Part shown: in pieces, positions 1 through 64,000 of the stretch | Numbering within the stretch: the first letter of the stretch is position 1 | How the letters are laid out: every line of letters starts with the position of its first letter | Assembly (NCBI RefSeq): GCF_004102725.1 | Contig: NZ_LHQS01000003.1 | Span: forward strand, 62,001-126,000 | Length of the DNA stretch: 64,000 bases | Reading direction: 5' to 3' | Source of the DNA: Methanoculleus taiwanensis | GTDB taxonomy: Archaea; Halobacteriota; Methanomicrobia; Methanomicrobiales; Methanoculleaceae | Program-made: the position numbers and the translations under genes | Notes under the pieces: model-generated | Seen by the model: only the letters and a program-made list of their open reading frames with translations | Databases searched by the model: none | What the model was told of the DNA's origin: nothing

Positions 1-312
1 AATACGATCGCCGTCGGAATCAGCGTCGACTCGGTACCCTGCAAGAAGGCGTGGGCACGGGACATAGGGCTTGAGATGACAACCCTGCTTGCCGATTTCT
101 GGCCGCACGGCGCCGTAGCCCAGGAGTATGCTACCTTCGATGCCGAGAGGGGCGTCGCGTACCGTGCAACCATCATCGTCGATGAGTTCCAGCGGATTAT
201 GTTTACAAAGCGTTACGCACCGGCGGAGACCCCCGACATAACAGAGGTGATAGCGGCGCTGCGCGAGCAGGAACTTGAACGCATCGAGGACATTCAGGTT
301 CCGAAGATCTGA
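1..312 (+). CDS. Peroxiredoxin (AhpC/TSA family), C-terminal part, truncated by window edge
   Basis: The reading frame is open from base 1, so the start codon and probably the peroxidatic Cys lie outside the window. The visible residues begin NTIAVGISVDSVPCKKAWAR, which matches the post-active-site region of 2-Cys peroxiredoxins (V-G-I-S-V-D-S then a helix), and continue through a YATFDAERGVAYRATIIVD stretch typical of the strand carrying the conserved Arg ('g...R.tfiID'). The family reduces peroxides with thioredoxin-like donors in the cytoplasm. An internal ATG at 76 would give only 78 residues and cuts through the fold, so it is not the start. Function is inferred from the C-terminal half only. 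Confidence 0.8.
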   Translation, partial: NTIAVGISVDSVPCKKAWARDIGLEMTTLLADFWPHGAVAQEYATFDAERGVAYRATIIVDEFQRIMFTKRYAPAETPDITEVIAALREQELERIEDIQVPKI

Positions 313-390
313 CCCAGCATCGGAGGATGATGAGAGCAGCCTCCCTCGACCTCCCGATGCCCTTATCGCGTCACCGGCCGAGGGTGTATC

Positions 391-915
391 ATGGATACGC
401 GGGAATCACCGAAAACATACTTCTCGGAGGTGCAGCATTTTCGCCAGCCGCTGCTCTGGCTCTTTCTCCTTGCCGTTGCGGTGCTTTCCCTGTATGCCGT
501 CGTATCCCAGATTGTCTTCGGAATACCGTTCGGAACCCGGCCCGCATCGGACGTCCTCCTCGTCGCCATCTGGCTGATCTTCGGTCTCGGGTTCCCCCTC
601 TTCTTCGCCCTCCTCACCCTCACCGTGGAGGTGCGTGCCGACGGCCTCTGGTACCGGTTCTTTCCGCTGCACCTCTCCTTCCACCGGATAGCCTGGGATG
701 AAGTGGCGGAATGTGAGGTGCGTACCTACCGGCCGCTCCTCGAATTCGGCGGCTGGGGTATCCGCTACGGCGGGAGAGATAGAAAGGCATACAACGTCAG
801 CGGAGACCGGGGTGTCGAGTTCCGGCTGAAGAACGGAAAGAGCGTGCTCTTCGGCTCGGCACGACCGGAGGAGTTCGCGGCGGCAGTGCGGACGAGGCTG
901 CAGAAGCGGCACTGA
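391..915 (+). CDS. Two-TM membrane protein of unknown function
   Basis: 174 residues. Two hydrophobic helices are visible at about residues 20-45 (LLWLFLLAVAVLSLYAVV) and 54-82 (VLLVAIWLIFGLGFPLFF), followed by a soluble beta-rich C-terminal domain of about 90 residues containing YRFFPLHLSFHRIAWDEV and a Gly-rich GGWGIRYGGRD segment. This arrangement (two helices plus a PH-like strand domain with 'v.R..gl.yr...p.h...r.i.wdev') is common in small uncharacterised membrane proteins of methanogens and bacteria (DUF6141-like). No catalytic motif is seen. It stands alone between the peroxiredoxin and the ferric-reductase-like gene, all on the same strand. Confidence 0.7.
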   Translation: MDTRESPKTYFSEVQHFRQPLLWLFLLAVAVLSLYAVVSQIVFGIPFGTRPASDVLLVAIWLIFGLGFPLFFALLTLTVEVRADGLWYRFFPLHLSFHRIAWDEVAECEVRTYRPLLEFGGWGIRYGGRDRKAYNVSGDRGVEFRLKNGKSVLFGSARPEEFAAAVRTRLQKRH

Positions 916-974
916 CAGCGTCACCCGGGCAGGCGGGCGAAACCCTTATGCCTTTCCTATGAGTTTCAGGAGCT

Positions 975-1592
975 GTGCCTCTGACGCGATCGGGTCTGCT
1001 CTTCGCAGCGGTCATTCTTGCCCTGTATGCCGGTATCACCGCAGCTGTGCTGACGTCGCCCTATGGAGATCCGCTCAATGTCATGGTACGGCTCCTTGCC
1101 CTCTGGGGCTTCATCGCTCTCTCCATCGCGACGATTCTGACCCCGTTTCTCCGGGATATCCGGCGGGTGTTCGGCAGGCCGTTTCTTGCGGTCCACCATA
1201 CCTTTGCCGCCGTCGGCATCCTCCTCCCGACGCTCCACCCGGTGGCCGCTGCCATCAACGCGGCAGACCTGGCCGTCTTCATCCCGGTCTTCAGCCCCTG
1301 GACTACCTTCTGGGTGCTCGCGGGGAGGCCCGCGCTCTATATCCTCTACATCGCCCTCGCAGGCGTGCTGCTCCGAACGTATATCCGGGAGTACTGGCGG
1401 TGGGTGCACGGCCTGATGTACGTCGCGCTCGTCCTCGCCGTCGTTCACGGGAACCTGATCGGGACCGACTTTCAGAGCCCGATCGTGCGATGGACTATCA
1501 ATACGCTCTTCGTCCTCACCATCGCAACCTTCGTTATCCGGCGGTGGCAGATGATGACGCGGGCGAAGAAGAGAAGACCACAGAGTGCCTGA
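975..1592 (+). CDS. Ferric reductase-like transmembrane protein (MsrQ/YedZ-like)
   Basis: 205 residues with five to six transmembrane helices. The start is GTG at 975, preceded closely by a CAGGAG ribosome-binding site. His residues lie in helices where heme-binding His are found in the ferric reductase-like domain (FLAVHHTFAAVGILLPTLHP and RWVHGLMYVALVLAVVHGN), so a b-type cytochrome is likely. In bacteria this fold passes electrons across the membrane (MsrQ for periplasmic methionine sulfoxide reductase). No MsrP partner or FAD/NAD domain is encoded beside it, so the redox partner is unknown. The C-terminus is basic (RAKKRRPQS) and probably cytoplasmic. Its 3' end overlaps only the possible upstream start (GTG 1585) of the next gene. 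Confidence 0.75.
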   Translation: MPLTRSGLLFAAVILALYAGITAAVLTSPYGDPLNVMVRLLALWGFIALSIATILTPFLRDIRRVFGRPFLAVHHTFAAVGILLPTLHPVAAAINAADLAVFIPVFSPWTTFWVLAGRPALYILYIALAGVLLRTYIREYWRWVHGLMYVALVLAVVHGNLIGTDFQSPIVRWTINTLFVLTIATFVIRRWQMMTRAKKRRPQSA

Positions 1593-1623
1593 AGGGTCAC
1601 CGACCGGGAAGGACGAGTCTCCC

Positions 1624-2448
1624 ATGAAGCGACGCTACCCGTTCCTGCTGTCCATCCCCCACAGAGGGGAAGTGATCCCGCCCGAGGTGCAGGGCCGGAC
1701 CGCGATCACGAGGAGGGACATCCTCTACACGGGCGACCCCGAGACCCGGCGGCTCTATAACTTCAGGAAGCACGTCGCAGCCTGCAGCACGACCGAGATA
1801 GCCCGGCTGATCGTCGACCTCAACCGGGCACCCTACTACGCCCCGTTCATGAGCCCCGACGGCATCATTAAAAGGGTCACTCACGAGGGCGTGCCCGTCT
1901 ACCGGGAGGGGATGTACCCTGACCGGAGGCTGATCCGGGAGCTTCTCGCGAAGTACTACTACCCCTATCACCGGGATCTCCTGGCGGCGCTGAAGACCGG
2001 GAACATCCGGCTCGCGCTCGACTGCCACAGCATGCTCCCGTATCCGCCTCCCATGGCAGGGGGCGAGAAGCGCCCCCGGCCGCTCTTCTGCCTCAGCAAC
2101 GGAGGAGACCTGCAGGGAAAGCCGACACGGAGCGGCACCGTCACCTGCCCGCCCGCGTGGCTCTCGGCACTCGCCGAAGCATTCCGGGAGGAGTTCCGGG
2201 GCGAAGGGGATGTAGCGCTCAACAATCCCTTCCGCGGAGGGTTCATCTCCCAGGCACACTACCGGCATACCGGCGTCCCCTGGATTCAGATCGAGATCAA
2301 TCGCGGAATCTACGAGAGCGACGGCATCTTCGAGCCTGAACGAGGTTCTGTCGACAAATCCCGGATCCGCGACCTCTCAGGCAGGATCTTCTCGGCGATC
2401 GCGTCCTTCTGGAACAGTCTGCCCGATGAAGAAACAGGCACCGATTGA
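1624..2448 (+). CDS. N-formylglutamate amidohydrolase-like protein
   Basis: 274 residues from ATG 1624 (GGAAGG about 11 bases upstream); a GTG at 1585 would add 13 residues without family similarity. The N-terminus FLLSIPHRGEVIP is the conserved 'lisiPHgG..iP' motif of the family, and LALDCHSML and IQIEINRGIY correspond to the later conserved 'vDlHS' and 'vq.Ei.r..Y' motifs that provide a metal-binding His/Glu set. The family hydrolyses N-formylglutamate to glutamate and formate in histidine degradation, but no hut gene is near, and many archaeal homologues are of unknown substrate. The product is cytosolic. Confidence 0.8.
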   Translation: MKRRYPFLLSIPHRGEVIPPEVQGRTAITRRDILYTGDPETRRLYNFRKHVAACSTTEIARLIVDLNRAPYYAPFMSPDGIIKRVTHEGVPVYREGMYPDRRLIRELLAKYYYPYHRDLLAALKTGNIRLALDCHSMLPYPPPMAGGEKRPRPLFCLSNGGDLQGKPTRSGTVTCPPAWLSALAEAFREEFRGEGDVALNNPFRGGFISQAHYRHTGVPWIQIEINRGIYESDGIFEPERGSVDKSRIRDLSGRIFSAIASFWNSLPDEETGTD

Positions 2449-2578
2449 GCGGTCGGGCACTGTGATCCACTGCTCACGTAAAACGCTCTCATGCCCTTTG
2501 AAGTCGGAAATTCACCACAAAATACGAGATCCTGCCGGGCAGGAGATACTATGTCGGATGGGGATCAATAATAGAGTG

Positions 2579-3832
2579 ATGGCTCCGATCCGCCTGATCC
2601 TCGAGCGATACTTCGGACACCGCGAGTTCCAGCCCTATCAGGAAGAGATCATCGGCGATCTCCTCAAAAAGCGGGACGTCCTTGCGGTGCTGGCAACCGG
2701 CGGGGGCAAGTCACTCTGCTACCAGCTGCCAGCCCTCCTCGGTGACGGGACGACGCTCGTCGTCTCGCCGCTCATCGCGCTCATGAAGGATCAGGTGGAC
2801 GAGCTCCAGGCACGCGGCGTTGCAGCCGAGTCGCTGAACAGCTCGGTCTCTTACACGAAGCTCCGGCAGATCACAACCGATCTTGCGGAGAACCGGATCT
2901 CGCTCCTCTATCTCTCCCCGGAGCGGGCGGTGAGCCGGGAATTTTTAAAAGCCATTGCAGACGTCCGGATCTCGCTGATCGCCATCGATGAGGCGCACTG
3001 CATCTCCATGTGGGGACACCAGTTCAGACCGGAGTACAGGGATCTCCGCCTCCTGAAAGAGCGATTCCCGGACACACCCGTCGTCGCCCTGACGGCGACC
3101 GCGACCCCCGATGTCCGGGAGGATATCATACGGCAACTCAATCTCTGCGACCCGAAGGTCTACGTCGGCACCTTCGACCGCAAAAACCTCCGCTACTCCG
3201 TCGAGCGCCGGGGTGCCGACGTCTACTCCCGGATACGGGCGTACCTGCAGCAGCACCCGGGAGAGGCCGGGATCGTCTACTGTGCGACCAGAGACCAGAC
3301 GGAATCGCTCGCCCGCAGGCTCAAAGAGGACGGATTTTTAGCCCTCCCCTACCATGCGGGCCTCAGCACACGGATGCGGTCCCGGGCACAGGAGCAGTTC
3401 CTCGCCGGAGAGATACCGATCATCGCTGCAACAACAGCCTTCGGGATGGGGATCGATAAGCAGGACGTGCGGTTTGTCATGCACGACGGCATGCCCCGCG
3501 ACCTCGAGGCCTACTACCAGGAGACCGGAAGAGCCGGGCGGGACGGAAAGCCGGGCGACTGTATCCTCTTCTACGACGAAGAGGATGAGCGGCGGATAAG
3601 GCAGCTGATCGCCCGCGATTATAGCAGCGAGCTGCAGCGGGAGATTGCACGAAAGAAACTCGATGCATTCTCCGGGTACTGTAAAACGACGGAGTGCCGG
3701 CGAAGGTGGATCCTCTCATACTTCGGCGAAGAGAACGGAAAAGAGAGATGTGGTGCCTGCGACAACTGCACCCAAAAAAGGAGAGCGAAAAAAAGCGGTT
3801 CCCGTGCCGCACCCCGGGCAGGCATCATTTAA
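2579..3832 (+). CDS. recQ: RecQ family ATP-dependent DNA helicase, short form
   Basis: About 417 residues from ATG 2579, chosen because RecQ proteins start just before the F-G-h-..-F-Q-p-Q-E motif (RYFGHREFQPYQEEI); ATGs at 2558 and 2426 are upstream alternatives. Visible helicase motifs are Walker A (ATGGGKSLCYQ), DEAH box (AIDEAHCISMWGHQFRPEY, the RecQ-specific aromatic loop), TATAT (motif III), AFGMGIDKQDVRFVMH (motif V) and QETGRAGRDG (motif VI). A four-Cys zinc module follows (CKTTECRRRW...CGACDNC). The protein stops about 20 basic residues later, so the winged-helix and HRDC domains of bacterial RecQ are missing. It unwinds recombination and repair intermediates 3' to 5'. Confidence 0.93.
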   Translation: MAPIRLILERYFGHREFQPYQEEIIGDLLKKRDVLAVLATGGGKSLCYQLPALLGDGTTLVVSPLIALMKDQVDELQARGVAAESLNSSVSYTKLRQITTDLAENRISLLYLSPERAVSREFLKAIADVRISLIAIDEAHCISMWGHQFRPEYRDLRLLKERFPDTPVVALTATATPDVREDIIRQLNLCDPKVYVGTFDRKNLRYSVERRGADVYSRIRAYLQQHPGEAGIVYCATRDQTESLARRLKEDGFLALPYHAGLSTRMRSRAQEQFLAGEIPIIAATTAFGMGIDKQDVRFVMHDGMPRDLEAYYQETGRAGRDGKPGDCILFYDEEDERRIRQLIARDYSSELQREIARKKLDAFSGYCKTTECRRRWILSYFGEENGKERCGACDNCTQKRRAKKSGSRAAPRAGII

Positions 3833-3859
3833 TACCGGACCTGACAGAGAGTACTGCTC

Positions 3860-4045
3860 ATGAAGAAGTTGACACGCTCACGAAACGACCGGATGGTTGC
3901 CGGCGTCATAGGCGGGCTCGGGGAATACTTCAACGTAGATGCAAACCTCATCCGGGTGTTATGGGTCATCATCACCGTCTTTACGGGTTTCATCCCCGGG
4001 ATCGTCGCCTACCTCCTCCTCTGGCTCATCCTCCCGCAGGAGTAG
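3860..4045 (+). CDS. PspC domain protein
   Basis: 61 residues, consisting of almost nothing but one PspC domain: an N-terminal KKLTRSRNDRMVAGVIGGLG motif, then EYFNVDANLIRVLWVIITVF and a second hydrophobic stretch ending LLWLILPQE, the canonical domain ending. In bacteria PspC domains sit in the inner membrane and take part in phage-shock and envelope-stress responses. No PspA or toxin-like partner is adjacent. It lies 27 bases after recQ on the same strand and converges on uvrB. Confidence 0.9.
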   Translation: MKKLTRSRNDRMVAGVIGGLGEYFNVDANLIRVLWVIITVFTGFIPGIVAYLLLWLILPQE

Positions 4046-4113
4046 AGCGACCCGGCTCCGAAGAGGGGTTTGACGGGATCCCCGCAGCCCTCTCCGGGAT
4101 ATAAACCGCCCGA

Positions 4114-6054
4114 TCACTCGGGGAGAGCGGGAACACCATGCTCCCGCAGTTTTTTGATCGTCTCCCGCACCGCAATAGCCCGTTCGAAGTCGAGCCTCTC
4201 CGCGGCCTCCCGCATCTCCGCCTCGAGTTCGATGAGCAGATTCGGGATCTCGCGTTTCGGGATATGCTTGACATCGGTTATCTCGACGACTTTCTCCCGG
4301 ATCGGTTTTTTGATCGTCTGCGGCGTGATCTTGTGCTTCCGGTTGTAAGCGAGCTGTATCGCACGCCGCCGCTCGGTCTCCGCCATCGCCCGCCGGATGG
4401 AATCGGTCACTGTATCGGCGTAGAGGACGACCCGCGAGTTCACGTTCCGGGCGGCTCTGCCGATGATCTGGATCAGGCTCCGGGCATCACGGAGGAACCC
4501 TTCCTTATCGGCGTCGAGGATCCCGATGAACCCGACCTCCGGGATATCGAGCCCTTCACGCAGGAGGTTGATCCCGACGAGGACATCGTACCTGCCGAGA
4601 CGGAGCTGGCGGATGATCTCGGTCCTCTCAAGCGTATCGATCTCGGAGTGGAGGTAGCGGGTCTTGATCCCCTGCGCCGCGAGGTGCTCGCTCAGCTCCT
4701 CGGCGAGTCTCTTCGTCAGCGTGGTGAGGAGGATCCGGTCGCCCCGCTCGATCGTCGAGCGGATCTCGCCGATGACGTCCCTGATCTGCCCCTCAATAGG
4801 CCGGATCTCAACGGCCGGGTCGACAAGGCCCGTCGGCCGGATGATCTGCTCCGCGACCTTCGATCGCTCGAGCTCGTACTCGCCCGGCGTCGCCGAGACG
4901 AAGATGACGGACTGCATATACCGCTGGAACTCGTCGAACTTCAGCGGCCGGTTGTCGAATGCGGACGGGAGCCGAAACCCGTACTCCACGAGCGACTTCT
5001 TCCGCGAGTAGTCGCCGTGATACATCGCCCGGAGCTGGGGGAGCGTCTGGTGGCTCTCGTCGATCACCATCAGAAAGTCTTTCGGGAAGTAGTCGAGCAG
5101 GCAGTAAGGTTTCTCGCCCGCAGCCCTGCCGTCGAAGTGGCGGGAGTAGTTCTCGATCCCCTTGCAGCTGCCCGTCTCCTCGATCATCTCGAGGTCGTAG
5201 AGCGTCCGCTGCTCGAGACGGTGCGCCTCGAGCATGCCGAGGTTCGGGAGCCAGGCATCGAGTTCTGTCCTGATGGATGCGACCGCCCGCATCTTCTCCT
5301 GCTCCGGGATGACGAAATGGCGTGCCGGGTAGACGTAGAAGTACTCCATCTGCTCGAGGCGCTGGCCGGTGACGCGGTCGACCTCGCTGATACGGTCGAC
5401 CTCGTCGCCGAAGAGCTCTATCCGGATGATGTTGTTGAAGTACCCGGGGACGATATCGACGGTATCGCCCTTCACCCGGAACCTGCCGGGCGCGAGCTCG
5501 ACATCGTTCCTCTCGAACAGGATGTCGACGAGCCTTCGGAGGAGGTCGTCCCGCCGGAGGCGGTCACGCACCTTCACCTCGAACCCCATGTTGTAGAAGT
5601 GCTCGGGGTTGCCGAGACCGTAGATGCAGGAGACCGAGGCGACGACGATGACGTCCCTCCGGGAGAGGAGAGACGCCGTCGCCGCAAGCCGCATCTGCTC
5701 GATCTTTGGGTTGATCTGGGCATCCTTCTCGATGTACATATCCCTCTTCGGGATGTACGACTCGGGCTGGTAGTAGTCGTAGTAGGAGACGAAGTACTCC
5801 ACCCGGTTCTCCGGGAAGAAGTCCCGGAACTCGTTGTAGAGCTGGGCGGCGAGCGTCTTGTTATGGGCGATCACCAGCGTAGGCCGCTGCGCTTCTTCAA
5901 TCACGTTCGCTATCGTAAACGTCTTCCCGGACCCCGTGACGCCGAGCAGCGTCTGGAACTGCTCGCTCCGGGCAAGCCCGGCGGAGAGTTTCCCGATAGC
6001 CTCGGGCTGCGAACCTTTCGGGGTAAAGTCGTCGGTGAGGTGAAATTCGGTCAT
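4114..6054 (-). CDS. uvrB: Excinuclease ABC subunit UvrB
   Basis: 646 residues, full length. Walker A is GVTGSGKTFTIANV near residues 39-52; the beta-hairpin region YYDYYQPESYIP that inserts between DNA strands is intact; motif II is DESHQTLPQLRAM; motifs V/VI are LLREGLDIPEVGF and QIIGRAARN. The C-terminus carries a UVR motif (ELEAEMREAAERLDFERAI) that binds UvrC. UvrB verifies damage handed over by UvrA and positions UvrC. Its ATG overlaps the uvrC stop by four bases (ATGA), so it is the last gene of a uvrA-uvrC-uvrB operon. Confidence 0.98.
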   Translation of the reverse strand: MTEFHLTDDFTPKGSQPEAIGKLSAGLARSEQFQTLLGVTGSGKTFTIANVIEEAQRPTLVIAHNKTLAAQLYNEFRDFFPENRVEYFVSYYDYYQPESYIPKRDMYIEKDAQINPKIEQMRLAATASLLSRRDVIVVASVSCIYGLGNPEHFYNMGFEVKVRDRLRRDDLLRRLVDILFERNDVELAPGRFRVKGDTVDIVPGYFNNIIRIELFGDEVDRISEVDRVTGQRLEQMEYFYVYPARHFVIPEQEKMRAVASIRTELDAWLPNLGMLEAHRLEQRTLYDLEMIEETGSCKGIENYSRHFDGRAAGEKPYCLLDYFPKDFLMVIDESHQTLPQLRAMYHGDYSRKKSLVEYGFRLPSAFDNRPLKFDEFQRYMQSVIFVSATPGEYELERSKVAEQIIRPTGLVDPAVEIRPIEGQIRDVIGEIRSTIERGDRILLTTLTKRLAEELSEHLAAQGIKTRYLHSEIDTLERTEIIRQLRLGRYDVLVGINLLREGLDIPEVGFIGILDADKEGFLRDARSLIQIIGRAARNVNSRVVLYADTVTDSIRRAMAETERRRAIQLAYNRKHKITPQTIKKPIREKVVEITDVKHIPKREIPNLLIELEAEMREAAERLDFERAIAVRETIKKLREHGVPALPE

Positions 6055-7601
6055 GATACCATCGCCTTCTTCCGGAGCGTCTTATGATACGCCAGTGCGA
6101 ACCGGTGCGCCTCGTCCCGGATCTCCTGGATGAAGAGGGACGCCTTCTCCCGCCGGTTCAGGGGGAGGGGATCCGACTCTCCGGGCACGTAAATCTCCTC
6201 CTCACGCTTGGCGATCCCGATTATCGGGATCACAAGGCCGAGGTTCCCGAGCTCCGCCGTCGCCGCCGAGAGCTGCCCCTTGCCGCCGTCGATGACGATC
6301 AGGTCGGGGAGCTCCCTGCCCTCGTCCTTCTGGCGTGCGTACCGCCGCCGCACGACCTCGGCCATCGCCGCGAAGTCGTCGATCCCCTTCACCGAGCGGA
6401 TCCTGAACCTGCGGTAGTTCCTCTTGTCGGGCCTCCCGTCCCGGAACTGCACCATCGACCCAACCATCGCCGTCCCGGCGAGGTGGGAGATGTCGAAGCA
6501 CTCGATGACGGTCGGGATCTTCGAAAGGTTGAGGAGCTCCCGGAGCGCCTCGAGTTTTATCCGGTCGCCGAAGAACCCGATCTCGATATTCTTCCGAACA
6601 AGGTCGAGGAGTTTCTTCTTCTCTCCCCGCTGTGGAACGGTCGTCCGCACCCGATTCCCCCGCAGGTGCGTAAGGTACCCGGCGATAGATTCGTCGACGG
6701 GCTCCGGGAGGATCAGTTCCTTCGGCGGTTCACGCTCCGCGTAGTACCTGGCGAGGAACTCTTCAAGGAATCCCTCGGCGTACTCGAAGACGAACTCGTG
6801 CTTCTCGGCGAGCATCCCCGTATGGACGTTAAAGAGCATGAGGTAGACCGTGCCCTCGCTCACGATGTAGTTGATCACGTCCTCGTCATAGGTCTTCTGC
6901 CGCTGCACGTTCTGCCGTTCGGTAAGCCGTTCGAGCGCGGCGATCTGGTCGCGAAGCTCGAGCGCTTTTTCGAACTCGTCGCCTGCCGCCCGCTCGGCCA
7001 TCTCCACCCGCAGGTGCTGGATCAGCCCGACGATGTCCCCTTTCAGCACCGCCTCCGCCCGCCGGACGCGCTCGCCGTACTCCTCTTCCGTAATCTTCCC
7101 GATGCACGGAGCGCTGCACGAGCCGATGTGCGACCGGAGGCACGCCCGTTTCGGGAGCTGTCTGCACGACCGCAGGCGGAATGTGGTTTTGAGGAGCCGC
7201 AGAACCTCGTCACGCTCCCGGGCGGAGACGAACGGCCCGTAGAACGACCCGGTACCTGTCATCGTCCGGCTGATATGGATACGCGGGAAGGGCTCGTCGG
7301 TGACCCGTATATAGGCGTAGCCCTTCGAGTCCTTGAGATCGATGTTGAACTTCGGCCGGTGCTTCTTGATGAGGGTATTTTCGAGGAGGAGCGCCTCGAC
7401 CTCGGTATCGGTGACGATGAAGTCAACGGAGACGGCGGTTTCCACCATTCGACGTGTCTTTGCGTCGAGATCGCGCTTTTGGAAGTAGCTCGAAACCCTC
7501 TTCTTCAGGTTCTTCGCTTTCCCCACGTAGATGACAGCGCCCTCGCTATCCGAGAAGAGGTAGCAGCCGGGGTCCTCCGGAATCCGCGCACGATCGATCA
7601 T
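6051..7601 (-). CDS. uvrC: Excinuclease ABC subunit UvrC, lacking the C-terminal HhH domain
   Basis: 516 residues. The N-terminal GIY-YIG nuclease (GCYLFSDSEGAVIYVGKAKN) makes the 3' incision; a UVR motif (LRVEMAERAAGDEFEKALEL) binds UvrB; the RNase H-like C-terminal nuclease is recognised from IECFDISHLAGTAMVGSMV and VIDGGKGQLSAA and makes the 5' incision. The protein ends at RDEAHRFALAYHKTLRKKA, the point where most UvrC proteins continue into a tandem helix-hairpin-helix domain, so that DNA-binding module is absent. It overlaps uvrA by four bases upstream and uvrB by four bases downstream. Confidence 0.97.
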   Translation of the reverse strand: MIDRARIPEDPGCYLFSDSEGAVIYVGKAKNLKKRVSSYFQKRDLDAKTRRMVETAVSVDFIVTDTEVEALLLENTLIKKHRPKFNIDLKDSKGYAYIRVTDEPFPRIHISRTMTGTGSFYGPFVSARERDEVLRLLKTTFRLRSCRQLPKRACLRSHIGSCSAPCIGKITEEEYGERVRRAEAVLKGDIVGLIQHLRVEMAERAAGDEFEKALELRDQIAALERLTERQNVQRQKTYDEDVINYIVSEGTVYLMLFNVHTGMLAEKHEFVFEYAEGFLEEFLARYYAEREPPKELILPEPVDESIAGYLTHLRGNRVRTTVPQRGEKKKLLDLVRKNIEIGFFGDRIKLEALRELLNLSKIPTVIECFDISHLAGTAMVGSMVQFRDGRPDKRNYRRFRIRSVKGIDDFAAMAEVVRRRYARQKDEGRELPDLIVIDGGKGQLSAATAELGNLGLVIPIIGIAKREEEIYVPGESDPLPLNRREKASLFIQEIRDEAHRFALAYHKTLRKKAMVS

Positions 7602-10405
7602 TGTCCTGCAAGAACCTTTCTGAGATACTCTCCAGTATAACTTTCGTCGACGGCTGCGACCGCTTCGGGCGTTCCGGTCGCGACGATCTCGCCTCCGCTT
7701 TCACCGCCCTCTGGCCCGAGATCGATAATGTAGTCGGCCGACTTGATGACGTCGAGGTTGTGTTCGATAACGACCATGGTGTTCCCGCGGGCCACGAGGT
7801 CGTCGAGGACGGCGATCAGGTTCTTCACGTCATGGAAGTGAAGCCCGGTGGTGGGTTCGTCGAGGAGGTATATCGTCTTCCCGGTTGCCCGTTTCGCAAG
7901 CTCGCGGGTCAGTTTGATCCGCTGCGCCTCGCCGCCCGAGAGCGTCGTCGAGCTCTGCCCGAGTTTGATGTAGCCGAGCCCGACCCGCGAGAGCGTCTCG
8001 AGTTTGTTCCTGATCGAGGGGATATTCTCAAAGAGCGCCATCGCCTCCTCGACGCTCATGGCAAGGACGTCGGCGATTGATTTCCCGCGGTACCGCACCT
8101 CGAGCGTCTCCCGGTTGTACCGTGCTCCCTTGCACTCCTCGCAGTCGATGTAGACGTCGGGGAGGAAGTTCATCTCGATCTTGATGAGCCCTTCGCCCTG
8201 GCACGCCTCGCAGCGTCCGCCCTTGACGTTGAAGGAGAACCGACCCGGCTTGTAGCCGCGGACCTTCGCCTCCGTCGTCTCGGCGAAGACCTTCCGGATC
8301 TCGTCAAAGACCTTCGTGTAGGTGGCGGGGTTCGACCGGGGCGTCCTCCCTATCGGGCTCTGATCGATGACGATCACCTTGTCGATCTCGTCGTCGAAGG
8401 CGAGATCGTCGAACGCGCCCGGCGACTCCCGGGACGCATGGAGCCGCTGCATCAGGGCGCGGTAGAGCGTCTCGTAGACGAGCGTCGACTTCCCGCTCCC
8501 CGAGACGCCGGTGACGGCGGTCAGCGCCCCGATAGGGATAGCGACGTCGATATCTTTGAGGTTGTTCTCCCGGCAGCCGCGGAGCCGGATGAACCGGTCG
8601 CTCTCCCGGCGCTCCTCCGGCACTTCAATAGCAAGCTCGCCGGCAAGGTACCTCCCGGTCAGGGACTCGGGATCCGCCGCGATCTCTTCGGGCGTGCCTG
8701 CGGCGACGATCTCTCCACCGTGGAGCCCGGCTCCCGGCCCCATATCGACGACGTAGTCGGCGCTCCGGATCGTATCCTCGTCGTGCTCGACGACGATCAG
8801 GGTATTGCCGAGGTCGCGGAGGCGCCGGAGCGTGTCGAGAAGCTTGTGATTGTCCCGCTGGTGAAGCCCGATCGAGGGCTCGTCGAGGACGTAGAGCACC
8901 CCGGTGAGGTTCGAGCCGATCTGGGTCGCAAGCCGTATCCGCTGCGCCTCGCCGCCGGAGAGCGTGCCCGCGCTCCGGGAGAGAGTGAGGTAACCGACCC
9001 CGACCGTCTCGAGGAAGGCGAGACGGTCGACGATCTCCTTTAGAACCTGCCGCGCAATCTCGCGCTGGCTCTCGGTGAGATTCAGGGTCCTAAAGAACTC
9101 CCCTGCCCGGGTGATCGAGAGAGCAGTGACGTCGACGATGGACATCCCGTCGATCTTGACGGCGAGCACCTTCTCCTTCAGCCGTTTGCCGCCGCACCGG
9201 GGGCACGGCGATATCCGCATGAACCGCTCGAGGTCTCTGCGGCGGTACTCCGACTGGGTCTGGTGGTAGAGCCGCTCCGCCTGGGGTGCGAGCCCCTCCC
9301 AGGTTCCTGCGTGCGACCAGTGGGCATCTCCGTTCTTCATCTCCATCGAGAACCGGATCCGCTCTGGAGACCCGAACATCAGGGCGTTGTACTGCCGCTC
9401 GGTCAGATCCTGTATCGGGGTGAAGACATCGAATCCGAAATGTTTTGCAACGCCGCCGAGATACTGGCTCCGGTAGCCGTCGAGGAAGTTCCGATACAGC
9501 GCCACCGCACCGTCGGCGATGGATTTCGTCTTGTCGGGGATGATGAGAACGGGGTCGAACTCCATCTTAATCCCAAGGCCGTTGCACTCCTCGCAGGCGC
9601 CGAAGGGGCTGTTGAAGGAGAACATGCGAGGCTGGAGTTCCTCAAACGCGATCCCGCAGAGCGGGCAGGCCATCAGGGAGGAGTAGACCTCTTCGCGCCC
9701 GTCCTCGTCGACAGCGATGATGAGCCCCTCAGACTTTGCAAGGGCATTTTCACATGCCTCGACGAGACGGCTCCTATCGGCCGGATCGAGCCGGTCTATG
9801 ACGATCTCGATATCGTGCTTCCGGTACCGGTCGAGCGTGATCTCATCGTCGGTTCGGTAAAACTCCCCGTTCACCCGCACCCGGGTATACCCTTCCTTGT
9901 TGAGATCCTTGAAGAGCTGCTGGTACGTGCCCTTCTTCTGCCGGACGACCGGAGCGAGGATGGTGATCGTGCCGTTCATCCCGAAAGCGATCCGGTCGGC
10001 TATTCTCTCCGGCGACTGCGCCTCGATCGGAATCCCGTGGGTCGGGCAGAAAGGCGTCCCGATACGGGCAAACAGAAGCCGCAGGTAATCGTAGATCTCG
10101 GTAACGGTTCCGACGGTACTCCGGGGGTTTTTGGAGGTGGTCTTCTGCTCGATGGAGATCGCCGGGGAGAGCCCGTCGATGCTGTCGACGTCCGGTTTGC
10201 TCATCAGGCCGAGGAACTGCCGGGCGTATGAGGAGAGCGACTCGACGTACCTCCGCTGCCCTTCAGCGTATATGGTATCGAACGCAAGCGTCGACTTTCC
10301 GCTCCCCGAGACGCCGGTGACGACGATCAGGTTGTCACGGGGGAGCTCGACGGTGATATTCCTGAGGTTGTGTTCCCGTGCACCTTTGATGACGATATTC
10401 TTCAT
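7598..10405 (-). CDS. uvrA: Excinuclease ABC subunit UvrA
   Basis: 935 residues from the ATG at 10405; an in-frame ATG 23 codons upstream precedes the conserved [15 protein letters not shown] start and overlaps the promoter. Two ABC ATPase modules are present: Walker [20 protein letters not shown] near residue 30 and [16 protein letters not shown] in the second half, each with [12 protein letters not shown] / [12 protein letters not shown] signatures. Zinc-finger Cys pairs are visible (CPLCG...[21 protein letters not shown]...CEECKG). UvrA scans DNA for distortions and loads UvrB. It heads the operon and overlaps uvrC by four bases. Confidence 0.98.
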
Positions 10406-10433
10406 TCTGCAGCAGTACCATGTTAGCGCCGGG

Positions 10434-10440
10434 ATATAAT
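10434..10440 (-). promoter_or_regulatory. Predicted TATA box of the uvrA-uvrC-uvrB operon
   Basis: On the minus strand the sequence reads ATTATAT about 32 bases before the uvrA ATG. With the usual archaeal TATA-to-start distance of about 25 bases the transcript would have a leader of only a few bases, which fits the absence of a clear Shine-Dalgarno sequence before uvrA. Inferred from spacing and sequence only. Confidence 0.5.
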
Positions 10441-10603
10441 AGTGGTATTGACGGGGCGCGAAAGTGTACCACATTCACAAAATACGCGAGAATTAAAGAG
10501 AATTTAGGAGCGGCACCGGATCTACCCGGGAGGAAACCGGGTCAGAGACCCAGGCGGTTCGGTACTGCGGCCGCCCGGCCTCATAGCATTCACCCGGACA
10601 GCT

Positions 10604-10993
10604 TTAGATCGTCGCTGACTCCCAGTACGGCCTGAATCCGTAGTACTGGTATACCCGCGACAGCCAGCCCAGATCGTGTATTCCCTCCCAGGCATCCCGG
10701 TCATAATTCGGGGCGCTCTCAAGCGTCTCCCGGGTGACATCAACAGTGATGGCGTCATCACCCGTCATCCCGGAATACGCTTCCCAGGGAACCGGAATGA
10801 ACTTCTCGCCGATGCCGAGGATGCCCCCAGTCGAGAGGACGAGAAATGCAACCCGCCCGCTCTCCATATCGAGAATCAGATCATGAACAGTGCCGAGAAC
10901 CTTCTGATCGGGGTTTTTCACCGTTTTACCGGTGATAACCTTCGATCTGGTGATCTGTGGCCGCATCACCGTTTCCATTTCCATTGCCGTCAT
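10604..10993 (-). CDS. PRC-barrel domain protein
   Basis: 129 residues. The core RSKVITGKTVKNPDQKVLGTVHDLILDMESGRVAFLVLST is a PRC-barrel: 'G..V.n..G..lG.v.dl.ld...g.v.yavl'. A Gly-rich loop GGILGIGEKFIPVPWEAY follows, typical of the stress-associated PRC-barrel proteins whose members bind RNA (RimM-like) or reaction-centre proteins. The C-terminal 40 residues are aromatic-rich (RVYQYYGFRPYW) and unassigned. A GGTGAT ribosome-binding site precedes the chosen ATG; ATGs at codons 4, 6 and 10 are alternatives. Single gene, function unknown. Confidence 0.85.
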   Translation of the reverse strand: MTAMEMETVMRPQITRSKVITGKTVKNPDQKVLGTVHDLILDMESGRVAFLVLSTGGILGIGEKFIPVPWEAYSGMTGDDAITVDVTRETLESAPNYDRDAWEGIHDLGWLSRVYQYYGFRPYWESATI

Positions 10994-11044
10994 ATTATCA
11001 TCACCATGCCTGTCCTATGAAGAGACAGTTACAACCTCCCGGAA

Positions 11045-11054
11045 CATTTAAAAG
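11045..11054 (-). promoter_or_regulatory. Predicted TATA box for the PRC-barrel gene
   Basis: The minus strand reads CTTTTAAATG about 55 bases upstream of the PRC-barrel start, which leaves a leader of roughly 30 bases that can hold the visible GGTGAT ribosome-binding site. Sequence-based inference. Confidence 0.4.
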
Positions 11055-11223
11055 TATCCCCTGTACGGGTACTCTCACGCAGCATGCACCGGTGCATCTC
11101 CGGCTTCACGACATCGGAGAGAGACTCCAAAAGCCGCCGAAAGCGGGAGGAAAACGGGCGGGGCAAGCAACAGCCTGATCTCCATCGCTCTCAGCCTCGG
11201 ATAGACGTTTTGGGAGAGCGGCT

Positions 11224-11463
11224 TTACTCCCCTTTCTTCTTCCACTCGCCGGTTCTCGAATCTTTCGCGTACTTCTGCTCGACGGCCGCCCAGGCAACCT
11301 TATGAGCGACCGTTTCACGTGACTCATCCGGATTTCTACGCTCATTCGGGTCTGCGTACTGCTCCCAGGCGCTGTTGAACGCCTCCCGATAAATATCCTG
11401 TCCATGCTCGGGGAGTTCTTCCTGCACGAGTTTCGGCAGATCGCTGTTCTTCTCATACGGCAT
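11224..11463 (-). CDS. ChaB family protein
   Basis: 79 residues. The domain begins MPYEKNSDLPKLVQEELPEHGQDIYREAFNSAWEQY, the canonical ChaB sequence ('y..ndLP..v...lP.haq.iy..afn.A...y'), and ends with HKVAWAAVEQKYAKD. ChaB proteins were named as regulators of the cation transporter ChaA, but most archaeal members stand alone and their role is not established. A strong GGAGGTG ribosome-binding site lies just before the start codon. No cation transporter gene is adjacent. Confidence 0.93.
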   Translation of the reverse strand: MPYEKNSDLPKLVQEELPEHGQDIYREAFNSAWEQYADPNERRNPDESRETVAHKVAWAAVEQKYAKDSRTGEWKKKGE

Positions 11464-11743
11464 CGCATAGCACCTCCATCAGGTCTCGGGGGGATACATC
11501 GCCGCAGCGTAAAAAGGTTTCAGGTAGAAGGGGGCAAGCACGTGCCCGGAAGGAGACCAAAGAGCTACGGAGTGAAAAATATGCCGGGAGGGGAAGAGAG
11601 GTGTTGTCCCCATCCTGCGAACCACAAAGGACTGACCGGAGTCTGCATGCAGATTAGGAACAGAGTATGGATACCCGGGAGAACGGCCTGTGACTACATA
11701 CTCCCTCCCGACCGGTCGTGCTTCCGTAGAAACTCCCGACCCT

Positions 11744-12691
11744 TCATCGACGCAACCCGGCCTCTGTCCGGTTCGGTGATGACCGCATCGATGGCAAGCG
11801 CTGCGAGTTGCTCGATATTCTCATCAAAAGATCTCCGATCCTCCTCACCACCCCCTCCGGCGCAGGGGCTGGCAATATGGAGCAGTGTGCCGGATGCCCC
11901 GCAGGAGCCACACTACGGGTCTTGAGCTGCACGGGAGAGCCGTCTCTTCCCTGGTATACCAGCGGCATGGATCGGAAGGCGGGAACAGACTCCTCATCCG
12001 CGACATCGCCCGGCGAAGAGATCGCCCCGGGGCTCCGGAAGTCGTCGATCGACTCGAGCATCAGGATTCGTTCGAGGAGAGAGCCGGTAATCTCCGACGG
12101 CCGATACCCGAGAAGGTGCCGCAGGGAGGGGCTCGCGGCCGTTACCTGCATCTCTGCATCAAGCATGCATACCATATCGCTGCGGTCTGCGGTGAAGAAG
12201 GGGGAGCGCCGCTCGCTCTCATGGGGCGCTTCTCCGGACGGCTTTCTGCACGGGACAACCCGGTACTCATCACAACGGGCATATCGGCGACTGCTGCCGA
12301 AGAGTTGGAGGCTTGCGTACTCGATCGCGAGATCGGGGGTGTTCTGGTTCTTAATACACGCCCGAACGCTCCGGATCTCTTCGCCGAAGAGCGACGCGGC
12401 GATGACCCGTTCCTTGAACATCTCCCCATGCTCGAGTCTCGGCGCAATGCAGAGAGCGACAAAATCGATCGCATTCATCCCAAGGGTATCGATCCTGTTG
12501 AAATCAAAGAGCCTCTCCATGCAGCGGTTCATCCATACGACCGTCTGATCCTGATCGATCAGGACGATCCCATCGCCGAGCCGGTCGAGATACCAGAAGA
12601 GCAGATGCTCATGCGTGCAATCCGGGCACGGCACTCCGATCGGGATCTCCCGGGAACCCTCCCCGCAAACCGTAGAATGGTGCATATTCAT
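11744..12691 (-). CDS. PAS domain protein without output domain
   Basis: 315 residues. A first PAS-like unit (LDRLGDGIVLIDQDQTVVWMN, then RLFDFNRIDTLGMNA) occupies residues 33-75, and a second (DMVCMLDAEMQVTAASPSLRHLLGYRPSEITG) residues 165-210. No histidine kinase, GGDEF or receiver domain follows; the last 50 residues are basic and low in complexity. An N-terminal CPDCTHEH motif (residues 22-29) could bind metal. The product is probably a cytosolic sensor that signals by protein contact. It diverges from the UbiA gene across an AT-rich intergenic region. Confidence 0.75.
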   Translation of the reverse strand: MNMHHSTVCGEGSREIPIGVPCPDCTHEHLLFWYLDRLGDGIVLIDQDQTVVWMNRCMERLFDFNRIDTLGMNAIDFVALCIAPRLEHGEMFKERVIAASLFGEEIRSVRACIKNQNTPDLAIEYASLQLFGSSRRYARCDEYRVVPCRKPSGEAPHESERRSPFFTADRSDMVCMLDAEMQVTAASPSLRHLLGYRPSEITGSLLERILMLESIDDFRSPGAISSPGDVADEESVPAFRSMPLVYQGRDGSPVQLKTRSVAPAGHPAHCSILPAPAPEGVVRRIGDLLMRISSNSQRLPSMRSSPNRTEAGLRR

Positions 12692-12880
12692 GCCTGCTGC
12701 TCCGGCTCAAGCATACTAATCCGGAGATAGCATTTAAAAATAATAAATATAAAACCGTTGCGTATAATAATACTGGATTAATTCAGAGATATTGGAAAAA
12801 TACAATCGGATAAAGCGATCCAGTACCATTGGATCTTTCTAACCGGATTGGAATATTTTCGGAAACTTGCATGTACCAGT
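12692..12880. promoter_or_regulatory. AT-rich divergent intergenic region with candidate promoters
   Basis: This spacer between the PAS gene (minus) and UbiA-family gene (plus) is AT-rich compared with its flanks. It contains TTTTATATTTATT on the minus strand, at a distance suited to the PAS gene, and GTATAATAAT on the plus strand near 12765. Which A/T run binds TBP cannot be settled by eye. Confidence 0.4.
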
Positions 12881-13651
12881 ATGCAAGGGTTAAACCTTCT
12901 CTATTCGATCCTGATAGTCTCGCTATCAGGAGGCCTGAAAGTACAGTTCGCCTACGAACTCCTTGGCTACGCCGTCCCTCTCAACCAGGTGGCCGCGGCA
13001 TTCCTGGTGACGTATGCGGCATATGCCTTCGATAGAGGCGTCGACAACAAGGAAGACGAGGAACGCGGAAAATTGTTCAAAAAGGTGCTTCTCTGGTCGG
13101 CCATCCTCTGCACCATCGCTTCGCTTATTCTCTTTCCGAACCCCGCTCTCCTCATTCCGTTTCTCATTGCCTATCTCTACGCCAAAGGCATCCGGGGATT
13201 CAGACTGAAAGGCGGCGCAGGCGTGAAGAACGCCGTGGTCGCGTTCACGTGGTCTCTGCTGATGGTAATCTTACTCGGAATCTTCTCGATTCCTGCCATG
13301 CTACTGTACATGTTCTTCTTTTCAAAAAGTTTCGTGAACACCGTCATCTACGATGTACGGGATATCGAGAACGATGCCCGTGCCGGGATTCAAACCATAC
13401 CAACACGGCTCAAGAAGCCACAGCTTATCACGCTCCTCGTTACGGTCACCGTCATGGCGCACGGGGCCGTCCTGTATGCCTACTCGTGCGGCCTGCTTGC
13501 GAACGTTGACGTCATACTGATAAGCTCGCTCCACAGCATCTTCTATATCCTGCGGTACTGCAACGACTGCGAGATGTTACGAAACACGCTGGTAGACGGG
13601 GAGTGGATACTCTACCAGGGTATTCAGATCTTCCGCGACTGTTTCATGTAA
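12881..13651 (+). CDS. UbiA-family prenyltransferase-like membrane protein
   Basis: About 256 residues from ATG 12881; a TTG at 12848 would add 11 residues. Roughly eight hydrophobic helices are visible. The first Asp-rich motif appears as AAYAFDRGVDNKED, a variant of N-D-x-x-D, and the second as YDVRDIENDARAGIQTIP, which is the classic 'DvrDiegDr..g..TlP' of UbiA enzymes. These motifs bind Mg-diphosphate of a prenyl donor. Archaeal relatives make archaetidyl lipids, respiratory quinones or heme side chains; the acceptor here cannot be told. The 3' end overlaps the convergent FilR1-type regulator by 28 bases. Confidence 0.8.
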   Translation: MQGLNLLYSILIVSLSGGLKVQFAYELLGYAVPLNQVAAAFLVTYAAYAFDRGVDNKEDEERGKLFKKVLLWSAILCTIASLILFPNPALLIPFLIAYLYAKGIRGFRLKGGAGVKNAVVAFTWSLLMVILLGIFSIPAMLLYMFFFSKSFVNTVIYDVRDIENDARAGIQTIPTRLKKPQLITLLVTVTVMAHGAVLYAYSCGLLANVDVILISSLHSIFYILRYCNDCEMLRNTLVDGEWILYQGIQIFRDCFM

Positions 13652-14367
13652 TGCTCGATAAGAGCATTACCAAACGCTATTGCCCGGGGCGATGTCGAGA
13701 TGGCATCCCGGGTAAAATCATAGCTTCCCGACTTGTAAAAGAACCCGAGAGAGACGAACCGGTCGGTCACGGCAGCTGCAATCGGCGGCACCTCATCGAT
13801 GATGTAGAAGTTGATGGTCTCCGATTCGCGAGCAGACGATGGGATCCTCCCGTAGATCTCTTCAGTGACGACGAGAGAGATGGTGTCTATCGAATTGATC
13901 ATCTGGCCGAAGAAATCGACATAATCGGGGAACATGAGCGGGGATATGCCCCGGATAGACTTCGACTTCCTGATATTTTCAAAGAAGACCTGATGGGGTT
14001 TGAGGACATTGGAGGGTTCGGAGGTGATGAGCTCAAAGTCCCCTATCTCGTGCAGGCGCATGAAGAACTCGTCGGGGAACGCGATCGTGTGGTCGGGGAA
14101 CGCGTTGAAGAGTTTTTCGAGAGCGTTGACGTTATCTTTGAAGGTTTCGAAGATTACCAGGTAGGCATGCCCCCGATCGGTCAGGCAGACATCGCCTCCC
14201 CGCACGTCCGCAAACCCCGCCTGCTTGAGGTGGTTGAAGGTGAAAGCAAATGTCGAGGGCGGGATATGCTCCTTGATCTCCTCCTTCGACTCTCCCCTGA
14301 CGAGGGCGTCCAGTACTTCAATCCTGCGCTCGCTCGCAAAGATCTTCATGAAGTCGATAATCTTCAT
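13624..14367 (-). CDS. FilR1-type winged-helix transcriptional regulator
   Basis: 247 residues. The N-terminal 60 residues form an ArsR-like winged helix (FASERRIEVLDALVRG, EEIKEHIPPSTFAFTFNHLKQAGF). The C-terminal part from about residue 125 (HQVFFENIRKSKSIRGISPLMFPDYVDFF...) matches the domain found in FilR1, the methanogen regulator described in connection with filament formation in Methanothrix. Halves are linked by EIGDFELITSEPSNVLKPHQVF. Its ligand is unknown. The gene converges on and overlaps the UbiA-family gene, so the two share 3' ends but not a promoter. Confidence 0.85.
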   Translation of the reverse strand: MKIIDFMKIFASERRIEVLDALVRGESKEEIKEHIPPSTFAFTFNHLKQAGFADVRGGDVCLTDRGHAYLVIFETFKDNVNALEKLFNAFPDHTIAFPDEFFMRLHEIGDFELITSEPSNVLKPHQVFFENIRKSKSIRGISPLMFPDYVDFFGQMINSIDTISLVVTEEIYGRIPSSARESETINFYIIDEVPPIAAAVTDRFVSLGFFYKSGSYDFTRDAISTSPRAIAFGNALIEHYMKQSRKI

Positions 14368-14582
14368 TATTCTGCATCAGTATGCGTCAACGCCGTACAT
14401 TAATCTTATTATTCCAGGCAGCCCGAAGGGCGCTCCAATCTGTAGCCCAAATATCATCTGCCGTCAGTGTACGCAACCGTTCCGGGCTGTCCGCACCCCT
14501 CTCTCCCCTCACCCAATGCCAGCACTTTTTGGTGAGTCACACCCCATAGTATCGCGAGCATCCAATGGAGGAAGGTACATCC

Positions 14583-15692
14583 ATGAAGGTGAACTGGCGT
14601 CATATACCCCCGGCAAACAACTCATACGCGGCCCTCTACGCTGCCTGCGAACTGGCGGGGTACCGTCTCGATCCGGTGAGCGAGCCCTCCGGCGATATCA
14701 CCTGCTACAGTCTCACCTCCATCTCCGAGCGCACCTACCGGGACGAGATCGCGGACGCGGACTGCATCACCATCGTCGGCGGCCCGCACGCGTCCGCCTG
14801 CTACAGTGACGTCGCGGCCTATGCGGATTACGTCATCGTCGGCGAGGGCGAGTATACGCTGCCGCGGCTCATCTCCGCACTCGAGCGGGGGGACGAGATT
14901 CCACCCGGTGTCGCCACGAAATCGGGCTATACACCTGCCGACCATACCGTGCTCCTCGATGCCTACCCTCCCTTTACGACGGTCTTCGGCTATACCGAGA
15001 TCAGCCGCGGGTGCCCGTTCGGCTGCGGCTACTGCCAGACACCGCGGCTCTTCGGCAGGTGCATGCGGCACCGGTCTATCGACGAGATCGCAGCCGCCAC
15101 CGCCCGGTTCCGGGACGTCCGGCTCGTCACCCCGAACGCCTTTGCCTACGGTTCCGACGGGATCCACCCCCGGTTCGACCGGGTGGAGCGCCTGCTGTCA
15201 CGCCTGAAGAACCGTATCTACTTCGGTACGTTTCCCGGAGAAGTGCGGCCCGAGTTCGTCACCGACCGATCCCTCGAGCTCGTCGTGCAGTACTGCGCCA
15301 ATACCCGGCTGCATTTCGGTGCCCAGTCGGGGAGCGACCGGATCCTCCGGCAGATCCGGCGCGGCCATACGGTGGACGACGTTCTCTCCGCCGTCGATTG
15401 CTGCAGGGAGCATGCACTCGCCCCGACGGTCGACTTCATCCTCGGGCTTCCCGGAGAGGACGAGGAGGACGAGATCGCGACGGTCGACCTGATACAGTCG
15501 GTCACGCGCTCCGGTCAGGCACACGTCCACTACTTCATGCCGCTCCCGGGAACCCCGCTTGCCGCGGCGGAGCCCCACCCGCTGCTGCCGGAAACGCAGA
15601 AGATACTCGGTCGCCTCGCGCTTGCAGGGAAAATAACGGGTTCATGGATGGAACATGAGATAAGGTTTTTTAGACAAAGTTCTCATGTATAG
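14583..15692 (+). CDS. B12-binding domain / radical SAM domain protein (TIGR04013-like)
   Basis: 369 residues from ATG 14583; the ATG at 14565 is rejected because its own codons form the GGAGG ribosome-binding site ten bases before 14583. Residues 1-110 are a cobalamin-binding-like Rossmann domain (ITIVGGPHASA, DYVIVGEGEYTLPRLI). The radical SAM core starts with TEISRGCPFGCGYCQTP, giving Cx3Cx2C for the 4Fe-4S cluster, and includes LHFGAQSGSDRILRQIRRGH and VDFILGLPGEDEEDE. The family, widespread in methanogens, has no proven reaction; relatives carry out methylations or methylthiolations. A phosphoesterase gene follows three bases later, so the two are cotranscribed. Confidence 0.88.
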   Translation: MKVNWRHIPPANNSYAALYAACELAGYRLDPVSEPSGDITCYSLTSISERTYRDEIADADCITIVGGPHASACYSDVAAYADYVIVGEGEYTLPRLISALERGDEIPPGVATKSGYTPADHTVLLDAYPPFTTVFGYTEISRGCPFGCGYCQTPRLFGRCMRHRSIDEIAAATARFRDVRLVTPNAFAYGSDGIHPRFDRVERLLSRLKNRIYFGTFPGEVRPEFVTDRSLELVVQYCANTRLHFGAQSGSDRILRQIRRGHTVDDVLSAVDCCREHALAPTVDFILGLPGEDEEDEIATVDLIQSVTRSGQAHVHYFMPLPGTPLAAAEPHPLLPETQKILGRLALAGKITGSWMEHEIRFFRQSSHV

Positions 15693-15694
15693 AC

Positions 15695-16336
15695 ATGATG
15701 GATGTGCTACTCCTAGCAGATCTGCACGGTCAATACGGGAAACTCGAGAGTTTCCAGATTTACGACTACGATGCAGTCATCATAGCAGGCGATATCACCA
15801 ATTTCGGTCCACTTGAGCCTGTAGATTCAGTGCTTTCCAGCATCGAAGTACCGTGTTTTGCAGTCCCGGGGAACTGTGATCCCCGCGAGATCATCGACGT
15901 CCTCGAACACTCCGACGCAGTCTGCCTCCACAACTCGTGGATGGCGCTCGGGAAGGTCACCCTTGCCGGCATCGGGGGTTCGAACAAGACGCCGTTCAGC
16001 ACACCATTTGAACTGAGCGAAGAAGAGATCGGCACGATTATGACACGTCTCGTCGGAGCGATGGAGAAGAACGTTCACAACGTTCTGCTCGCGCATGCTC
16101 CGCCGTACGGGGCGCTCGACAGCGTCGGCGACGACCATGTCGGCAGCCAGAGTATCAGAGAACACATGAACCGTTTCGACCTCATATGCTGCGCGCATAT
16201 CCATGAGGCGCGGGGGGTCACCGATATCGACGGCGTCAAGGTCGTCAACCCAGGCCCTGCCTCAGAGGGATATGGAGCGCTCATCCACTTCGGATCGGAG
16301 CCAAAAGATATTAGAATAGAATTGATCACTGTTTAG
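15695..16336 (+). CDS. Metallophosphoesterase (calcineurin-like)
   Basis: 213 residues; the start is one of two consecutive ATGs (15695/15698). The metal-binding motifs are complete: LADLHGQY (D-x-H), IIAGDITNFGP (GD), PGNCDPRE (GNCD, matching GNHD), LLAHAPPYG (H) and CAHIHEARG (H-x-H). An E-K-rich helix is absent, as in the small archaeal YfcE-like group. The substrate of these small enzymes is often a cyclic nucleotide, phosphodiester or artificial substrate and cannot be assigned. It follows the radical SAM gene by two bases and overlaps the convergent CYTH gene by 11 bases. Confidence 0.9.
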   Translation: MMDVLLLADLHGQYGKLESFQIYDYDAVIIAGDITNFGPLEPVDSVLSSIEVPCFAVPGNCDPREIIDVLEHSDAVCLHNSWMALGKVTLAGIGGSNKTPFSTPFELSEEEIGTIMTRLVGAMEKNVHNVLLAHAPPYGALDSVGDDHVGSQSIREHMNRFDLICCAHIHEARGVTDIDGVKVVNPGPASEGYGALIHFGSEPKDIRIELITV

Positions 16337-16853
16337 AGAGGATCATCTCAAGATACGACGTGTGGAGCGGTGGACCCTCTACACCGAGTTCTTTTGCAAG
16401 AATATTCACCAGGTCCGCAGCGTTCTCCCCATCCTCTTCTGCAAGCACTTCAATCTCGATGAACGTGCCGAGTTTCTCGACGGCATCGAGGGTGACGGTA
16501 GCACCCCGTATCCCGAAGAACTCGCGATCTTTATTCACCTCTGCGGTTGCCACGAACCCGACGCGGCCGAGTATCTCTTCGACGGTAGTACCTGAATCAA
16601 CCTGCAGGTTGAACTCTTCGCGTGCCTTCGTACCCTTCAGCCGGATCTTCGGGCCTTTGTACGTGACGCTGCACGACCCTTCCGTATACCTGACTCTGAG
16701 AGCCTCGTCGGTCTCGCCGAAGTCACGGTGGGGGGCATTGTAATAGACGTCTCGTTCATGCCCCGAACCGCACATCTCTCCCCCGAGCGCAATGAGCCGT
16801 GCCCTGACCTCGTCGAGACTCGGGACGGCGTACTTCACTTCCACTTCAAGCAC
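16326..16853 (-). CDS. CYTH domain protein, class IV adenylate cyclase / triphosphatase-like (CyaB)
   Basis: 175 residues from a GTG start. The N-terminal EVEVKYAV is the E-x-E-x-K signature of CYTH tunnel enzymes, and further charged strands line the tunnel (ALRVRY, VTYKGPK, AREEFNLQV, VNKDREFF, VTLDAVEKLGTFIEIEV). Members hydrolyse inorganic or thiamine triphosphate, or form cyclic AMP; archaeal CyaB proteins have mostly been assigned only by sequence. The triphosphate-binding residues are present, so an active enzyme is expected, but cyclase versus triphosphatase activity cannot be decided from sequence. Confidence 0.9.
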   Translation of the reverse strand: MLEVEVKYAVPSLDEVRARLIALGGEMCGSGHERDVYYNAPHRDFGETDEALRVRYTEGSCSVTYKGPKIRLKGTKAREEFNLQVDSGTTVEEILGRVGFVATAEVNKDREFFGIRGATVTLDAVEKLGTFIEIEVLAEEDGENAADLVNILAKELGVEGPPLHTSYLEMILSKQ

Positions 16854-16897
16854 TGCTCAAACACTTCCGTTTACGTCTTCGCCCTCCAGCCATAATA

Positions 16898-18364
16898 TCA
16901 CGCACCATCCGCCCGGCCTTCCGTGGCACGGAGGATCAGGTGCAGGAGCTCTTCCGCAGCAGCACGGGCGTCGCTGCTTTCCGTCTTTTCTGCCGAGACT
17001 ACCGCCTGCCGTGCCAGTATACGGGCGGTGTCGTACGCACCGACCTCGTAGTATCGCCGCCCGAGCTCGTGTGAGAGGGCAAGCGCCCGGGCATACTCGC
17101 CGGCCGAGAAGAGATGGCGGACAAGAGAGACGAGGGCATGCTGCCGCCCGGGCAGGCGCTCAAGGAAGCGCTCGGTGCAACACGCCGCCCTGCCGTGCAG
17201 GAGGAGCCGCTCAGCCTCAGGAACGAGGGACGTGCAGTACTCCCGGATCAGAGGATGCGCAAAGTCGTACCCATGCCTCCCCACGCTCCGAAAGAGCGTG
17301 CTCTCCGGAAGCGAGGTCTCGACCTCTGAAAGACTCATCCGCTCCTCCGTGAGCATACACGCGGCGACCGCCGGGTGAAACGGCGGATTGAGAACCGCGA
17401 GAGTCTTCGCCCGCCCCTGCTGCAGAGGCTCCGCTTCGGCATAGATGGATGCCGCAGGGTTCCGTAGCTCCGGGAGGAGGACCCGGACGGCCTTCTCGTC
17501 CAATGTCAGACCCCGCCACCCGGCCAGGGCGAAGAAGACCATGAGCCCGAGCGGATCGGCGATCGTGTGTGCAAGGAGCTCGGAGACTTCGTCCGGCACC
17601 GCACGGTCGAACCGCCGCCGGGCAAGGTCACCGACCCCGGGCGCTTCAAGGCCACCGAGGCGGATCTCCGTCCCCCTCACACCTCTGAGCGCCTCCAGCA
17701 CCTGCGGGTAGCGGAGACGGTCGCCGGAGTCGCAGGCGAGAACAAGAGCAATGCCCGGCGGACGCTGCCGGATGAGTTCCAGCGTGAGGAGGAGGTCGGG
17801 CTCCGGAGCCCACTCCAGGTTATCCAGCAGGAGGACAAACACACCGCCGTTCCTGCTCATCGTCTCCCCGAAGGCCTTGATGGCAGCGGGATACGTAGAG
17901 AGCACCCGGTCTGCCGGAACGTCGCCGACGTCCGCAAAGACACCGATGATCTCCTCCCCGACCCGTGCAAGCAGACCGACCGGATCAATGCGTGCAACGT
18001 ACCGGTCGACGATATCCGAGGCCTGCCGGATCGCCGGGTCGGAGCCTGCGGCGGCAGGGCCGCTCTGCCGGATCGCCGTCAGGATATCACGGTAAACGGA
18101 AAAGACCATATCGGTCGTCTCGTAAAACTCCCGGTGCACCGAGAGGTGCTCTTCGCCTCCCGGCAGGGCCGCTCCCGTAGCCCAGTTCAAAAGCGAACTC
18201 TTCCCGGATCCTGCCTTTCCCGATATCATCGCCACCTGACCCGCCTCCCGTGCCAGGGAGAGCGTCTCCATAATCCGCACGCGCTCCGGTTCCCGCCCGG
18301 CGAAGAGTTCCGGCGGGCACGGCGCGTACGGGCTCCGGGAAAGACCCCTGATAACCGGTTCCAT
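16898..18364 (-). CDS. Stand-alone STAND/AAA-type ATPase with helical C-terminal region
   Basis: 488 residues with a strong AGGAGG ribosome-binding site seven bases before the ATG. Walker A is SGKAGSGKSSLLNW near residues 48-61, after PPELFAGREPERVRIMETL, a start typical of ORC/STAND ATPases. The Walker B region is FVLLLDNLEWAPEPDLLLTLE and sensor-like LACDSGDRL follows. From residue 270 on the protein is helical (WRGLTLDEKAVRVLLPEL, then YARALALSHELGRRYYEVG), resembling the winged-helix and TPR-like arms of MalT/AfsR-type proteins. There is no receiver, DNA-binding or effector domain, so it looks like a sensing module whose output is elsewhere. Unrecognised function. Confidence 0.75.
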   Translation of the reverse strand: MEPVIRGLSRSPYAPCPPELFAGREPERVRIMETLSLAREAGQVAMISGKAGSGKSSLLNWATGAALPGGEEHLSVHREFYETTDMVFSVYRDILTAIRQSGPAAAGSDPAIRQASDIVDRYVARIDPVGLLARVGEEIIGVFADVGDVPADRVLSTYPAAIKAFGETMSRNGGVFVLLLDNLEWAPEPDLLLTLELIRQRPPGIALVLACDSGDRLRYPQVLEALRGVRGTEIRLGGLEAPGVGDLARRRFDRAVPDEVSELLAHTIADPLGLMVFFALAGWRGLTLDEKAVRVLLPELRNPAASIYAEAEPLQQGRAKTLAVLNPPFHPAVAACMLTEERMSLSEVETSLPESTLFRSVGRHGYDFAHPLIREYCTSLVPEAERLLLHGRAACCTERFLERLPGRQHALVSLVRHLFSAGEYARALALSHELGRRYYEVGAYDTARILARQAVVSAEKTESSDARAAAEELLHLILRATEGRADGA

Positions 18365-18666
18365 CGTTCGCTCCTCCTTGCGTCCGACCTGTCCTGGCTC
18401 TGCACCTACTTCAAGCTGATGCAGAGATGTGGACAGAACAGAACAGGTATCCCGTGAGAGCGCCGGAGCGTGAGCCGGAGAATATCCGGCCGGGATGATG
18501 GATTCAGTCGAATAGACCGTTCTGCACGACGCTTCCGGGGATCATGGAATCACCTATAAATACCATTCGCAACAAATGAAATGGAACATCGAAGCAGTGC
18601 ATGATACCGGACGTATGGTGCACTTGCGGGAATCCGTTTGAACATAGTATCACCAGGGTGAATTGT
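18365..18666. other. 302-base intergenic region with the FKBP promoter
   Basis: Between the divergent STAND-like ATPase and FKBP genes there is no plausible coding frame. A plus-strand TATA-like CCTATAAATA lies at 18553-18562, about 105 bases before the FKBP ATG, implying a leader of roughly 80 bases with no obvious stem-loop. Confidence 0.5.
18553..18562 (+). promoter_or_regulatory. Predicted TATA box for the FKBP gene
   Basis: CCTATAAATA is the best TATA match in the spacer. Transcription would start near 18580-18587 and leave about 80 bases of leader before ATG 18667. Confidence 0.45.
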
Positions 18667-19392
18667 ATGGCAATTGAAGAAGGAAATTTTGTTAAGCTCA
18701 CCTACACCGGGAGTGTGGGTGACAATGTCTTTGATACCACCTCCGAAGAGACCGCAAAAGAGGAGGGGATGTACAACCCGCAGGCCGAGTACGGCCCCGT
18801 CACCATCCGTGTCGGCAGCCACCACGTGATCATCGGCCTCGAGGAAGCCCTGGTCGGCAAGGAAGTCGGTGACGAGGGCGACGTCGAGGTGCCGGCGGAG
18901 AAAGCATTCGGTGAGCACGATAAAACCGCCGTCCGGTCGATACAGACCTCCCAGTTCCGGGAGAAGCCGAAAGTGGGGATGCGGATCGAAGTCGAGAACC
19001 GCGAAGGTGTTGTCGTCAACGTCATCGGCAAGAGAGCGCTCGTCGATTTCAACCACCCGCTCGCCGGCAAGACACTCACTTACCACTACAAGATCGAAGA
19101 GAAGGTCGAGGATGCAAACGAACAGATCCGCGGCCTTATCAAGCTCTACACCGGCAGAACCGACATCGAGTTCTCCGTTACGGACGGCACGGCCGAGTTC
19201 CTCCTCCCGCCCGCGATCACCTACGACCGCCGCTGGATGGTCTGGAGAGGCACCCTGATCCGCGAGATCTTCGAGTACATGAAAGATATCAACGAGGTCG
19301 TAATGAAGGAAGTCTTCAAGCGGCCCGAGCCGAAAGAGATGCCGCCCGCAGAAGCTATCGTAGAAGCAGAGAGCGAAGAGACCGGGGAGTAA
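18667..19392 (+). CDS. Long-type FKBP peptidyl-prolyl cis-trans isomerase / chaperone
   Basis: 241 residues from ATG 18667, where the conserved EEGNFVKLTYTG begins; upstream in-frame ATG 18601 adds unrelated residues. The FKBP core is split by an inserted flap: VIIGLEEALVGKEVGDEGDVEVPAEKAFGEHD then the insert (RSIQTSQFREKPKVGMRIEV...) and return at VDFNHPLAGKTLTYHYKI, as in SlyD and archaeal long FKBPs with chaperone function. A C-terminal domain of about 75 residues is specific to archaeal long types. It acts on nascent or unfolded proteins in the cytosol. It converges with pelota; a T6 run after the stop is a likely terminator. Confidence 0.95.
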   Translation: MAIEEGNFVKLTYTGSVGDNVFDTTSEETAKEEGMYNPQAEYGPVTIRVGSHHVIIGLEEALVGKEVGDEGDVEVPAEKAFGEHDKTAVRSIQTSQFREKPKVGMRIEVENREGVVVNVIGKRALVDFNHPLAGKTLTYHYKIEEKVEDANEQIRGLIKLYTGRTDIEFSVTDGTAEFLLPPAITYDRRWMVWRGTLIREIFEYMKDINEVVMKEVFKRPEPKEMPPAEAIVEAESEETGE

Positions 19393-19405
19393 CTCCTCAC
19401 AATCC

Positions 19406-19411
19406 TTTTTT
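19406..19411 (+). terminator. Oligo-T terminator after the FKBP gene
   Basis: A run of six T immediately follows the FKBP stop and touches the last codon of the convergent pelota gene. Archaeal polymerase terminates at such T tracts without a required hairpin. Confidence 0.45.
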
Positions 19412-20436
19412 CACTCGATCTTATACCGCAGGAGCGCAGCAACACCGCCGAGAGCCAGGAGGCGCTGCCCCGGTTCGAACTCGGTGCTCAGCACCACCAC
19501 CGATGCGTTGACGAACTCGGCACGCTCGATGGCGACGGCGGCGGCCGCGTCACGGAGCAGGGTGTCGATGACAAGGATCGTCTCGACGGCACCGTAGTCG
19601 ATCGCCTTTTCGACCTCCCCGATACCGTAAGCGACGGCGCCGTCCTTGGCAATCCGTGCCAGCACCTCATCCATCATCCGGACCTCGCGGGCGAGGTGGA
19701 GATCGCCTGCGAGCTGGTCGAGAACACCGAGGCCCACAACCTCCTGTACAGCACCGCGGCCGACGCGCCGCGTCTCGACGACGACCATACGGTCGGCACG
19801 CTCCGGAGCCTCCCGCCGGAGGAATGCGGCAAAATCATCCTTGACAAAGCCAGGACCTGCGATGATCAAGGGGCCGGTCACATCCCTGACGTACTCGAGG
19901 GTCTTTTCGAAGAGTCCCGACCGTGCATCCTGGTCCGCCCCCTTGCTCCGCCCGAGGGTGATGGTGGTGACGGGCTCGGGGCCGAACTGCCGGAGACGGA
20001 ATATCTCCGCTTCACCCTCCTCCATGCTCACGACGTGCACGACACCATAGATCGATGCCGCAACCGCCCGCTCGACCCGTGCAAGGTCGACCGGCCGCCA
20101 CTGCTTGATGACCGAGAGCTCGTATCCCGGTTCGACGTTCAGGGTATGGTACATGCCGGCATCCATCCCGCTCTCGATAATACCGGTGATGCGGAGACGG
20201 TTTGCGTGGTGGTGAAACTCGACCTTCTCCACCCGCACTCCGAGCCGGACCGGCCGCTTCTCCGCTTTCTCGGGACGGAGTTTATCGCTTGCCGCTTCCA
20301 CGCTCCGGAACGTCGTCGCAAAGACGAGGTCGCCCGGGGCAATCAGGTGCAGAAGATGCCAGATGTCGTCGAGCGTCTCCGGGAAGAGCCGAATCTCGCC
20401 GTAAGAACGCTTGATCTCGAGATATTCCGCCTTCAT
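19411..20436 (-). CDS. pelA: mRNA surveillance protein pelota (Dom34)
   Basis: 341 residues from ATG 20436; a more distal in-frame start adds 27 unrelated residues overlapping rqcH. Three domains are visible: an Sm-like N-domain (LEIKRSYGEIRLFPETLDDIWHL), an eRF1-like middle domain with the pelota motif AGPGFVKDDFAAFLRR and no GGQ, so no peptide hydrolysis, and a C-terminal eRF1-domain-3 fold (AVAYGIGEVEKAIDYGAVETILV). Archaeal pelota binds stalled ribosomes with aEF1A and hands them to ABCE1 for splitting. The start codon overlaps the stop of rqcH (ATGA, four bases), so the two are translationally coupled. Confidence 0.97.
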   Translation of the reverse strand: MKAEYLEIKRSYGEIRLFPETLDDIWHLLHLIAPGDLVFATTFRSVEAASDKLRPEKAEKRPVRLGVRVEKVEFHHHANRLRITGIIESGMDAGMYHTLNVEPGYELSVIKQWRPVDLARVERAVAASIYGVVHVVSMEEGEAEIFRLRQFGPEPVTTITLGRSKGADQDARSGLFEKTLEYVRDVTGPLIIAGPGFVKDDFAAFLRREAPERADRMVVVETRRVGRGAVQEVVGLGVLDQLAGDLHLAREVRMMDEVLARIAKDGAVAYGIGEVEKAIDYGAVETILVIDTLLRDAAAAVAIERAEFVNASVVVLSTEFEPGQRLLALGGVAALLRYKIE

Positions 20437-22319
20437 GCCTCTATGATATCCGATCCGCCCGGCGGCACGAACCCCGCGACCGCTTCGGTGTTCAGCACGC
20501 TTTTCAGGCCCGTCCACTCATCCTCCGAGAGCTGCTGGCGCAGAGCGCGAACGACCTTCTTCGCGGTATCGTTCGGCTCGAACTGGCCGGGCAGCAGGTT
20601 GATGCGCACCTTCGTCCGGTCTGCAACCGCATCCGGAGGCCCGCCGATGACCGCCACCTCGGGCGTCATCTGCAGGCCGATAGAGACGCCGAGCGGCACG
20701 TTCCGGAAATAGGTCCGCTCCCCGCGGATGATGAAAGCGCCGCGGGCAACGAACTCGCCCGACTCAGGCGTCTTGCTCACCTGGTCGGGACGCGCCGCGT
20801 ACACGGTCGCCGCAAAGTGGCCGGCTTTCCAGGCGTTCGAATAGGATGCCGCAAACTGCGCCACCTCGTCCATATGCGCCGTCGTCCCCTTGACGATGAC
20901 GATACTCGCTCCGTGGACATCGGCGTGGACGAACGTGTCCCCGCCCTCCATATACCGCTTGACGAGTTCCTCGTTCTGTGAGGCATCCCTCCCGCCGAGG
21001 ACGAGGACGTTATCGGTCGTATAGAACCACCGGAACCGGTGGAACCAGCGTTTCTTCTGCACCGCAAGCGTGGCTTTCCGGGAGGGCTTCTGCACGATCG
21101 CCCGCGCCATCGCGGCGAGAGCCCCGGCCTTCTTCTTCTTGAACTTCTTGATCTGGTCGTAGTAACGGCCGACGTTCTGTTCGGGTGTCTCGTGGATGAA
21201 GATCTTCACCCGCTCGCCGATATCCACCTCGACCGCCGCTTCGGCAGGGTAGACGGCACGGATCACCTGCGCCGCGGGGTGGTTGCTCCCCTTCAGGATC
21301 TCCTCGATCTCCTGCCACGACCGCTGCCTGCTCGCATTCTCGAGTGTTGTAATGACGTCCGCGACGAGCGTGTAGTTCTCATAGAGCCGTTCCACGACAT
21401 GCTCGTAGCGTTCGATCTTCTTCTCAAACCCGGTTATAGCCTCGAGCTGCCGCTTTCTGATATTCTCTTCCTTTGTCAGGCGCGGTTTGCCTGCCTTCAC
21501 CTCTTCCTTCCGGGCTGCAGGATAGAATGCACCCAACGCCTCGTTGAACGTCTCGAACCGCTGAAGAACAGGCGCGTTCCCGATCGGGATAGGCCAGCAG
21601 CCCGACGGGGTGATGACCGGCTCGCGCCTGGTCGCGACCTGATCGAGAAGGTCTAAAAGAGCCGCATGCAGCGCCGCCGCGTCTGCCTCTCCTGCCGGGA
21701 GCATCTTATCCACACCCGCTCGCGAGCAGACCTCTTCCGCATACTGGCCTCCGAGCATGCAGGCGACGGCGAGCGTCCGGACGATGTCGCGGTCGGACTC
21801 GCGGAGCATCGCCGCAAACTCCTCAAGCGAAAGCTCCGAGCAGTCGCTATTCGCGAACTCGTATGTCGCACCCGGAATGACCTCGCGGGCCTTGAACCGG
21901 TGGTGCCAGAGGGGCTTGATGATCGTCCAGTCAGCATCGCAGAGGATCACGTTTCCGTCGTCGAAGAGTTCGAAGGCGAGGTGATACGTCGTACCCCTCT
22001 TCCCGACGGCAAGGGCGAAGGTTCTCTCAAGGCCGAGCTGCTCTACCCCGAGCACCCTGCCGCCCTCAAGGTGCTTTCGAAGCAGCATGGCAAAGCTCGG
22101 GGGGTTCTTCGGCGGTGTCGGAAGCTCGCCGACCAGATGGGCGCGCCTCCCCGGCTCAGCCAGGAAGAAATATTTCGCCTTCTCCTCGCCGTTCAGCCTG
22201 ATGCCAACCGATTTATCGTCGAACTGATAGATCTTTCCGATCCAGAGGGGTATCCGGGCGTTCAGCTCCGAAACGATCGCCCGGATATCCACCCCGCTCA
22301 TTCCCTGAAGTGTTGCCAT
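20433..22319 (-). CDS. rqcH: NFACT-family ribosome quality control protein (RqcH/Rqc2/NEMF)
   Basis: 628 residues. The N-terminal NFACT-N domain begins MSGVDIRAIVSEL and spans about 230 residues; a helix-hairpin-helix segment and a long charged coiled coil (KPRLTKEENIRKRQLEAITGFEKKIERY...) follow around residues 280-400; the NFACT-R domain is recognised from HRFRWFYTTDNVLVLGGRD and TFVHADVHGASIVIVKG. Bacterial RqcH and eukaryotic Rqc2 bind 60S/50S subunits carrying stuck nascent chains and add C-terminal tails (Ala in bacteria). The gene is translationally coupled to pelota, tying stall recognition to nascent-chain disposal. Confidence 0.95.
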   Translation of the reverse strand: MATLQGMSGVDIRAIVSELNARIPLWIGKIYQFDDKSVGIRLNGEEKAKYFFLAEPGRRAHLVGELPTPPKNPPSFAMLLRKHLEGGRVLGVEQLGLERTFALAVGKRGTTYHLAFELFDDGNVILCDADWTIIKPLWHHRFKAREVIPGATYEFANSDCSELSLEEFAAMLRESDRDIVRTLAVACMLGGQYAEEVCSRAGVDKMLPAGEADAAALHAALLDLLDQVATRREPVITPSGCWPIPIGNAPVLQRFETFNEALGAFYPAARKEEVKAGKPRLTKEENIRKRQLEAITGFEKKIERYEHVVERLYENYTLVADVITTLENASRQRSWQEIEEILKGSNHPAAQVIRAVYPAEAAVEVDIGERVKIFIHETPEQNVGRYYDQIKKFKKKKAGALAAMARAIVQKPSRKATLAVQKKRWFHRFRWFYTTDNVLVLGGRDASQNEELVKRYMEGGDTFVHADVHGASIVIVKGTTAHMDEVAQFAASYSNAWKAGHFAATVYAARPDQVSKTPESGEFVARGAFIIRGERTYFRNVPLGVSIGLQMTPEVAVIGGPPDAVADRTKVRINLLPGQFEPNDTAKKVVRALRQQLSEDEWTGLKSVLNTEAVAGFVPPGGSDIIEA

Positions 22320-22348
22320 TGGTTCCGGAATACTGTACGGGCCTTGTC

Positions 22349-22360
22349 CTTAAAATAACC
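22349..22360 (-). promoter_or_regulatory. Predicted TATA region for rqcH-pelota
   Basis: The minus strand reads GGTTATTTTAAG about 35 bases before the rqcH ATG at 22319. A start 25 bases downstream would leave a leader of fewer than ten bases, consistent with the lack of a clear ribosome-binding site. Confidence 0.4.
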
Positions 22361-22433
22361 GCCGGGCCTGTGGTAACGGAGGGCACGGCAGGGTTTTTTG
22401 ATCTTCGGCCGTCTGATTCGTGCAGGGACTCAC

Positions 22434-22443
22434 CTTTATAACC
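22434..22443 (+). promoter_or_regulatory. Candidate TATA box for the EMC6-like/ABCE1 operon
   Basis: CTTTATAACC on the plus strand is the best promoter candidate in the 269-base divergent spacer, but it would give a leader of about 120 bases. The later CTATAGTG near 22460 is an alternative. Confidence 0.35.
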
Positions 22444-22588
22444 GGAGAAGACCCTATTCTATAGTGATTCAGCGTCCGCCCTTCGGTGAAAACCCGGGAC
22501 CAGCCGGACAGCAGCACCGAACGAGGCCGGACCGATTCTGAAATATCCATCTGCCGCGTGCAGGAACATTTCATCCACTGGTGTCATA

Positions 22589-22951
22589 ATGAGTGATGAA
22601 GCGATAGAGAATAAGAGCGGAAAAGGCGGTGTGAAGACCCGTGCGGAGAAGCGGGCCGAGCACGAGAAGCGCATCAGGCGTACGCTCGTCGCCTGCTTTA
22701 TGGGAATTATTACGGGAGGGCTCGCGTTCTACCTTGCCGGCACCCCTGACCCGGCAACCGGCCTGCAGCAGAACGCCATCATCGGACTGATTCTCCTCCT
22801 TGCGGGTATCGTGTTTCAGAAACACGTCTTCATGCTCCTGAAGATCGACTACATGGAGCTGACCGGGAAAGACTGGTTCTATCAGGGGTTCATGGCATTC
22901 GCCCTCTGGTTTATCACCTGGACGCTCCTTCTGACAGCAAACGTACTGTGA
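22589..22951 (+). CDS. EMC6-like small membrane protein
   Basis: 120 residues. A charged N-terminal tail (KSGKGGVKTRAEKRAEHEKRI) precedes three hydrophobic helices: RTLVACFMGIITGGLAFYL, NAIIGLILLLAGIVFQKHV and FMAFALWFITWTLLLTANV. The last helix after TGKDWFYQ resembles the end of EMC6 ('..f..F.lWf..WtlL'), the small subunit of the endoplasmic reticulum membrane protein complex and a member of the Oxa1-partner group. Archaeal versions may work with an EMC3-like insertase in placing membrane proteins. It lies seven bases upstream of ABCE1 and is surely cotranscribed with it. Assignment rests on pattern recognition. Confidence 0.6.
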   Translation: MSDEAIENKSGKGGVKTRAEKRAEHEKRIRRTLVACFMGIITGGLAFYLAGTPDPATGLQQNAIIGLILLLAGIVFQKHVFMLLKIDYMELTGKDWFYQGFMAFALWFITWTLLLTANVL

Positions 22952-22957
22952 TGCACC

Positions 22958-24730
22958 ATGCGTATAGCAGTCGTTCATAGGAACCGGTGTCACCCGGTCA
23001 AGTGCGGGAAGGAGTGCATACTCTACTGCCCCCGCGTACGGACGGGCGATGAGACGGTTCTCATCGGAGAAGACAACAAGGCCGTCATCTCGGAGGAACT
23101 CTGCGTCGGATGCGGTATCTGCGTCAAGAAGTGCCCGTTCGAAGCGATCGATATCGTCAACCTCCCCGAGAAGCTGAGCCAGCCGACGCACCGCTACGGT
23201 GTGAACGGGTTCGTGCTCTACGGCCTCCCTATCCCGATCGAAGGGAAAGTCACGGGTATCCTCGGCGCGAACGGTATCGGGAAGAGCACATCGGTGCAGA
23301 TCCTCTCCGGCCTTCTCGTGCCGAACCTCGGGGAGCCGGGCGGCAGTGTGGACTGGAAAGATGTGCTGAAACAGTACGCCGGTTCCGAGCTCTTCGACTA
23401 CCTGCAGATGGTCTCGCAGAAGAATGTCAAAGTCTCGCTCAAGCCGCAGTACATCGACCATATTCCAAAGGTCTTCTCCGGCACCGTCCGGCAGCTGCTC
23501 TCGGCCACCGATGAGCGGGGAATGCTCGAGACCTATATCGACGGGCTCTCGCTCCGGGCGATCCTGGATCGGCCCATTACCGCTCTTTCCGGCGGGGAGC
23601 TCCAGCGTGTCGCTCTGACCGCGTGCCTCGCGAAGGACGCCGACTTCTACTTCTTCGACGAGATCACCCCGTTCCTCGACATCTACCAGCGGATGGCCGC
23701 GGCAAACCTCATCCGCGAGCTCGCCCAGGATCGTCCCGTCATCATCGTCGAGCACGACCTCGCCATCCTCGATATGCTTGCCGATACCGTGCATATCGCC
23801 TACGGCCAGCCGGCGGTGTACGGTATCATCACCTACCCGAAGGGTGTCCGGGTCGGGATCAATCAGTACCTGGAAGGGTATCTCCCCGAAGAGAACGTCA
23901 GGTTCCGCGAGTATCAGGTGCTCTTCGAACGGCGGGCGCACGCAAGCGACGCACAGCGCGAGATGCTGCTCGAGTTTCCGACGATGACGAAGAGTTTCGG
24001 GGCGTTCTCCCTCCAGGTCGACGGCGGCGAGATCCGGGCGGGTGAAGTGCTCGGCGTGGTCGGCGCGAACGGTATCGGTAAGAGTACGTTTGCAGAACTC
24101 CTCGCGGGCACGCTCGAACCGGATACGGGCTCGATGGACCAGCGGGTCAGGATCTCCTACAAGCCCCAGTATATCAAGGGGAACACGGAGGCTACGGTCG
24201 AAGAGCTCCTCCGCCAGTGCACGACGAAGTTCGACTCGTCGTTCTACCAGCACGAGATCATCGAACCGCTCACGCTCGCCCCCATCCTGCAGTCGTCGGC
24301 GAGCTCGCTCTCCGGCGGCGAGCTGCAGCGGGTCGCGATCGCAATCTGCCTCTCCCGCGACGCCGATCTCTACATCCTCGACGAACCGAGCGCCCACCTC
24401 GACGTCGAACAGCGGGTGAAGATCGCACGGCTCATACGCAAGCACGCCGAGGGGAGAAACTCGAGCACGCTCGTCATCGACCACGACATCTACCTGATCG
24501 ATATGATCAGCGACCGGATACTGGTCTTCGACGGCGAACCCGGCGTCCACGGAGAGGCGACGGGGCCTTTCGAGATGGCGGACGGCATGAATATCTTCTT
24601 AAAGCAGCTCGGTATCACCTTCCGCCGGGACAAGAGCGGCAGGCCGCGGATCAATAAACCCGGTTCGTTCCTCGACCGGGAGCAGATCTCCGTCGGCGAT
24701 TACTACTACTCGGATATCTCGAAGAGCTGA
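22958..24730 (+). CDS. rli1: ABCE1/Rli1 ribosome recycling ATPase
   Basis: 590 residues, full length. The N-terminal domain has the eight Cys of two 4Fe-4S clusters (CHPVKCGKECILYCP and CVGCGICVKKCPFEAI). Two ABC domains follow, with Walker A GANGIGKSTSVQIL and GANGIGKSTFAEL, signatures LSGGELQRVA in each, Walker B FFDEITPFLD and ILDEPSAHLD, and the hinge. The enzyme splits post-termination and pelota-bound stalled ribosomes into subunits. It sits opposite the pelota-RqcH pair and in one operon with the EMC6-like gene. Confidence 0.98.
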   Translation: MRIAVVHRNRCHPVKCGKECILYCPRVRTGDETVLIGEDNKAVISEELCVGCGICVKKCPFEAIDIVNLPEKLSQPTHRYGVNGFVLYGLPIPIEGKVTGILGANGIGKSTSVQILSGLLVPNLGEPGGSVDWKDVLKQYAGSELFDYLQMVSQKNVKVSLKPQYIDHIPKVFSGTVRQLLSATDERGMLETYIDGLSLRAILDRPITALSGGELQRVALTACLAKDADFYFFDEITPFLDIYQRMAAANLIRELAQDRPVIIVEHDLAILDMLADTVHIAYGQPAVYGIITYPKGVRVGINQYLEGYLPEENVRFREYQVLFERRAHASDAQREMLLEFPTMTKSFGAFSLQVDGGEIRAGEVLGVVGANGIGKSTFAELLAGTLEPDTGSMDQRVRISYKPQYIKGNTEATVEELLRQCTTKFDSSFYQHEIIEPLTLAPILQSSASSLSGGELQRVAIAICLSRDADLYILDEPSAHLDVEQRVKIARLIRKHAEGRNSSTLVIDHDIYLIDMISDRILVFDGEPGVHGEATGPFEMADGMNIFLKQLGITFRRDKSGRPRINKPGSFLDREQISVGDYYYSDISKS

Positions 24731-24741
24731 AACATCCATAC

Positions 24742-24747
24742 TTTTTT
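24742..24747 (+). terminator. Oligo-T terminator after ABCE1
   Basis: A run of six T twelve bases after the ABCE1 stop codon, placed before the convergent chemotaxis operon end; a likely archaeal terminator. Confidence 0.45.
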
Positions 24748-24881
24748 CAGGGACTCTTCGCAGAGCAGACCCCCATAAGACCCGAAAGCACTGACCCGCA
24801 CGAATCGCCGTACTCATGACCCGGATCGCAGAAATGTGGCGAGAGGAGTTCGGGACTCTCCGGAAAGGAGGAGTTTTCGTC

Positions 24882-26441
24882 CTAAAGGCCCTGGGGAGCG
24901 GCGCTCCTGTTCAGCGCCTTCATGTCAGCCGAACTCCGGTCGATCAGGCTGTGGAGTTCGTTCCTGTCGACCTCCATCCCACCCGGAACGTAGCGATCGA
25001 TGAGGTCGTGGACGCCGGACTCGTTGAACTGTCCGGTCTCATTCGGGTCTTCTCCGAAGATTCCCCGCACCGAACCGCCGATGCCCTCGATGAAGTTCGT
25101 ATCCGGCACTCCGGTCTGGTTCCTGACGAGACTGGCCACCTCCGACGGCATCTCGTCGGGGAGATCCGGGAAGACCGGCGAGCCCGTCACCTGAACCGCG
25201 AACCCGTTGATCGACCGCTGTAGCGTCCACGCCGAGTCTCCGAGGGCTTCGTTCGCCACGGCGGCTAGCGCTGCAAAGATATCCGCACCGGGAAGTGCCT
25301 CACCGCCGGCATCCATCCGCGTCTCCTCCGGCAGCGGGGCCGTGCCGGCATTCTGGCAGGCTACGGGCGTCGCGAGAACCGTTGCCTGTGAATTGTCCCC
25401 TGCACCGGTGCTCCGTACTGCCACCCCCTCTGCCGGGGCACTGATGACGAGGGGGCTTGTCTCCTCGACCGGTGGCAGGTACCCGACGGCTCCCGGAACG
25501 ACGAACCAGCACCTCCCGGCCGTATCGATGAAGACGCTCTTCACGATATCGGAACCGATGCCGTCCCCGGCAGTCAGATGCATCCCGACGCCGTCGCCGT
25601 CCCAGCCGAAGATACCCCGGTCGGTCGCGAGGAACAGCATGCCATGCGGCGTTGCGGCGAGATCGTTGATGCCGTTCAGCGGTTCGCCGAGGTCGTCGAC
25701 GTCGAGGATCTGCTCGATCGTATCCGGCGGCGAGAAGCGGAGAACCTCTGTCCTGTTGAAGATGTATACCCCGCCAAAGGGATCGGGGCGGACCTGCTGC
25801 ATCCGGTCGAGCGGTCTGCCTCCGTCCGTCACCTGCCGGAACCGGTCGGGTTCCGCGCCTCTTTCAAGCACCCAGACACCTTCGCCGGACGATCCTGCCA
25901 CGAGCGACCCGGTGCCGGCGTCGACCGCCATGCTCACGATCTCCCGGCACCCGAGTCCAGCCTCGCCGTAGGGCTTGTACCAGACCCACGTACCGTTCAC
26001 GCAGCAGTGCAGGCCCGAGTGACCCGTCGCAACCCAGATTTCGGCATCCCGCCGGGTGATATCGTTGATCTGAAGGTTTTTGAGGAGCTGCTGATCCCGG
26101 ATCGTCTCATAGCCCGTGCCGTCCGAGATCTGGAGGCCGCCCGGGTACCCGAGCCAGAGCCTCCCGCGGTGATCGAGCTCGACGGCCGTCACCATATCCC
26201 GAAGAAGCCCTTCGCTGCTGTTCCGGTTCATCTTAACGGCGTGCCAGGCTCCGCCGGCGTCGTAGACGGAAAGACCCCGATCCGTGGCAAAGATCACCTC
26301 GCCGGACGGGCCGTTGATCATCTCCTTGACGCCGTCGGAGAGTATCAGCAGATCGGATTGAGGAGTAAAGAGAACAACGGCAGCAGTTGCCGGGTTCACG
26401 CAGAAGAGGAGAAGGAGAAGAGCGATTAGAGATCGAAGCAT
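24882..26441 (-). CDS. Secreted beta-propeller protein at the end of the chemotaxis operon
   Basis: 519 residues. A clear signal peptide (LRSLIALLLLLFCVNPATA) is followed by repeated 40-50 residue blades of the two-component-regulator-propeller type: GEVIFATDRGLSVYDAGG, GRLWLGYPGGLQISDGTG, AEIWVATGHSGLHCCVNG, SLVAGSSGEGVWVLERG, GGVYIFNRTEVLRFS, GMLFLATDRGIFGWDGD and GRCWFVVPGAVGYLPP, about seven blades ending near residue 330. The remaining 190 residues are unassigned and helical at the end. No transmembrane anchor or kinase follows. The ATG lies inside the end of cheD (16-base overlap), so the protein is made with the chemotaxis system. Confidence 0.8.
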   Translation of the reverse strand: MLRSLIALLLLLFCVNPATAAVVLFTPQSDLLILSDGVKEMINGPSGEVIFATDRGLSVYDAGGAWHAVKMNRNSSEGLLRDMVTAVELDHRGRLWLGYPGGLQISDGTGYETIRDQQLLKNLQINDITRRDAEIWVATGHSGLHCCVNGTWVWYKPYGEAGLGCREIVSMAVDAGTGSLVAGSSGEGVWVLERGAEPDRFRQVTDGGRPLDRMQQVRPDPFGGVYIFNRTEVLRFSPPDTIEQILDVDDLGEPLNGINDLAATPHGMLFLATDRGIFGWDGDGVGMHLTAGDGIGSDIVKSVFIDTAGRCWFVVPGAVGYLPPVEETSPLVISAPAEGVAVRSTGAGDNSQATVLATPVACQNAGTAPLPEETRMDAGGEALPGADIFAALAAVANEALGDSAWTLQRSINGFAVQVTGSPVFPDLPDEMPSEVASLVRNQTGVPDTNFIEGIGGSVRGIFGEDPNETGQFNESGVHDLIDRYVPGGMEVDRNELHSLIDRSSADMKALNRSAAPQGL

Positions 26442-26920
26442 ATGCCGTCAGCCCGCTTCACCGTTGTCCGGCCGCCTTCAGCCGGCCGGTAGATGACCGA
26501 TCGTCCGAACTTTCCTCCCGTCTCCTCGGCGTCGATCCGCAGGCGCCTGCCCTGCAGGAGCGACCGGATCGCCTCCACGTTCCGCTCGCCGATATTGAGA
26601 CTGGTGCCGGAGTACTCGAACATGCTTGCTCCACCAACGAGCCTCGCTACGATCGAACCCCTGGTACAGCCAAGCGCCTCCATCTCGCCGAGCAGCGCAC
26701 AGAGCGCGGTATCCGCAAACTTCCCCGGCCTGTCGGTGGGAGACCCCCGGCTCTCCGGCAGCATGATATGCGCAAGTCCGCCTACCGAGCGCCTGGCATC
26801 ATGGAGAATCAGCGCAACGCAGGAGCCAAGCCCTACGGTAGCCATAGGGAACGAGCCGACCCGGTAATCACCGATACCGATGACGACGGCATTCTCTTCC
26901 ACAAAGAATCGTTTTTCCAT
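26426..26920 (-). CDS. cheD: Chemoreceptor glutamine deamidase CheD
   Basis: 164 residues. Catalytic Cys34 sits in VGLGSCVALILHD and His51 in VGGLAHIMLPES, with the Thr-containing ARLVGGASMF and later strand INIGERNVEAIRSLL completing the family pattern. CheD deamidates specific glutamines of methyl-accepting receptors and binds CheC to raise its phosphatase activity. No receptor gene is in the window, so its targets lie elsewhere. It follows cheC by 18 bases. Confidence 0.96.
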   Translation of the reverse strand: MEKRFFVEENAVVIGIGDYRVGSFPMATVGLGSCVALILHDARRSVGGLAHIMLPESRGSPTDRPGKFADTALCALLGEMEALGCTRGSIVARLVGGASMFEYSGTSLNIGERNVEAIRSLLQGRRLRIDAEETGGKFGRSVIYRPAEGGRTTVKRADGICFDL

Positions 26921-26938
26921 CGAGATCAGGCACCAGGA

Positions 26939-27547
26939 TTACGTCGCGACGAGCGCTTCGAGCAACCGGATAATTTCACGGAGTAACTCGGGGTTCGGGA
27001 GCAGGAAGATGCTTCCGTAGACGGGAGGAGCATCGCTCTGCAGTTCGGTACTGAAGATGACGACTTCGTTGACATCGGCCGCCATCTGGGCGATGATCGA
27101 CTGGAAGGCTGCATGAGCCATATCGACTGCGAGCGCCGGGGGAGACGGGAGCATGACGATGCCGAGCAGCTCGGCAGTGGAGTCAAGGAAGGCGGAGATC
27201 ATGATGTTTCCGATCTCGATGACAGCACTCTGGTCCATCTCGGTGAGTTCCCGGTCGCTTCCGGCCGTCCCGAGCATCATGTTCGTCAGCTCGATAACGG
27301 CGCTTACCGGCATGCTGACGACGATGTAACCGCCGTCTGCAAGATCTCCCTGGATCTGAAAGACAACCAGAGCCGAGATCTCGTCGCCGATGTACTGGTA
27401 TACATCCGCGATATCCACGACCTTGACCTCCGGGACGGTCATCTCCACCGGGCTCATCAGCATCTGGGCGAGTGTCGTCGCGGCATGGGCCGCACCGATG
27501 TTTCCAAGTTCGTTCAATGCATCCGTCTGATAGATATCTAGTTCCAT
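26939..27547 (-). CDS. cheC: CheY-P phosphatase CheC
   Basis: 202 residues with two pseudo-symmetric CheC repeats. The phosphatase helices carry the D/S-x3-E-x2-N pattern twice: TDALNELGNIGAAHA near residue 8 and DQSAVIEIGNIMIS near residue 105. Both active sites look intact, as in bacterial CheC. It dephosphorylates CheY and forms a regulatory complex with CheD, whose gene follows. The spacing to cheA is ten bases. Confidence 0.95.
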   Translation of the reverse strand: MELDIYQTDALNELGNIGAAHAATTLAQMLMSPVEMTVPEVKVVDIADVYQYIGDEISALVVFQIQGDLADGGYIVVSMPVSAVIELTNMMLGTAGSDRELTEMDQSAVIEIGNIMISAFLDSTAELLGIVMLPSPPALAVDMAHAAFQSIIAQMAADVNEVVIFSTELQSDAPPVYGSIFLLPNPELLREIIRLLEALVAT

Positions 27548-27557
27548 AGAGGTTCAC

Positions 27558-29498
27558 CTACACCATTGTATTCACATCGAGAACGGGCACGACATCCCCG
27601 TCACCGGGAATAGTCACGCCGCTGATTCCCCGGCAACTGCCTACCAGGCGGCTGAGCGGTTTTACCACGACTTCCTGCTGACCCTCGACGGAGTCAACGA
27701 CGATACAACACTTCTTGCCGTTATTCTGCAGCACGACAAGTGTATCACCACTTTTTGTCGACACGCCGAACATATCCTCAAGTCTGTGCATGGGAAGGAG
27801 GTTATCCCGAAGCAGAATCGTCTCGGTCGACCCGATATGATGAACGGCATCCTGACGTGCCGTCGCTACCTCGACGACGTTGCTGACCGGGATCGCGCAT
27901 CGCATGCCGTTGATATGCACCATCATCACGTCGACGATGGCCATCGTCGGCGGCAGGACGAGTTCGAACTTCGTCCCTTTTCCGACGACGGACTCCACCC
28001 GGATCGTTCCTTTGAGCGCCTCGATCGAACGTTTCACTACGTCGAGCCCGACGCCCCGTCCACTGATATCGGTTATCTTCTCGGCGGTCGAGAAACCCGG
28101 CTGGAATATCAGGCCTATCAGCTCCTCTTTCGACGCCGCCCGTGCACTCTCGGGGGTCATGAGCCCTTTCTCGACTGCCGAACGGCGGAGCTTCTCCGGG
28201 TCCATTCCTGCGCCGTCTTCCTCGATCTCGAGGATGACATTATCACGGTCGCGGCGGGCTGTCAGTTTCAGGAGCCCTTTCCGCGGCTTACCTGCGGCCT
28301 CTCTTACCCCAGGCGACTCGATGCCGTGGTTGACGGCGTTCCGTATGATATGGAGAAGCGGGTCGTTGAGCCCGTCCATCATACTCCGGTCGAGTTCGGT
28401 ATCGCCTCCCTCGACGACGAACTCGACCTCTTTCCCGTCGTAGTTCGCAACGTCGCGGACGACGCGTGGGAGCCGGCTGAATATCCGCTCGAGCGGGATC
28501 ATCCGGATACCCATCATGAGGTTCTGGAGGTCGGAGACCGAGCGGCCGACCATGCTGAGTGCTTCGTCGAACTCTTTGATCCCGTGCTTCCTCGCTATCA
28601 GTTCGAGGCGGCCGCGGTTGATGACGAGATCCTCGACGAGGTTCATCATCTGGTCGAGCCGCTGGATGTCGACCCGGATATTTTTTATCTCCCGGTTTTT
28701 GTCGCTCTTCCCGGCCTTCTGCGGGGCTTGCACCGGGTCATCGGGCAGCGGCGGCTCATCGGCCGCCGCCTCGGACGGGTCGTACGGGGTGACCGTCGCA
28801 CTCACGACATCCGCTCCCGACGCAACGGTCGCCAGCGCCTCGTCGCCGGCGTCGCTCGCGACGAGCAGCGAGAACGACCCGTCGAACCGGCCGTCCTCGA
28901 GGAGATCGCGAGACGGCGTCGTCTCGAGGATACTCCCGAGTGCTTCGAGGTTCTGAAGAATGATAATGGCACGAACGTCTTTCATGCCGCAGGCAGGGTC
29001 GAGCGTGACCGTGACGTCATAGCAGGGAAGCGAACCGGCGGCAGCGGCCACCGGACTGCTTACAGGCTCCTCGCCGGGTGCGGACCCGGCCGCCGGGGGT
29101 GCATCGGGCTGGTCGCCGATAAAGGCCTTGAGACTTGCGATCAGACTCCCGGACTTCTCGGAAGCTGGACGTTCCCCCGCCTCGATCTCGTCGAGCATCT
29201 CCTCGATGACATCGGTGCAGCAGAGGAGAAGGTCGGCGAGTGCCGGCGTTACGTCACGCTGCCCGCTCCGGATGAGCTGGAAGATATCCTCCATAGCGTG
29301 GCAGAGGTGCTCCATCTCGTCGTAGCCCATGGATGCGGACATACCCTTCAGCGTATGCGCCGATCTGAATATCTCATCGATAGCGGCCGCATCTTCCCCG
29401 TGCTCGAGGGCAAGGAGACTGTTCACAATAACTTCGTGGTTCTCCCGCGACTCATCAACAAAGAGTTTCCGGTACATCTCCTCATCAAGCATCGTCAT
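27558..29498 (-). CDS. cheA: Chemotaxis histidine kinase CheA
   Basis: 646 residues in classical order: HPt/P1 with phospho-accepting His48 in SAHTLKGM; P2 linker domain (residues about 150-240); dimerisation P3 (IRVDIQRLDQMMNLVEDLVINRG); kinase P4 with N box HIIRNAVNHGIES, G1 EIEEDGAGMD and G2 GRGVGLDVV; C-terminal CheW-like P5 (MRCAIPVSNVVEV through VLQNNGKKCCIVVDSVEGQ). It phosphorylates CheY and CheB in response to receptor state. It overlaps cheB by four bases. Confidence 0.98.
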   Translation of the reverse strand: MTMLDEEMYRKLFVDESRENHEVIVNSLLALEHGEDAAAIDEIFRSAHTLKGMSASMGYDEMEHLCHAMEDIFQLIRSGQRDVTPALADLLLCCTDVIEEMLDEIEAGERPASEKSGSLIASLKAFIGDQPDAPPAAGSAPGEEPVSSPVAAAAGSLPCYDVTVTLDPACGMKDVRAIIILQNLEALGSILETTPSRDLLEDGRFDGSFSLLVASDAGDEALATVASGADVVSATVTPYDPSEAAADEPPLPDDPVQAPQKAGKSDKNREIKNIRVDIQRLDQMMNLVEDLVINRGRLELIARKHGIKEFDEALSMVGRSVSDLQNLMMGIRMIPLERIFSRLPRVVRDVANYDGKEVEFVVEGGDTELDRSMMDGLNDPLLHIIRNAVNHGIESPGVREAAGKPRKGLLKLTARRDRDNVILEIEEDGAGMDPEKLRRSAVEKGLMTPESARAASKEELIGLIFQPGFSTAEKITDISGRGVGLDVVKRSIEALKGTIRVESVVGKGTKFELVLPPTMAIVDVMMVHINGMRCAIPVSNVVEVATARQDAVHHIGSTETILLRDNLLPMHRLEDMFGVSTKSGDTLVVLQNNGKKCCIVVDSVEGQQEVVVKPLSRLVGSCRGISGVTIPGDGDVVPVLDVNTMV

Positions 29499-30526
29499 CT
29501 GTCTACCTCCTCGAGCGCTTTTGTGATCTCACGGGCGATCCCCTTGAGCGGTACAACTCTATCCACGCAGCTGCGGCTGAGTGCCGACCGTGCCATCCCG
29601 TAGACGAGGCAGTCATCCTCGGCACAGACCATCGTGACACCGCCTGCCGCCTTCACCGCGAGCGTTCCCTCTCCCCCGTCGTGACCCATGCCGCTTAAGA
29701 GGACGGAGACGACGCGAGGGCCGAATACGTTTGCTGCCGAGACGAATGTCTTGTCGACGGCAGGCCGCACGGCGTGAACCTGCGGGGCTTTCGAGTGGAC
29801 GATCCGGCCGTGGTTTCGCCCCATCTTCCCGGGAACGGCCGATATAATGGAGTGGAACCCGGCTTTCGATACCACGGCCGTTCCGTTCTTGAGTACCTCC
29901 CCGTTTTCGGTCTCCTTGACGTGCAGCGGCGATACCCGGTTGAGCCGTTCCGCCAGGGGTGCGGTGAACCCTTCCGGCATATGCTGCGTGACGATGACGG
30001 CTGCACGGATATCGGAGCGGAGTCCCGAGAGCACCTGATCCAGCATATGCGGCCCTCCTGCAGACGAGCCGATCAGGACGACGACCTCGGCATCCTCCTC
30101 CGATACGGAGGAGATTCCGGAGAATACCGGAACCCTGACGAGACTCTTGATCTTCTCAACGAGCTCCCGCTCAACCCCTCGAACCTGGTGGATGTCGCGG
30201 GGTTTGAGCATGAAGTCGTCGGCGCCGAGCTGCAGCGCCTTATGGGTCATATCGGCGTGCCGGGACGTCAGGGTGGAGAGGACGATGACCTTCGGCCGCT
30301 GCTCCGCGTCTTTGAGCGCCCCGAGCACCTCAAGCCCGCTCATGCGGGGCATCTCGATATCGAGCGTGACGACGTCGGGAGAGAGTGTCCGGATCTTTTC
30401 AAGTGCGTCGATGCCGTTCACCGCAGTTCCGACAACCTCGATACCCGGGTCGTCCTTGAGCATGTCTCGAAGGAGTGTCCGGATAAACAGCGAATCGTCG
30501 ACGACCAGAACCCGGATCATGCTCAT
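29495..30526 (-). CDS. cheB: Chemotaxis response regulator and methylesterase CheB
   Basis: 343 residues. The receiver has the acidic pair VVDDS (Asp10/Asp11) and phospho-acceptor Asp56 in TLDIEMPRM, with KPRD at the lysine position. The methylesterase/deamidase domain shows the catalytic triad motifs IGSSAGGPHMLDQVL (Ser), TQHMPEGFTAPLAERL (His) and LSGMGHDGGEG (Asp). CheB removes methyl groups from receptors. Overlaps cheY and cheA by four bases each. The partner methyltransferase CheR is not in this window. Confidence 0.98.
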   Translation of the reverse strand: MSMIRVLVVDDSLFIRTLLRDMLKDDPGIEVVGTAVNGIDALEKIRTLSPDVVTLDIEMPRMSGLEVLGALKDAEQRPKVIVLSTLTSRHADMTHKALQLGADDFMLKPRDIHQVRGVERELVEKIKSLVRVPVFSGISSVSEEDAEVVVLIGSSAGGPHMLDQVLSGLRSDIRAAVIVTQHMPEGFTAPLAERLNRVSPLHVKETENGEVLKNGTAVVSKAGFHSIISAVPGKMGRNHGRIVHSKAPQVHAVRPAVDKTFVSAANVFGPRVVSVLLSGMGHDGGEGTLAVKAAGGVTMVCAEDDCLVYGMARSALSRSCVDRVVPLKGIAREITKALEEVDR

Positions 30527-30885
30527 GCACTGAGAACGCTCTTCACTTCTTCAAGGACTTTCGGAGCCTGGAACGGCTTGACGATATACCCGCGGGCACC
30601 GCTTTTGATCGCAAGCTTGACCATCTGCTCCTGCCCGACGGCCGTGCACATGATGACCTTTGCACCGGGATCTGCGGTCTTTATCGCCTTTAACGCCTCG
30701 ATACCGTTCACTTTGGGCATAACGACGTCCATGGTCACGAGATCGGGCTTGAGTTCCTGGTACTTTGCGATAGCCTCGGCACCGTCACCGGCTTCGCCGA
30801 CGATATCGTGTCCGCCCGTGAAAAGAATATTCTTCAGAAGCGTCCGCATGAACATCGTGTCGTCTACAATCAGAATCCTTCCCAT
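30523..30885 (-). CDS. cheY: Chemotaxis response regulator CheY
   Basis: 120 residues, a single receiver domain. Asp8/Asp9 (LIVDDTM) and Asp53 (VTMDVVMPK) form the phosphorylation site; the switch Thr and conserved Lys are in MCTAVG and GYIVKPFQ. In archaea CheY-P reaches the archaellum through CheF, which is encoded immediately upstream. A minus-strand TATA candidate lies in the cheF-cheY spacer, so the signalling genes may be transcribed separately from the archaellum genes. Confidence 0.97.
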   Translation of the reverse strand: MGRILIVDDTMFMRTLLKNILFTGGHDIVGEAGDGAEAIAKYQELKPDLVTMDVVMPKVNGIEALKAIKTADPGAKVIMCTAVGQEQMVKLAIKSGARGYIVKPFQAPKVLEEVKSVLSA

Positions 30886-30915
30886 TGCGCACCTTGTTCA
30901 GTATTTGTGTAGTAC

Positions 30916-30925
30916 GCTATATAGA
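30916..30925 (-). promoter_or_regulatory. Internal TATA box upstream of cheY
   Basis: The minus strand reads TCTATATAGC about 35 bases before the cheY ATG, in the only sizeable gap (67 bases) of an otherwise tightly packed run. It suggests a second promoter for cheY-B-A-C-D. Confidence 0.5.
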
Positions 30926-30952
30926 CCTTATTATTCCGTAACTACCGAGAAA

Positions 30953-31768
30953 TTAGTTTGTTGAAGATTTTACCGCATCGGAGATGTGACGGACGCCCTT
31001 TGCGGTCAGCTGGATCTCTTTTCTGACACAGATGACCTCGGCGACACCGAGCGAGAGGAGCTTTTCATAGATTGCATCGAGCTCTTTCTGGGAGATCTGG
31101 AGCATATTCTCTATGGCGTGCGAATCCATCCCACTGTAGACCAGCATCGCAACCTGTGCCGTAACCGGGTCGAGCGCTTCGGCGGGCTCGGAGTCCTGCG
31201 TGGCCTCTTTTAAGAAATTATACAGAACCTGCAGCGTCGTGAGCGGGCAGAGGACGAAACTCGTCACCACCTCGTTATCGATGAGGTGATCGATCTTGAC
31301 CACATCGAGTTCCTTCTCCTGGATCTCGCGTGACGTAAGACTGATGCTCGCCACCTCCCCGAGGGGAATGCAGACCTGCTTATTCGGGCTTACAAACCAG
31401 ATCCCGGTCTTGAGGACGGCAATAGCACCCTTCTCCCACTGGGCGTTCTGAACCAGCACGCCTCCTCGTATCGCCGGCGACATGAAGAATGCGTTCAGCC
31501 GGTAGGCGCTGCAGGACATGATGACGAACTTCTTCACAACCTCGAGGACTTTATCGACGGATGCTATCCGATACGTCCGTTCGGATTCGCCGCCGGTCGT
31601 TATGGAGACCTGATTCTTCTTCTGCTCGAGGTCGACTATCGATTTATAAAGGATCTCCGCCGAGACGGGCGCCCCGATCGTGATCCGATCTTCTGCGATG
31701 CCCATCCGGGTAGGGACCCACGCCCCTTCATGTTCAACCTTAATCGGAACTTCCTTCATAGCATCCAC
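30953..31768 (-). CDS. cheF: Taxis protein CheF
   Basis: 271 residues; start at ATG 31768 or the ATG three codons later. The body has the strand-rich fold of archaeal CheF (DUF439): PTRMGIAEDRITIG, AFFMSPAIRGGVLVQNAQWEKGAIAVLKTGIWFVSPNK, IPLGEVASISL. Residues 200-265 form a winged helix (DPVTAQVAMLVYSGMDSHAIENMLQISQ, GVAEVICVRKEIQLTAKG) that some family members carry. CheF links phosphorylated CheY to the ArlCDE switch ring of the archaellum. The gene sits exactly between archaellum and chemotaxis genes, as expected of an adaptor. Confidence 0.92.
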   Translation of the reverse strand: MDAMKEVPIKVEHEGAWVPTRMGIAEDRITIGAPVSAEILYKSIVDLEQKKNQVSITTGGESERTYRIASVDKVLEVVKKFVIMSCSAYRLNAFFMSPAIRGGVLVQNAQWEKGAIAVLKTGIWFVSPNKQVCIPLGEVASISLTSREIQEKELDVVKIDHLIDNEVVTSFVLCPLTTLQVLYNFLKEATQDSEPAEALDPVTAQVAMLVYSGMDSHAIENMLQISQKELDAIYEKLLSLGVAEVICVRKEIQLTAKGVRHISDAVKSSTN

Positions 31769-31783
31769 CTCGTCCCGGTGACG

Positions 31784-32956
31784 TCAGTGTTTCGGCCTCA
31801 TCGCCCGCAGCAGATCCTCCATCTCATCGGCGAGCTCCTTCCCGCTGAACTTCATGCCTTTCAGATCCCGGAGGAGACTGACATCTTCGACCGCTTTCCG
31901 TTTCTTGACGTCGGATTTGAGCTCTGCGAGGAGATCGTCGTCGGCAAGGCCTCCCGAAGCAAAGGAGACCATATCGAAATCCTCGGGTTCCTCTTCCTCC
32001 TCGACCTCCTCCTCGTCGGGCTCCTCGGGCTCCGGGATGAAAGCCGCGAGCCCTCCTGCCCCCGAACCGCTCTCATCCTCGATCTCGATCTCATCGAGGT
32101 CTATCTCATCGAGATCGCCGAGTTCCCCGCCGAGGATGTCGCCGACTGCGTCCGATTCAAGCCCTCCGAGCATATCCACCGGGAGTGCGGCCTCCGGTGC
32201 GGGCATGCTCGCCAGCCGCGCACGCTCTTTTGGAGCAGCCGGTGCGGAGGGGAACCCTTCCGACGGCTCGCTCCCAAGATCGAAGTCGGGCGGCAGATCG
32301 AGATCATCAAGTTCGTCCTGATGCGCCTTGAGGATATCGGAGACAGCACTCTCATCCTCAGCAGAGAGCGCCGAAACCTGCCCGGTGCTGAACTTCGAGG
32401 CGATCCGCGAGACCTCGCCGTCGAGATCGAGATCGTCGAGCGATGAGGTGTCGAGCTCATCAAGAGCGCTGAGCGGATCGTCCACCCTCCCTCTTCCAGC
32501 GGTGGGCGCTACCACGCTCTCCGGCTCCTCGATTGGATCATGGATCGCCTTATCGAGCATCTCGTCGATCTTGCCGAGCTCCGCCCTCTTCTCGTGCTCG
32601 GGCGCACGGCTCTTCACGACGGTCTTTTTGAGAGACGCAATGAATGCCGCGAGGATAGCCACGACCTGCTGCAGGGCTCCCCGTATATCGGGGATGCGCC
32701 GGGAAGCCTTCGCACTGGCTTTCGTCGGTTTCGGTGCGTGTGCTTTTCGCCGCCGCATCGCCACCCGCACCGAGGCTGCGAGCCGGGAGGGGTGGAGATC
32801 GGCGACCGGCAACGCGCCGGTGCCAAGCAGCATCAGAAAGCCAGCCAGCACGGTTCCGGCGATGATCACGATCGGCGGGATGTCAAAGAGGATCAGCAGC
32901 GACCCTGCGGTGACCGTTACCAGAAAGAGTACCGGGCGGCGAAACTTCTCTTTCAT
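31784..32956 (-). CDS. Acidic membrane-anchored protein between flaJ and cheF
   Basis: 390 residues. Two N-terminal hydrophobic helices (residues about 9-27 and 28-46: FLVTVTAGSLLILFDIPPIVII / AGTVLAGFLMLLGTGALPV) are followed by a basic stretch (RVAMRRRKAHAPKP), then by 250 residues rich in Asp, Glu, Ser and Pro, including an almost pure acidic patch near residues 315-335. The last 45 residues are a predicted amphipathic helical tail (LLAELKSDVKKRKAVEDVSLLRDLKG...). It overlaps nothing but lies only one base after flaJ and 15 before cheF. No family recognised. It may be a membrane-tethered adaptor of the archaellum switch. Confidence 0.85.
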   Translation of the reverse strand: MKEKFRRPVLFLVTVTAGSLLILFDIPPIVIIAGTVLAGFLMLLGTGALPVADLHPSRLAASVRVAMRRRKAHAPKPTKASAKASRRIPDIRGALQQVVAILAAFIASLKKTVVKSRAPEHEKRAELGKIDEMLDKAIHDPIEEPESVVAPTAGRGRVDDPLSALDELDTSSLDDLDLDGEVSRIASKFSTGQVSALSAEDESAVSDILKAHQDELDDLDLPPDFDLGSEPSEGFPSAPAAPKERARLASMPAPEAALPVDMLGGLESDAVGDILGGELGDLDEIDLDEIEIEDESGSGAGGLAAFIPEPEEPDEEEVEEEEEPEDFDMVSFASGGLADDDLLAELKSDVKKRKAVEDVSLLRDLKGMKFSGKELADEMEDLLRAMRPKH

Positions 32957-32957
32957 G

Positions 32958-34556
32958 TCAAACAGCTCCGAATGTAGGTATGTTGAAGAATATCCCCACC
33001 AGGATTGGGGCGATCACAAAGATAATACCGGTGATGGTGCAGAGCAGGCTCCCGAAAAAGTAGTACATGTACCGGTCTCCGCCGGCGACGATCTTGCCGG
33101 CGAGGGTGTTGCTGATCGTCAGGAGCACGCAGATCGTCACCACGTACGTCGACATCTCGGCCTCGGGGAAGTCGGTGAAGAAGTTCATCGCCCCCGCCAT
33201 GCTGCCGCTGATCGAGGAGGAACTCCCCGAGAGGGCGCTTGTCGCCTCATTGAACGTCTCGAGCACCGCCGTCACGGCTTTCGACATGGTGAGGAGGATC
33301 TCAAAAAGGAAGACGAAAATACCGACCATCGCCCCGTGCATGGGGATGAGCAGCACCACGAACCCCTTCACGAGCATATCGCGCTTGCGCCGCAGGAGAA
33401 CCTGCTCAAGCATCGACGAGCCGACGATCTTGCCGATCCTGTCGGCGGATCCGCCGAGAGAGACTGCATCGCGGAAGATGTTCATGTACTTGTAGATGAG
33501 ATTGCTCCCGGTCTCGCCGATGAACCGCTTCCAGCTCCCCCCCTCGTCGATGCCGAGGTTGAGCTTCGAGGTGACGGAGTTGATGAACGGTTCGAGGTTC
33601 GTTAAGGATTTCTTGTCGATCTCCTGCAGGGCGTCCGCGGTCGTGATCCCTTTCCCGCCCATGACCGACCCGAGGCTCCGGATAAACGTGGAGAAATCCT
33701 CGTCGCGGTTAACGACATTGTCGTCGTCGATGTACCCGATGATCCCGAGCGGCATGATGAGCAGCCCTACGAGCAAGAAGATGACGCCTGCGTTCACGCC
33801 GATGATGATCAGGATCAGGCATATCGCCGCCACCACGGGAAGAACCATCCGCTCCATGCGTCGTATCGTCGCCTGCTCCCGCGAGCAGACATCGGCGAGA
33901 CCGTGGGTCTTCTGATCGTCGGGAACCGCCTTGTACATGATCGCGAGCCCGAACCCGGATATGGCGACGATGATCATATACGAGGTGTTGAGCGCCGACT
34001 CGATCCCGTCGGGAGCGTAGATCGCGACCGAGATCATGATGATGATCGCAACGAGCGTGCCGGAGAGGAGCATCGCAAGGTAGGCATCTCCCCATTTCTT
34101 TAACATCTCGACACCCTGCTCGAAGGTGTTCCGGTAGATCTCCCGAACCGTCGAGAGTTCGGTCCCGATGAAGTCGTCGTCGGGAACACCCGAGTCGATG
34201 GAGTTTGCGTAGCGGTTGAGCATGCTCTGGAGCGTCTCGTTCCTGCACTTCTCGGCGATGACGCGGAGCCCGTCCGCATAACTGTACCCCCACCCCTTCA
34301 CGAGGCGCTCGACCTTCGCGATGTACCGGGTCGGGACGTACTCGAACCGTTCTGCCGTATAGCCGAAGATCTCGGGACGGGTGACCGACGCCGTGGTGAT
34401 CGCCGCCATGTAGGTGTACATGAAGAGGAGGTCCTGCCCCATCTTCTTGTTCTCAAGAAGCCTCTCCTGCAGGCTCCCGAGGGATTTGAGCTGATCCTCA
34501 AACGGCAGCTGGCCTTTGTTCGCCTCACGGAGCCGGTCGGTGACGTCCTCGAACAT
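32958..34556 (-). CDS. flaJ: Archaellum assembly protein FlaJ/ArlJ (membrane platform)
   Basis: 532 residues with about nine membrane helices and two large cytoplasmic loops typical of the type II secretion F superfamily in archaella. Recognisable parts are AYLAMLLSGTLVAIIIMISVA, FGLAIMYKAVP, VVAAICLILIIIGVNAGVIF, GGSADRIGKIVGSSMLEQ and RKRDMLVKGFVVLLIPMHG. FlaJ is the membrane core on which FlaI acts to insert archaellins and turn the filament. One base separates its start from the end of flaI. Confidence 0.96.
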   Translation of the reverse strand: MFEDVTDRLREANKGQLPFEDQLKSLGSLQERLLENKKMGQDLLFMYTYMAAITTASVTRPEIFGYTAERFEYVPTRYIAKVERLVKGWGYSYADGLRVIAEKCRNETLQSMLNRYANSIDSGVPDDDFIGTELSTVREIYRNTFEQGVEMLKKWGDAYLAMLLSGTLVAIIIMISVAIYAPDGIESALNTSYMIIVAISGFGLAIMYKAVPDDQKTHGLADVCSREQATIRRMERMVLPVVAAICLILIIIGVNAGVIFLLVGLLIMPLGIIGYIDDDNVVNRDEDFSTFIRSLGSVMGGKGITTADALQEIDKKSLTNLEPFINSVTSKLNLGIDEGGSWKRFIGETGSNLIYKYMNIFRDAVSLGGSADRIGKIVGSSMLEQVLLRRKRDMLVKGFVVLLIPMHGAMVGIFVFLFEILLTMSKAVTAVLETFNEATSALSGSSSSISGSMAGAMNFFTDFPEAEMSTYVVTICVLLTISNTLAGKIVAGGDRYMYYFFGSLLCTITGIIFVIAPILVGIFFNIPTFGAV

Positions 34557-34557
34557 C

Positions 34558-36417
34558 TCATACCTCGATGGTGAGCAGTCCCTGCTTCTTGATCTTCGTG
34601 GTCATATGGAAGAGATCCCAGAACTGGGTGTACCCCGCCTTATGCAGCCGTTCGAGGATCTTCGCCCGTTTTTCGACCTCGTTGTACATCTCGGCGCGTT
34701 TATTCTCCGGGATGCCGAGCATAGAGGCGATCTTGTTCTCGAGGAGGTAGCTGCTTCCCTTGCCCGTGAACGTGAACGAGTCGGTGACCGGATCCCAGAC
34801 GAACGCCGCAAGGAACGAGAAACCCTGGGTCTCGGGATCGAACCCCACGAGCTCGTTGATGCTCAGCATCCGCCGCACCGTCCCTCCCCCGGGGAGTTTC
34901 ACCGCGCTCTGGATGATCACGAGGTTTAAATTATCCACATAGGTCTTTGGAATAAGGATCGGGTCTCCGCAGAGACGCTGGATCAGTTTCTCGACCGACG
35001 CCGCGTGGAAGGTGCTCATCACCGGGTGGCCGGTCTGCATGGCCGAGAAGGCGACGCTCCCCTCGATACCACGGATCTCACCGACGAGGATCTGGTTCGG
35101 ACGCTGACGGAGGGCGGCTTTTAAGAGATCGAACATCGTGACATCTGACCCCTCGCCTTCCCCCTTCCCTTTTCCTTTCGCGACCTCGCGGCTCCAGTTC
35201 TTGTGCGGCACCGTGAGCTCGGGGGTATCCTCGATCGTGACGATCTTATTCTCCGGCGAGAGGAACGTCGTCAGCGCGTTGAGCGACGTCGTCTTGCCGC
35301 TCGCGGTCTCCCCGCTCACGAACATCGACATGCCGTACTCGAGGCAGATCCAGAGGTAGCCGGCCATCATGTAGTCGCAGGCGCCGCTCTCGATCACCTG
35401 CAGGATGCTTAACGGCACCTCGTTGACCTTACGGATCGTGAAGTTGCTGCCGTGCTTGCTGATCTCGGTGCCGTAGACGATGTTGATACGCGACCCGTCC
35501 GGGAGCGTCGCATCGACGATCGGATTTCGGTAGGTGAGCGGCTTTTTAATCCGTTCTGCGAGCTTGATGACGAATTTGTCGAGTTCTCCCGAATCCTGGA
35601 AGCCGACGACCGACTTTAAGCCCTTGAAGATCTTATGCTCGATGAAGATTGGCCCGACGCCGTCGCAGGTGATATCCTCGATGTACTCGTCGCTGAGGAA
35701 GGGTTTGAGCGTCCCGAGTTCGATCTTGTCCCGCACCATGAGGTACTCGAGCGCCTTGTACTCCTGCTGCGTAAGGATGATCCGCCCGTCCGCCATCTGG
35801 GGTACCGCGGCCTGGTGCTTCTGGATCTTCCCCTTCGCACCGATATCGGAGTTGAGAAACTGCTTGATCCTGGCTTTCAGGTCTTTCGGCGTCCCTCCGG
35901 CAAGCCGTGACTCGTCGATCGCCTCGCCGGGCTGCTTGACGTAGATGACCTGGCTGATGAACTTCTTTAAGACCTCCGCCCGCGCCTTCTCGGTCACCGG
36001 TTCCTCCTCCATGGCGTCGATCATGTCGATCAACTTCTGCTCCACGTGGGGGAGGAAGTCCTTGACACTGTGGAGAAACGACGGCTCTATCGGAATGTAC
36101 CAGTTCCGGACGTCGTTCGGGTCGGGGAAGATGTGGACGAAGGTCGTATCGTTGACCGGATAGATGATATTCGGGTTTTCCATCGACTTTAGGTCTCGCT
36201 TCAGCTCCGAGAGGAAGAGCGGGATCCCGACGGTGTTGACGGGGAGGATATGGAGGTACTCGAGGAGGTGCGGGCTGTCCTTGACGTACTCGCGGGCATT
36301 GGCCGGCAGCATCCGGTAGAGGGCGCAGGACTCGACGTTGTTGTAGCAGTCGTTTCCTTCGTCGATGAACTCCGGTTCGAAGGGGAGGGCAACCGATGCC
36401 GTGAGCGATGCCGTCAT
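34558..36417 (-). CDS. flaI: Archaellum motor ATPase FlaI/ArlI
   Basis: 619 residues. Type II/IV secretion ATPase: N-domain of about 200 residues, then IEDITCDGVGPIFIEH (N-terminal signature), Walker A SGETASGKTTSLNAL, Asp box TIEDTPELTVP, Walker B QILVGEIRGIEGSVAFSAMQTGHPVMSTFHA with the His box. The C-terminal 130 residues (AGYTQFWDLFHM) are typical of archaellar rather than pilin ATPases. It drives filament assembly and rotation. It follows flaH by four bases. Confidence 0.97.
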   Translation of the reverse strand: MTASLTASVALPFEPEFIDEGNDCYNNVESCALYRMLPANAREYVKDSPHLLEYLHILPVNTVGIPLFLSELKRDLKSMENPNIIYPVNDTTFVHIFPDPNDVRNWYIPIEPSFLHSVKDFLPHVEQKLIDMIDAMEEEPVTEKARAEVLKKFISQVIYVKQPGEAIDESRLAGGTPKDLKARIKQFLNSDIGAKGKIQKHQAAVPQMADGRIILTQQEYKALEYLMVRDKIELGTLKPFLSDEYIEDITCDGVGPIFIEHKIFKGLKSVVGFQDSGELDKFVIKLAERIKKPLTYRNPIVDATLPDGSRINIVYGTEISKHGSNFTIRKVNEVPLSILQVIESGACDYMMAGYLWICLEYGMSMFVSGETASGKTTSLNALTTFLSPENKIVTIEDTPELTVPHKNWSREVAKGKGKGEGEGSDVTMFDLLKAALRQRPNQILVGEIRGIEGSVAFSAMQTGHPVMSTFHAASVEKLIQRLCGDPILIPKTYVDNLNLVIIQSAVKLPGGGTVRRMLSINELVGFDPETQGFSFLAAFVWDPVTDSFTFTGKGSSYLLENKIASMLGIPENKRAEMYNEVEKRAKILERLHKAGYTQFWDLFHMTTKIKKQGLLTIEV

Positions 36418-36421
36418 GGAT

Positions 36422-37177
36422 CTACACCTTTGCGACGGAGACCGGGATGATCTTGATCCCGTATCCGGGGTGGACTTCGAAGCTGACGATGTTTCCGGTC
36501 GTCTTACGCGCTCCCCTGACTTTCACGACCTCGAGCATCATCACGTACTTGCCGCCGACGAGCGCCTTCTTCATGAAGAGGTGGGCGTCGCAGATCGACC
36601 GTATCCGGACGAGTGCGTCCTCGACGAAGGCGTAGGTATGCAGCGTGATCAGGATCGTCTTGCCGTGGTCGACGAGGTGCTTGCAGTTCGTGAAGAAGGT
36701 GAGCACCGTATCCTGCTGCGCGTACTCGGTGAAGAGCGTCAAGGAGTCGATGATGATCACTTCAGCGCGGCTCCGCTCGATGAACCCGATCATCCGCTCG
36801 AGGGTGCCCTGCATCTTCTCCTTCGTCCACTCGAACCCGACGACGTGCATCGGAAAGACCCGGAGGTAGCCCCAGGCGAAGTACTCGGAGATGTCGAGGC
36901 TCATCGACTCCATCTGCGAGAGGAAACTCTTGCTCGTATTCTCGGTCGAGAAGAGGTCGACGTTGAACCCCTGCTTGAGCGCCCCCCAGACGATCTGCTG
37001 GGTGAGCACGCTCTTGCCCGTATCGTTCTCGCCCTCGATCAGCGAGAGCGACTGGAGCGGGAGACCGTCGGCGATCTTCTTGTCGAGTTCGGAGTTCCCG
37101 GTCGAGAGGATGGTCTGCCCATGCATCTCGCCGTATCCATCGTCGCTGTCGTAACTGCTTGCGGGCATGTCGTTCAC
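36422..37177 (-). CDS. flaH: Archaellum regulatory ATPase FlaH/ArlH
   Basis: 251 residues, RecA/KaiC-like. Walker A is GENDTGKSVLTQQIVW near residue 45, Walker B is EVIIIDSLTLF near residue 130. No second, catalytic Glu is apparent, in line with FlaH binding ATP but hydrolysing it poorly. FlaH forms a ring under FlaI and couples ATP state to the motor. It is translationally adjacent (no gap) to the FlaF-like gene before it. Confidence 0.96.
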   Translation of the reverse strand: MNDMPASSYDSDDGYGEMHGQTILSTGNSELDKKIADGLPLQSLSLIEGENDTGKSVLTQQIVWGALKQGFNVDLFSTENTSKSFLSQMESMSLDISEYFAWGYLRVFPMHVVGFEWTKEKMQGTLERMIGFIERSRAEVIIIDSLTLFTEYAQQDTVLTFFTNCKHLVDHGKTILITLHTYAFVEDALVRIRSICDAHLFMKKALVGGKYVMMLEVVKVRGARKTTGNIVSFEVHPGYGIKIIPVSVAKV

Positions 37178-37648
37178 CTAGATATATGCGGAGTCATAGA
37201 CGCCGTTCCCGGTCGTGACCTGCACCCAGGTCGGGTCGTCGCCGCTGTAGGGCACGGAGAGGTTCAGGACCTCCCCGGGATCAAGCTGGTTCGGGTGGAT
37301 CTGATCGGGGCTGATGGCAACGACGGTCCAGTTCGTCCCGTAGGGGTTGTAGATCGGAGAGCCGCTGGTGACGAGGTAGACGTCCATATGGGCAAAACTC
37401 ACGATCGGCTCGTTCCCGCTGTTCTCGACCTCGACATAGAGCACCTTTCCTGCTGCATCGAGGGACGTGGCAGCGACATCGATATTCGTCCGCATCCGCA
37501 TCTCCTGCTGGATGGCAAGGTCGCCCTGCGCCATGACGACGAGCTCCGCCGTGCCGAGGGTGCCCCCGACGAGGATATACGCCGTGATGACCAGCAGGAG
37601 AATGCCGATCCCCGAAGCGACGAGCGATCCGACGCTCATGTCAATCAC
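37178..37648 (-). CDS. flaF: Archaellum stator-like protein, FlaF family (ArlF/G-type)
   Basis: 156 residues. A single N-terminal helix (VASGIGILLLVITAYILVGG) precedes a beta-sandwich with KVLYVEVENSGNEPIVSFAHMDVYLV, the archaellin-like fold of stator proteins FlaF and FlaG. FlaF contacts the S-layer, FlaG forms filaments between membrane and S-layer. The assignment to FlaF is tentative and based on the order and on the helix pattern; FlaG is possible. It overlaps the upstream partner by eight bases. Confidence 0.8.
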   Translation of the reverse strand: MIDMSVGSLVASGIGILLLVITAYILVGGTLGTAELVVMAQGDLAIQQEMRMRTNIDVAATSLDAAGKVLYVEVENSGNEPIVSFAHMDVYLVTSGSPIYNPYGTNWTVVAISPDQIHPNQLDPGEVLNLSVPYSGDDPTWVQVTTGNGVYDSAYI

Positions 37649-38144
37649 TTACCGTAAACTCGGTCGACCGCGAAAGACCCGTCATCAGGACGAACTGGAA
37701 GTAGGCAACACTGCCGGAGGCGTCCGGAAGATCGGTCGTCTGCCCCGTGATGTGGAGGGTCTCGCCGGCATCCCAGTAGCCGTTCGCACTGCTCTCCGCG
37801 ATCGCGTACGTCCACTCCCCATCCGCCACCACACCGGCCGTATACGACAGCCGATCGAAATCACCGACCGCCCCGAGGAAGACGTCGCTATCCTCGAGGT
37901 CGGTCTCCGCGATCCGCTGCGTTCCGACGTTCTTGATCCAGATCTCGGCCTTCTCCGACGCAGCACTCGCGTAGGTCGTCACGATCTTCACGTCGACCCG
38001 CAGCCGCTCGTCCGCCTGGTGCGTCGAGGAGGCGATGGTGTCCGAGAGCGTGTAGATGACCGGGAAGATAGCGTTAATGAGTACGCCGGCCGAAATGATC
38101 GCGGCCATCAGGAACATTGCGGTGGTGAAGGTTTCGCTCGACAT
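37641..38144 (-). CDS. flaG: Archaellum stator-like protein, FlaG family (ArlG/F-type)
   Basis: 167 residues. The N-terminus MSSETFTTAMFLMAAIISAGVLI followed by IYTLSDTIASSTHQADERLR matches the euryarchaeal FlaG helix and its 'd...d.s..aderlrtd' neck; a beta domain with AEIWIKNVGTQRIAETDLEDSDVFL follows. FlaG and FlaF together form the static part of the archaellum motor outside the membrane. The order FlaG then FlaF is inferred. It overlaps the flaF-like gene by eight bases. Confidence 0.8.
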   Translation of the reverse strand: MSSETFTTAMFLMAAIISAGVLINAIFPVIYTLSDTIASSTHQADERLRVDVKIVTTYASAASEKAEIWIKNVGTQRIAETDLEDSDVFLGAVGDFDRLSYTAGVVADGEWTYAIAESSANGYWDAGETLHITGQTTDLPDASGSVAYFQFVLMTGLSRSTEFTVSD

Positions 38145-38147
38145 CCA

Positions 38148-38951
38148 TCATATCCTGTCCAGCATCTCGAGCCATTCGTCACCAGTATACTTGTCTTTCG
38201 GCGTAACTTTTCCGTCCCGGCCCTTTTCGCCGGACTGCATCCGCTGGACCATCAATACCTCGATCATATCGCGGTCGAGCGAGGAGTCGCCGGGGTCGAG
38301 GATCCGGTTCAGGACGTAGAGCTCGGAGACGAACTCGTTCGGCCCGATCTCCTGGAGGTCACCGCGGGTGGGGGGTATCATCCGGATGATCTCTTTGATC
38401 TGATCGGCGGAGCCTTCCGCGATGTAGCCCATCGTCAGGTAGGCGTCGATCATCATCTCGAACCGCTCGTGCCCGAACTTCTTGCAGCTCTTGTGCGTCC
38501 AGTCGAAGAGCTGATGCACCTTCTGGAGTTTCAGCTTCTCGGGGGGCTTTGGCGCGCTCTCGGCGGGCGGGGCGAACTGCCCTGCGGGAAGGCCGAACGC
38601 TTCGGGGGGCGAAAGCACGGGCTCTTTCTGCATGCCGGCAAATCCGTTCGCGAGATCGAACCCGAGCGGCTCGTCCGCATCGTGCTCCTCGATCTCGTGC
38701 TCCTTCCACGCCTCCGGTTCGTCCTCTCTTCCGCCCTCCGGCAGCATCGGAGCGGATGGTATTCTGCTGAAAGCAGTATTTGAGAAGGGATTGTCGAGTT
38801 CGTTCATCCGTTCGCGGATATCGATGAGCAGGCGCTTTAAGGATGTCTTCATGAAGTCGAGCTCTTTCTCGAGGTTATCGAGCCGGACCTCAGGGTCCTC
38901 AGTCGACGCTCCGCTGAGGATCTTATCGATCTGTGCCTGGTCTACCCCCAT
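38148..38951 (-). CDS. flaD: Archaellum switch protein FlaD/E (ArlD/E)
   Basis: 267 residues. An N-terminal coiled coil (RLDNLEKELDFMKTSLKRLLIDIRERMNEL), an acidic/proline-rich linker (residues 70-140), and a C-terminal FlaD/E domain (LFDWTHKSCKKFGHERFEMMIDAYLTMGYIAEG, then LQEIGPNEFVSELYVLNRILDPGD). In euryarchaea FlaC/D/E build the cytosolic ring that receives CheF-CheY signals. The gene is the first of the archaellum operon here; no separate flaC is seen. Confidence 0.92.
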   Translation of the reverse strand: MGVDQAQIDKILSGASTEDPEVRLDNLEKELDFMKTSLKRLLIDIRERMNELDNPFSNTAFSRIPSAPMLPEGGREDEPEAWKEHEIEEHDADEPLGFDLANGFAGMQKEPVLSPPEAFGLPAGQFAPPAESAPKPPEKLKLQKVHQLFDWTHKSCKKFGHERFEMMIDAYLTMGYIAEGSADQIKEIIRMIPPTRGDLQEIGPNEFVSELYVLNRILDPGDSSLDRDMIEVLMVQRMQSGEKGRDGKVTPKDKYTGDEWLEMLDRI

Positions 38952-39613
38952 GGTGAATGATTATATCAACGACATGGTTAATAAGGCTTTGCACTGCAGT
39001 TACGTGACGGGAGAGGGTTTTTGGGTAAAATGTGGGATCTAGAGAGGCAATTCGGGATACCTTGCTGTACGGTGAAAGGGTGGGAAGCAGATGCTACCCG
39101 GTGCAGATGGGCTGATTGCATCAGGTAGAGAATCAACCTGACAGTTCCGACACTGATTCTCTGCCAGGCGGAAATATTGTAGCAGGGGGCAAGACATATC
39201 GATCTTCTTCAAGCACCCCCCGAGGGATTATCTGCCGGTATAGGAGGAACGAAATGGAACGCGCCATCCCATGTCCGCTGCCGGAGCGCTACCCCTGCTA
39301 TGAGCAAAGCACTTGGAATACGGCTCATCACATGAACGGGCTGCATGTGCGCTTGAAGGAGACCCAGCCGCGAACATCGCTGCCATCCACAAGGTCGCCA
39401 GAATAAACAGCATAGCCCCAGTCCGGATTGGTGAGGCATGGGAAAGAATAGCAGATCTCATAAGGCTGTGTGAAAAATAATGATCACTGTATATTCGAGT
39501 AGTTATACGCCACTTCCCTCTGCGGACCGTCACCGAGGTTCGGGAATTGATAACGAGACAAGCACAGCCGGCAATGCCTCCCGATTGCAATAGTCAGGTG
39601 TGAAAATAAGAGT
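38952..39613. other. 660-base gene-free region upstream of the archaellum operon
   Basis: No frame here has coding character. Near the archaellum end the minus strand reads CCTTATTAACC at about 38976-38986, a weak TATA candidate 30 bases before the flaD/E ATG. The remainder is of mixed composition, with no repeat, tRNA or transposon end recognised. Confidence 0.4.
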
Positions 39614-40669
39614 ATGAGCATACATTCAAACGGTGCAATGCTGGAACTGCTCCGGGAAGATCCTGCAATCTGGGATCTCTTCACCAGGAAAGAAGAGTAC
39701 GCTCCCGGCCTCCGCGATGAGTTCGATCGTTTCCCATACTACCTGAGCTCGCACAGGAATATTTTCAAGCCTTGCGTCTCGGAGTATCTTCACGACCGCG
39801 GCTACCGGGTCGAGTACCCGGACGGGCAGCCCTTTGCCATCTGCCTGACCCACGATATTGATTCAATCTATCGGCCTTCCCTCTTCAAAGGATACGACGC
39901 TCTGCAATCCTTAAAGGTGGGAAATCTCCGGAAAGGCATCGACAGCATTTCGCAGATCCGATCAAAGAAACTCCCCTGGTGCAATTTTCAAGAGATCATG
40001 GCACTCGAGGAGCAGTACGACGCAACGTCCAGTTTCTACTTTCTCGCCCTCGCTCCCGGGGATAAGGATTACCGCTACGACATCAGGGATCTTGAAACGG
40101 ATATCGGAACGATCGCCGATGCGGGCTGGGAGGTCGGCCTCCACGGCGGTCACCAGGCATACTGTGACCTGCAGCAGTTGCAAGCCGAGAAAAAGCGGCT
40201 GGAGAAAGTCCTCAACCGGCCCGTCATCGGCTACCGCAACCACTATCTCAGGTTCCGGGTTCCGGAGACCTGGAAGCACCTTGCCGAGGCAGGGTTCAGG
40301 TACGACACCACCTTGGGCTATCCCGACTGCGTCGGCTTTCGGAACGGGATGTGCCACCCCTTCAGGCCTTACGACCTCACCGCCGGACGTGAGATCGACA
40401 TCATGGAGATCCCCCTAACGATCATGGACACCACGCTCGACCGATACATGCGCCTTGATCCCGGGAGAGCGTGGGAGGTTACCCGCTGCCTTATCGACGC
40501 AACCGAGCGTTGCGGAGGCGTCGCCACCATCCTCTGGCATAACACCTTCATGGGAGGAGAGCGGTTGAAGTTGTATGAGAAGGCGCTGCGGTACTGTGGG
40601 GAGAAGGGCGCATGGATGACGAGTGGGGTAGAAATTCAGGCCTCAATAGGAGAGCGGCAACTACTCTGA
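39614..40669 (+). CDS. Polysaccharide deacetylase family protein
   Basis: 351 residues. The NodB-like metal site is seen in FAICLTHDIDSIYRP (the Asp-Asp motif), GWEVGLHGGHQAY (H-x-x-x-H-like) and VIGYRNHYLRFRVP, followed by FRYDTTLGYPDCVGFRNG and a late Asp/His region IATILWHNTF. An N-terminal extension of about 70 residues precedes the domain. It removes acetyl groups from, or otherwise hydrolyses, N-acetylated glycans or similar molecules, and is the first gene of the surface-glycan region. It converges on and overlaps the ATP-grasp gene by nine bases. Confidence 0.85.
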   Translation: MSIHSNGAMLELLREDPAIWDLFTRKEEYAPGLRDEFDRFPYYLSSHRNIFKPCVSEYLHDRGYRVEYPDGQPFAICLTHDIDSIYRPSLFKGYDALQSLKVGNLRKGIDSISQIRSKKLPWCNFQEIMALEEQYDATSSFYFLALAPGDKDYRYDIRDLETDIGTIADAGWEVGLHGGHQAYCDLQQLQAEKKRLEKVLNRPVIGYRNHYLRFRVPETWKHLAEAGFRYDTTLGYPDCVGFRNGMCHPFRPYDLTAGREIDIMEIPLTIMDTTLDRYMRLDPGRAWEVTRCLIDATERCGGVATILWHNTFMGGERLKLYEKALRYCGEKGAWMTSGVEIQASIGERQLL

Positions 40670-41893
40670 CTTCATTGCAGATCGGATAGTGCTGAGCAAG
40701 TAGGATTTCCCTAAGGAGGAGAGTACATAGAGTGCTACAGAGGGATCATCTTTAGAGAACTCAGCGAAGATTCTCTTTTTCCCTTTCAAATCCTTTAACC
40801 AAAGGGAGATACCCCTATGGTAATCGGGATACCCATTCTTGCGGTATAAATACATGCAATTACTGAAATCCTCCAGAACTTTAAGATACACCACTTCGCC
40901 ATCTTCGATGGGACTTTCGGTGTACTGTATCGCTTCAGCTCCCGTAAGATCAGCATAGGCAATCCATGGAAGGCTTACGCCGCATGCCGGCGTAATCCCG
41001 ATCCACGACCAACTCCTGGGATTTATTTCGATCAACCAGAACTTTCCCGTCGAAAGATCTTTTTTGAATTCGAATTCAGCAATCCCAGTGTAACCCAGAT
41101 CGCGCACCATTTCCTTGACACATACGATAATCTCATCGGGCACTCTCTCCCCCTGGCCTACCACACAATTCCCAATATCTGGAGGATACCCTCTCACCTT
41201 CCTTCCGGTAAAGAGACCAAGAACTTCGTGCTGCCTGTTGGCATAGATGCCCACGGTGTACATCCGATCTGCCATCCCAGGTATATATTCCTGAAAGAGG
41301 AAGTAGTCCAAATAACTGGCATGGCGAGTGATAAATTGATGAAATTCGGAGGTATCGTGGATCACGGTCATCCTGTGGGAATCTAGAAGTCGACAAATAT
41401 CCGGATGATCTGCACAGAGGTTTGATGAGCGGCGAGCAATGGGTTTCGCGATTAGAGGAAAAATATTCCCATCCGCATTGAGGACCTCTTCAAAGGAGTA
41501 GAGACGTGGCACCAGATAGCCCCGCTTCATAGCCCATCGATAGAAGCGATCCTTGCTAATGAGAAGGTCAACAACCGACCCATCCGCAACACAGGGGATG
41601 TACCATCGCTCTAACTCCGACTTATGCTTGGCGATGGCGGCAGCCCATTGGTCATTGGTGGGAAAAAGGACGGGCTTATGGTCGAAGTCACACCCCCTCT
41701 CGATCAAAAAATGTATGAATGCCTCTTCATCACAAAGTGGATCAGGGCATGGCCAGTACTGCGCGTACCTTGAGGCGGTGCCTACGCTCCGGAACGTATC
41801 AAGGGCATAAACAGGAACATCATGCCGGCCAAGTTCCTGAATGATGCTCAGACCATTATAATGGCAATTGAAAATAAGAGCGGGAGGCATCAT
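40661..41893 (-). CDS. ATP-grasp family carboxylate-amine ligase
   Basis: 410 residues. A Rossmann-like N-domain (PALIFNCHYNGLSIIQELGRHDVPVYALD) leads to the ATP-grasp fold with FPLIAKPIARR, DYFLFQEYIPGMADRMYTVG and the metal-binding WLIEINPRSWSWIGITPACG. ATP-grasp enzymes join a carboxylate to an amine through acyl-phosphate; in surface gene clusters they often attach amino acids to sugars or lipids. The last 60 residues are Lys/Tyr-rich. GC is intermediate between the core genome and the AT-rich block that follows. Confidence 0.85.
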   Translation of the reverse strand: MMPPALIFNCHYNGLSIIQELGRHDVPVYALDTFRSVGTASRYAQYWPCPDPLCDEEAFIHFLIERGCDFDHKPVLFPTNDQWAAAIAKHKSELERWYIPCVADGSVVDLLISKDRFYRWAMKRGYLVPRLYSFEEVLNADGNIFPLIAKPIARRSSNLCADHPDICRLLDSHRMTVIHDTSEFHQFITRHASYLDYFLFQEYIPGMADRMYTVGIYANRQHEVLGLFTGRKVRGYPPDIGNCVVGQGERVPDEIIVCVKEMVRDLGYTGIAEFEFKKDLSTGKFWLIEINPRSWSWIGITPACGVSLPWIAYADLTGAEAIQYTESPIEDGEVVYLKVLEDFSNCMYLYRKNGYPDYHRGISLWLKDLKGKKRIFAEFSKDDPSVALYVLSSLGKSYLLSTIRSAMKSE

Positions 41894-42129
41894 AGCGGAT
41901 TGAGAACTCCTAGAATACTTGCACAGGAAGCATTACTGATTTTTGTTTTCATCGTGTATTTTTGCTGTATTAGGCTCTGTAGAACTGCCCTTACACTGTG
42001 ATAGGGAATACTACCCCAAAACAATAGAGAGGAATGTGCAAAGCCCCTTAGGTGAGGTGAATTCTCCATCCCCTTCCAGATCGCATATCCTGTTTTGGAT
42101 GAGTAACTATAGCCTTCAAGTAAGGACAT
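41894..42129. other. Short gene-free spacer, possible IS debris
   Basis: 236 bases separate two minus-strand genes. The minus strand reads as a weak, stop-interrupted frame with no recognised product; no promoter was settled by eye. Confidence 0.25.
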
Positions 42130-42978
42130 CTACGAGGCTTTTTTAACTAACGTTATAAATACCGTGTTGACCCTTTCGGTTCTTAAGTTATCTCTTTCTT
42201 GCCTGGCCTTACTAATCTTTGCATAAGCCTGCTCTTTGACAAAAGAGAGAGAATAAAGCCTATTTAATCTAAAGAATGCTATTATTTTGCTAACAAAGAG
42301 ATTATACAGGGGCACAGATCTAAAGATTTGAATAAGATCCATATTCTGTTGTTCTGCAACATTTCTCCAATAATCTGGATTTCGGTAGTAGCAATATGCC
42401 TCCTTTACATATGATGATTTTATCTTTCTTATTTCACCTGGAACAATGAAATCTCTGATAATCACAATACCTCCAGGCTGCAAGTGAGAACAGAGCTTAG
42501 CCATAAAATGAGAAATCATTTCATCGTTATACAGGTACAAGACCCCACTGACTACCGTGACATCGACCATTTCTGGGGGGGTGAAAGACTCAAAACTTGC
42601 GTTGGAAACATTAATCTCGGGAATATCTTTGCACCTATCTTTAAGCTTTGTGTACAGTCGAGGCGCTGGCTCAATAGCATAAACAGATTTCAAGTGCCGT
42701 GCAAGAACTACACTAAACCTACCCAGCCCCGCACCAACATCTAATCCAATATGTGTATCATTTTTACGATTATATTGACAATATTCGACTAAAATATCAG
42801 ATAATAATCTAGATTCAATAAAATTTTCAAAGGAGGCAATATATTTATTTTTTAGGGACGTTGAACTTTCTAAAGAGCATAACCCTTTGGCGTCCCAATA
42901 ATTTACAATGCTTTTTAATAACTCTTGACTACCGCTCTTTTGGGCGTCAGAGATTTGTGTATCGCTAATTTTAGTCAT
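42130..42978 (-). CDS. Class I SAM-dependent methyltransferase
   Basis: 282 residues. Motif I is IGLDVGAGLGRFSVVLA with the acidic post-I residue in YAIEPAPRLY; the motif IV region is VDVTVVSGVLYLYND and post-motif HLQPGGIVIIRDF. The last 80 residues are helical and Arg/Tyr-rich. The gene and its neighbours up to 45083 are very AT-rich; its bases 42781-42840 hold only 14 G or C among 60. The methyl acceptor is probably a sugar or lipid-linked glycan, inferred from context. Confidence 0.85.
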   Translation of the reverse strand: MTKISDTQISDAQKSGSQELLKSIVNYWDAKGLCSLESSTSLKNKYIASFENFIESRLLSDILVEYCQYNRKNDTHIGLDVGAGLGRFSVVLARHLKSVYAIEPAPRLYTKLKDRCKDIPEINVSNASFESFTPPEMVDVTVVSGVLYLYNDEMISHFMAKLCSHLQPGGIVIIRDFIVPGEIRKIKSSYVKEAYCYYRNPDYWRNVAEQQNMDLIQIFRSVPLYNLFVSKIIAFFRLNRLYSLSFVKEQAYAKISKARQERDNLRTERVNTVFITLVKKAS

Positions 42979-43072
42979 CTTGCCATCTCAGAATATGTAA
43001 TATTCTAGTCGAAATTCCAAACACGACTGCACTGTTGGAAATTTATTTTGTTACGACAACTCATGGCCCATA

Positions 43073-43867
43073 TTATAGTCCCTTCTTCAATACAGGTTCA
43101 TAACGCTTAGGTTCCAAGCCAATAAACTTCCTTATTTCGTTTAGAGATGTATAGAATAAGTATTCCCAATAAGTACAGCGTAGGTAAAAAGGGCTTTGCG
43201 GATTTTCGAGATACATGTCATTCCTTCCTGCAATTTCAAGTGCCTGTACGATTACTTCTCCAGTGATGGCTGCCCTTTTATCATTTAATGTTTTTGGAGT
43301 CTCATTCGGCTCCAGAATCACTCTTTTTTGAGCTAATATCTTTCCTGAATCAAAAGTATCCTTAAGTACATGAACCGTAACACCACTATACTTTTCTTCA
43401 TTTATTAGAGGAGCAAATGTAACGTTCCCTCCCCGATATTCTGGTAGATAACTTGAGTGACAGTTCAAGCCTTCAACTCTAGCTAATTGTATAACTTCAT
43501 TCGGGATTTTAAACATCCAACCATTTGACAAAAGGATATCAAAGTCGTACATTTTAAGTTGAGGTAAATGATGAAGAATATTTTTTTCAGAAGTGAGGAT
43601 TAGAGGAAATCCATACACGTCTGCTAATTCTTGCATTGAGGCATATCTGCGATTCATTTTTTTCCTCTCAATACCAAATAATTTAACTGAAAACCTAATC
43701 AAACCAATAAAATCACATTTTAATTTATCTATCAAACCGTTTGACTGTGGCACTGGTATATACCCAATTGCTATTACTATTTCGTGACTCGTTTTTGATA
43801 TTGCATCAAGACCTAAACAAGTTTTGAGATTGTTTTCAGTGCCCAAGTATGCTATTCGCAATTTCAT
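43073..43867 (-). CDS. Formyltransferase (sugar N-formyltransferase-like)
   Basis: 264 residues with the folate-dependent formyltransferase fold. The catalytic Asn-x-His is in EGLNCHSSYLPEYRGGN and the catalytic Asp in LKDTFDSGKILAQK. It lacks the C-terminal tRNA-binding domain of methionyl-tRNA formyltransferase, and archaea do not formylate initiator tRNA, so an amino-sugar substrate is likely. Such enzymes create N-formyl groups on surface sugars of bacteria. It is in the AT-rich block and in line with the methyltransferase downstream. Confidence 0.85.
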   Translation of the reverse strand: MKLRIAYLGTENNLKTCLGLDAISKTSHEIVIAIGYIPVPQSNGLIDKLKCDFIGLIRFSVKLFGIERKKMNRRYASMQELADVYGFPLILTSEKNILHHLPQLKMYDFDILLSNGWMFKIPNEVIQLARVEGLNCHSSYLPEYRGGNVTFAPLINEEKYSGVTVHVLKDTFDSGKILAQKRVILEPNETPKTLNDKRAAITGEVIVQALEIAGRNDMYLENPQSPFYLRCTYWEYLFYTSLNEIRKFIGLEPKRYEPVLKKGL

Positions 43868-44375
43868 AGGGATAGCCCTCCTTGAAAAGTGTGCTGTCTA
43901 TGATAGGAATTTAGAATCGACATGATAGCATTTAGCGGAAGATAATTTATCAATTGCTACCAATCATTGTTATCATTTGTCATCATGCTTAGATGTGGAC
44001 AGAGGGAGCTGCCTCGAAGGTCAATTTCACATCCGTGTTCGCGACACAGTATGGCCTCCAATGGCAAATGCGTTAGTTTTCAGAACAGGATCGGAGTCCT
44101 AAAAAAGGCTCAACCTCCTCTGCCCACGCCCTCTGCTCAGGCTCCGACAAGAAGAGTATTTTCATCAGTTGAGCCTATGGCCGAGACGGCATCATAGGTG
44201 TTTTCACAAACAGTAATTCTCTTTCATAGGAATAGATTAAGTATTCCAGAATCCAACAAAAAAGTTACCTCAGAAAATCAATCATCAACCTGAAATCTTT
44301 ACTGCGGAAAACCACATGAGGCCTAAAAAGACCTCAAACCAGATGAAAATCGATATGCAGATAGTGGGATGATAT
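43868..44375. other. 508-base spacer with probable gene debris
   Basis: On the minus strand two short conceptual segments (one beginning NTYDAVSAIGSTDENTLLVG and one LTHLPLEAILCREHGCEIDL) have coding-like content but are broken by stops. No intact gene is present. The region separates divergent transcription units in the AT-rich island. The strand and extent of any lost gene cannot be fixed by eye. Confidence 0.3.
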
Positions 44376-45083
44376 ATGACACCTAAGTTGGGTAAAGTTG
44401 ACAATATAAATATTTCCAACGAATTTTACGAAAATCTAGGAGATTTGCCAAAACAAAAGAGATTATCTCAGTTGGATCAGTACAGATATAAGTATGTGTC
44501 CGCATACTTATGCGGAGAATCGGTGTTAGATGTTGGTGCATATTATGGAGACTTTTTAAAACTTGGGCAAAAAATGGGCTATGAAATTAAAGGGACCGAA
44601 ATCAATGATCTTCGAGTTTCAATTGCTAATGAAAATTTAGGCGGGAATTATGTCAGAAAGGATTTTTTACATGGGAAATTATCTTCATTTTCAGACTCTT
44701 CAGTAGATACTGTCGTATGCATGGAAGTACTTGAACATCTTGAAGACGATAAATTTGGTCTTTCAGAGCTTTTTAGGGTCGCAAAAAGGAGAGTTATTAT
44801 CACAGTACCTTATAACGAGAAGGTCAGAACCGTTCTGTGCGTACATTGTAATAGATACACTCCATTATCCGGCCACTTGCACCAAATGTATGATGAAAGT
44901 AGTTTCGATGATTGTATCCCTGAATCATGGGAAAAGATAAAAACATGTACATTTGGCAATACTTTAACAAAATTTATTTATGCGACTGTGCCAATAAGGA
45001 TATCACTAATTGATTTTGCTCTATCAAGGATTTATAAAGATAAAAATAATTGGATCGTTCAGATATTTGATAAACAGCAGTGA
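44376..45083 (+). CDS. Class I SAM-dependent methyltransferase (AT-rich)
   Basis: 235 residues. Motif I is ESVLDVGAYYGDFLKLGQ with the acidic residue in IKGTEINDLR; DTVVCMEVLEHLEDD is a canonical motif IV, and RRVIITVPYNE corresponds to motif VI. The Cys/His tract VLCVHCNRYTPLSGHLHQM is typical of O-methyltransferases acting on glycans in archaeal and bacterial clusters. Codons are strongly A/T-biased, unlike the 60+% GC archaellum genes. It is divergent to the formyltransferase. Confidence 0.87.
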   Translation: MTPKLGKVDNINISNEFYENLGDLPKQKRLSQLDQYRYKYVSAYLCGESVLDVGAYYGDFLKLGQKMGYEIKGTEINDLRVSIANENLGGNYVRKDFLHGKLSSFSDSSVDTVVCMEVLEHLEDDKFGLSELFRVAKRRVIITVPYNEKVRTVLCVHCNRYTPLSGHLHQMYDESSFDDCIPESWEKIKTCTFGNTLTKFIYATVPIRISLIDFALSRIYKDKNNWIVQIFDKQQ

Positions 45084-45290
45084 GAAATGAAAGAATATTG
45101 TGAATAACTCGCTCTCTACCCCCCTTCACCTCTTCTGCCGTGCTGCATAGTCCCCCAAGATTTCCCCCCTGGGGTTCTCCTGCGGTAGCTTCGCCCCAGG
45201 CCACCGCAGCAACCAGCATATTGTAACTCACATTGCGAGACCTCCCTATATCTCCCCCGGCAACTCTCTCTTGCGGTCGAGTGACCGGAA
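45084..45290. other. Gene-free spacer
   Basis: 207 bases between converging transcription units. It is C/T-rich in part (CCCCCTTCACCTCTTCTGCC) and otherwise without recognised signal. Confidence 0.3.
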
Positions 45291-46631
45291 TTATTCAGTG
45301 CGATATGACCCCACTAACTGGGTGAAGTTTGAAATTGCCTTTAAATTTAATATAATTAAAAACAGATACATTGCAAACATAATTAGTGCATAGATAGTCA
45401 CTGTCATTATTACAGGTAATCCAAACAATTGACTGACATAAAATCCGACAAGAATTCCAAAAACGCGAGTAATATCCCACATGAGCATCCAATGATTGTA
45501 CCCATATATTGTCAACTTTGATGTCGGAGATACAACAAACTGTGGAATGACCATCAGAGCTAGCGGGAGACAATACCAACCCGCATCTATCCAGACCTCC
45601 CCAAAAATGATAGGAACAACAATTGGAGCAAGGAGCGCAGGAATACCTATCAATGGAACAGCGATGAGTGATAGGTGCCTGACCGTTGTTATGTAAAGAG
45701 GCTTCAATTCAAGCGAATCTTCTCGAACCATCTTTGATGCTTCACCGAGGAAGGCCTGTGCCAGTGAAGTTGAGATAACGGATCCGGGAAGCACCAGCAG
45801 ACTCTGAGCAAGCGCATACAGGCCGACAGTTTGAGAGCCGTATATTGCCAGGAGCATGAGAGCGGGAACCTGCAATGATAGGGTATTTACAATTGATGCA
45901 GGGAGATTAAAGGCCGGAAAACTCCAATATTCTTTTGCAACCGACTTGATGCCGTCAATAGATATCTTTCTCAGGCTATCCCACTCAGTTTTCCACATAG
46001 CTCGGGAGAAGGTACTTACTCCAAAAACTTGCGAAACAATCTGCCCGATTATCAATCCTATTGGCCCATAGGAAATAAAACCAAGAAGTATTTTGCATGC
46101 TGCCCCACTTGCACTCTGGTTTATCTTCGTGTACGTAATTCTCCGATAATCTCTCTGTCGTATTGCCCAGTGGTTAAGGATTGTGTACAGTCCCATACCG
46201 AAGAAACCGAGAATAAGCAGCCACAAGTACTGTACGAGAGATTCTAAATGAAAGACGGTAACCAGAATATCCCCTGCAAATAGTATGACAAATGTAAATC
46301 CAATCGATGTGACGATCAGTAATAGAAGACACAATGCAAAGAGATTTGCAGCAGTTTCATCCTGCTTTGGCAAAGGGTACGCAAACTCGTACCGAAAAGA
46401 GGCAGCAACAACTACTATCGATAATATTGAGGAATACACTGCGAGGACACCCAGATCCGAAGGACTATACAGCCGTGTAATGATGGGCAGCGTCACAATA
46501 CCTATCAGTTGAGCCAATACCGTCCCGCTGCCGAGGACAAGAACACCTTTGTATAGCGGATTATTCGAGATGAATCGGATAAGTGCTTTAGCAAGGGGAT
46601 TATTCTTCATTGATATGTTGAATATCTGCAT
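45291..46631 (-). CDS. Oligosaccharide flippase, Wzx/PST family
   Basis: 446 residues, about 12-14 membrane helices. The N-terminus KGVLVLGSGTVLAQLIGIVTLPIITRLYSPSDLGVLAVYSSI is diagnostic of the polysaccharide transporter (MATE-like) family, and the C-terminal half continues with paired helices to NLKAISNFTQLVGS. The protein flips lipid-linked oligosaccharide across the membrane, which implies that this cluster assembles a polyprenol-linked glycan for the outside of the cell. A second start codon in the ORF is not needed. Confidence 0.92.
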   Translation of the reverse strand: MQIFNISMKNNPLAKALIRFISNNPLYKGVLVLGSGTVLAQLIGIVTLPIITRLYSPSDLGVLAVYSSILSIVVVAASFRYEFAYPLPKQDETAANLFALCLLLLIVTSIGFTFVILFAGDILVTVFHLESLVQYLWLLILGFFGMGLYTILNHWAIRQRDYRRITYTKINQSASGAACKILLGFISYGPIGLIIGQIVSQVFGVSTFSRAMWKTEWDSLRKISIDGIKSVAKEYWSFPAFNLPASIVNTLSLQVPALMLLAIYGSQTVGLYALAQSLLVLPGSVISTSLAQAFLGEASKMVREDSLELKPLYITTVRHLSLIAVPLIGIPALLAPIVVPIIFGEVWIDAGWYCLPLALMVIPQFVVSPTSKLTIYGYNHWMLMWDITRVFGILVGFYVSQLFGLPVIMTVTIYALIMFAMYLFLIILNLKAISNFTQLVGSYRTE

Positions 46632-46818
46632 TTGACGCTCCCCATCGGGACTGTTGTCACCTATATGCCTTTAGAGCTTGGATATTGTCCCGTATCACAA
46701 ACGTGGATCAAGTGAAATAACCTTCATTCCATTGTCATATCATGATTCGCGAAACTCCATAGATCAACTTACTTAACTTTTGAGCATCTCCCTACCGCCC
46801 CACATAAATGCAGAAAAT

Positions 46819-47988
46819 CTATGCAAAATCGCCACATTTATCTTCCCGCACCTTTAGGATGTCCTCCAGACCCTTCGCCTTCACTGACCAGTCAAGGTGC
46901 TCCATAGCATAGCAGCGCATCTTTTGTGGGTGATATGGATCAGCATAGGTTTCTGATGCAAATTTAATGACTTCCTTAACATCTACGGATGTTTCATCAG
47001 CAGGAAGGTACAGAAGATCTGGAAAATTATTGGAAAAATCAGGATCAGGTATGCCATAGATAAATGGAATTCCTCTAGCACAGTACTCTCGGGCTTTAAG
47101 GGTTGATGCTTCGCTTAGACCAATTCTATGGACCCCCAAACTCCCTACAGCAATATGGCACTGATCAAAAAGGCTATCAAGTTCTCTTCCACTCATGAAT
47201 CCATGAAATATCACTTTATCAACGATCCCGAGATCTTCAGCCAGCTGTCTTATAGAAGGGAGTTCTGGCCCATCTCCGGCAACGTGGAGCGTGACTTCAA
47301 AGGTGCCGGAATAAACGGCAAGCCCATGTAACACACGATCCAGTCCGTGCCAGCGGCTTACGTTAGCAACGCAGAGGAGACGGAGTTCATTGCCAGCAAA
47401 TGGCAATGGCTTTCTGACCGAAACTGAGGCGACATCAAATCCGTTCCCTATAGTGATACAAGGTTTCTTGGGATCACTGGAGCGGCTCACTTTATATTGC
47501 GTAATCTCATTGGTGACGCCGACAATACCATCTGAACTCCTGATCAGATACCGTTCAAGCTGCCCGACCCCCATGATGACCATTCTCGAGCGCTTCTTCA
47601 TTTCTAGTTCTTTGTAGAGAAATCCATGGAAGTCGTAAAACACTCTGATACCCAAGATCTGTAGGAACGGTATTAGAAACGCGGTTCCGACACCTCTCAT
47701 AATAACCGTATCAATTTTTTGTGAGTATATAAACCGCAGTGTTTGAAGGCATGCCCTCAGAGAATAGAGCGCCTGTTTAATCGTGTTTTGACTTGCTTCT
47801 CTTTTGCACCCGAGCATTACGATATTTTCATCTTCCGCTTGGTTCGTATCTCCACCCGCAAAAATCAGGTACGTCTCCGGAATCTTCCTGCGAATTTCCT
47901 TAAAAAGATGGTAAGCCCTTGATACAGGCGCCTTCCTGCAGTCAAATGGATAATCCCAGAGAATCAGTAATACACGCGGATTTGCCAT
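46819..47988 (-). CDS. Glycosyltransferase family 4
   Basis: 389 residues with the GT-B fold. The C-terminal donor domain has LRLLCVANVSRWHGLDRVLHGL, DGPELPSIRQLAEDLGIVDKVIFHG and the EX7E motif EASTLKARE followed by YCARGIPFIYG. The N-terminal acceptor domain starts VLLILWDYPFDCRKAPVSR. The sugar and acceptor are unknown. It overlaps no gene but is four bases after the next upstream glycosyltransferase. Confidence 0.9.
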   Translation of the reverse strand: MANPRVLLILWDYPFDCRKAPVSRAYHLFKEIRRKIPETYLIFAGGDTNQAEDENIVMLGCKREASQNTIKQALYSLRACLQTLRFIYSQKIDTVIMRGVGTAFLIPFLQILGIRVFYDFHGFLYKELEMKKRSRMVIMGVGQLERYLIRSSDGIVGVTNEITQYKVSRSSDPKKPCITIGNGFDVASVSVRKPLPFAGNELRLLCVANVSRWHGLDRVLHGLAVYSGTFEVTLHVAGDGPELPSIRQLAEDLGIVDKVIFHGFMSGRELDSLFDQCHIAVGSLGVHRIGLSEASTLKAREYCARGIPFIYGIPDPDFSNNFPDLLYLPADETSVDVKEVIKFASETYADPYHPQKMRCYAMEHLDWSVKAKGLEDILKVREDKCGDFA

Positions 47989-47992
47989 AATT

Positions 47993-49270
47993 TCACTGTA
48001 GGGTGATCGTCTTTACGATATCCGCGTACCGTTCAGCGATTACGCGCCAGTCATAGGCCTCAGCTGACTTACGGGCGTTTTCAGAAATTTTCTGCCGGAG
48101 CACATCATCTTCGATGAGCATACGGATCTTTTGCTCGAGCTCAACAGCACTCTGTGGTTTTACAACCAGACCGTCAAATCCGTCAGTAATTACCTCAAGT
48201 ATACCTTTTGTTTCGGTACCGATCACCGCTTTACCATGGCTCATACCCTCGAGCAGTACGACCGGCAACCCTTCTTGGAAACCGGAAGAATCCACAATTG
48301 ATGGTATAGCGACTACATCTGCGAGCGCGAAGTACTCCGGTACTACAGCATGATCAACCGTGCCAACGAATTTGACATACGATTCGAGCTCGCTCTGCCG
48401 GGCAAGGGTTACTAGTTGCTCTTCCAAAGGCCCGCTCCCGATAATAATAAGCAATGCATCTACCTTATTGTGAACAAGTTCAGCCATTGCCTGAATGAGA
48501 TACTCACATCCCTTCACTTCAACAAGCCGCCCAACAAAAAGGATGACAAAATTTGCACTGATTCCGTATTTTTCTCTTAAGAAGCCCTTACTCATATAGT
48601 CTTGAGTTTCAGGGACATTAACTCCCATTGGGGCAATCTGAAGCTTCCCACTAATCTCCGGACGCAGTTTCGGATCAATAAAGTCAAGTAGTTCCCGTGC
48701 TCGGTGCTCACTGACAGACACCACAGCATCAGAATTCCGGAGAGTAAAATTCGCGATTGAGCGACCAAACGGCACTTTTTGTATCAATGTTACTTCGGAC
48801 GAGTGAATGGTCAGAATATGCTTTACTCCAAACATCTTCTTGCATACTGCCACAACGAAACCCTGCGGAACCAACCAGTGCGAATTTATGACCTCGATCT
48901 GTAACTTCCGAATAGTTGCTGCCGTGCTGAGTAGTTCAGATAGCAAAAAGAACGGGACCTGAAGTTTTGCAAGAAAGCTTTGTTTGACATTGTAGGCGAT
49001 ACCCCCATCTCGCGAGAGATACTGAAGTTGAAAGGGATAGAAATATGGAAAACGAAAAACAGGTAGCCCATTCAGAGATTCAGCCTTCGCGCTTCCCTCA
49101 ACACGAGGGCATAGTACAGTGACACAATTACCCCGACTCAATCGTGCTGCTAATTCATAGATGAAATGTCCCTGCAGATCTCCTATAAATCTTGGAAAAG
49201 AGCTGGATAGGATTAGTAGTCTCGGTAATCTCTGATCTGATGGTTGAGTAGAATCAGAAGTGGCATCCAT
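47993..49270 (-). CDS. Glycosyltransferase family 4
   Basis: 425 residues from ATG 49270, which touches the stop of the upstream gene in TGATG; longer in-frame starts run antisense to nothing but extend through the GT2 gene. GT-B motifs are VILFVGRLVEVKGCEYLIQAMAEL, IIGSGPLEEQLVTLA, FVGTVDHAVVPEYFALADVVAIPS and the EX7E sequence EGLPVVLLE. N-terminal RLLILSSSFPRFIGDLQGHFI is typical of acceptor domains. Probably adds a mannose- or glucose-type sugar to the lipid-linked glycan. Confidence 0.92.
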   Translation of the reverse strand: MDATSDSTQPSDQRLPRLLILSSSFPRFIGDLQGHFIYELAARLSRGNCVTVLCPRVEGSAKAESLNGLPVFRFPYFYPFQLQYLSRDGGIAYNVKQSFLAKLQVPFFLLSELLSTAATIRKLQIEVINSHWLVPQGFVVAVCKKMFGVKHILTIHSSEVTLIQKVPFGRSIANFTLRNSDAVVSVSEHRARELLDFIDPKLRPEISGKLQIAPMGVNVPETQDYMSKGFLREKYGISANFVILFVGRLVEVKGCEYLIQAMAELVHNKVDALLIIIGSGPLEEQLVTLARQSELESYVKFVGTVDHAVVPEYFALADVVAIPSIVDSSGFQEGLPVVLLEGMSHGKAVIGTETKGILEVITDGFDGLVVKPQSAVELEQKIRMLIEDDVLRQKISENARKSAEAYDWRVIAERYADIVKTITLQ

Positions 49271-50220
49271 CAGTACCACCCTCCGTTCTTCTCCGCTTGC
49301 ATATCGAACAGCATTGCAAAGAGCATAAACTGCGCCCCAAACCCGAAGACAAGCAGTGCTATGACTGCCGGTACAAATATCGGGTATCCCTGAATGAACT
49401 TGAAATACAGGGCGTAGAGCCCCACCAGCACTCCAAGCAACGTGAATGCAACCCCGAACAGATAGTAAAAGACCAGCGGGTGGAAGCTCATAATGATGTA
49501 CTTCGTCTTCAGCCGCCAGAGGAAGTCCTTCAGCAGCAGCCATGAGAGCCGCATAATATAACTACCATACTTGATCCCCGAACGTTCAAGGCCGTACCGA
49601 GCGGGGTGCGGCACGTTTTTCACCCTGAAGCCGTAGACGTTCAGCCGCACGAGAAGATCGTTACAGTAGCCATAGCGGGGATAGATCGCATCGAGCGGAA
49701 TCGTCTCGAGCGCCCGGCGTGAGATGGCGGTATACCCATTCTGGGGATCCATCATCTGCCAGTAGCCGGACGCGATCTTGGTGAGCAGCGTCAGGACGGA
49801 GTTGCCGACAAACCGCCAGGTGCTCATGCCCTGCCGGAACACCGGATTGATCAGCCGGTTCCCGACGGTGTAATCCGCCTTCCCGTCGACGACCGGGTCG
49901 AGGAGCTTCGGGAGGAACGCCGGATCCATCTGGTTGTCTCCAGCCATGACCGCAATGATATCCATCCCATCCGCGAGTGCTGCCTGGTAGCCAGTGACGA
50001 TCGCGGCACCGACCCCGGCGTTCTCATCGTGGGAGATAACGGCGATCCGGGAGTCCTGCACCGCACACACTGCGATCCGTTCACGCGTCCTGTCCCGGGA
50101 GCAGTCATCGACAACGTAGATCCGGTCTACGCACGCCGGCATGGATGCCAGAGTGGGCTCGATCAGGAGCTCCTCGTTATACGCCGGAACGACGACTGCG
50201 ATCATTCTGTCCCTGTACAT
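49270..50220 (-). CDS. Glycosyltransferase family 2, dolichol-phosphate type, with C-terminal membrane helices
   Basis: 316 residues. GT-A motifs: VVVPAYNEELLIEPTL, VVDDCSRDRTRERI, VMAGDNQMDPAFLPKLL (metal-binding acidic stretch) and DPQNGYTAISRRAL. Two hydrophobic helices end the protein (LVFYYLFGVAFTLLGVLVGLYAL; VPAVIALLVFGFGAQFMLFAML), as in archaeal dolichol-phosphate glucosyl/mannosyltransferases. It supplies activated dolichol sugars or glycosylates a membrane carrier. Overlaps the GT4 by one base. Confidence 0.92.
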   Translation of the reverse strand: MYRDRMIAVVVPAYNEELLIEPTLASMPACVDRIYVVDDCSRDRTRERIAVCAVQDSRIAVISHDENAGVGAAIVTGYQAALADGMDIIAVMAGDNQMDPAFLPKLLDPVVDGKADYTVGNRLINPVFRQGMSTWRFVGNSVLTLLTKIASGYWQMMDPQNGYTAISRRALETIPLDAIYPRYGYCNDLLVRLNVYGFRVKNVPHPARYGLERSGIKYGSYIMRLSWLLLKDFLWRLKTKYIIMSFHPLVFYYLFGVAFTLLGVLVGLYALYFKFIQGYPIFVPAVIALLVFGFGAQFMLFAMLFDMQAEKNGGWY

Positions 50221-51423
50221 GGTCGTGTGTCCCGCAGGAAGACGCGTGACGGCTTTGATCCCACTAGAGAACTCTTGCAGCTGCTAGGTCTCGCCGGTCG
50301 GATCGCCCTGCAATGGTACTGTACATTTCAGAGTTTTCATTAATAAGCGTGTTGCATTTAGGAAAATTTATGGAGGCACATTTCAGGACATTTTAGTTTT
50401 GTTAAACCGGCATACAGGTATATTACGATTGATCTCTACCCCGGGATCCCCGCTAGCACTTGTATAGCCAGACACAGCAGCGGCGTTCCAATAGAGCAAA
50501 GTCTAGGAAGTGCAACCCCAGAGGGATATGGAAAATCTCCTTTCAGAGGTCCGGCACATTCTCGAGTGACCCTCTAAGTCAGAGAATTATCAAGCAACCG
50601 GTCGCCTGCCACGCACATCTCGGCTCACGACCAGGGGTCAGGTCAAGTAAAGCATAAATATCAGGGATTAGCGCTAGATCCAGCCGAATTCCGATCCGCA
50701 CAGAAGCCCTCAGACAGCCGATCTCGGGGTGAGCCATGACATCCACCCTCCAGAAATTACCCACACTCATATGGGCAATATGGCCCTGCGATCCTCTCTT
50801 TTTTCGGGAATCAGAGCGACATAATTCACCAGATTGTCGTGGCAAAATCTGACCCCCGGAACCTTCGATAAAATGGAAAAAGAACGGCAATATGCCCTGC
50901 TTTCAGGGAGGAAGGAGGGCGAGTACCCTGCCACCTCCTCGATGCACGTGGGAAACAGCAGTGATACACGCCAGTCATCCTGCAGGGCGTTCCAAGAAAC
51001 CATATTTTTCCGATGTAGGTGCAAACCGTTACGTGTACCTCATGTACATTTACACAACCGGAGAAAGAGCCCAATAAAGACAATAGGGTTTCGACCGACC
51101 GGATGGAATGGAAGAACCGCGCGATATCCGTCGCTCTTTGGAAAAACTCATGCCGCTACAGCCCACGCACCGGAATCTCCTGGATACATGCATCGAAACC
51201 TGAATCCCTCCCCGGTGCAGAACCAGTCAGCGATGTCGTATCGTCGTGCAGGGATGCAAAGAATTTTTCCTCAGTCAGTGGTAGCAGGCTGTGCATCTGC
51301 AGAGTCCGGTATTTAAGAACACCTATCTTTGAAAAGAATAGAAGTCACACCTATTATGAAAACAAAGATCATACATACTTCATCTGCAGTCGGCACCCCC
51401 GCCCTCTGCCCAGGCGGATACGT
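50221..51423. other. 1.2-kb gene-poor region between glycosyltransferase and GT-C-like gene
   Basis: No credible full gene lies here. Short open stretches on both strands lack a ribosome-binding site and a recognisable product. A stop-free plus-strand segment at 51087-51203 (GFDRPDGMEEPRDIRRSLEK) has coding-like residues but ends in a stop, so it may be a gene remnant. The base composition is mixed. The region is likely to be degraded accessory DNA next to the glycan cluster. Confidence 0.4.
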
Positions 51424-53355
51424 ATGACAGTCACAGGCAAGCACACAAAGAAGAAGGCACAGAAGCACGGCAATACCGGCTCTCAAAATATTGATCGTGT
51501 CACGGAGACAGACGCCGGCGTTATCGCATCGTTTCTGAAGAACCAGACGATCCCGATACTGATCTTCCTCTTCGCGCTCTTCTTCATCCTGACCTTTTCA
51601 AATCCAGCCCTCTTTATGAACGACGAGTGGATCACGGTCAACCAGCTCCACCAACTCGACGAAGGCTCCCATCTCATCGTCAACGAAGGGAAGTACGGAA
51701 CGTTCCAGAACGGCACACCAGGCCTTTACTTCCAGGAACGGCACAACCTCCTCGGCTACTCGCTGCTTCTCCCCATCCTCTCGCTTCCCGCTCTGAAACT
51801 CTTCGGACTCTTCGGCGACCAGTTCAGGCTGCTCATCGTGCTCCTCTGGTCGATGCTGCCAGTCGCTATGGCGCTGCTCGTCGAGATGACTCACCCGGAG
51901 TGGACGCACTGGAAGGGCATCAGGTGGACGTGGCTTGCCATAGGAGCAGGCTTTGTCGGTTTCCTCGCGAACTTGCTCCTCTACTATCCCTGGCCGTTCA
52001 CCGCACTCGATGCACCCCGTGAGGTAGCGGCGGCGGTCTTCACAAACCACCTCATCTTTGCCATGCTTGCCGTGATGATCTACCTCATCTGTAGGACGGT
52101 ATTTGAGGATACATGGTTCTCTATCTTCGGGACGATCGCCTGCATTTCCTGCTCGTCCTATATCTTCTGGGCTGCAAACGCGAAGGATCACATCCTCGTT
52201 GTGGCACTGGTGGCCGCCGTGATCCTGTTCATGATACGGTACATCCGGTACGGCGGGTTCCGGGATGCCGCGCTCGGGTTTGCATTCATCGGGCTGTTGG
52301 CATGGGGGCGCGCGGAGCTCGGGTTTACGGTGTTTCTGTTCACCCTGATCTTTTATGGATGGTCGCAGTATCGCGAAATCCGTGGAACCGGTCGATCGCC
52401 ATCGGATGTGATTCCATTCATTGTTGCTCCGGCGTGCGTTGCTCTCGGGGCACTGCCCTCGTTGCTGAATAACATCTACGTGACAGGAAGCCCTCTCATT
52501 CCACCTCACTATGTCTATATGAAGATGATGTGGAGCAAGCAGAGCTCTGCCACAATAGGCGCCGAGAGCATAAGCGACATTTCACAGTCGGTTCCTGCCC
52601 CAACCGGGGGACTTGGTGGATTTTTCGGAACGGTCGTGAGTTACTTCTCGCCCTCGGTCTCAACTATCCCACAGGACTTTTTCGGGATATTATTTGCTCC
52701 CGCATCAGGAAATATGAGTCTGATAGCCGTTTCTCCGCTGATTTTCTTTGCCATTGTAATCTTACCAATTGCCTATATCAGTCATAGGGATCAATTCGGT
52801 GAAAAGGAAAAGTCAATTATTGGTTTGCTCATAATGGTCAGTATAGCGATCTGGCTGGCGTATATGCAATCGTGGCATGGCCTGAATGCAAGTCAAGGAG
52901 TTTTGCCTGACATCCGCTACTTTGCTCCGTTTTATCTCTTGGCCGGATTGCTAGGGTTGCTTGCAGTGAAGTCATTTCTTGCAGGCACCAGTTGGAGGCA
53001 TATTTCACTTTACTATGTGCCATCTATAGCAATACTGACGCCAGCCGTACTCATAATCATGCTTCTCATACAACCATACGGAGGTTATTACGCAGGATAC
53101 ACGGCATTCTTCACCCAGATGACATTCAGTCTGCTGGTAATATCATTTATTGCTGTCTACCTTAAACATACAAAGAGAATTTCTCCTCAAGGACTGTATG
53201 CCTCGATCATACTTGTGCTTACGGTGCCCTTGGTATGGCAGATGATGATGCTATTTCTCTATTCTGTTTCAAAGTTCAATGGATATCCCCTATGGGTGCC
53301 GATAGTCGATGCATTATACAATTCATGCATAGGAGTTATCGAAGCACCACACTGA
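51424..53355 (+). CDS. Multispanning membrane glycosyltransferase-like protein (GT-C type)
   Basis: 643 residues from ATG 51424, the first codon giving a short basic tail (TGKHTKKKAQKHGNTG) before helix 1; upstream in-frame ATGs lie in non-coding-like sequence. About twelve hydrophobic segments are seen. The first loop carries NPALFMNDEWITVNQLHQL, the position of the acidic motif of GT-C glycosyltransferases and mannosyltransferases (family GT39-like). It probably transfers a sugar from a dolichol carrier outside the membrane. It ends the surface-glycan region. Confidence 0.75.
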   Translation: MTVTGKHTKKKAQKHGNTGSQNIDRVTETDAGVIASFLKNQTIPILIFLFALFFILTFSNPALFMNDEWITVNQLHQLDEGSHLIVNEGKYGTFQNGTPGLYFQERHNLLGYSLLLPILSLPALKLFGLFGDQFRLLIVLLWSMLPVAMALLVEMTHPEWTHWKGIRWTWLAIGAGFVGFLANLLLYYPWPFTALDAPREVAAAVFTNHLIFAMLAVMIYLICRTVFEDTWFSIFGTIACISCSSYIFWAANAKDHILVVALVAAVILFMIRYIRYGGFRDAALGFAFIGLLAWGRAELGFTVFLFTLIFYGWSQYREIRGTGRSPSDVIPFIVAPACVALGALPSLLNNIYVTGSPLIPPHYVYMKMMWSKQSSATIGAESISDISQSVPAPTGGLGGFFGTVVSYFSPSVSTIPQDFFGILFAPASGNMSLIAVSPLIFFAIVILPIAYISHRDQFGEKEKSIIGLLIMVSIAIWLAYMQSWHGLNASQGVLPDIRYFAPFYLLAGLLGLLAVKSFLAGTSWRHISLYYVPSIAILTPAVLIIMLLIQPYGGYYAGYTAFFTQMTFSLLVISFIAVYLKHTKRISPQGLYASIILVLTVPLVWQMMMLFLYSVSKFNGYPLWVPIVDALYNSCIGVIEAPH

Positions 53356-53562
53356 AAAATCACTTTTGATAAACCTTTCCATTTTCGACGAGCTCATCCC
53401 ATTATTGTTCTGATCTGAGTGTAATTCCGTGGGAAAAGCAAATATGCCGTTTCATCTAACCGCTATCAACGGCGGCGCAAAAGTGTACAGATTTGGGCGG
53501 AATAACGTGTACACCTGATCGCATAATGGTATCGAAACTCACCCCATGGGTGCGGGAGAAGA

Positions 53563-54664
53563 TCCCCTACTTCGTCGTTCTTTCAACCGGTAGCTATCAC
53601 CCTTGAAAAACTTATCCGCCGTGGGACATCCCCCGTGTCCGTAATCCAGCATGCCTACACCCTGCTTCATGCCGAAAAACCCGGCAATGAGGGTGCCGAG
53701 CTCGTCCGATGCCATCCGCCGTCCGTTTTCAATAGCCGGAAAACGTTTGTCACCCATGGTCTTGACGCGGCGCTACACCGGAAGATCCGTGATGAAACCC
53801 TGATTCCCCGGAAACTGGACGGTGCCGGCGAAGCATGCCATATCCAGATCGCCTGCAGCGAACCGCCGGAAGGTCGTTCCCGCTGGACGTTGCAGTTGCT
53901 CGCCGATCGCCTCATGGAACTGCAGGTTGCTGACGCCATCTCAATCAAGACCATGGAACGGACACTGAAAAACGAGCTCCATCTGCATACAAAAAAGCAG
54001 GGGGTCATCCCGCCACACGAAAACGGAAACTTTGTCGCCGCGACGGAATATGTGCTGGCGGTCTACCAGCGACCTTTTGATCCGGAACACCCCGTTATCT
54101 GCATGGACGAACAGCCGATACAACCGCATGCCGAGGTCCGGGAGCCGATTCCAACACAGCTCGGCCGTCCGGAAAGGCACGAGTACGAGAGAACGGGGTT
54201 GTCTGCGGGTTCATGTTCACCGAGCTGCTGGGGCAGTAGCGGCGGAACACCCTCTCGGAAACCCGAACTAAGAAGGATTGGGCTCATCAGGTGCAACACC
54301 TTCTCGCCGTGGACTATCCCAACGCAAAGAAGGTGATACTTGTCTGCGACAATCTCAATATACATGTACCGGGAGCATTGTACGAGACATTCCCTCCCGA
54401 GACAGCAAGAAACATCTTGAGCCAACTGGAAATTTATTACACCCAAAGCATGAGAGCGGGCTGAATATTGCCGAGATTGAACTCAGTGCCCTGACACGGC
54501 AATGCCTGAAACGAAGGATCCGACAAACGAAACAATCCAGACGGAAACAGATGCCTGGAACCGGCAACACCAACCAATCCCAGAAAGGCGTCGACTGGCA
54601 GCTCACCGCCGAGGACGCAAGAGTGAAACTCAAGCGGCTCTACCCGAAGATCTTAGAAAATTAG
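53563..54664 (+). pseudogene. IS630-family transposase, frameshifted remnant
   Basis: A recognisable IS630 transposase broken over three frames. Frame one (to about 54190) has LEKLIRRGTSPVSVIQHA and the first catalytic Asp region HPVICMDEQPIQPHA. Frame two carries a stop after FTELLGQ and then VQHLLAVDYPNAKK and LVCDNLNIHVPG (second Asp). Frame three ends the protein with IAEIELSAL (catalytic Glu) and VDWQLTAEDARVKLKRLYP. All three acidic positions can be traced, yet at least two frameshifts and one stop make it non-functional. The outer inverted repeats were not located. Confidence 0.85.
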
Positions 54665-54738
54665 AGGACAAGGAGCACTAATAATGCTATGCAGGGCAGA
54701 AGGAATGCAAACAGTGAGATACCCCGTGCTAACACAAA

Positions 54739-55581
54739 GAGCTCATCCCAAAATTTTCCATCTCATGATGGTGCATGCCAAGTGTATCAACCCAAGAAAT
54801 GAGTGCTCATAGCGTTCAAACCGGGGAGTAATCTTCTTGAACGCCTCTATCCAGCTGAAGAACCGTTCAATGGCACTGCGCTTCTTATAGGGTTCCGGAT
54901 CGAACCAGAATGGCCTTCCTCGCTTCGGGTGTGTCCGGGATCTCTGGTTAACCGGGATATTACTTTTAATTCTTCTCTTCCGGTTGTACTGGCGAATCTC
55001 CCGTGAATCGTAGGCTGCATCTGCGGAGATTATCGAGGAGTGATCCTGAACATCCGGAATTGCAAATGCTTCGAGTGTTGGTTCATAAAGCCGGGAATCA
55101 TGGACATTTGCCGGGGAAACCGTACAGGCAAGCGGGAGACCATGCCGATCGACCAGGGCACTCAGCTTACTCCCGTTTACCTTTTTATAGCCATCATAAC
55201 CGGTTGATCCCCCTTTTTGGCTGGGATATCCTTGGTATCGGTGGAACAATGCGTGAGATCGACTTTCCGGATCTCATACCCCGATTGGAGAAGGTTGAGG
55301 AAGATCGCCTGGTACACCCTCTTCTCGCAGAGTTCGAGGTGATATCGGGGAACCGTCGATTTTGTGCCGTATTTCTCCGGTACGTCGTGCCAGGTGCAGC
55401 CGGTGGTCAGGACGTACAGGATACCGTTGATCAGCCCGCGGGGGTCACGCCGCGGTCGGCCGATATGGGGCTTTGTTGGGGGAGGTGTTTTCGGATGATG
55501 TCCCAGAGATCGCCGTCGATTTCCCGGAAGGCCATGACCCTGAGTATTATCTAAAGTGACTTATAAATTTGGGATGACCTC
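54739..55581 (-). mobile_element. IS5-family insertion sequence, apparently complete
   Basis: The ends carry imperfect inverted repeats: GAGCTCATCCCAAA at 54739-54752 and the complement of GAGGTCATCCCAAA at 55568-55581. AAA flanks each end, possibly a three-base target duplication. One transposase gene on the minus strand fills the element. The element lies between the IS630 remnant and the end of the second archaellin gene. Confidence 0.8.
54743..55535 (-). CDS. IS5-family DDE transposase expressed by -1 frameshifting
   Basis: The first frame starts at ATG 55535 (MAFREIDGDLWDIIRKHL...) and includes RPRRDPRGLINGILYVLTTGCTWHDVP, the N-terminal domain of IS5/IS427 transposases. At the A5G5 tract (complement of 55209-55218) a shift of -1 joins it to the second frame: AKKGGSTGYDGYKKVNGSKLSALVD, then ISADAAYDSREIRQYN and RSAIERFFSWIEAFKKITPRF, which contain the second Asp and Glu. 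Without the shift the first frame ends a few codons later. The first Asp lies before the shift (CSTDTKD). The product is an apparently active transposase. Confidence 0.85.
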
Positions 55582-55596
55582 AAAATTAAAAAGAGA

Positions 55597-56205
55597 TTAG
55601 TAAAGGATGTTTATCTTGTCCACATATGCCGGGACGGATTTCTTAATCTGGAAAACCGCCCCTACAGCAGGCTGTAGGTTGATAGAGAACGGTTTGTTCA
55701 CAGTCGTGGATGTGGGAACGGATACGCCTATGATAAACTGCTCACCAGGCTCAAGAAGGGAGTCGTCATCAGCATTGATCTTACTAATTACTCCCCACTG
55801 CATGTTTGCTGTAGCAGATGCGGTGTATAACTTGTCCGTCAGGTCATAACCGCTGTCAGTCTGATAGTCCGCATCCGCATCTCGGGCAGTATCATCGCTA
55901 TAAGATACAGTCATCTTTGAGATATCAAGCCCAGTACCGCCAGCGGTGTTTCCGATCGTAAACTTGACATATTGGAGATACTGAACAGCAGCAGATCTGA
56001 TGCCATAAGTGTTACCTATGATCTCCATGCTGGAACTCGCCTGATCGACACCGGTGTGGACGACCTCCTGGCTCTTCTGGGTCGTGAAGAACCCAGCACC
56101 CAGCACCACATACGAGAACACCGCCGCAACGACGACGAATGCGATCAGCACGATCGCAGCCTCAAGGCCAGTAAAACCTTCATCGTTCTTCATTCTGAAA
56201 CTCAT
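55597..56205 (-). CDS. flaB: Archaellin (filament protein), second of a tandem pair
   Basis: 202 residues; start ATG 56205 with a GAGGTGAT ribosome-binding site. The class III signal peptide is short and charged (RMKNDEGF) and cut after Gly, before FTGLEAAIVLIAFVVVAAVFSYVVLG, the hydrophobic N-helix of archaellins. The rest is a beta-rich outer domain with several NxS/T sites for N-glycosylation. The first 50 mature residues are nearly identical to those of the neighbouring archaellin. The IS5 element ends 15 bases downstream of its stop. Confidence 0.95.
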   Translation of the reverse strand: MSFRMKNDEGFTGLEAAIVLIAFVVVAAVFSYVVLGAGFFTTQKSQEVVHTGVDQASSSMEIIGNTYGIRSAAVQYLQYVKFTIGNTAGGTGLDISKMTVSYSDDTARDADADYQTDSGYDLTDKLYTASATANMQWGVISKINADDDSLLEPGEQFIIGVSVPTSTTVNKPFSINLQPAVGAVFQIKKSVPAYVDKINILY

Positions 56206-56216
56206 GGGTCATCACC

Positions 56217-56822
56217 TCAATAGACCTCATAGTAGTTGTTATCGGTCATTGCAGCAGGGGCCGTTCGTTCAATCGGCAGAGCTGCACCCTTGTCCGGCTT
56301 TACCTCAATGGTAAATTTATCATTCACATCAATCTTGTCAGTACCTATGAACTGACCCCCGGCACCAGCAGTGGCAACGGTGATCTGAACCATCTCAAGG
56401 CTCTCCAGAAGATCATCTGTATCATGCTCTGGACCGACATAAGCGCGAGTGACGGTATCAATGGAACCCGCGTCATCAGAGTCTGCATCCACATAGGTAT
56501 ACTGTTTACCAGCCGTCGACACCGTATAAGTGACTTTGCTCATGTCAAGAGCAGTTCCACCAGCAGCCACCTGCAAGAAGAAGTAGACCTCCTCAACGGT
56601 GTCTGTACCCGAAGCCAGCACTGTAACCGGCCCTGATAATTCTAAGCTAGAACTCGCCTGATCGACACCGGTGTGGACGACTTCCTGGCTCTTCTGAGTC
56701 GTGAAGAACCCGGCGCCCAGCACCACATACGAAAACACCGCCGCGACGACGACGAACGCGATCAAGACGATCGCCGCCTCAAGGCCGGTGAATGCATCCT
56801 CATTTCGAACGATTTTACTCAT
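56217..56822 (-). CDS. flaB: Archaellin (filament protein), first of a tandem pair
   Basis: 201 residues. The signal peptide KIVRNEDA is cut before FTGLEAAIVLIAFVVVA, so Ala rather than Gly precedes the cut, a permitted but less common residue. The outer domain (LQVAAGGTALDMSKVTYTVS...) differs from its neighbour. Eleven bases separate the two genes, so they are cotranscribed. RBS AGGAGGT lies nine bases before the ATG, after the leader hairpin. The archaellum machinery operon is 17 kb away on the same strand. Confidence 0.95.
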   Translation of the reverse strand: MSKIVRNEDAFTGLEAAIVLIAFVVVAAVFSYVVLGAGFFTTQKSQEVVHTGVDQASSSLELSGPVTVLASGTDTVEEVYFFLQVAAGGTALDMSKVTYTVSTAGKQYTYVDADSDDAGSIDTVTRAYVGPEHDTDDLLESLEMVQITVATAGAGGQFIGTDKIDVNDKFTIEVKPDKGAALPIERTAPAAMTDNNYYEVY

Positions 56823-56847
56823 TACACGTTACCTCCTGTTCCGGAGG

Positions 56848-56868
56848 CCGAATGAACGCGTCATTCGG
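56848..56868 (-). promoter_or_regulatory. Perfect hairpin at the 5' end of the archaellin transcript
   Basis: CCGAATGA (56848-56855) and TCATTCGG (56861-56868) are perfect inverted complements with a five-base loop, ACGCG. The predicted TATA box at 56888-56897 would place the transcription start at about 56866, at the first base of the stem. The hairpin would then be the very 5' end of the mRNA, just upstream of the AGGAGGT ribosome-binding site. It may protect the message or bind a regulator. Confidence 0.6.
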
Positions 56869-56887
56869 ACCATTTCGGTTTAGTTGG

Positions 56888-56897
56888 AGTATATACT
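56888..56897 (-). promoter_or_regulatory. Predicted TATA box of the archaellin operon
   Basis: The minus strand reads AGTATATACT, preceded by the repeat TTAAGTACTTCC-TTAAG (56893-56910), whose TTAAGTACTT half is palindromic and could be a binding site for a regulator or part of the BRE region. Spacing to the hairpin is about 25 bases. Confidence 0.6.
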
Positions 56898-57138
56898 TAA
56901 GGAAGTACTTAAACCTATCGAACAGCAAACACGCGCACAATCAACTTATTTCATAATCAGGGGATAATACAAATCAATTTGTTCCGGTTTCATCGCTGAA
57001 TTGCGTATTTGTTTCACAAATGACACGGGGATTTGCCGATTTGGGTTACTCTTGCCCACCACTTTCCCACCCGGGATCTGTCGCACGGTGCATCAGAATC
57101 CCCGCCTGCCGCATCCTCCCCCGGAGAACCGATATCGA
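56898..57138. other. Divergent spacer between archaellin and surface-protein genes
   Basis: About 240 bases hold the upstream part of both promoters. It includes AT-rich runs (TCAACTTATTTCATAATC) and no coding frame. Confidence 0.35.
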
Positions 57139-57149
57139 AGGTATAAATG
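57139..57149 (+). promoter_or_regulatory. Predicted TATA box of the Thr/Pro-linker surface protein gene
   Basis: AGGTATAAATG lies about 35 bases before ATG 57180, giving a near-leaderless transcript. Confidence 0.5.
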
Positions 57150-57179
57150 GTTGGCAGATCAACACGATGAACGAGAGGC

Positions 57180-57851
57180 ATGGAAAAACAGGATCTGCTC
57201 TATGTGGTGCTCGCCGTCGGCATCGTGGTGATCATGGCGCTCGTAGTGAAACCGATGGTGACCGGCGAGCCCGTAAACCTCTTCGGGACGCCCGAGCCTG
57301 AGCCGACCACCGCTCCGACGCCGGTCTGGACACCGGCGGCCACCGTGGTGCCCACCACGAGAGCCCCGACACCCACCCCGACCTGGAACGGCGTGGCAAA
57401 AGAGCTCGGGTTCGTCGACCCGTCGACGTACCAGATCGACCTCACCAGGGAGACCCCGGGCATCACCGCCCCACCCTCGGGGAGCATGCCGAATGTCACC
57501 TGGGTGACCTACACCACCATCACGGGGCAGTGGTCCGGCACGACGGGCATCTTCCATATCCCGACGCCCTACTGGCGGCTCGACTACACCCGCATCGTCC
57601 CGATGAACGAGGAGTTCCCGCGGTTCAACCTCCAGGTCATGGACGCGGACGACCCGAACCGCTTCGTCAAGGTGATCACCCTGAATCGCCCGGACTTTAT
57701 CGGTTACAATACGACAAACAGCACGGCGTACCGGCAGAGCCAGTGGAACACCAAATTCTATGAGGGCAACCGGAACTACTACTTCGTCATCAATACCCTT
57801 GGCATAACGTCGTATGACCTGCAGGTGCAGGTCCCGGAGAGCTACGTCTGA
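57180..57851 (+). CDS. Membrane-anchored extracellular protein with Thr/Pro linker
   Basis: 223 residues. One N-terminal helix (LLYVVLAVGIVVIMALVVKPM) anchors the protein; residues 36-69 form a Thr/Pro-rich stalk (PTTAPTPVWTPAATVVPTT) and the rest is a beta-rich extracellular domain with several NxT/S sites (NTTNST). No family is recognised by sight; similar short anchored proteins are common in Methanomicrobiales. It stands opposite the agmatinase gene and overlaps it by ten bases at the 3' end. Confidence 0.75.
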   Translation: MEKQDLLYVVLAVGIVVIMALVVKPMVTGEPVNLFGTPEPEPTTAPTPVWTPAATVVPTTRAPTPTPTWNGVAKELGFVDPSTYQIDLTRETPGITAPPSGSMPNVTWVTYTTITGQWSGTTGIFHIPTPYWRLDYTRIVPMNEEFPRFNLQVMDADDPNRFVKVITLNRPDFIGYNTTNSTAYRQSQWNTKFYEGNRNYYFVINTLGITSYDLQVQVPESYV

Positions 57852-58717
57852 TCCCCGCCAACAACCTCTTTTTTCCACCGTAACGCGATGAACTCGCGGA
57901 TCAGCTTCGCCGCCACCGCCGCCGTCTGGCCGGCATCGATCGGGCAGACCTCGACGTAATCGAACCCCACCACCTGCGGGGCGAGGGTCCGCACCACCTC
58001 CCGGAGGTCGTAGGTGCTGATCCCGAACGGCTCCGGCGTCCCGACGCCGGGTGTCTCGCAGCAGTCGACGGCGTCGGCATCGATCGAGAGGTAGGTCCGC
58101 TTCCCCGCGGTCGCGGCAACGATCTCCCGGAGAATCGCCGTGATGCCCCGCCCCCGAACCTCGTCGGCCGTATACAGCGTCACCCGGCCGGCGAACGCGT
58201 ACTGCTCGGCACACCCGCTCCGGGCGCCGATGATGAAGATATTCGTAACACCGGCGTCGTAGACCCGCCGCGACACGCAGCCGTGGCTGTAGGGCGTCTC
58301 GTAGAGCTCGTCCCGGAGGTCGAGGTGGGCGTCGCAGACGACGAAGCAGTCGGGAGCCAGTGCCTCGACCGCACCGATCGTCACCGTATGCTCCCCGCCG
58401 AGCAGGATCGGGAACTTCCCGTCGCGGGCGAGATCGGCGACGACCTCGCGGACCTGCAGGGCAACCAGGTCGGGCAGGCGGGCGGGTTCGATATCACCGA
58501 TATCGGCGAGGGGAACGTCTGCAAGGTCTATCCCGGCGGCGGGTTCGTACGACTCGAAGTTGAACGAGAGCTCACGAATGGCACGCGGCCCGAACCGGGT
58601 GCCGGGGCGAAACGAGGTCGTGCCGTCGTAGGGCACGCCGAAGATGACGTAGGCCGCGTCCTCGTACGCTGCGGAGGCATCGGCAAAATGAGACCGGGTG
58701 AACTGATCGAGATCCAT
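57842..58717 (-). CDS. speB: Agmatinase (SpeB, ureohydrolase family)
   Basis: 291 residues from ATG 58717. All metal ligands of the arginase/agmatinase fold can be seen: PILLGGEHTVTIGAV (His), VVCDAHLDLRDEL (Asp-x-His-x-Asp), and YLSIDADAVDCCETPG (Asp-x-Asp). The position usually Asp-Pro is Asp-Cys in the last motif, which is a variation. Agmatinase makes putrescine and urea from agmatine, feeding polyamine and deoxyhypusine synthesis. The aIF5A gene, the protein modified with hypusine, is 360 bases upstream on the same strand. Confidence 0.95.
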   Translation of the reverse strand: MDLDQFTRSHFADASAAYEDAAYVIFGVPYDGTTSFRPGTRFGPRAIRELSFNFESYEPAAGIDLADVPLADIGDIEPARLPDLVALQVREVVADLARDGKFPILLGGEHTVTIGAVEALAPDCFVVCDAHLDLRDELYETPYSHGCVSRRVYDAGVTNIFIIGARSGCAEQYAFAGRVTLYTADEVRGRGITAILREIVAATAGKRTYLSIDADAVDCCETPGVGTPEPFGISTYDLREVVRTLAPQVVGFDYVEVCPIDAGQTAAVAAKLIREFIALRWKKEVVGGDQT

Positions 58718-59080
58718 AACAGACCTATCGCTTCCTGATAATGTATGTTGCGGGGCGAGGGGAAGCAAGGGTCACCTTCTAAGGTACTCCCGCAACGCTC
58801 CCGGAACCTGAGACGTTTCCTCCATCATGGCATTCCCGCCGGATCGTCACGCAAGATCGATACCAGGCTGCAGCAGTGAAACAATCGGATAACGGGATAA
58901 CACGGCATCCCGGGGAAGAGAGAGCGTTGTACTCCGGGCAGCACCGCATCCAGAAGCATCTGTCTGCAAAAAGGAGTCGCGCACGGCTATCGGGCGCGGC
59001 ACGCACTATTGAACCCAGAGCCTCCCCCCGGGAAAAGAAATGAGGCGGAAAGTCCAGCCTGAGAAGGAGGCGGGGACTGT
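58718..59080. other. 363-base spacer between aIF5A and agmatinase
   Basis: No likely gene; a minus-strand open frame of about 100 codons lacks a ribosome-binding site and homology. Cotranscription of aIF5A and speB through this spacer is possible but not shown. Confidence 0.35.
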
Positions 59081-59458
59081 TCACTCGAGTTTCTTCTTGT
59101 TCATCGAGGCGATATAGGGGACTTCCTTCCCTGCCTCGAGCCCGGCGAGCTGCTCGTCCGAGACGTTCATCTCGAACATCTCGAAGTCCTTGACGTCCAT
59201 GAACTGAACGGTGTTGCCTGCCACCGAGATGACCTGGGCGGATTTGCGCTCTACGATCGGTACATAGGTCTTCGCCGACACCGGCTGGACGATAGATCGC
59301 TTGACCCCGTCGAAGATCCCGACACAGTCGACACGGGACTTCGCCGCTCCGTGCTTGCCCGGCTTTGAGGTTGCAATGGAGAGGATCTTGCAGGGTTCAT
59401 CTTCGACGACGACGTAACGCCCTTCTTTCAGCTTACCAACTTCAGTCTGTTCCTTCAT
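59081..59458 (-). CDS. eif5A: Translation factor aIF5A (hypusinated)
   Basis: 125 residues. The hypusination loop is SIATSKPGKHGAAKSRVD, with the modified Lys after PG. An SH3-like N-domain and an OB-fold C-domain are in order (CKILSIATSK... then FEMFEMNVSDEQ). aIF5A rescues ribosomes that stall at proline runs and helps termination. The start codon is 30 bases from a likely TATA box in the divergent spacer. Confidence 0.98.
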   Translation of the reverse strand: MKEQTEVGKLKEGRYVVVEDEPCKILSIATSKPGKHGAAKSRVDCVGIFDGVKRSIVQPVSAKTYVPIVERKSAQVISVAGNTVQFMDVKDFEMFEMNVSDEQLAGLEAGKEVPYIASMNKKKLE

Positions 59459-59484
59459 ATTGTCACTCTCGTAATAATCGCGTT

Positions 59485-59516
59485 ATTAATTTATCTTGGT
59501 TGCATTACATAAATAC
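59485..59516. promoter_or_regulatory. Divergent promoters of aIF5A and the IMPase-like gene
   Basis: The minus strand carries GATAAATTAAT (59485-59495) 32 bases before the aIF5A ATG, and the plus strand ACATAAATAC (59507-59516) 38 bases before ATG 59549. The two boxes are about ten bases apart, back to back. Confidence 0.5.
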
Positions 59517-59548
59517 AACGCAGGAGAAGCGTACGTAAGAGAGGTTTC

Positions 59549-60325
59549 ATGGTGTTTGTCCGGGCGTGCGAAGAGATGGCGGAATGCGTCAAAGATGCCG
59601 TATCAGACCTTGTAGGAAGGCCGGAAGGCGCCGAGTACGTGAAGATGGGCGCGGACGGAACACCCACCAAGAAGATCGATCAGGTCGCCGAGGACGCCGT
59701 CGTCGAGTATCTGCGGGAAAAACCGATCTGCAGGACCCTGATCAGCGAGGAACTCGGGAGCATGGATCTCGGCGGCCCGGAAGGGACGATCTTCCTCGAC
59801 CCCATCGACGGCACCTACAACGCCGTCCAGGGGATCCCCTTCTTCGCCCTCTCGATCGGGTACGCCATAGACGGCACGCTCCTGAAAGGCTACGTCCAGA
59901 ACCTCGCCACCGGGGAGACCTTCTCCGCGGAGCGGGGATGCGGGGCGTACCTCGACGGCCGGCCGCTCCGGGTATCGGCGATCTCTCTCCTCGAGGAGAG
60001 CGCCATGAGCGTCTACGGCCGCCGGTTCGACCCGGCACCGGTGCTCCACCTCGGCCGGAGGCTCCGCCGCTGGCGGCTCTTCGGCGCATCGGCTCTCGAA
60101 CTCTGCTACGTCGGGGCGGGGAGAATCGACGGGTTCATCGACTTCCGGGGCACCCTCCGCGTAACCGATGCGGCGGCGGGGATCGTCGTCTGCGAAGAGG
60201 CCGGCGGACGAGCCACCGACCTCGACGGCGGGCCGGTCCGGTTCGGGAATGAGGTCACCACCGGGTACTGCCTCGTCGCCACGAACGGCGTGCTGCACAA
60301 TAAGGTGATCGAGTACCTGAGGTAG
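59549..60325 (+). CDS. Inositol-1-phosphatase / fructose-bisphosphatase family (possible NADP phosphatase)
   Basis: 258 residues. The Li-sensitive phosphatase motifs are ISEELGSMDL (Glu), FLDPIDGTYNAVQG (DPIDGT) and RVTDAAAGIVVCEEAGG in place of the usual W-D-x-a-a-G. Archaeal members act on inositol phosphate, fructose 1,6-bisphosphate and, in the Methanocaldococcus fusion protein, NADP+. The NAD kinase gene begins five bases later, so NADP phosphatase activity is a reasonable proposal. Confidence 0.9.
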   Translation: MVFVRACEEMAECVKDAVSDLVGRPEGAEYVKMGADGTPTKKIDQVAEDAVVEYLREKPICRTLISEELGSMDLGGPEGTIFLDPIDGTYNAVQGIPFFALSIGYAIDGTLLKGYVQNLATGETFSAERGCGAYLDGRPLRVSAISLLEESAMSVYGRRFDPAPVLHLGRRLRRWRLFGASALELCYVGAGRIDGFIDFRGTLRVTDAAAGIVVCEEAGGRATDLDGGPVRFGNEVTTGYCLVATNGVLHNKVIEYLR

Positions 60326-60330
60326 ATGGG

Positions 60331-61143
60331 ATGCGGATAGTACTCATCTCACGGATAGACGACGCCGAGGCGCTCGAGTTCACCGCATCCCTCGCCGGAT
60401 ACCTGACGGGGCTCGGCCACGCCGTCGCCTTCGAGGCGGGGACGGCGAGAAGCCTCGGGAAGGAAGGCATAGCCTTCGAGGATTTCTCCGCCGACCTTGC
60501 CGTCGTCGTCGGCGGCGACGGATCGGTGCTGCTCACCGTGCACCGGATGCGCCGGCAGATCCCGATCCTCGGGATCAACTGGGGCGAGGTCGGGTTTCTC
60601 GCGAACCTCGAGCCGGAAGAGGCGGAGGCCTTCTTCGCCACCCATACGGATACCTTCGAGGTCGAACAGCGGATGCGGATCGCCCTCTCCGTCGGCGGCG
60701 AGGAGTTCGGCACTGCCTTGAACGAAGCGGTCATCGTCACCGAACGGCCGGCAAAGATGCTCAGGTTCTCCGTGCACGTCGACGGGATCGCCGCGGAACG
60801 GTTCAGAGCCGACGGCATTCTCGTCAGCACGCCGACGGGCTCGACCGCCTATGCCATGAGCGCGGGAGGGCCGATCATCGACCCGCGGATCGAGGGATTC
60901 CTCGTTATACCGCTCGCACCCTACATGCTCTCCTCGCGGCCGCACCTGATCAGCAGCGACCGCGCTCTCGATATCCAGCTCGAGACAGAGAAACCCGCCC
61001 ACCTCGTCATCGACGGCCAGAGCACCTTCGAGCTCGAGAAGAACACGGTCATCTCCGTAAGACGCGCAGAAGAGCCGGCACGATTCGTCAGGGTCGGAAA
61101 ACCCTTCTTCGAGAAGGTCGAGTACAAACTTCGCCGCCTCTGA
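60331..61143 (+). CDS. nadK: NAD(+)/NADH kinase
   Basis: 270 residues. The GGDG motif is in VVVGGDGSVLLTVHRM; ALNEAVIVTERPAKM contains the NE motif; VSTPTGSTAYAMSAGGPII is the third conserved segment. It phosphorylates NAD(H) to NADP(H) with ATP or polyphosphate. The gene overlaps no neighbour but is directly coupled to the phosphatase gene upstream. Confidence 0.97.
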   Translation: MRIVLISRIDDAEALEFTASLAGYLTGLGHAVAFEAGTARSLGKEGIAFEDFSADLAVVVGGDGSVLLTVHRMRRQIPILGINWGEVGFLANLEPEEAEAFFATHTDTFEVEQRMRIALSVGGEEFGTALNEAVIVTERPAKMLRFSVHVDGIAAERFRADGILVSTPTGSTAYAMSAGGPIIDPRIEGFLVIPLAPYMLSSRPHLISSDRALDIQLETEKPAHLVIDGQSTFELEKNTVISVRRAEEPARFVRVGKPFFEKVEYKLRRL

Positions 61144-61213
61144 CCGATCTTTTGTCACGGACAGAAGGTTAATGCCACTCTAGGAGAACTCTTCCCCCTA
61201 TAGGAGCGCGATT

Positions 61214-61930
61214 ATGGAAGACCAGATGCGGATGAAACTCCCCTACGCGGCGATAGCAGATATCCTCAAGACCGGCCTTGACCTCAAGGGTTCGCCGGTC
61301 GCGGTGAAACTCGCAAAGAGCCCGGAGGGCATCCCCGAAGGGGTGGAGCCGATCGAGGAGACGGTTCGGCACTGCCAGATGATCAGCAGAGCCCGGAAAG
61401 ACGGCGCCATCTTCTATGCGACGGCGGATAAGCACACCTGCATGGGCGGCAGCTGGGCGCTCGGCCTCAGAGAACTCACCCCGAGCCTCCGCTCCGGAGA
61501 GTTCTACTACAAGCTCGGCAAGTTCGAGAGCTGGGCGGCCTGCATGCGGACGATCAACGCGGTCCCGCACGTGCCCGAGAACGAGACCTACGCCACGGTC
61601 TACGCACCCCTCGAGAAGACGCCGTTCGACCCCCACGTCGTGATCATCGTCGCGTCCCCGCGGAGCATGTTAAAGCTCGCCCAGAGTGCAATCTATAAAC
61701 TCGGCGGACGTATCCAGTCGTCGATGTCGGGTATCCAGTCGGTCTGTGCCGATGCGACGGCGCAGCCGTACCTGACGGGCCAGGCCAACTACTCGCTCGG
61801 CTGCGACGGATCGCGGAAGTTCTCCGGGATCGAGGACGACGAGATGGTCATGGGCATCCCGGCCGAGCTCCTCCCCGAGCTTGCAGAGGCCGTGACCATC
61901 GTCACCGGCGCACCCGGCTCAGTGCGCTAA
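61214..61930 (+). CDS. DUF169 family protein
   Basis: 238 residues. The domain starts DIADILKTGLDLKGSPVAVKL-like and contains CQMISRARKDGAIFYATADKHTCMGGSWALGL, with two conserved Cys that suggest cofactor or metal binding. Methanogen genomes often carry several copies. Function unknown; expected to be cytosolic. Confidence 0.92.
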   Translation: MEDQMRMKLPYAAIADILKTGLDLKGSPVAVKLAKSPEGIPEGVEPIEETVRHCQMISRARKDGAIFYATADKHTCMGGSWALGLRELTPSLRSGEFYYKLGKFESWAACMRTINAVPHVPENETYATVYAPLEKTPFDPHVVIIVASPRSMLKLAQSAIYKLGGRIQSSMSGIQSVCADATAQPYLTGQANYSLGCDGSRKFSGIEDDEMVMGIPAELLPELAEAVTIVTGAPGSVR

Positions 61931-62037
61931 AGAGACACCTTCTTTTTCAGGCCGACGGTGATGAAACCCGGCGAAGTGGGGTCCATTGTAAAAGGCTTAT
62001 CATCACGGCGGGTCAACGTACAGGCAGGTGGTTTTTT

Positions 62038-62538
62038 TTGCGTGTATCCATGAAACTCGAGATGAAGGATACGCCCGGACAGTTGGTTGCCGCGCTCAAA
62101 CCGATATCGTCAGTGGGTGGCAACATCATCGCAGTCATTCACCAGCGTGACCCCTCCTCGACGGCGGAGACACTGGACGTCCAGATCGTGCTCGAACTGC
62201 CGGAGGGCAGGCTCGAGCGGCTGCTCGAACTCCTCCGGGAACAGGGTGTCGACGTGGTGCGGCTCGGAGAGGAACGGCTTTTGCACCAGAGTTCGCTTAT
62301 CCTGATAGGTCATCTCATGCACACGGATCTCTCGGATACGGTCGACCGTATCGACAAAACCGGATTTGCGGAGGTCACGGAGATCTCCCTCGTCATGCCC
62401 GCGATCGATCAGCCCTCTTCGGCACGGATAACCGTCCGTTCGGTCAATCTCGACGATATGAAAGAGGCAATAGCGATTCTCCGCTCGGTTGCGCAGCAGA
62501 AGGACATCCTCATGATCGAACCGCTGGAGGAGATCTGA
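62038..62538 (+). CDS. ACT domain regulatory protein
   Basis: 166 residues from a TTG start placed seven bases after the AGGTGG ribosome-binding site; ATG 62050 is an alternative. Residues 5-75 form an ACT domain (SMKLEMKDTPGQLVAALKPISSVGGNIIAVIHQR) with the Gly that binds amino acid ligands, and the C-terminal half looks like a second, more divergent unit. It overlaps homoserine dehydrogenase by one base (TGATG), so it probably makes a separate regulatory subunit for that enzyme. Confidence 0.9.
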   Translation: MRVSMKLEMKDTPGQLVAALKPISSVGGNIIAVIHQRDPSSTAETLDVQIVLELPEGRLERLLELLREQGVDVVRLGEERLLHQSSLILIGHLMHTDLSDTVDRIDKTGFAEVTEISLVMPAIDQPSSARITVRSVNLDDMKEAIAILRSVAQQKDILMIEPLEEI

Positions 62539-63524
62539 TGCGGATCGCAATCCTCGGTTTCGGCTCGGTCGGCCGGGGCATCGCCCGGGCGATTCTCCAA
62601 AAAGATCTCGGGATCACCGTCACGGGACTCGCCGACTCAAAGAGCGGCCTTATCGACCCGGACGGTATCGATATCGAGGCGGCACTCGCACGAAAGCAGG
62701 AGACCGGCGCTCTCGGCGACCCTGCAGTCCGGCCGATCGACGTCGTCAGAGACGCAGAGTACGACGTTCTCGTCGAGGTGACGCCGACAGACGCCGTAAC
62801 CGGCGAGCCGGCGCTGACGCATATCAGGACCGCGATCGAACTCGGCAGACATATCGTCACGTCGAATAAAGGGCCGATAGCCGTCGCATACGCCGATCTT
62901 GCGGCCGCCGCAGAGAAGCGGGGCGTCTGCCTGAAGTACGAAGCGACCGTCTGCGGCGCGATCCCCCTCATCCATGGCATCGGCGAAGGACTCGCCGGGA
63001 ACAGCGTCTCACGCCTCTACGGCATCTTCAACGGCACCTGCAACTTCATCCTGACCCGGATGTCAGAGGAAGGGCTGACGTACGAGCAAGCGCTCCTCGA
63101 GGCGCGCGAGCTCGGCTATGCCGAGGCCGACCCGACCTACGACGTCAAGGGGATCGACGCCGCGATCAAGCTCGTGATCCTCGCAAACACCGTCTTTCAG
63201 AGACAGAGCACACTTCAGGATGTCGATATCACCGGTATCGACCAGCTCACCCCCGAAGCGCTCAGGCTTGCAGAGGAGCAGGAGTGCACGATACGGCTGA
63301 TCGGTGAGATCGCACCGGCAGAGAATATCCTCCGAGTCTCCCCGCGGATCCTCCAGAAGTCCCATCCCCTCGTGGTCGAGGGGACGCTCAACGCCGTGAC
63401 CGTGGAGACGGACATGGCAGGCGAGATAACGCTCATCGGCAAAGGAGCAGGCTCGATCGAGACGGCAAGCGCCGTCATCGGTGACCTCATCTTCATCCGC
63501 GACAGGTATGTCAAGGGTACTTGA
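62538..63524 (+). CDS. hom: Homoserine dehydrogenase
   Basis: 328 residues. The NAD(P)-binding motif is IAILGFGSVGRGIARAIL; VEVTPTDAVTGEPAL and VTSNKGPIAVAYADL follow; the catalytic part has GIFNGTCNFILTRM and ELGYAEADPTYDVKGIDAAIKLVIL, whose Asp/Lys are the active site. The enzyme reduces aspartate semialdehyde to homoserine for threonine and methionine. It lacks the C-terminal ACT domain of bacterial enzymes; the neighbouring ACT gene may replace it. Confidence 0.97.
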   Translation: MRIAILGFGSVGRGIARAILQKDLGITVTGLADSKSGLIDPDGIDIEAALARKQETGALGDPAVRPIDVVRDAEYDVLVEVTPTDAVTGEPALTHIRTAIELGRHIVTSNKGPIAVAYADLAAAAEKRGVCLKYEATVCGAIPLIHGIGEGLAGNSVSRLYGIFNGTCNFILTRMSEEGLTYEQALLEARELGYAEADPTYDVKGIDAAIKLVILANTVFQRQSTLQDVDITGIDQLTPEALRLAEEQECTIRLIGEIAPAENILRVSPRILQKSHPLVVEGTLNAVTVETDMAGEITLIGKGAGSIETASAVIGDLIFIRDRYVKGT

Positions 63525-64000
63525 ACGAAGGAAACAGTTCCTGCGGCAGATGCGTCAGCTGACGCTTGAAAACGGCTACTTTACGGTGACGGATATCGCG
63601 GACGTAACGGACGTTCCCCGGAGCACCGTCCAGGACTGGATCAACCGCCTCGTGGAAGAGGGGTGCGTAGTTCTTCGCGAAGAGAAACGGGGGCGGCATC
63701 CGGCAGAGTACATGGCGACCAGCGTCATGCCGACGAGCACCTGCCGCCGCATCTTCACCACCATCGACGGCGACTGCGTCGAGATCTATCACGAGTGCAT
63801 GAGCGGCGGATGCGCCGCCTTCTGCGCCTTCCACCACACCCGGGCGGGCGGCGCCCTCACCCGGATTCAGCGGGACGGTACGCTCCTTCGCGAGCGCGCA
63901 CGCCTCGGCCACCAGGATATCGTCATAGGGCTCGACCCGAACGCCGCGGTCGGCATCGCCGGCATTCAGCGGGACGGGGAGTATATCGTCCAGCACATCA
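63508..64000 (+). CDS. Helix-turn-helix protein with Cys-rich region, truncated by window edge
   Basis: The reading frame from ATG 63508 remains open to the end (164 codons). Residues 1-65 form a winged helix (RQLTLENGYFTVTDIADVTDVP, RSTVQDWINRLVEEGCVVLRE). The following segment has a cluster of Cys and His (DCVEIYHECMSGGCAAFCAFHH) which could hold a metal or iron-sulfur cluster, then a repeated 'IQRDG' strand pattern. It overlaps the end of homoserine dehydrogenase by 17 bases, so it may regulate that operon or be coupled to it. Family not recognised. Confidence 0.8.
   Translation, partial: MSRVLERRKQFLRQMRQLTLENGYFTVTDIADVTDVPRSTVQDWINRLVEEGCVVLREEKRGRHPAEYMATSVMPTSTCRRIFTTIDGDCVEIYHECMSGGCAAFCAFHHTRAGGALTRIQRDGTLLRERARLGHQDIVIGLDPNAAVGIAGIQRDGEYIVQHI

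Follow-up and report, generated by a model that had tools for sequence, protein, structure and literature searches.

In Crenarchaeota, ArlX is held in the membrane by a single helix, forms a ring around ArlI and ArlH with its cytosolic part, and binds both of them (PMC8978795). In Euryarchaeota it is replaced by ArlC, ArlD and ArlE, though these proteins have no membrane segment; none of the listed euryarchaeal motor parts (ArlB, C/D/E, F, G, H, I and J) is a cytoplasmic scaffold with a membrane anchor, and what keeps the soluble ArlC/D/E ring at the membrane is an unresolved question (PMC8978795). The statement in a preliminary description of the locus analysed here, that known archaellum models have no membrane-anchored partner of this kind, therefore holds for Euryarchaeota but not for Crenarchaeota, where the ring protein ArlX is anchored in the membrane (PMC8978795). 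Archaellum gene clusters are divided into fla1, with the order FlaF-FlaG and with flaC and flaD/E, and fla2, with the order FlaG-FlaF (Desmond et al. 2007, PMC1914349). Archaeoglobaceae possess fla1 in some members and fla2 in others (PMC4600277; PMC4858521).

The window (the whole 64,000-nt stretch of Methanoculleus taiwanensis DNA that was analysed) contains a cluster encoded on the minus strand in the order flaD-like, flaG, flaF, flaH, flaI, flaJ and a further gene, which we call X. The assignments are a soluble flaD/E-like gene (38148..38951; a weak PF04659 match, conserved in the clusters, no membrane helix by hydropathy), flaG-like (37641..38144; PF01917 and conserved order), flaF-like (37178..37648; position, and NF052590 ArlF with E 8e-8, which is below the cut-off of that model), flaH/arlH (36422..37177; PF06745, KaiC family), the ATPase gene flaI/arlI (34558..36417; PF00437) and the platform gene flaJ/arlJ (32958..34556; NCBIfam NF004703 ArlJ, E 3.4e-227). 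Because FlaG stands before FlaF, this is a fla2 cluster, and its order flaD-like, flaG, flaF, flaH is essentially common to the upstream regions of 20 genomes from several families. The first ~60 residues of the fla2 FlaD-like protein are strongly conserved (41-57% identity even in Archaeoglobaceae), while the remainder diverges and PF04659 barely detects it.

X (31784..32956, minus strand, 390 aa, ATG start) lies downstream of flaJ and upstream of cheF, the latter belonging to the downstream che block (30953..31768, minus strand; PF04283, E 4e-13). The reported gap of 1 nt to flaJ stands, and in the window an SD-like GGAG stands ahead of the X start, within the last part of flaJ; the reported 15 nt to cheF applies to a GTG start, but the distance is 24 nt from the in-frame ATG at 31759, which is the start used by most relatives and the likelier one. 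Neither the window protein nor distant members of the family matched any Pfam or NCBIfam family or any PDB sequence, in agreement with the preliminary description, which recognised no family.

The architecture proposed there, with two N-terminal membrane helices, an Asp/Glu-rich linker and a helical C-terminal tail, was borne out by hydropathy, composition and structure prediction. Residues 8-47 (32816..32935, minus strand) form a two-helix membrane hairpin according to hydropathy, with AlphaFold helices at 3-23 and 28-46. The N-tail carries a net charge of +3 and the juxtamembrane part +9, and since both flanks are basic in the window protein, both ends of the hairpin are placed in the cytoplasm, i.e. 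the predicted topology is N-in/C-in with a cytosolic C-terminus. Helices around residues 91-140 end in a conserved KIDxxLDxA motif. They are followed by the acidic linker of ~200 residues (141-337; 31946..32536, minus strand), with 29% D+E, a net charge of -50 and mostly pLDDT < 60, which contains short conserved motifs (DPLSALDELD; SAVSDILKAHQDEL; LDEIDLDEIEIED). The C-terminal domain (residues 338-390; 31784..31945, minus strand) comprises two helices in the AlphaFold models; with ~50 residues and a core motif with near-invariant positions (DDLLxxLKxDxKK...DxSLLRDLKGxKxxAxDLxxELExLL) it is the most widely conserved part of X. The AlphaFold models of the window protein and of an Archaeoglobus homologue are of low confidence (pLDDT 62 each, pTM 0.24 and 0.17), and thus lend no support to any particular fold or docking mode; both show membrane helices at the N-terminus, a flexible middle part and the C-terminal helix pair. 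A Foldseek search of the low-confidence X model against the PDB reported nothing with E below 5. An N-terminal hydrophobic segment is present in all 81 X sequences (minimum hydropathy 1.77), whereas the maximum 19-residue hydropathy of the fla2 FlaD-like proteins, which are without a membrane segment, is 1.37. The number of membrane helices is two in Methanomicrobiales and one in the versions examined outside the order.

Within Methanomicrobiales, X was found in all 53 FlaJ-positive genomes and in none of the 8 FlaJ-negative ones (61 genomes; 49 of the 53 were identified by a single-sequence search, and G042, G046, G047 and G051 were added by a profile of the C-terminal domain). The Methanomicrobiales part of a phylum-wide sample gave the same picture (48/48 versus 0/7). 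X lies directly 3' of flaJ in 30/30 of the closest loci and in divergent loci of five further families, and its start falls between -14 and +4 nt from the flaJ stop in 44/45 loci. Every flaJ-positive relative examined has an ORF of the same architecture in this position, far beyond what chance would produce, and X is a real conserved gene.

Two genomes carry a damaged copy. In one (L044, G037:C1:2379300-2387600), X at 1147-4340 is split by an insertion carrying a DDE transposase (PF01609, E 4e-11) in a fla-che block that is otherwise complete, which makes it a natural disruption. In the other (L042, G050:C1:1362000-1371200), X is read at 3951-5215 in two overlapping frames in a single-contig genome; the split would be either a frameshift or a sequencing error.

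Such disruptions, together with low identity (57% to X of a same-genus relative versus 88% for FlaJ), are what might be expected if X merely travelled with the operon, evolving fast and playing no part in motility. However, X has persisted in several families and through repeated swaps of clusters, and positions in its C-terminal domain are near-invariant, which renders the passenger explanation very improbable.

The profile of the C-terminal domain was used to search 295 genomes of the phylum; one family gave E-values as low as 2e-12 and the matches in others were weaker, which extended the range of X to Archaeoglobaceae, Methanosarcinaceae, Methanoliparales and a Methanocella-like family. 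In nearly every neighbourhood, those of the Methanocella-like family included, the match adjoins the 3' end of flaJ in a fla2-type cluster. Named loci (GTDB genomes) collected through a FlaJ alignment have X directly after flaJ in Methanoculleus, Methanofollis, Methanolinea, Methanoregula and Methanogenium within the order, and in Archaeoglobus and other Archaeoglobaceae, Methanosarcina fla2A and Methanoliparum/Methanolliviera outside it. A prevalence of homologues at sites unrelated to archaellum or chemotaxis genes, which would have spoken against the preliminary description, was not observed. The sole clear departure from the post-flaJ position is G192, probably Archaeoglobus sulfaticallidus, in which X is located between flaH and flaI (L095, G192:C1:771000-783200, 5604-6260).

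In Methanosarcina fla2B and in "ANME-1-like" clusters (a family label guessed from the genome type), the slot after flaJ is occupied by soluble proteins with weak, in-register C-terminal similarity to X (hhalign P 1.8e-3 for fla2B and 1.7e-4 for the ANME-1-like proteins), which suggests that some versions may do without the membrane anchor. A candidate amphipathic N-terminal anchor in these soluble versions was not convincing in comparison with shuffled sequences.

Matches of the C-terminal profile with E near 0.002 were treated as chance: an ORF in G111 is a Csm4 (an ORF of equal length and score occurs in G073), and the other is an unassigned 673-aa ORF in G225. Away from flaJ, a 90-aa ORF in an Archaeoglobi MAG (L089, G301:C8:8200-20300, 5986-6258), with a cheD match within 6 kb, carries an extra copy of the C-terminal domain and is perhaps a remnant of a duplication.

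Because their members differ in cluster type, Archaeoglobaceae provide a natural experiment. X is present in 19/19 genomes with a fla2-type FlaJ and in 0/23 of those with fla1 only (fla1-type FlaJ was called with a haloarchaeal FlaJ query at E < 1e-70), and the cluster type switches within three genera (g54, g50 and g27). One genome, G288, has both FlaJ types and X, and is uninformative because of its contamination of 4%. The Fisher values are tiny, but they take no account of common descent, and the genome counts are not phylogenetically independent. X is thus encoded in the cluster in diverse lineages and tracks the fla2-type FlaJ, as would a component of the fla2 cluster.

The close tie to FlaJ invites the explanation that X is an assembly or quality-control factor of FlaJ, acting in its membrane insertion or dimerisation, and not a permanent part of the motor. 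In most genomes the start codon of X overlaps with the stop codon of flaJ or directly adjoins it, which suggests coupled translation, and the membrane hairpin and the tracking of fla2-type FlaJ agree with such a role. On the other hand, the long acidic arm with its conserved cytosolic tip suggests reaching or docking, and in G192 X is not beside flaJ; we regard a FlaJ factor as unlikely.

In the preliminary description X was suggested as a possible switch-complex component that connects the CheF-FlaD/E ring with FlaJ. An adaptor with CheF (and CheY-P) on one side and the FlaD-like ring and FlaJ on the other would fit the gene order of nearly all che-bearing Methanomicrobiales, in which X lies between flaJ and cheF, the presence of CheF in 18/19 fla2 Archaeoglobaceae, and the divergence of CheF in these genomes, where it forms a subfamily that scores weakly and partially on PF04283. 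The distribution argues otherwise, as X follows FlaJ and not CheF. At least 10 genomes with X have no detectable CheF, and they keep X with the full C-terminal domain: G038, G045, G053 and G058 in Methanomicrobiales; G192 in Archaeoglobaceae; G066, G075 and G093 (Methanoliparales-like); G095 (Methanocella-like); and G097 and G089 (Methanosarcinaceae-like). Not every assembly in this list is complete, but G045, G089 and G192 each consist of one contig with a completeness of 98-99%, and A. sulfaticallidus has been described as devoid of chemotaxis genes (PMC4600277). The CheF-less genomes G038 and G045 retain the flaD-like gene and have only a diverged CheA elsewhere. Conversely, four Archaeoglobaceae (G125, G261, G324 and G081) have CheF with a fla1 FlaJ and no X. 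The two genes adjoin in Methanomicrobiales only; in most Archaeoglobaceae CheF is encoded 2-5 kb beyond X, elsewhere or on another contig, so X is not confined to places where cheF and flaJ are adjacent. The occurrence of X without CheF and of CheF without X indicates that X belongs with the fla2 motor, to which chemotaxis is an add-on, and an adaptor for CheF appears quite improbable. What stands of the proposed switch-complex tether is a conserved membrane-anchored protein of the archaellum operon, likely a motor component; the link to CheF does not.

CheF itself shows two peculiarities. The proteins of fla2-bearing genomes match PF04283 weakly and partially (E 1e-12 to 1e-19) compared with fla1-type CheF (E down to 4e-61), and this diverged subfamily may go with the fla2 motor. 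In a Methanolinea genome (L114, G159:C22:6500-18500), two tandem cheF genes at 6108-7653 lie directly 3' of X.

A membrane anchor combined with a long flexible arm could also serve to connect the motor with the polar cap or with a system for polar positioning; in Euryarchaeota the polar cap is cytoplasmic, and how it is joined to the motor is unresolved (PMC8978795). The published reports of such caps concern Thermococcales and haloarchaea, whose clusters are of the fla1 type, and no X was seen after haloarchaeal-type FlaJ in the three loci examined, so that we assign a polar link a low probability.

Among described proteins, crenarchaeal ArlX (FlaX) resembles X in being encoded in the archaellum operon of fla2-type clusters and in having an N-terminal membrane segment with a remainder that is cytosolic, in X by prediction. 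The gene for crenarchaeal ArlX is located between the archaellin gene and flaG, whereas X follows flaJ and the archaellin-flaG slot is here held by the flaD-like gene; moreover, X has a long acidic linker (ArlX was compared by description and gene position). FlaC, FlaD and FlaE (ArlCDE, PF04659) are likewise acidic and act on the same, cytoplasmic, side of the motor as is proposed for X, but they are soluble and X is membrane-anchored. Homology of X to FlaD/E was considered and rejected, as profile-profile comparison with the fla2 FlaD-like family (hhalign) showed no similarity (probability 0.1-0.2) and X has no match to PF04659. The uncharacterised genes hyp1 and hyp2 of Desmond et al. (2007) occur in the same fla2 clusters, but lie between flaB and flaG and encode distant relatives of flaD, to which X, encoded after flaJ, is unrelated. 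CheF (PF04283) is a neighbour of X in Methanomicrobiales, but X has no Pfam match to CheF, which is not membrane-bound, and can be present without it.

Taken together, the genomic evidence strongly supports the assignment of X as a component of the archaellum, which we consider very probable. A part in the motor is likely because X is conserved, membrane-anchored and tied to the archaellum operon. Its more specific reading as a structural component of the euryarchaeal fla2 motor, tethering the cytoplasmic ring under FlaJ, has in our opinion about an even chance of being correct. The anchor, a hairpin or a single helix, would sit beside FlaJ, with the flexible acidic arm extending in the cytoplasm, and the C-terminal helical tip would dock on the motor ring, formed either by the FlaI/FlaH hexamers or by the soluble FlaD-like proteins, so that X would hold the ring under FlaJ as a stator or an assembly scaffold. 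X would thereby provide in trans the membrane anchor that is part of the crenarchaeal ArlX chain itself and is missing from soluble FlaC/D/E-type proteins, and CheF and chemotaxis would be optional inputs to the ring and not required partners of X. More tentatively, we speculate that X could be a torque-bearing, stator-like anchor, and that fla2 euryarchaeal motors might divide the anchor and ring roles of ArlX between two unrelated proteins.

We found no description of the gene after flaJ/arlJ in the open-access literature; the supplementary tables of Makarova 2016 lay outside this search and may list X as an unnamed arCOG, and a figure of Desmond et al. (2007) marks unnamed hypothetical genes in fla2 clusters (PMC1914349). 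We therefore rate X as a new component of a known machine and not as a categorically new system.

X can serve as a genomic marker that separates euryarchaeal fla2 motors from fla1 motors. Being conserved, membrane-anchored and travelling with fla2 clusters through repeated replacement, it is a direct candidate for the ring anchor, and it makes the question of how the ring is attached testable, for instance in Methanosarcina or Methanoculleus.
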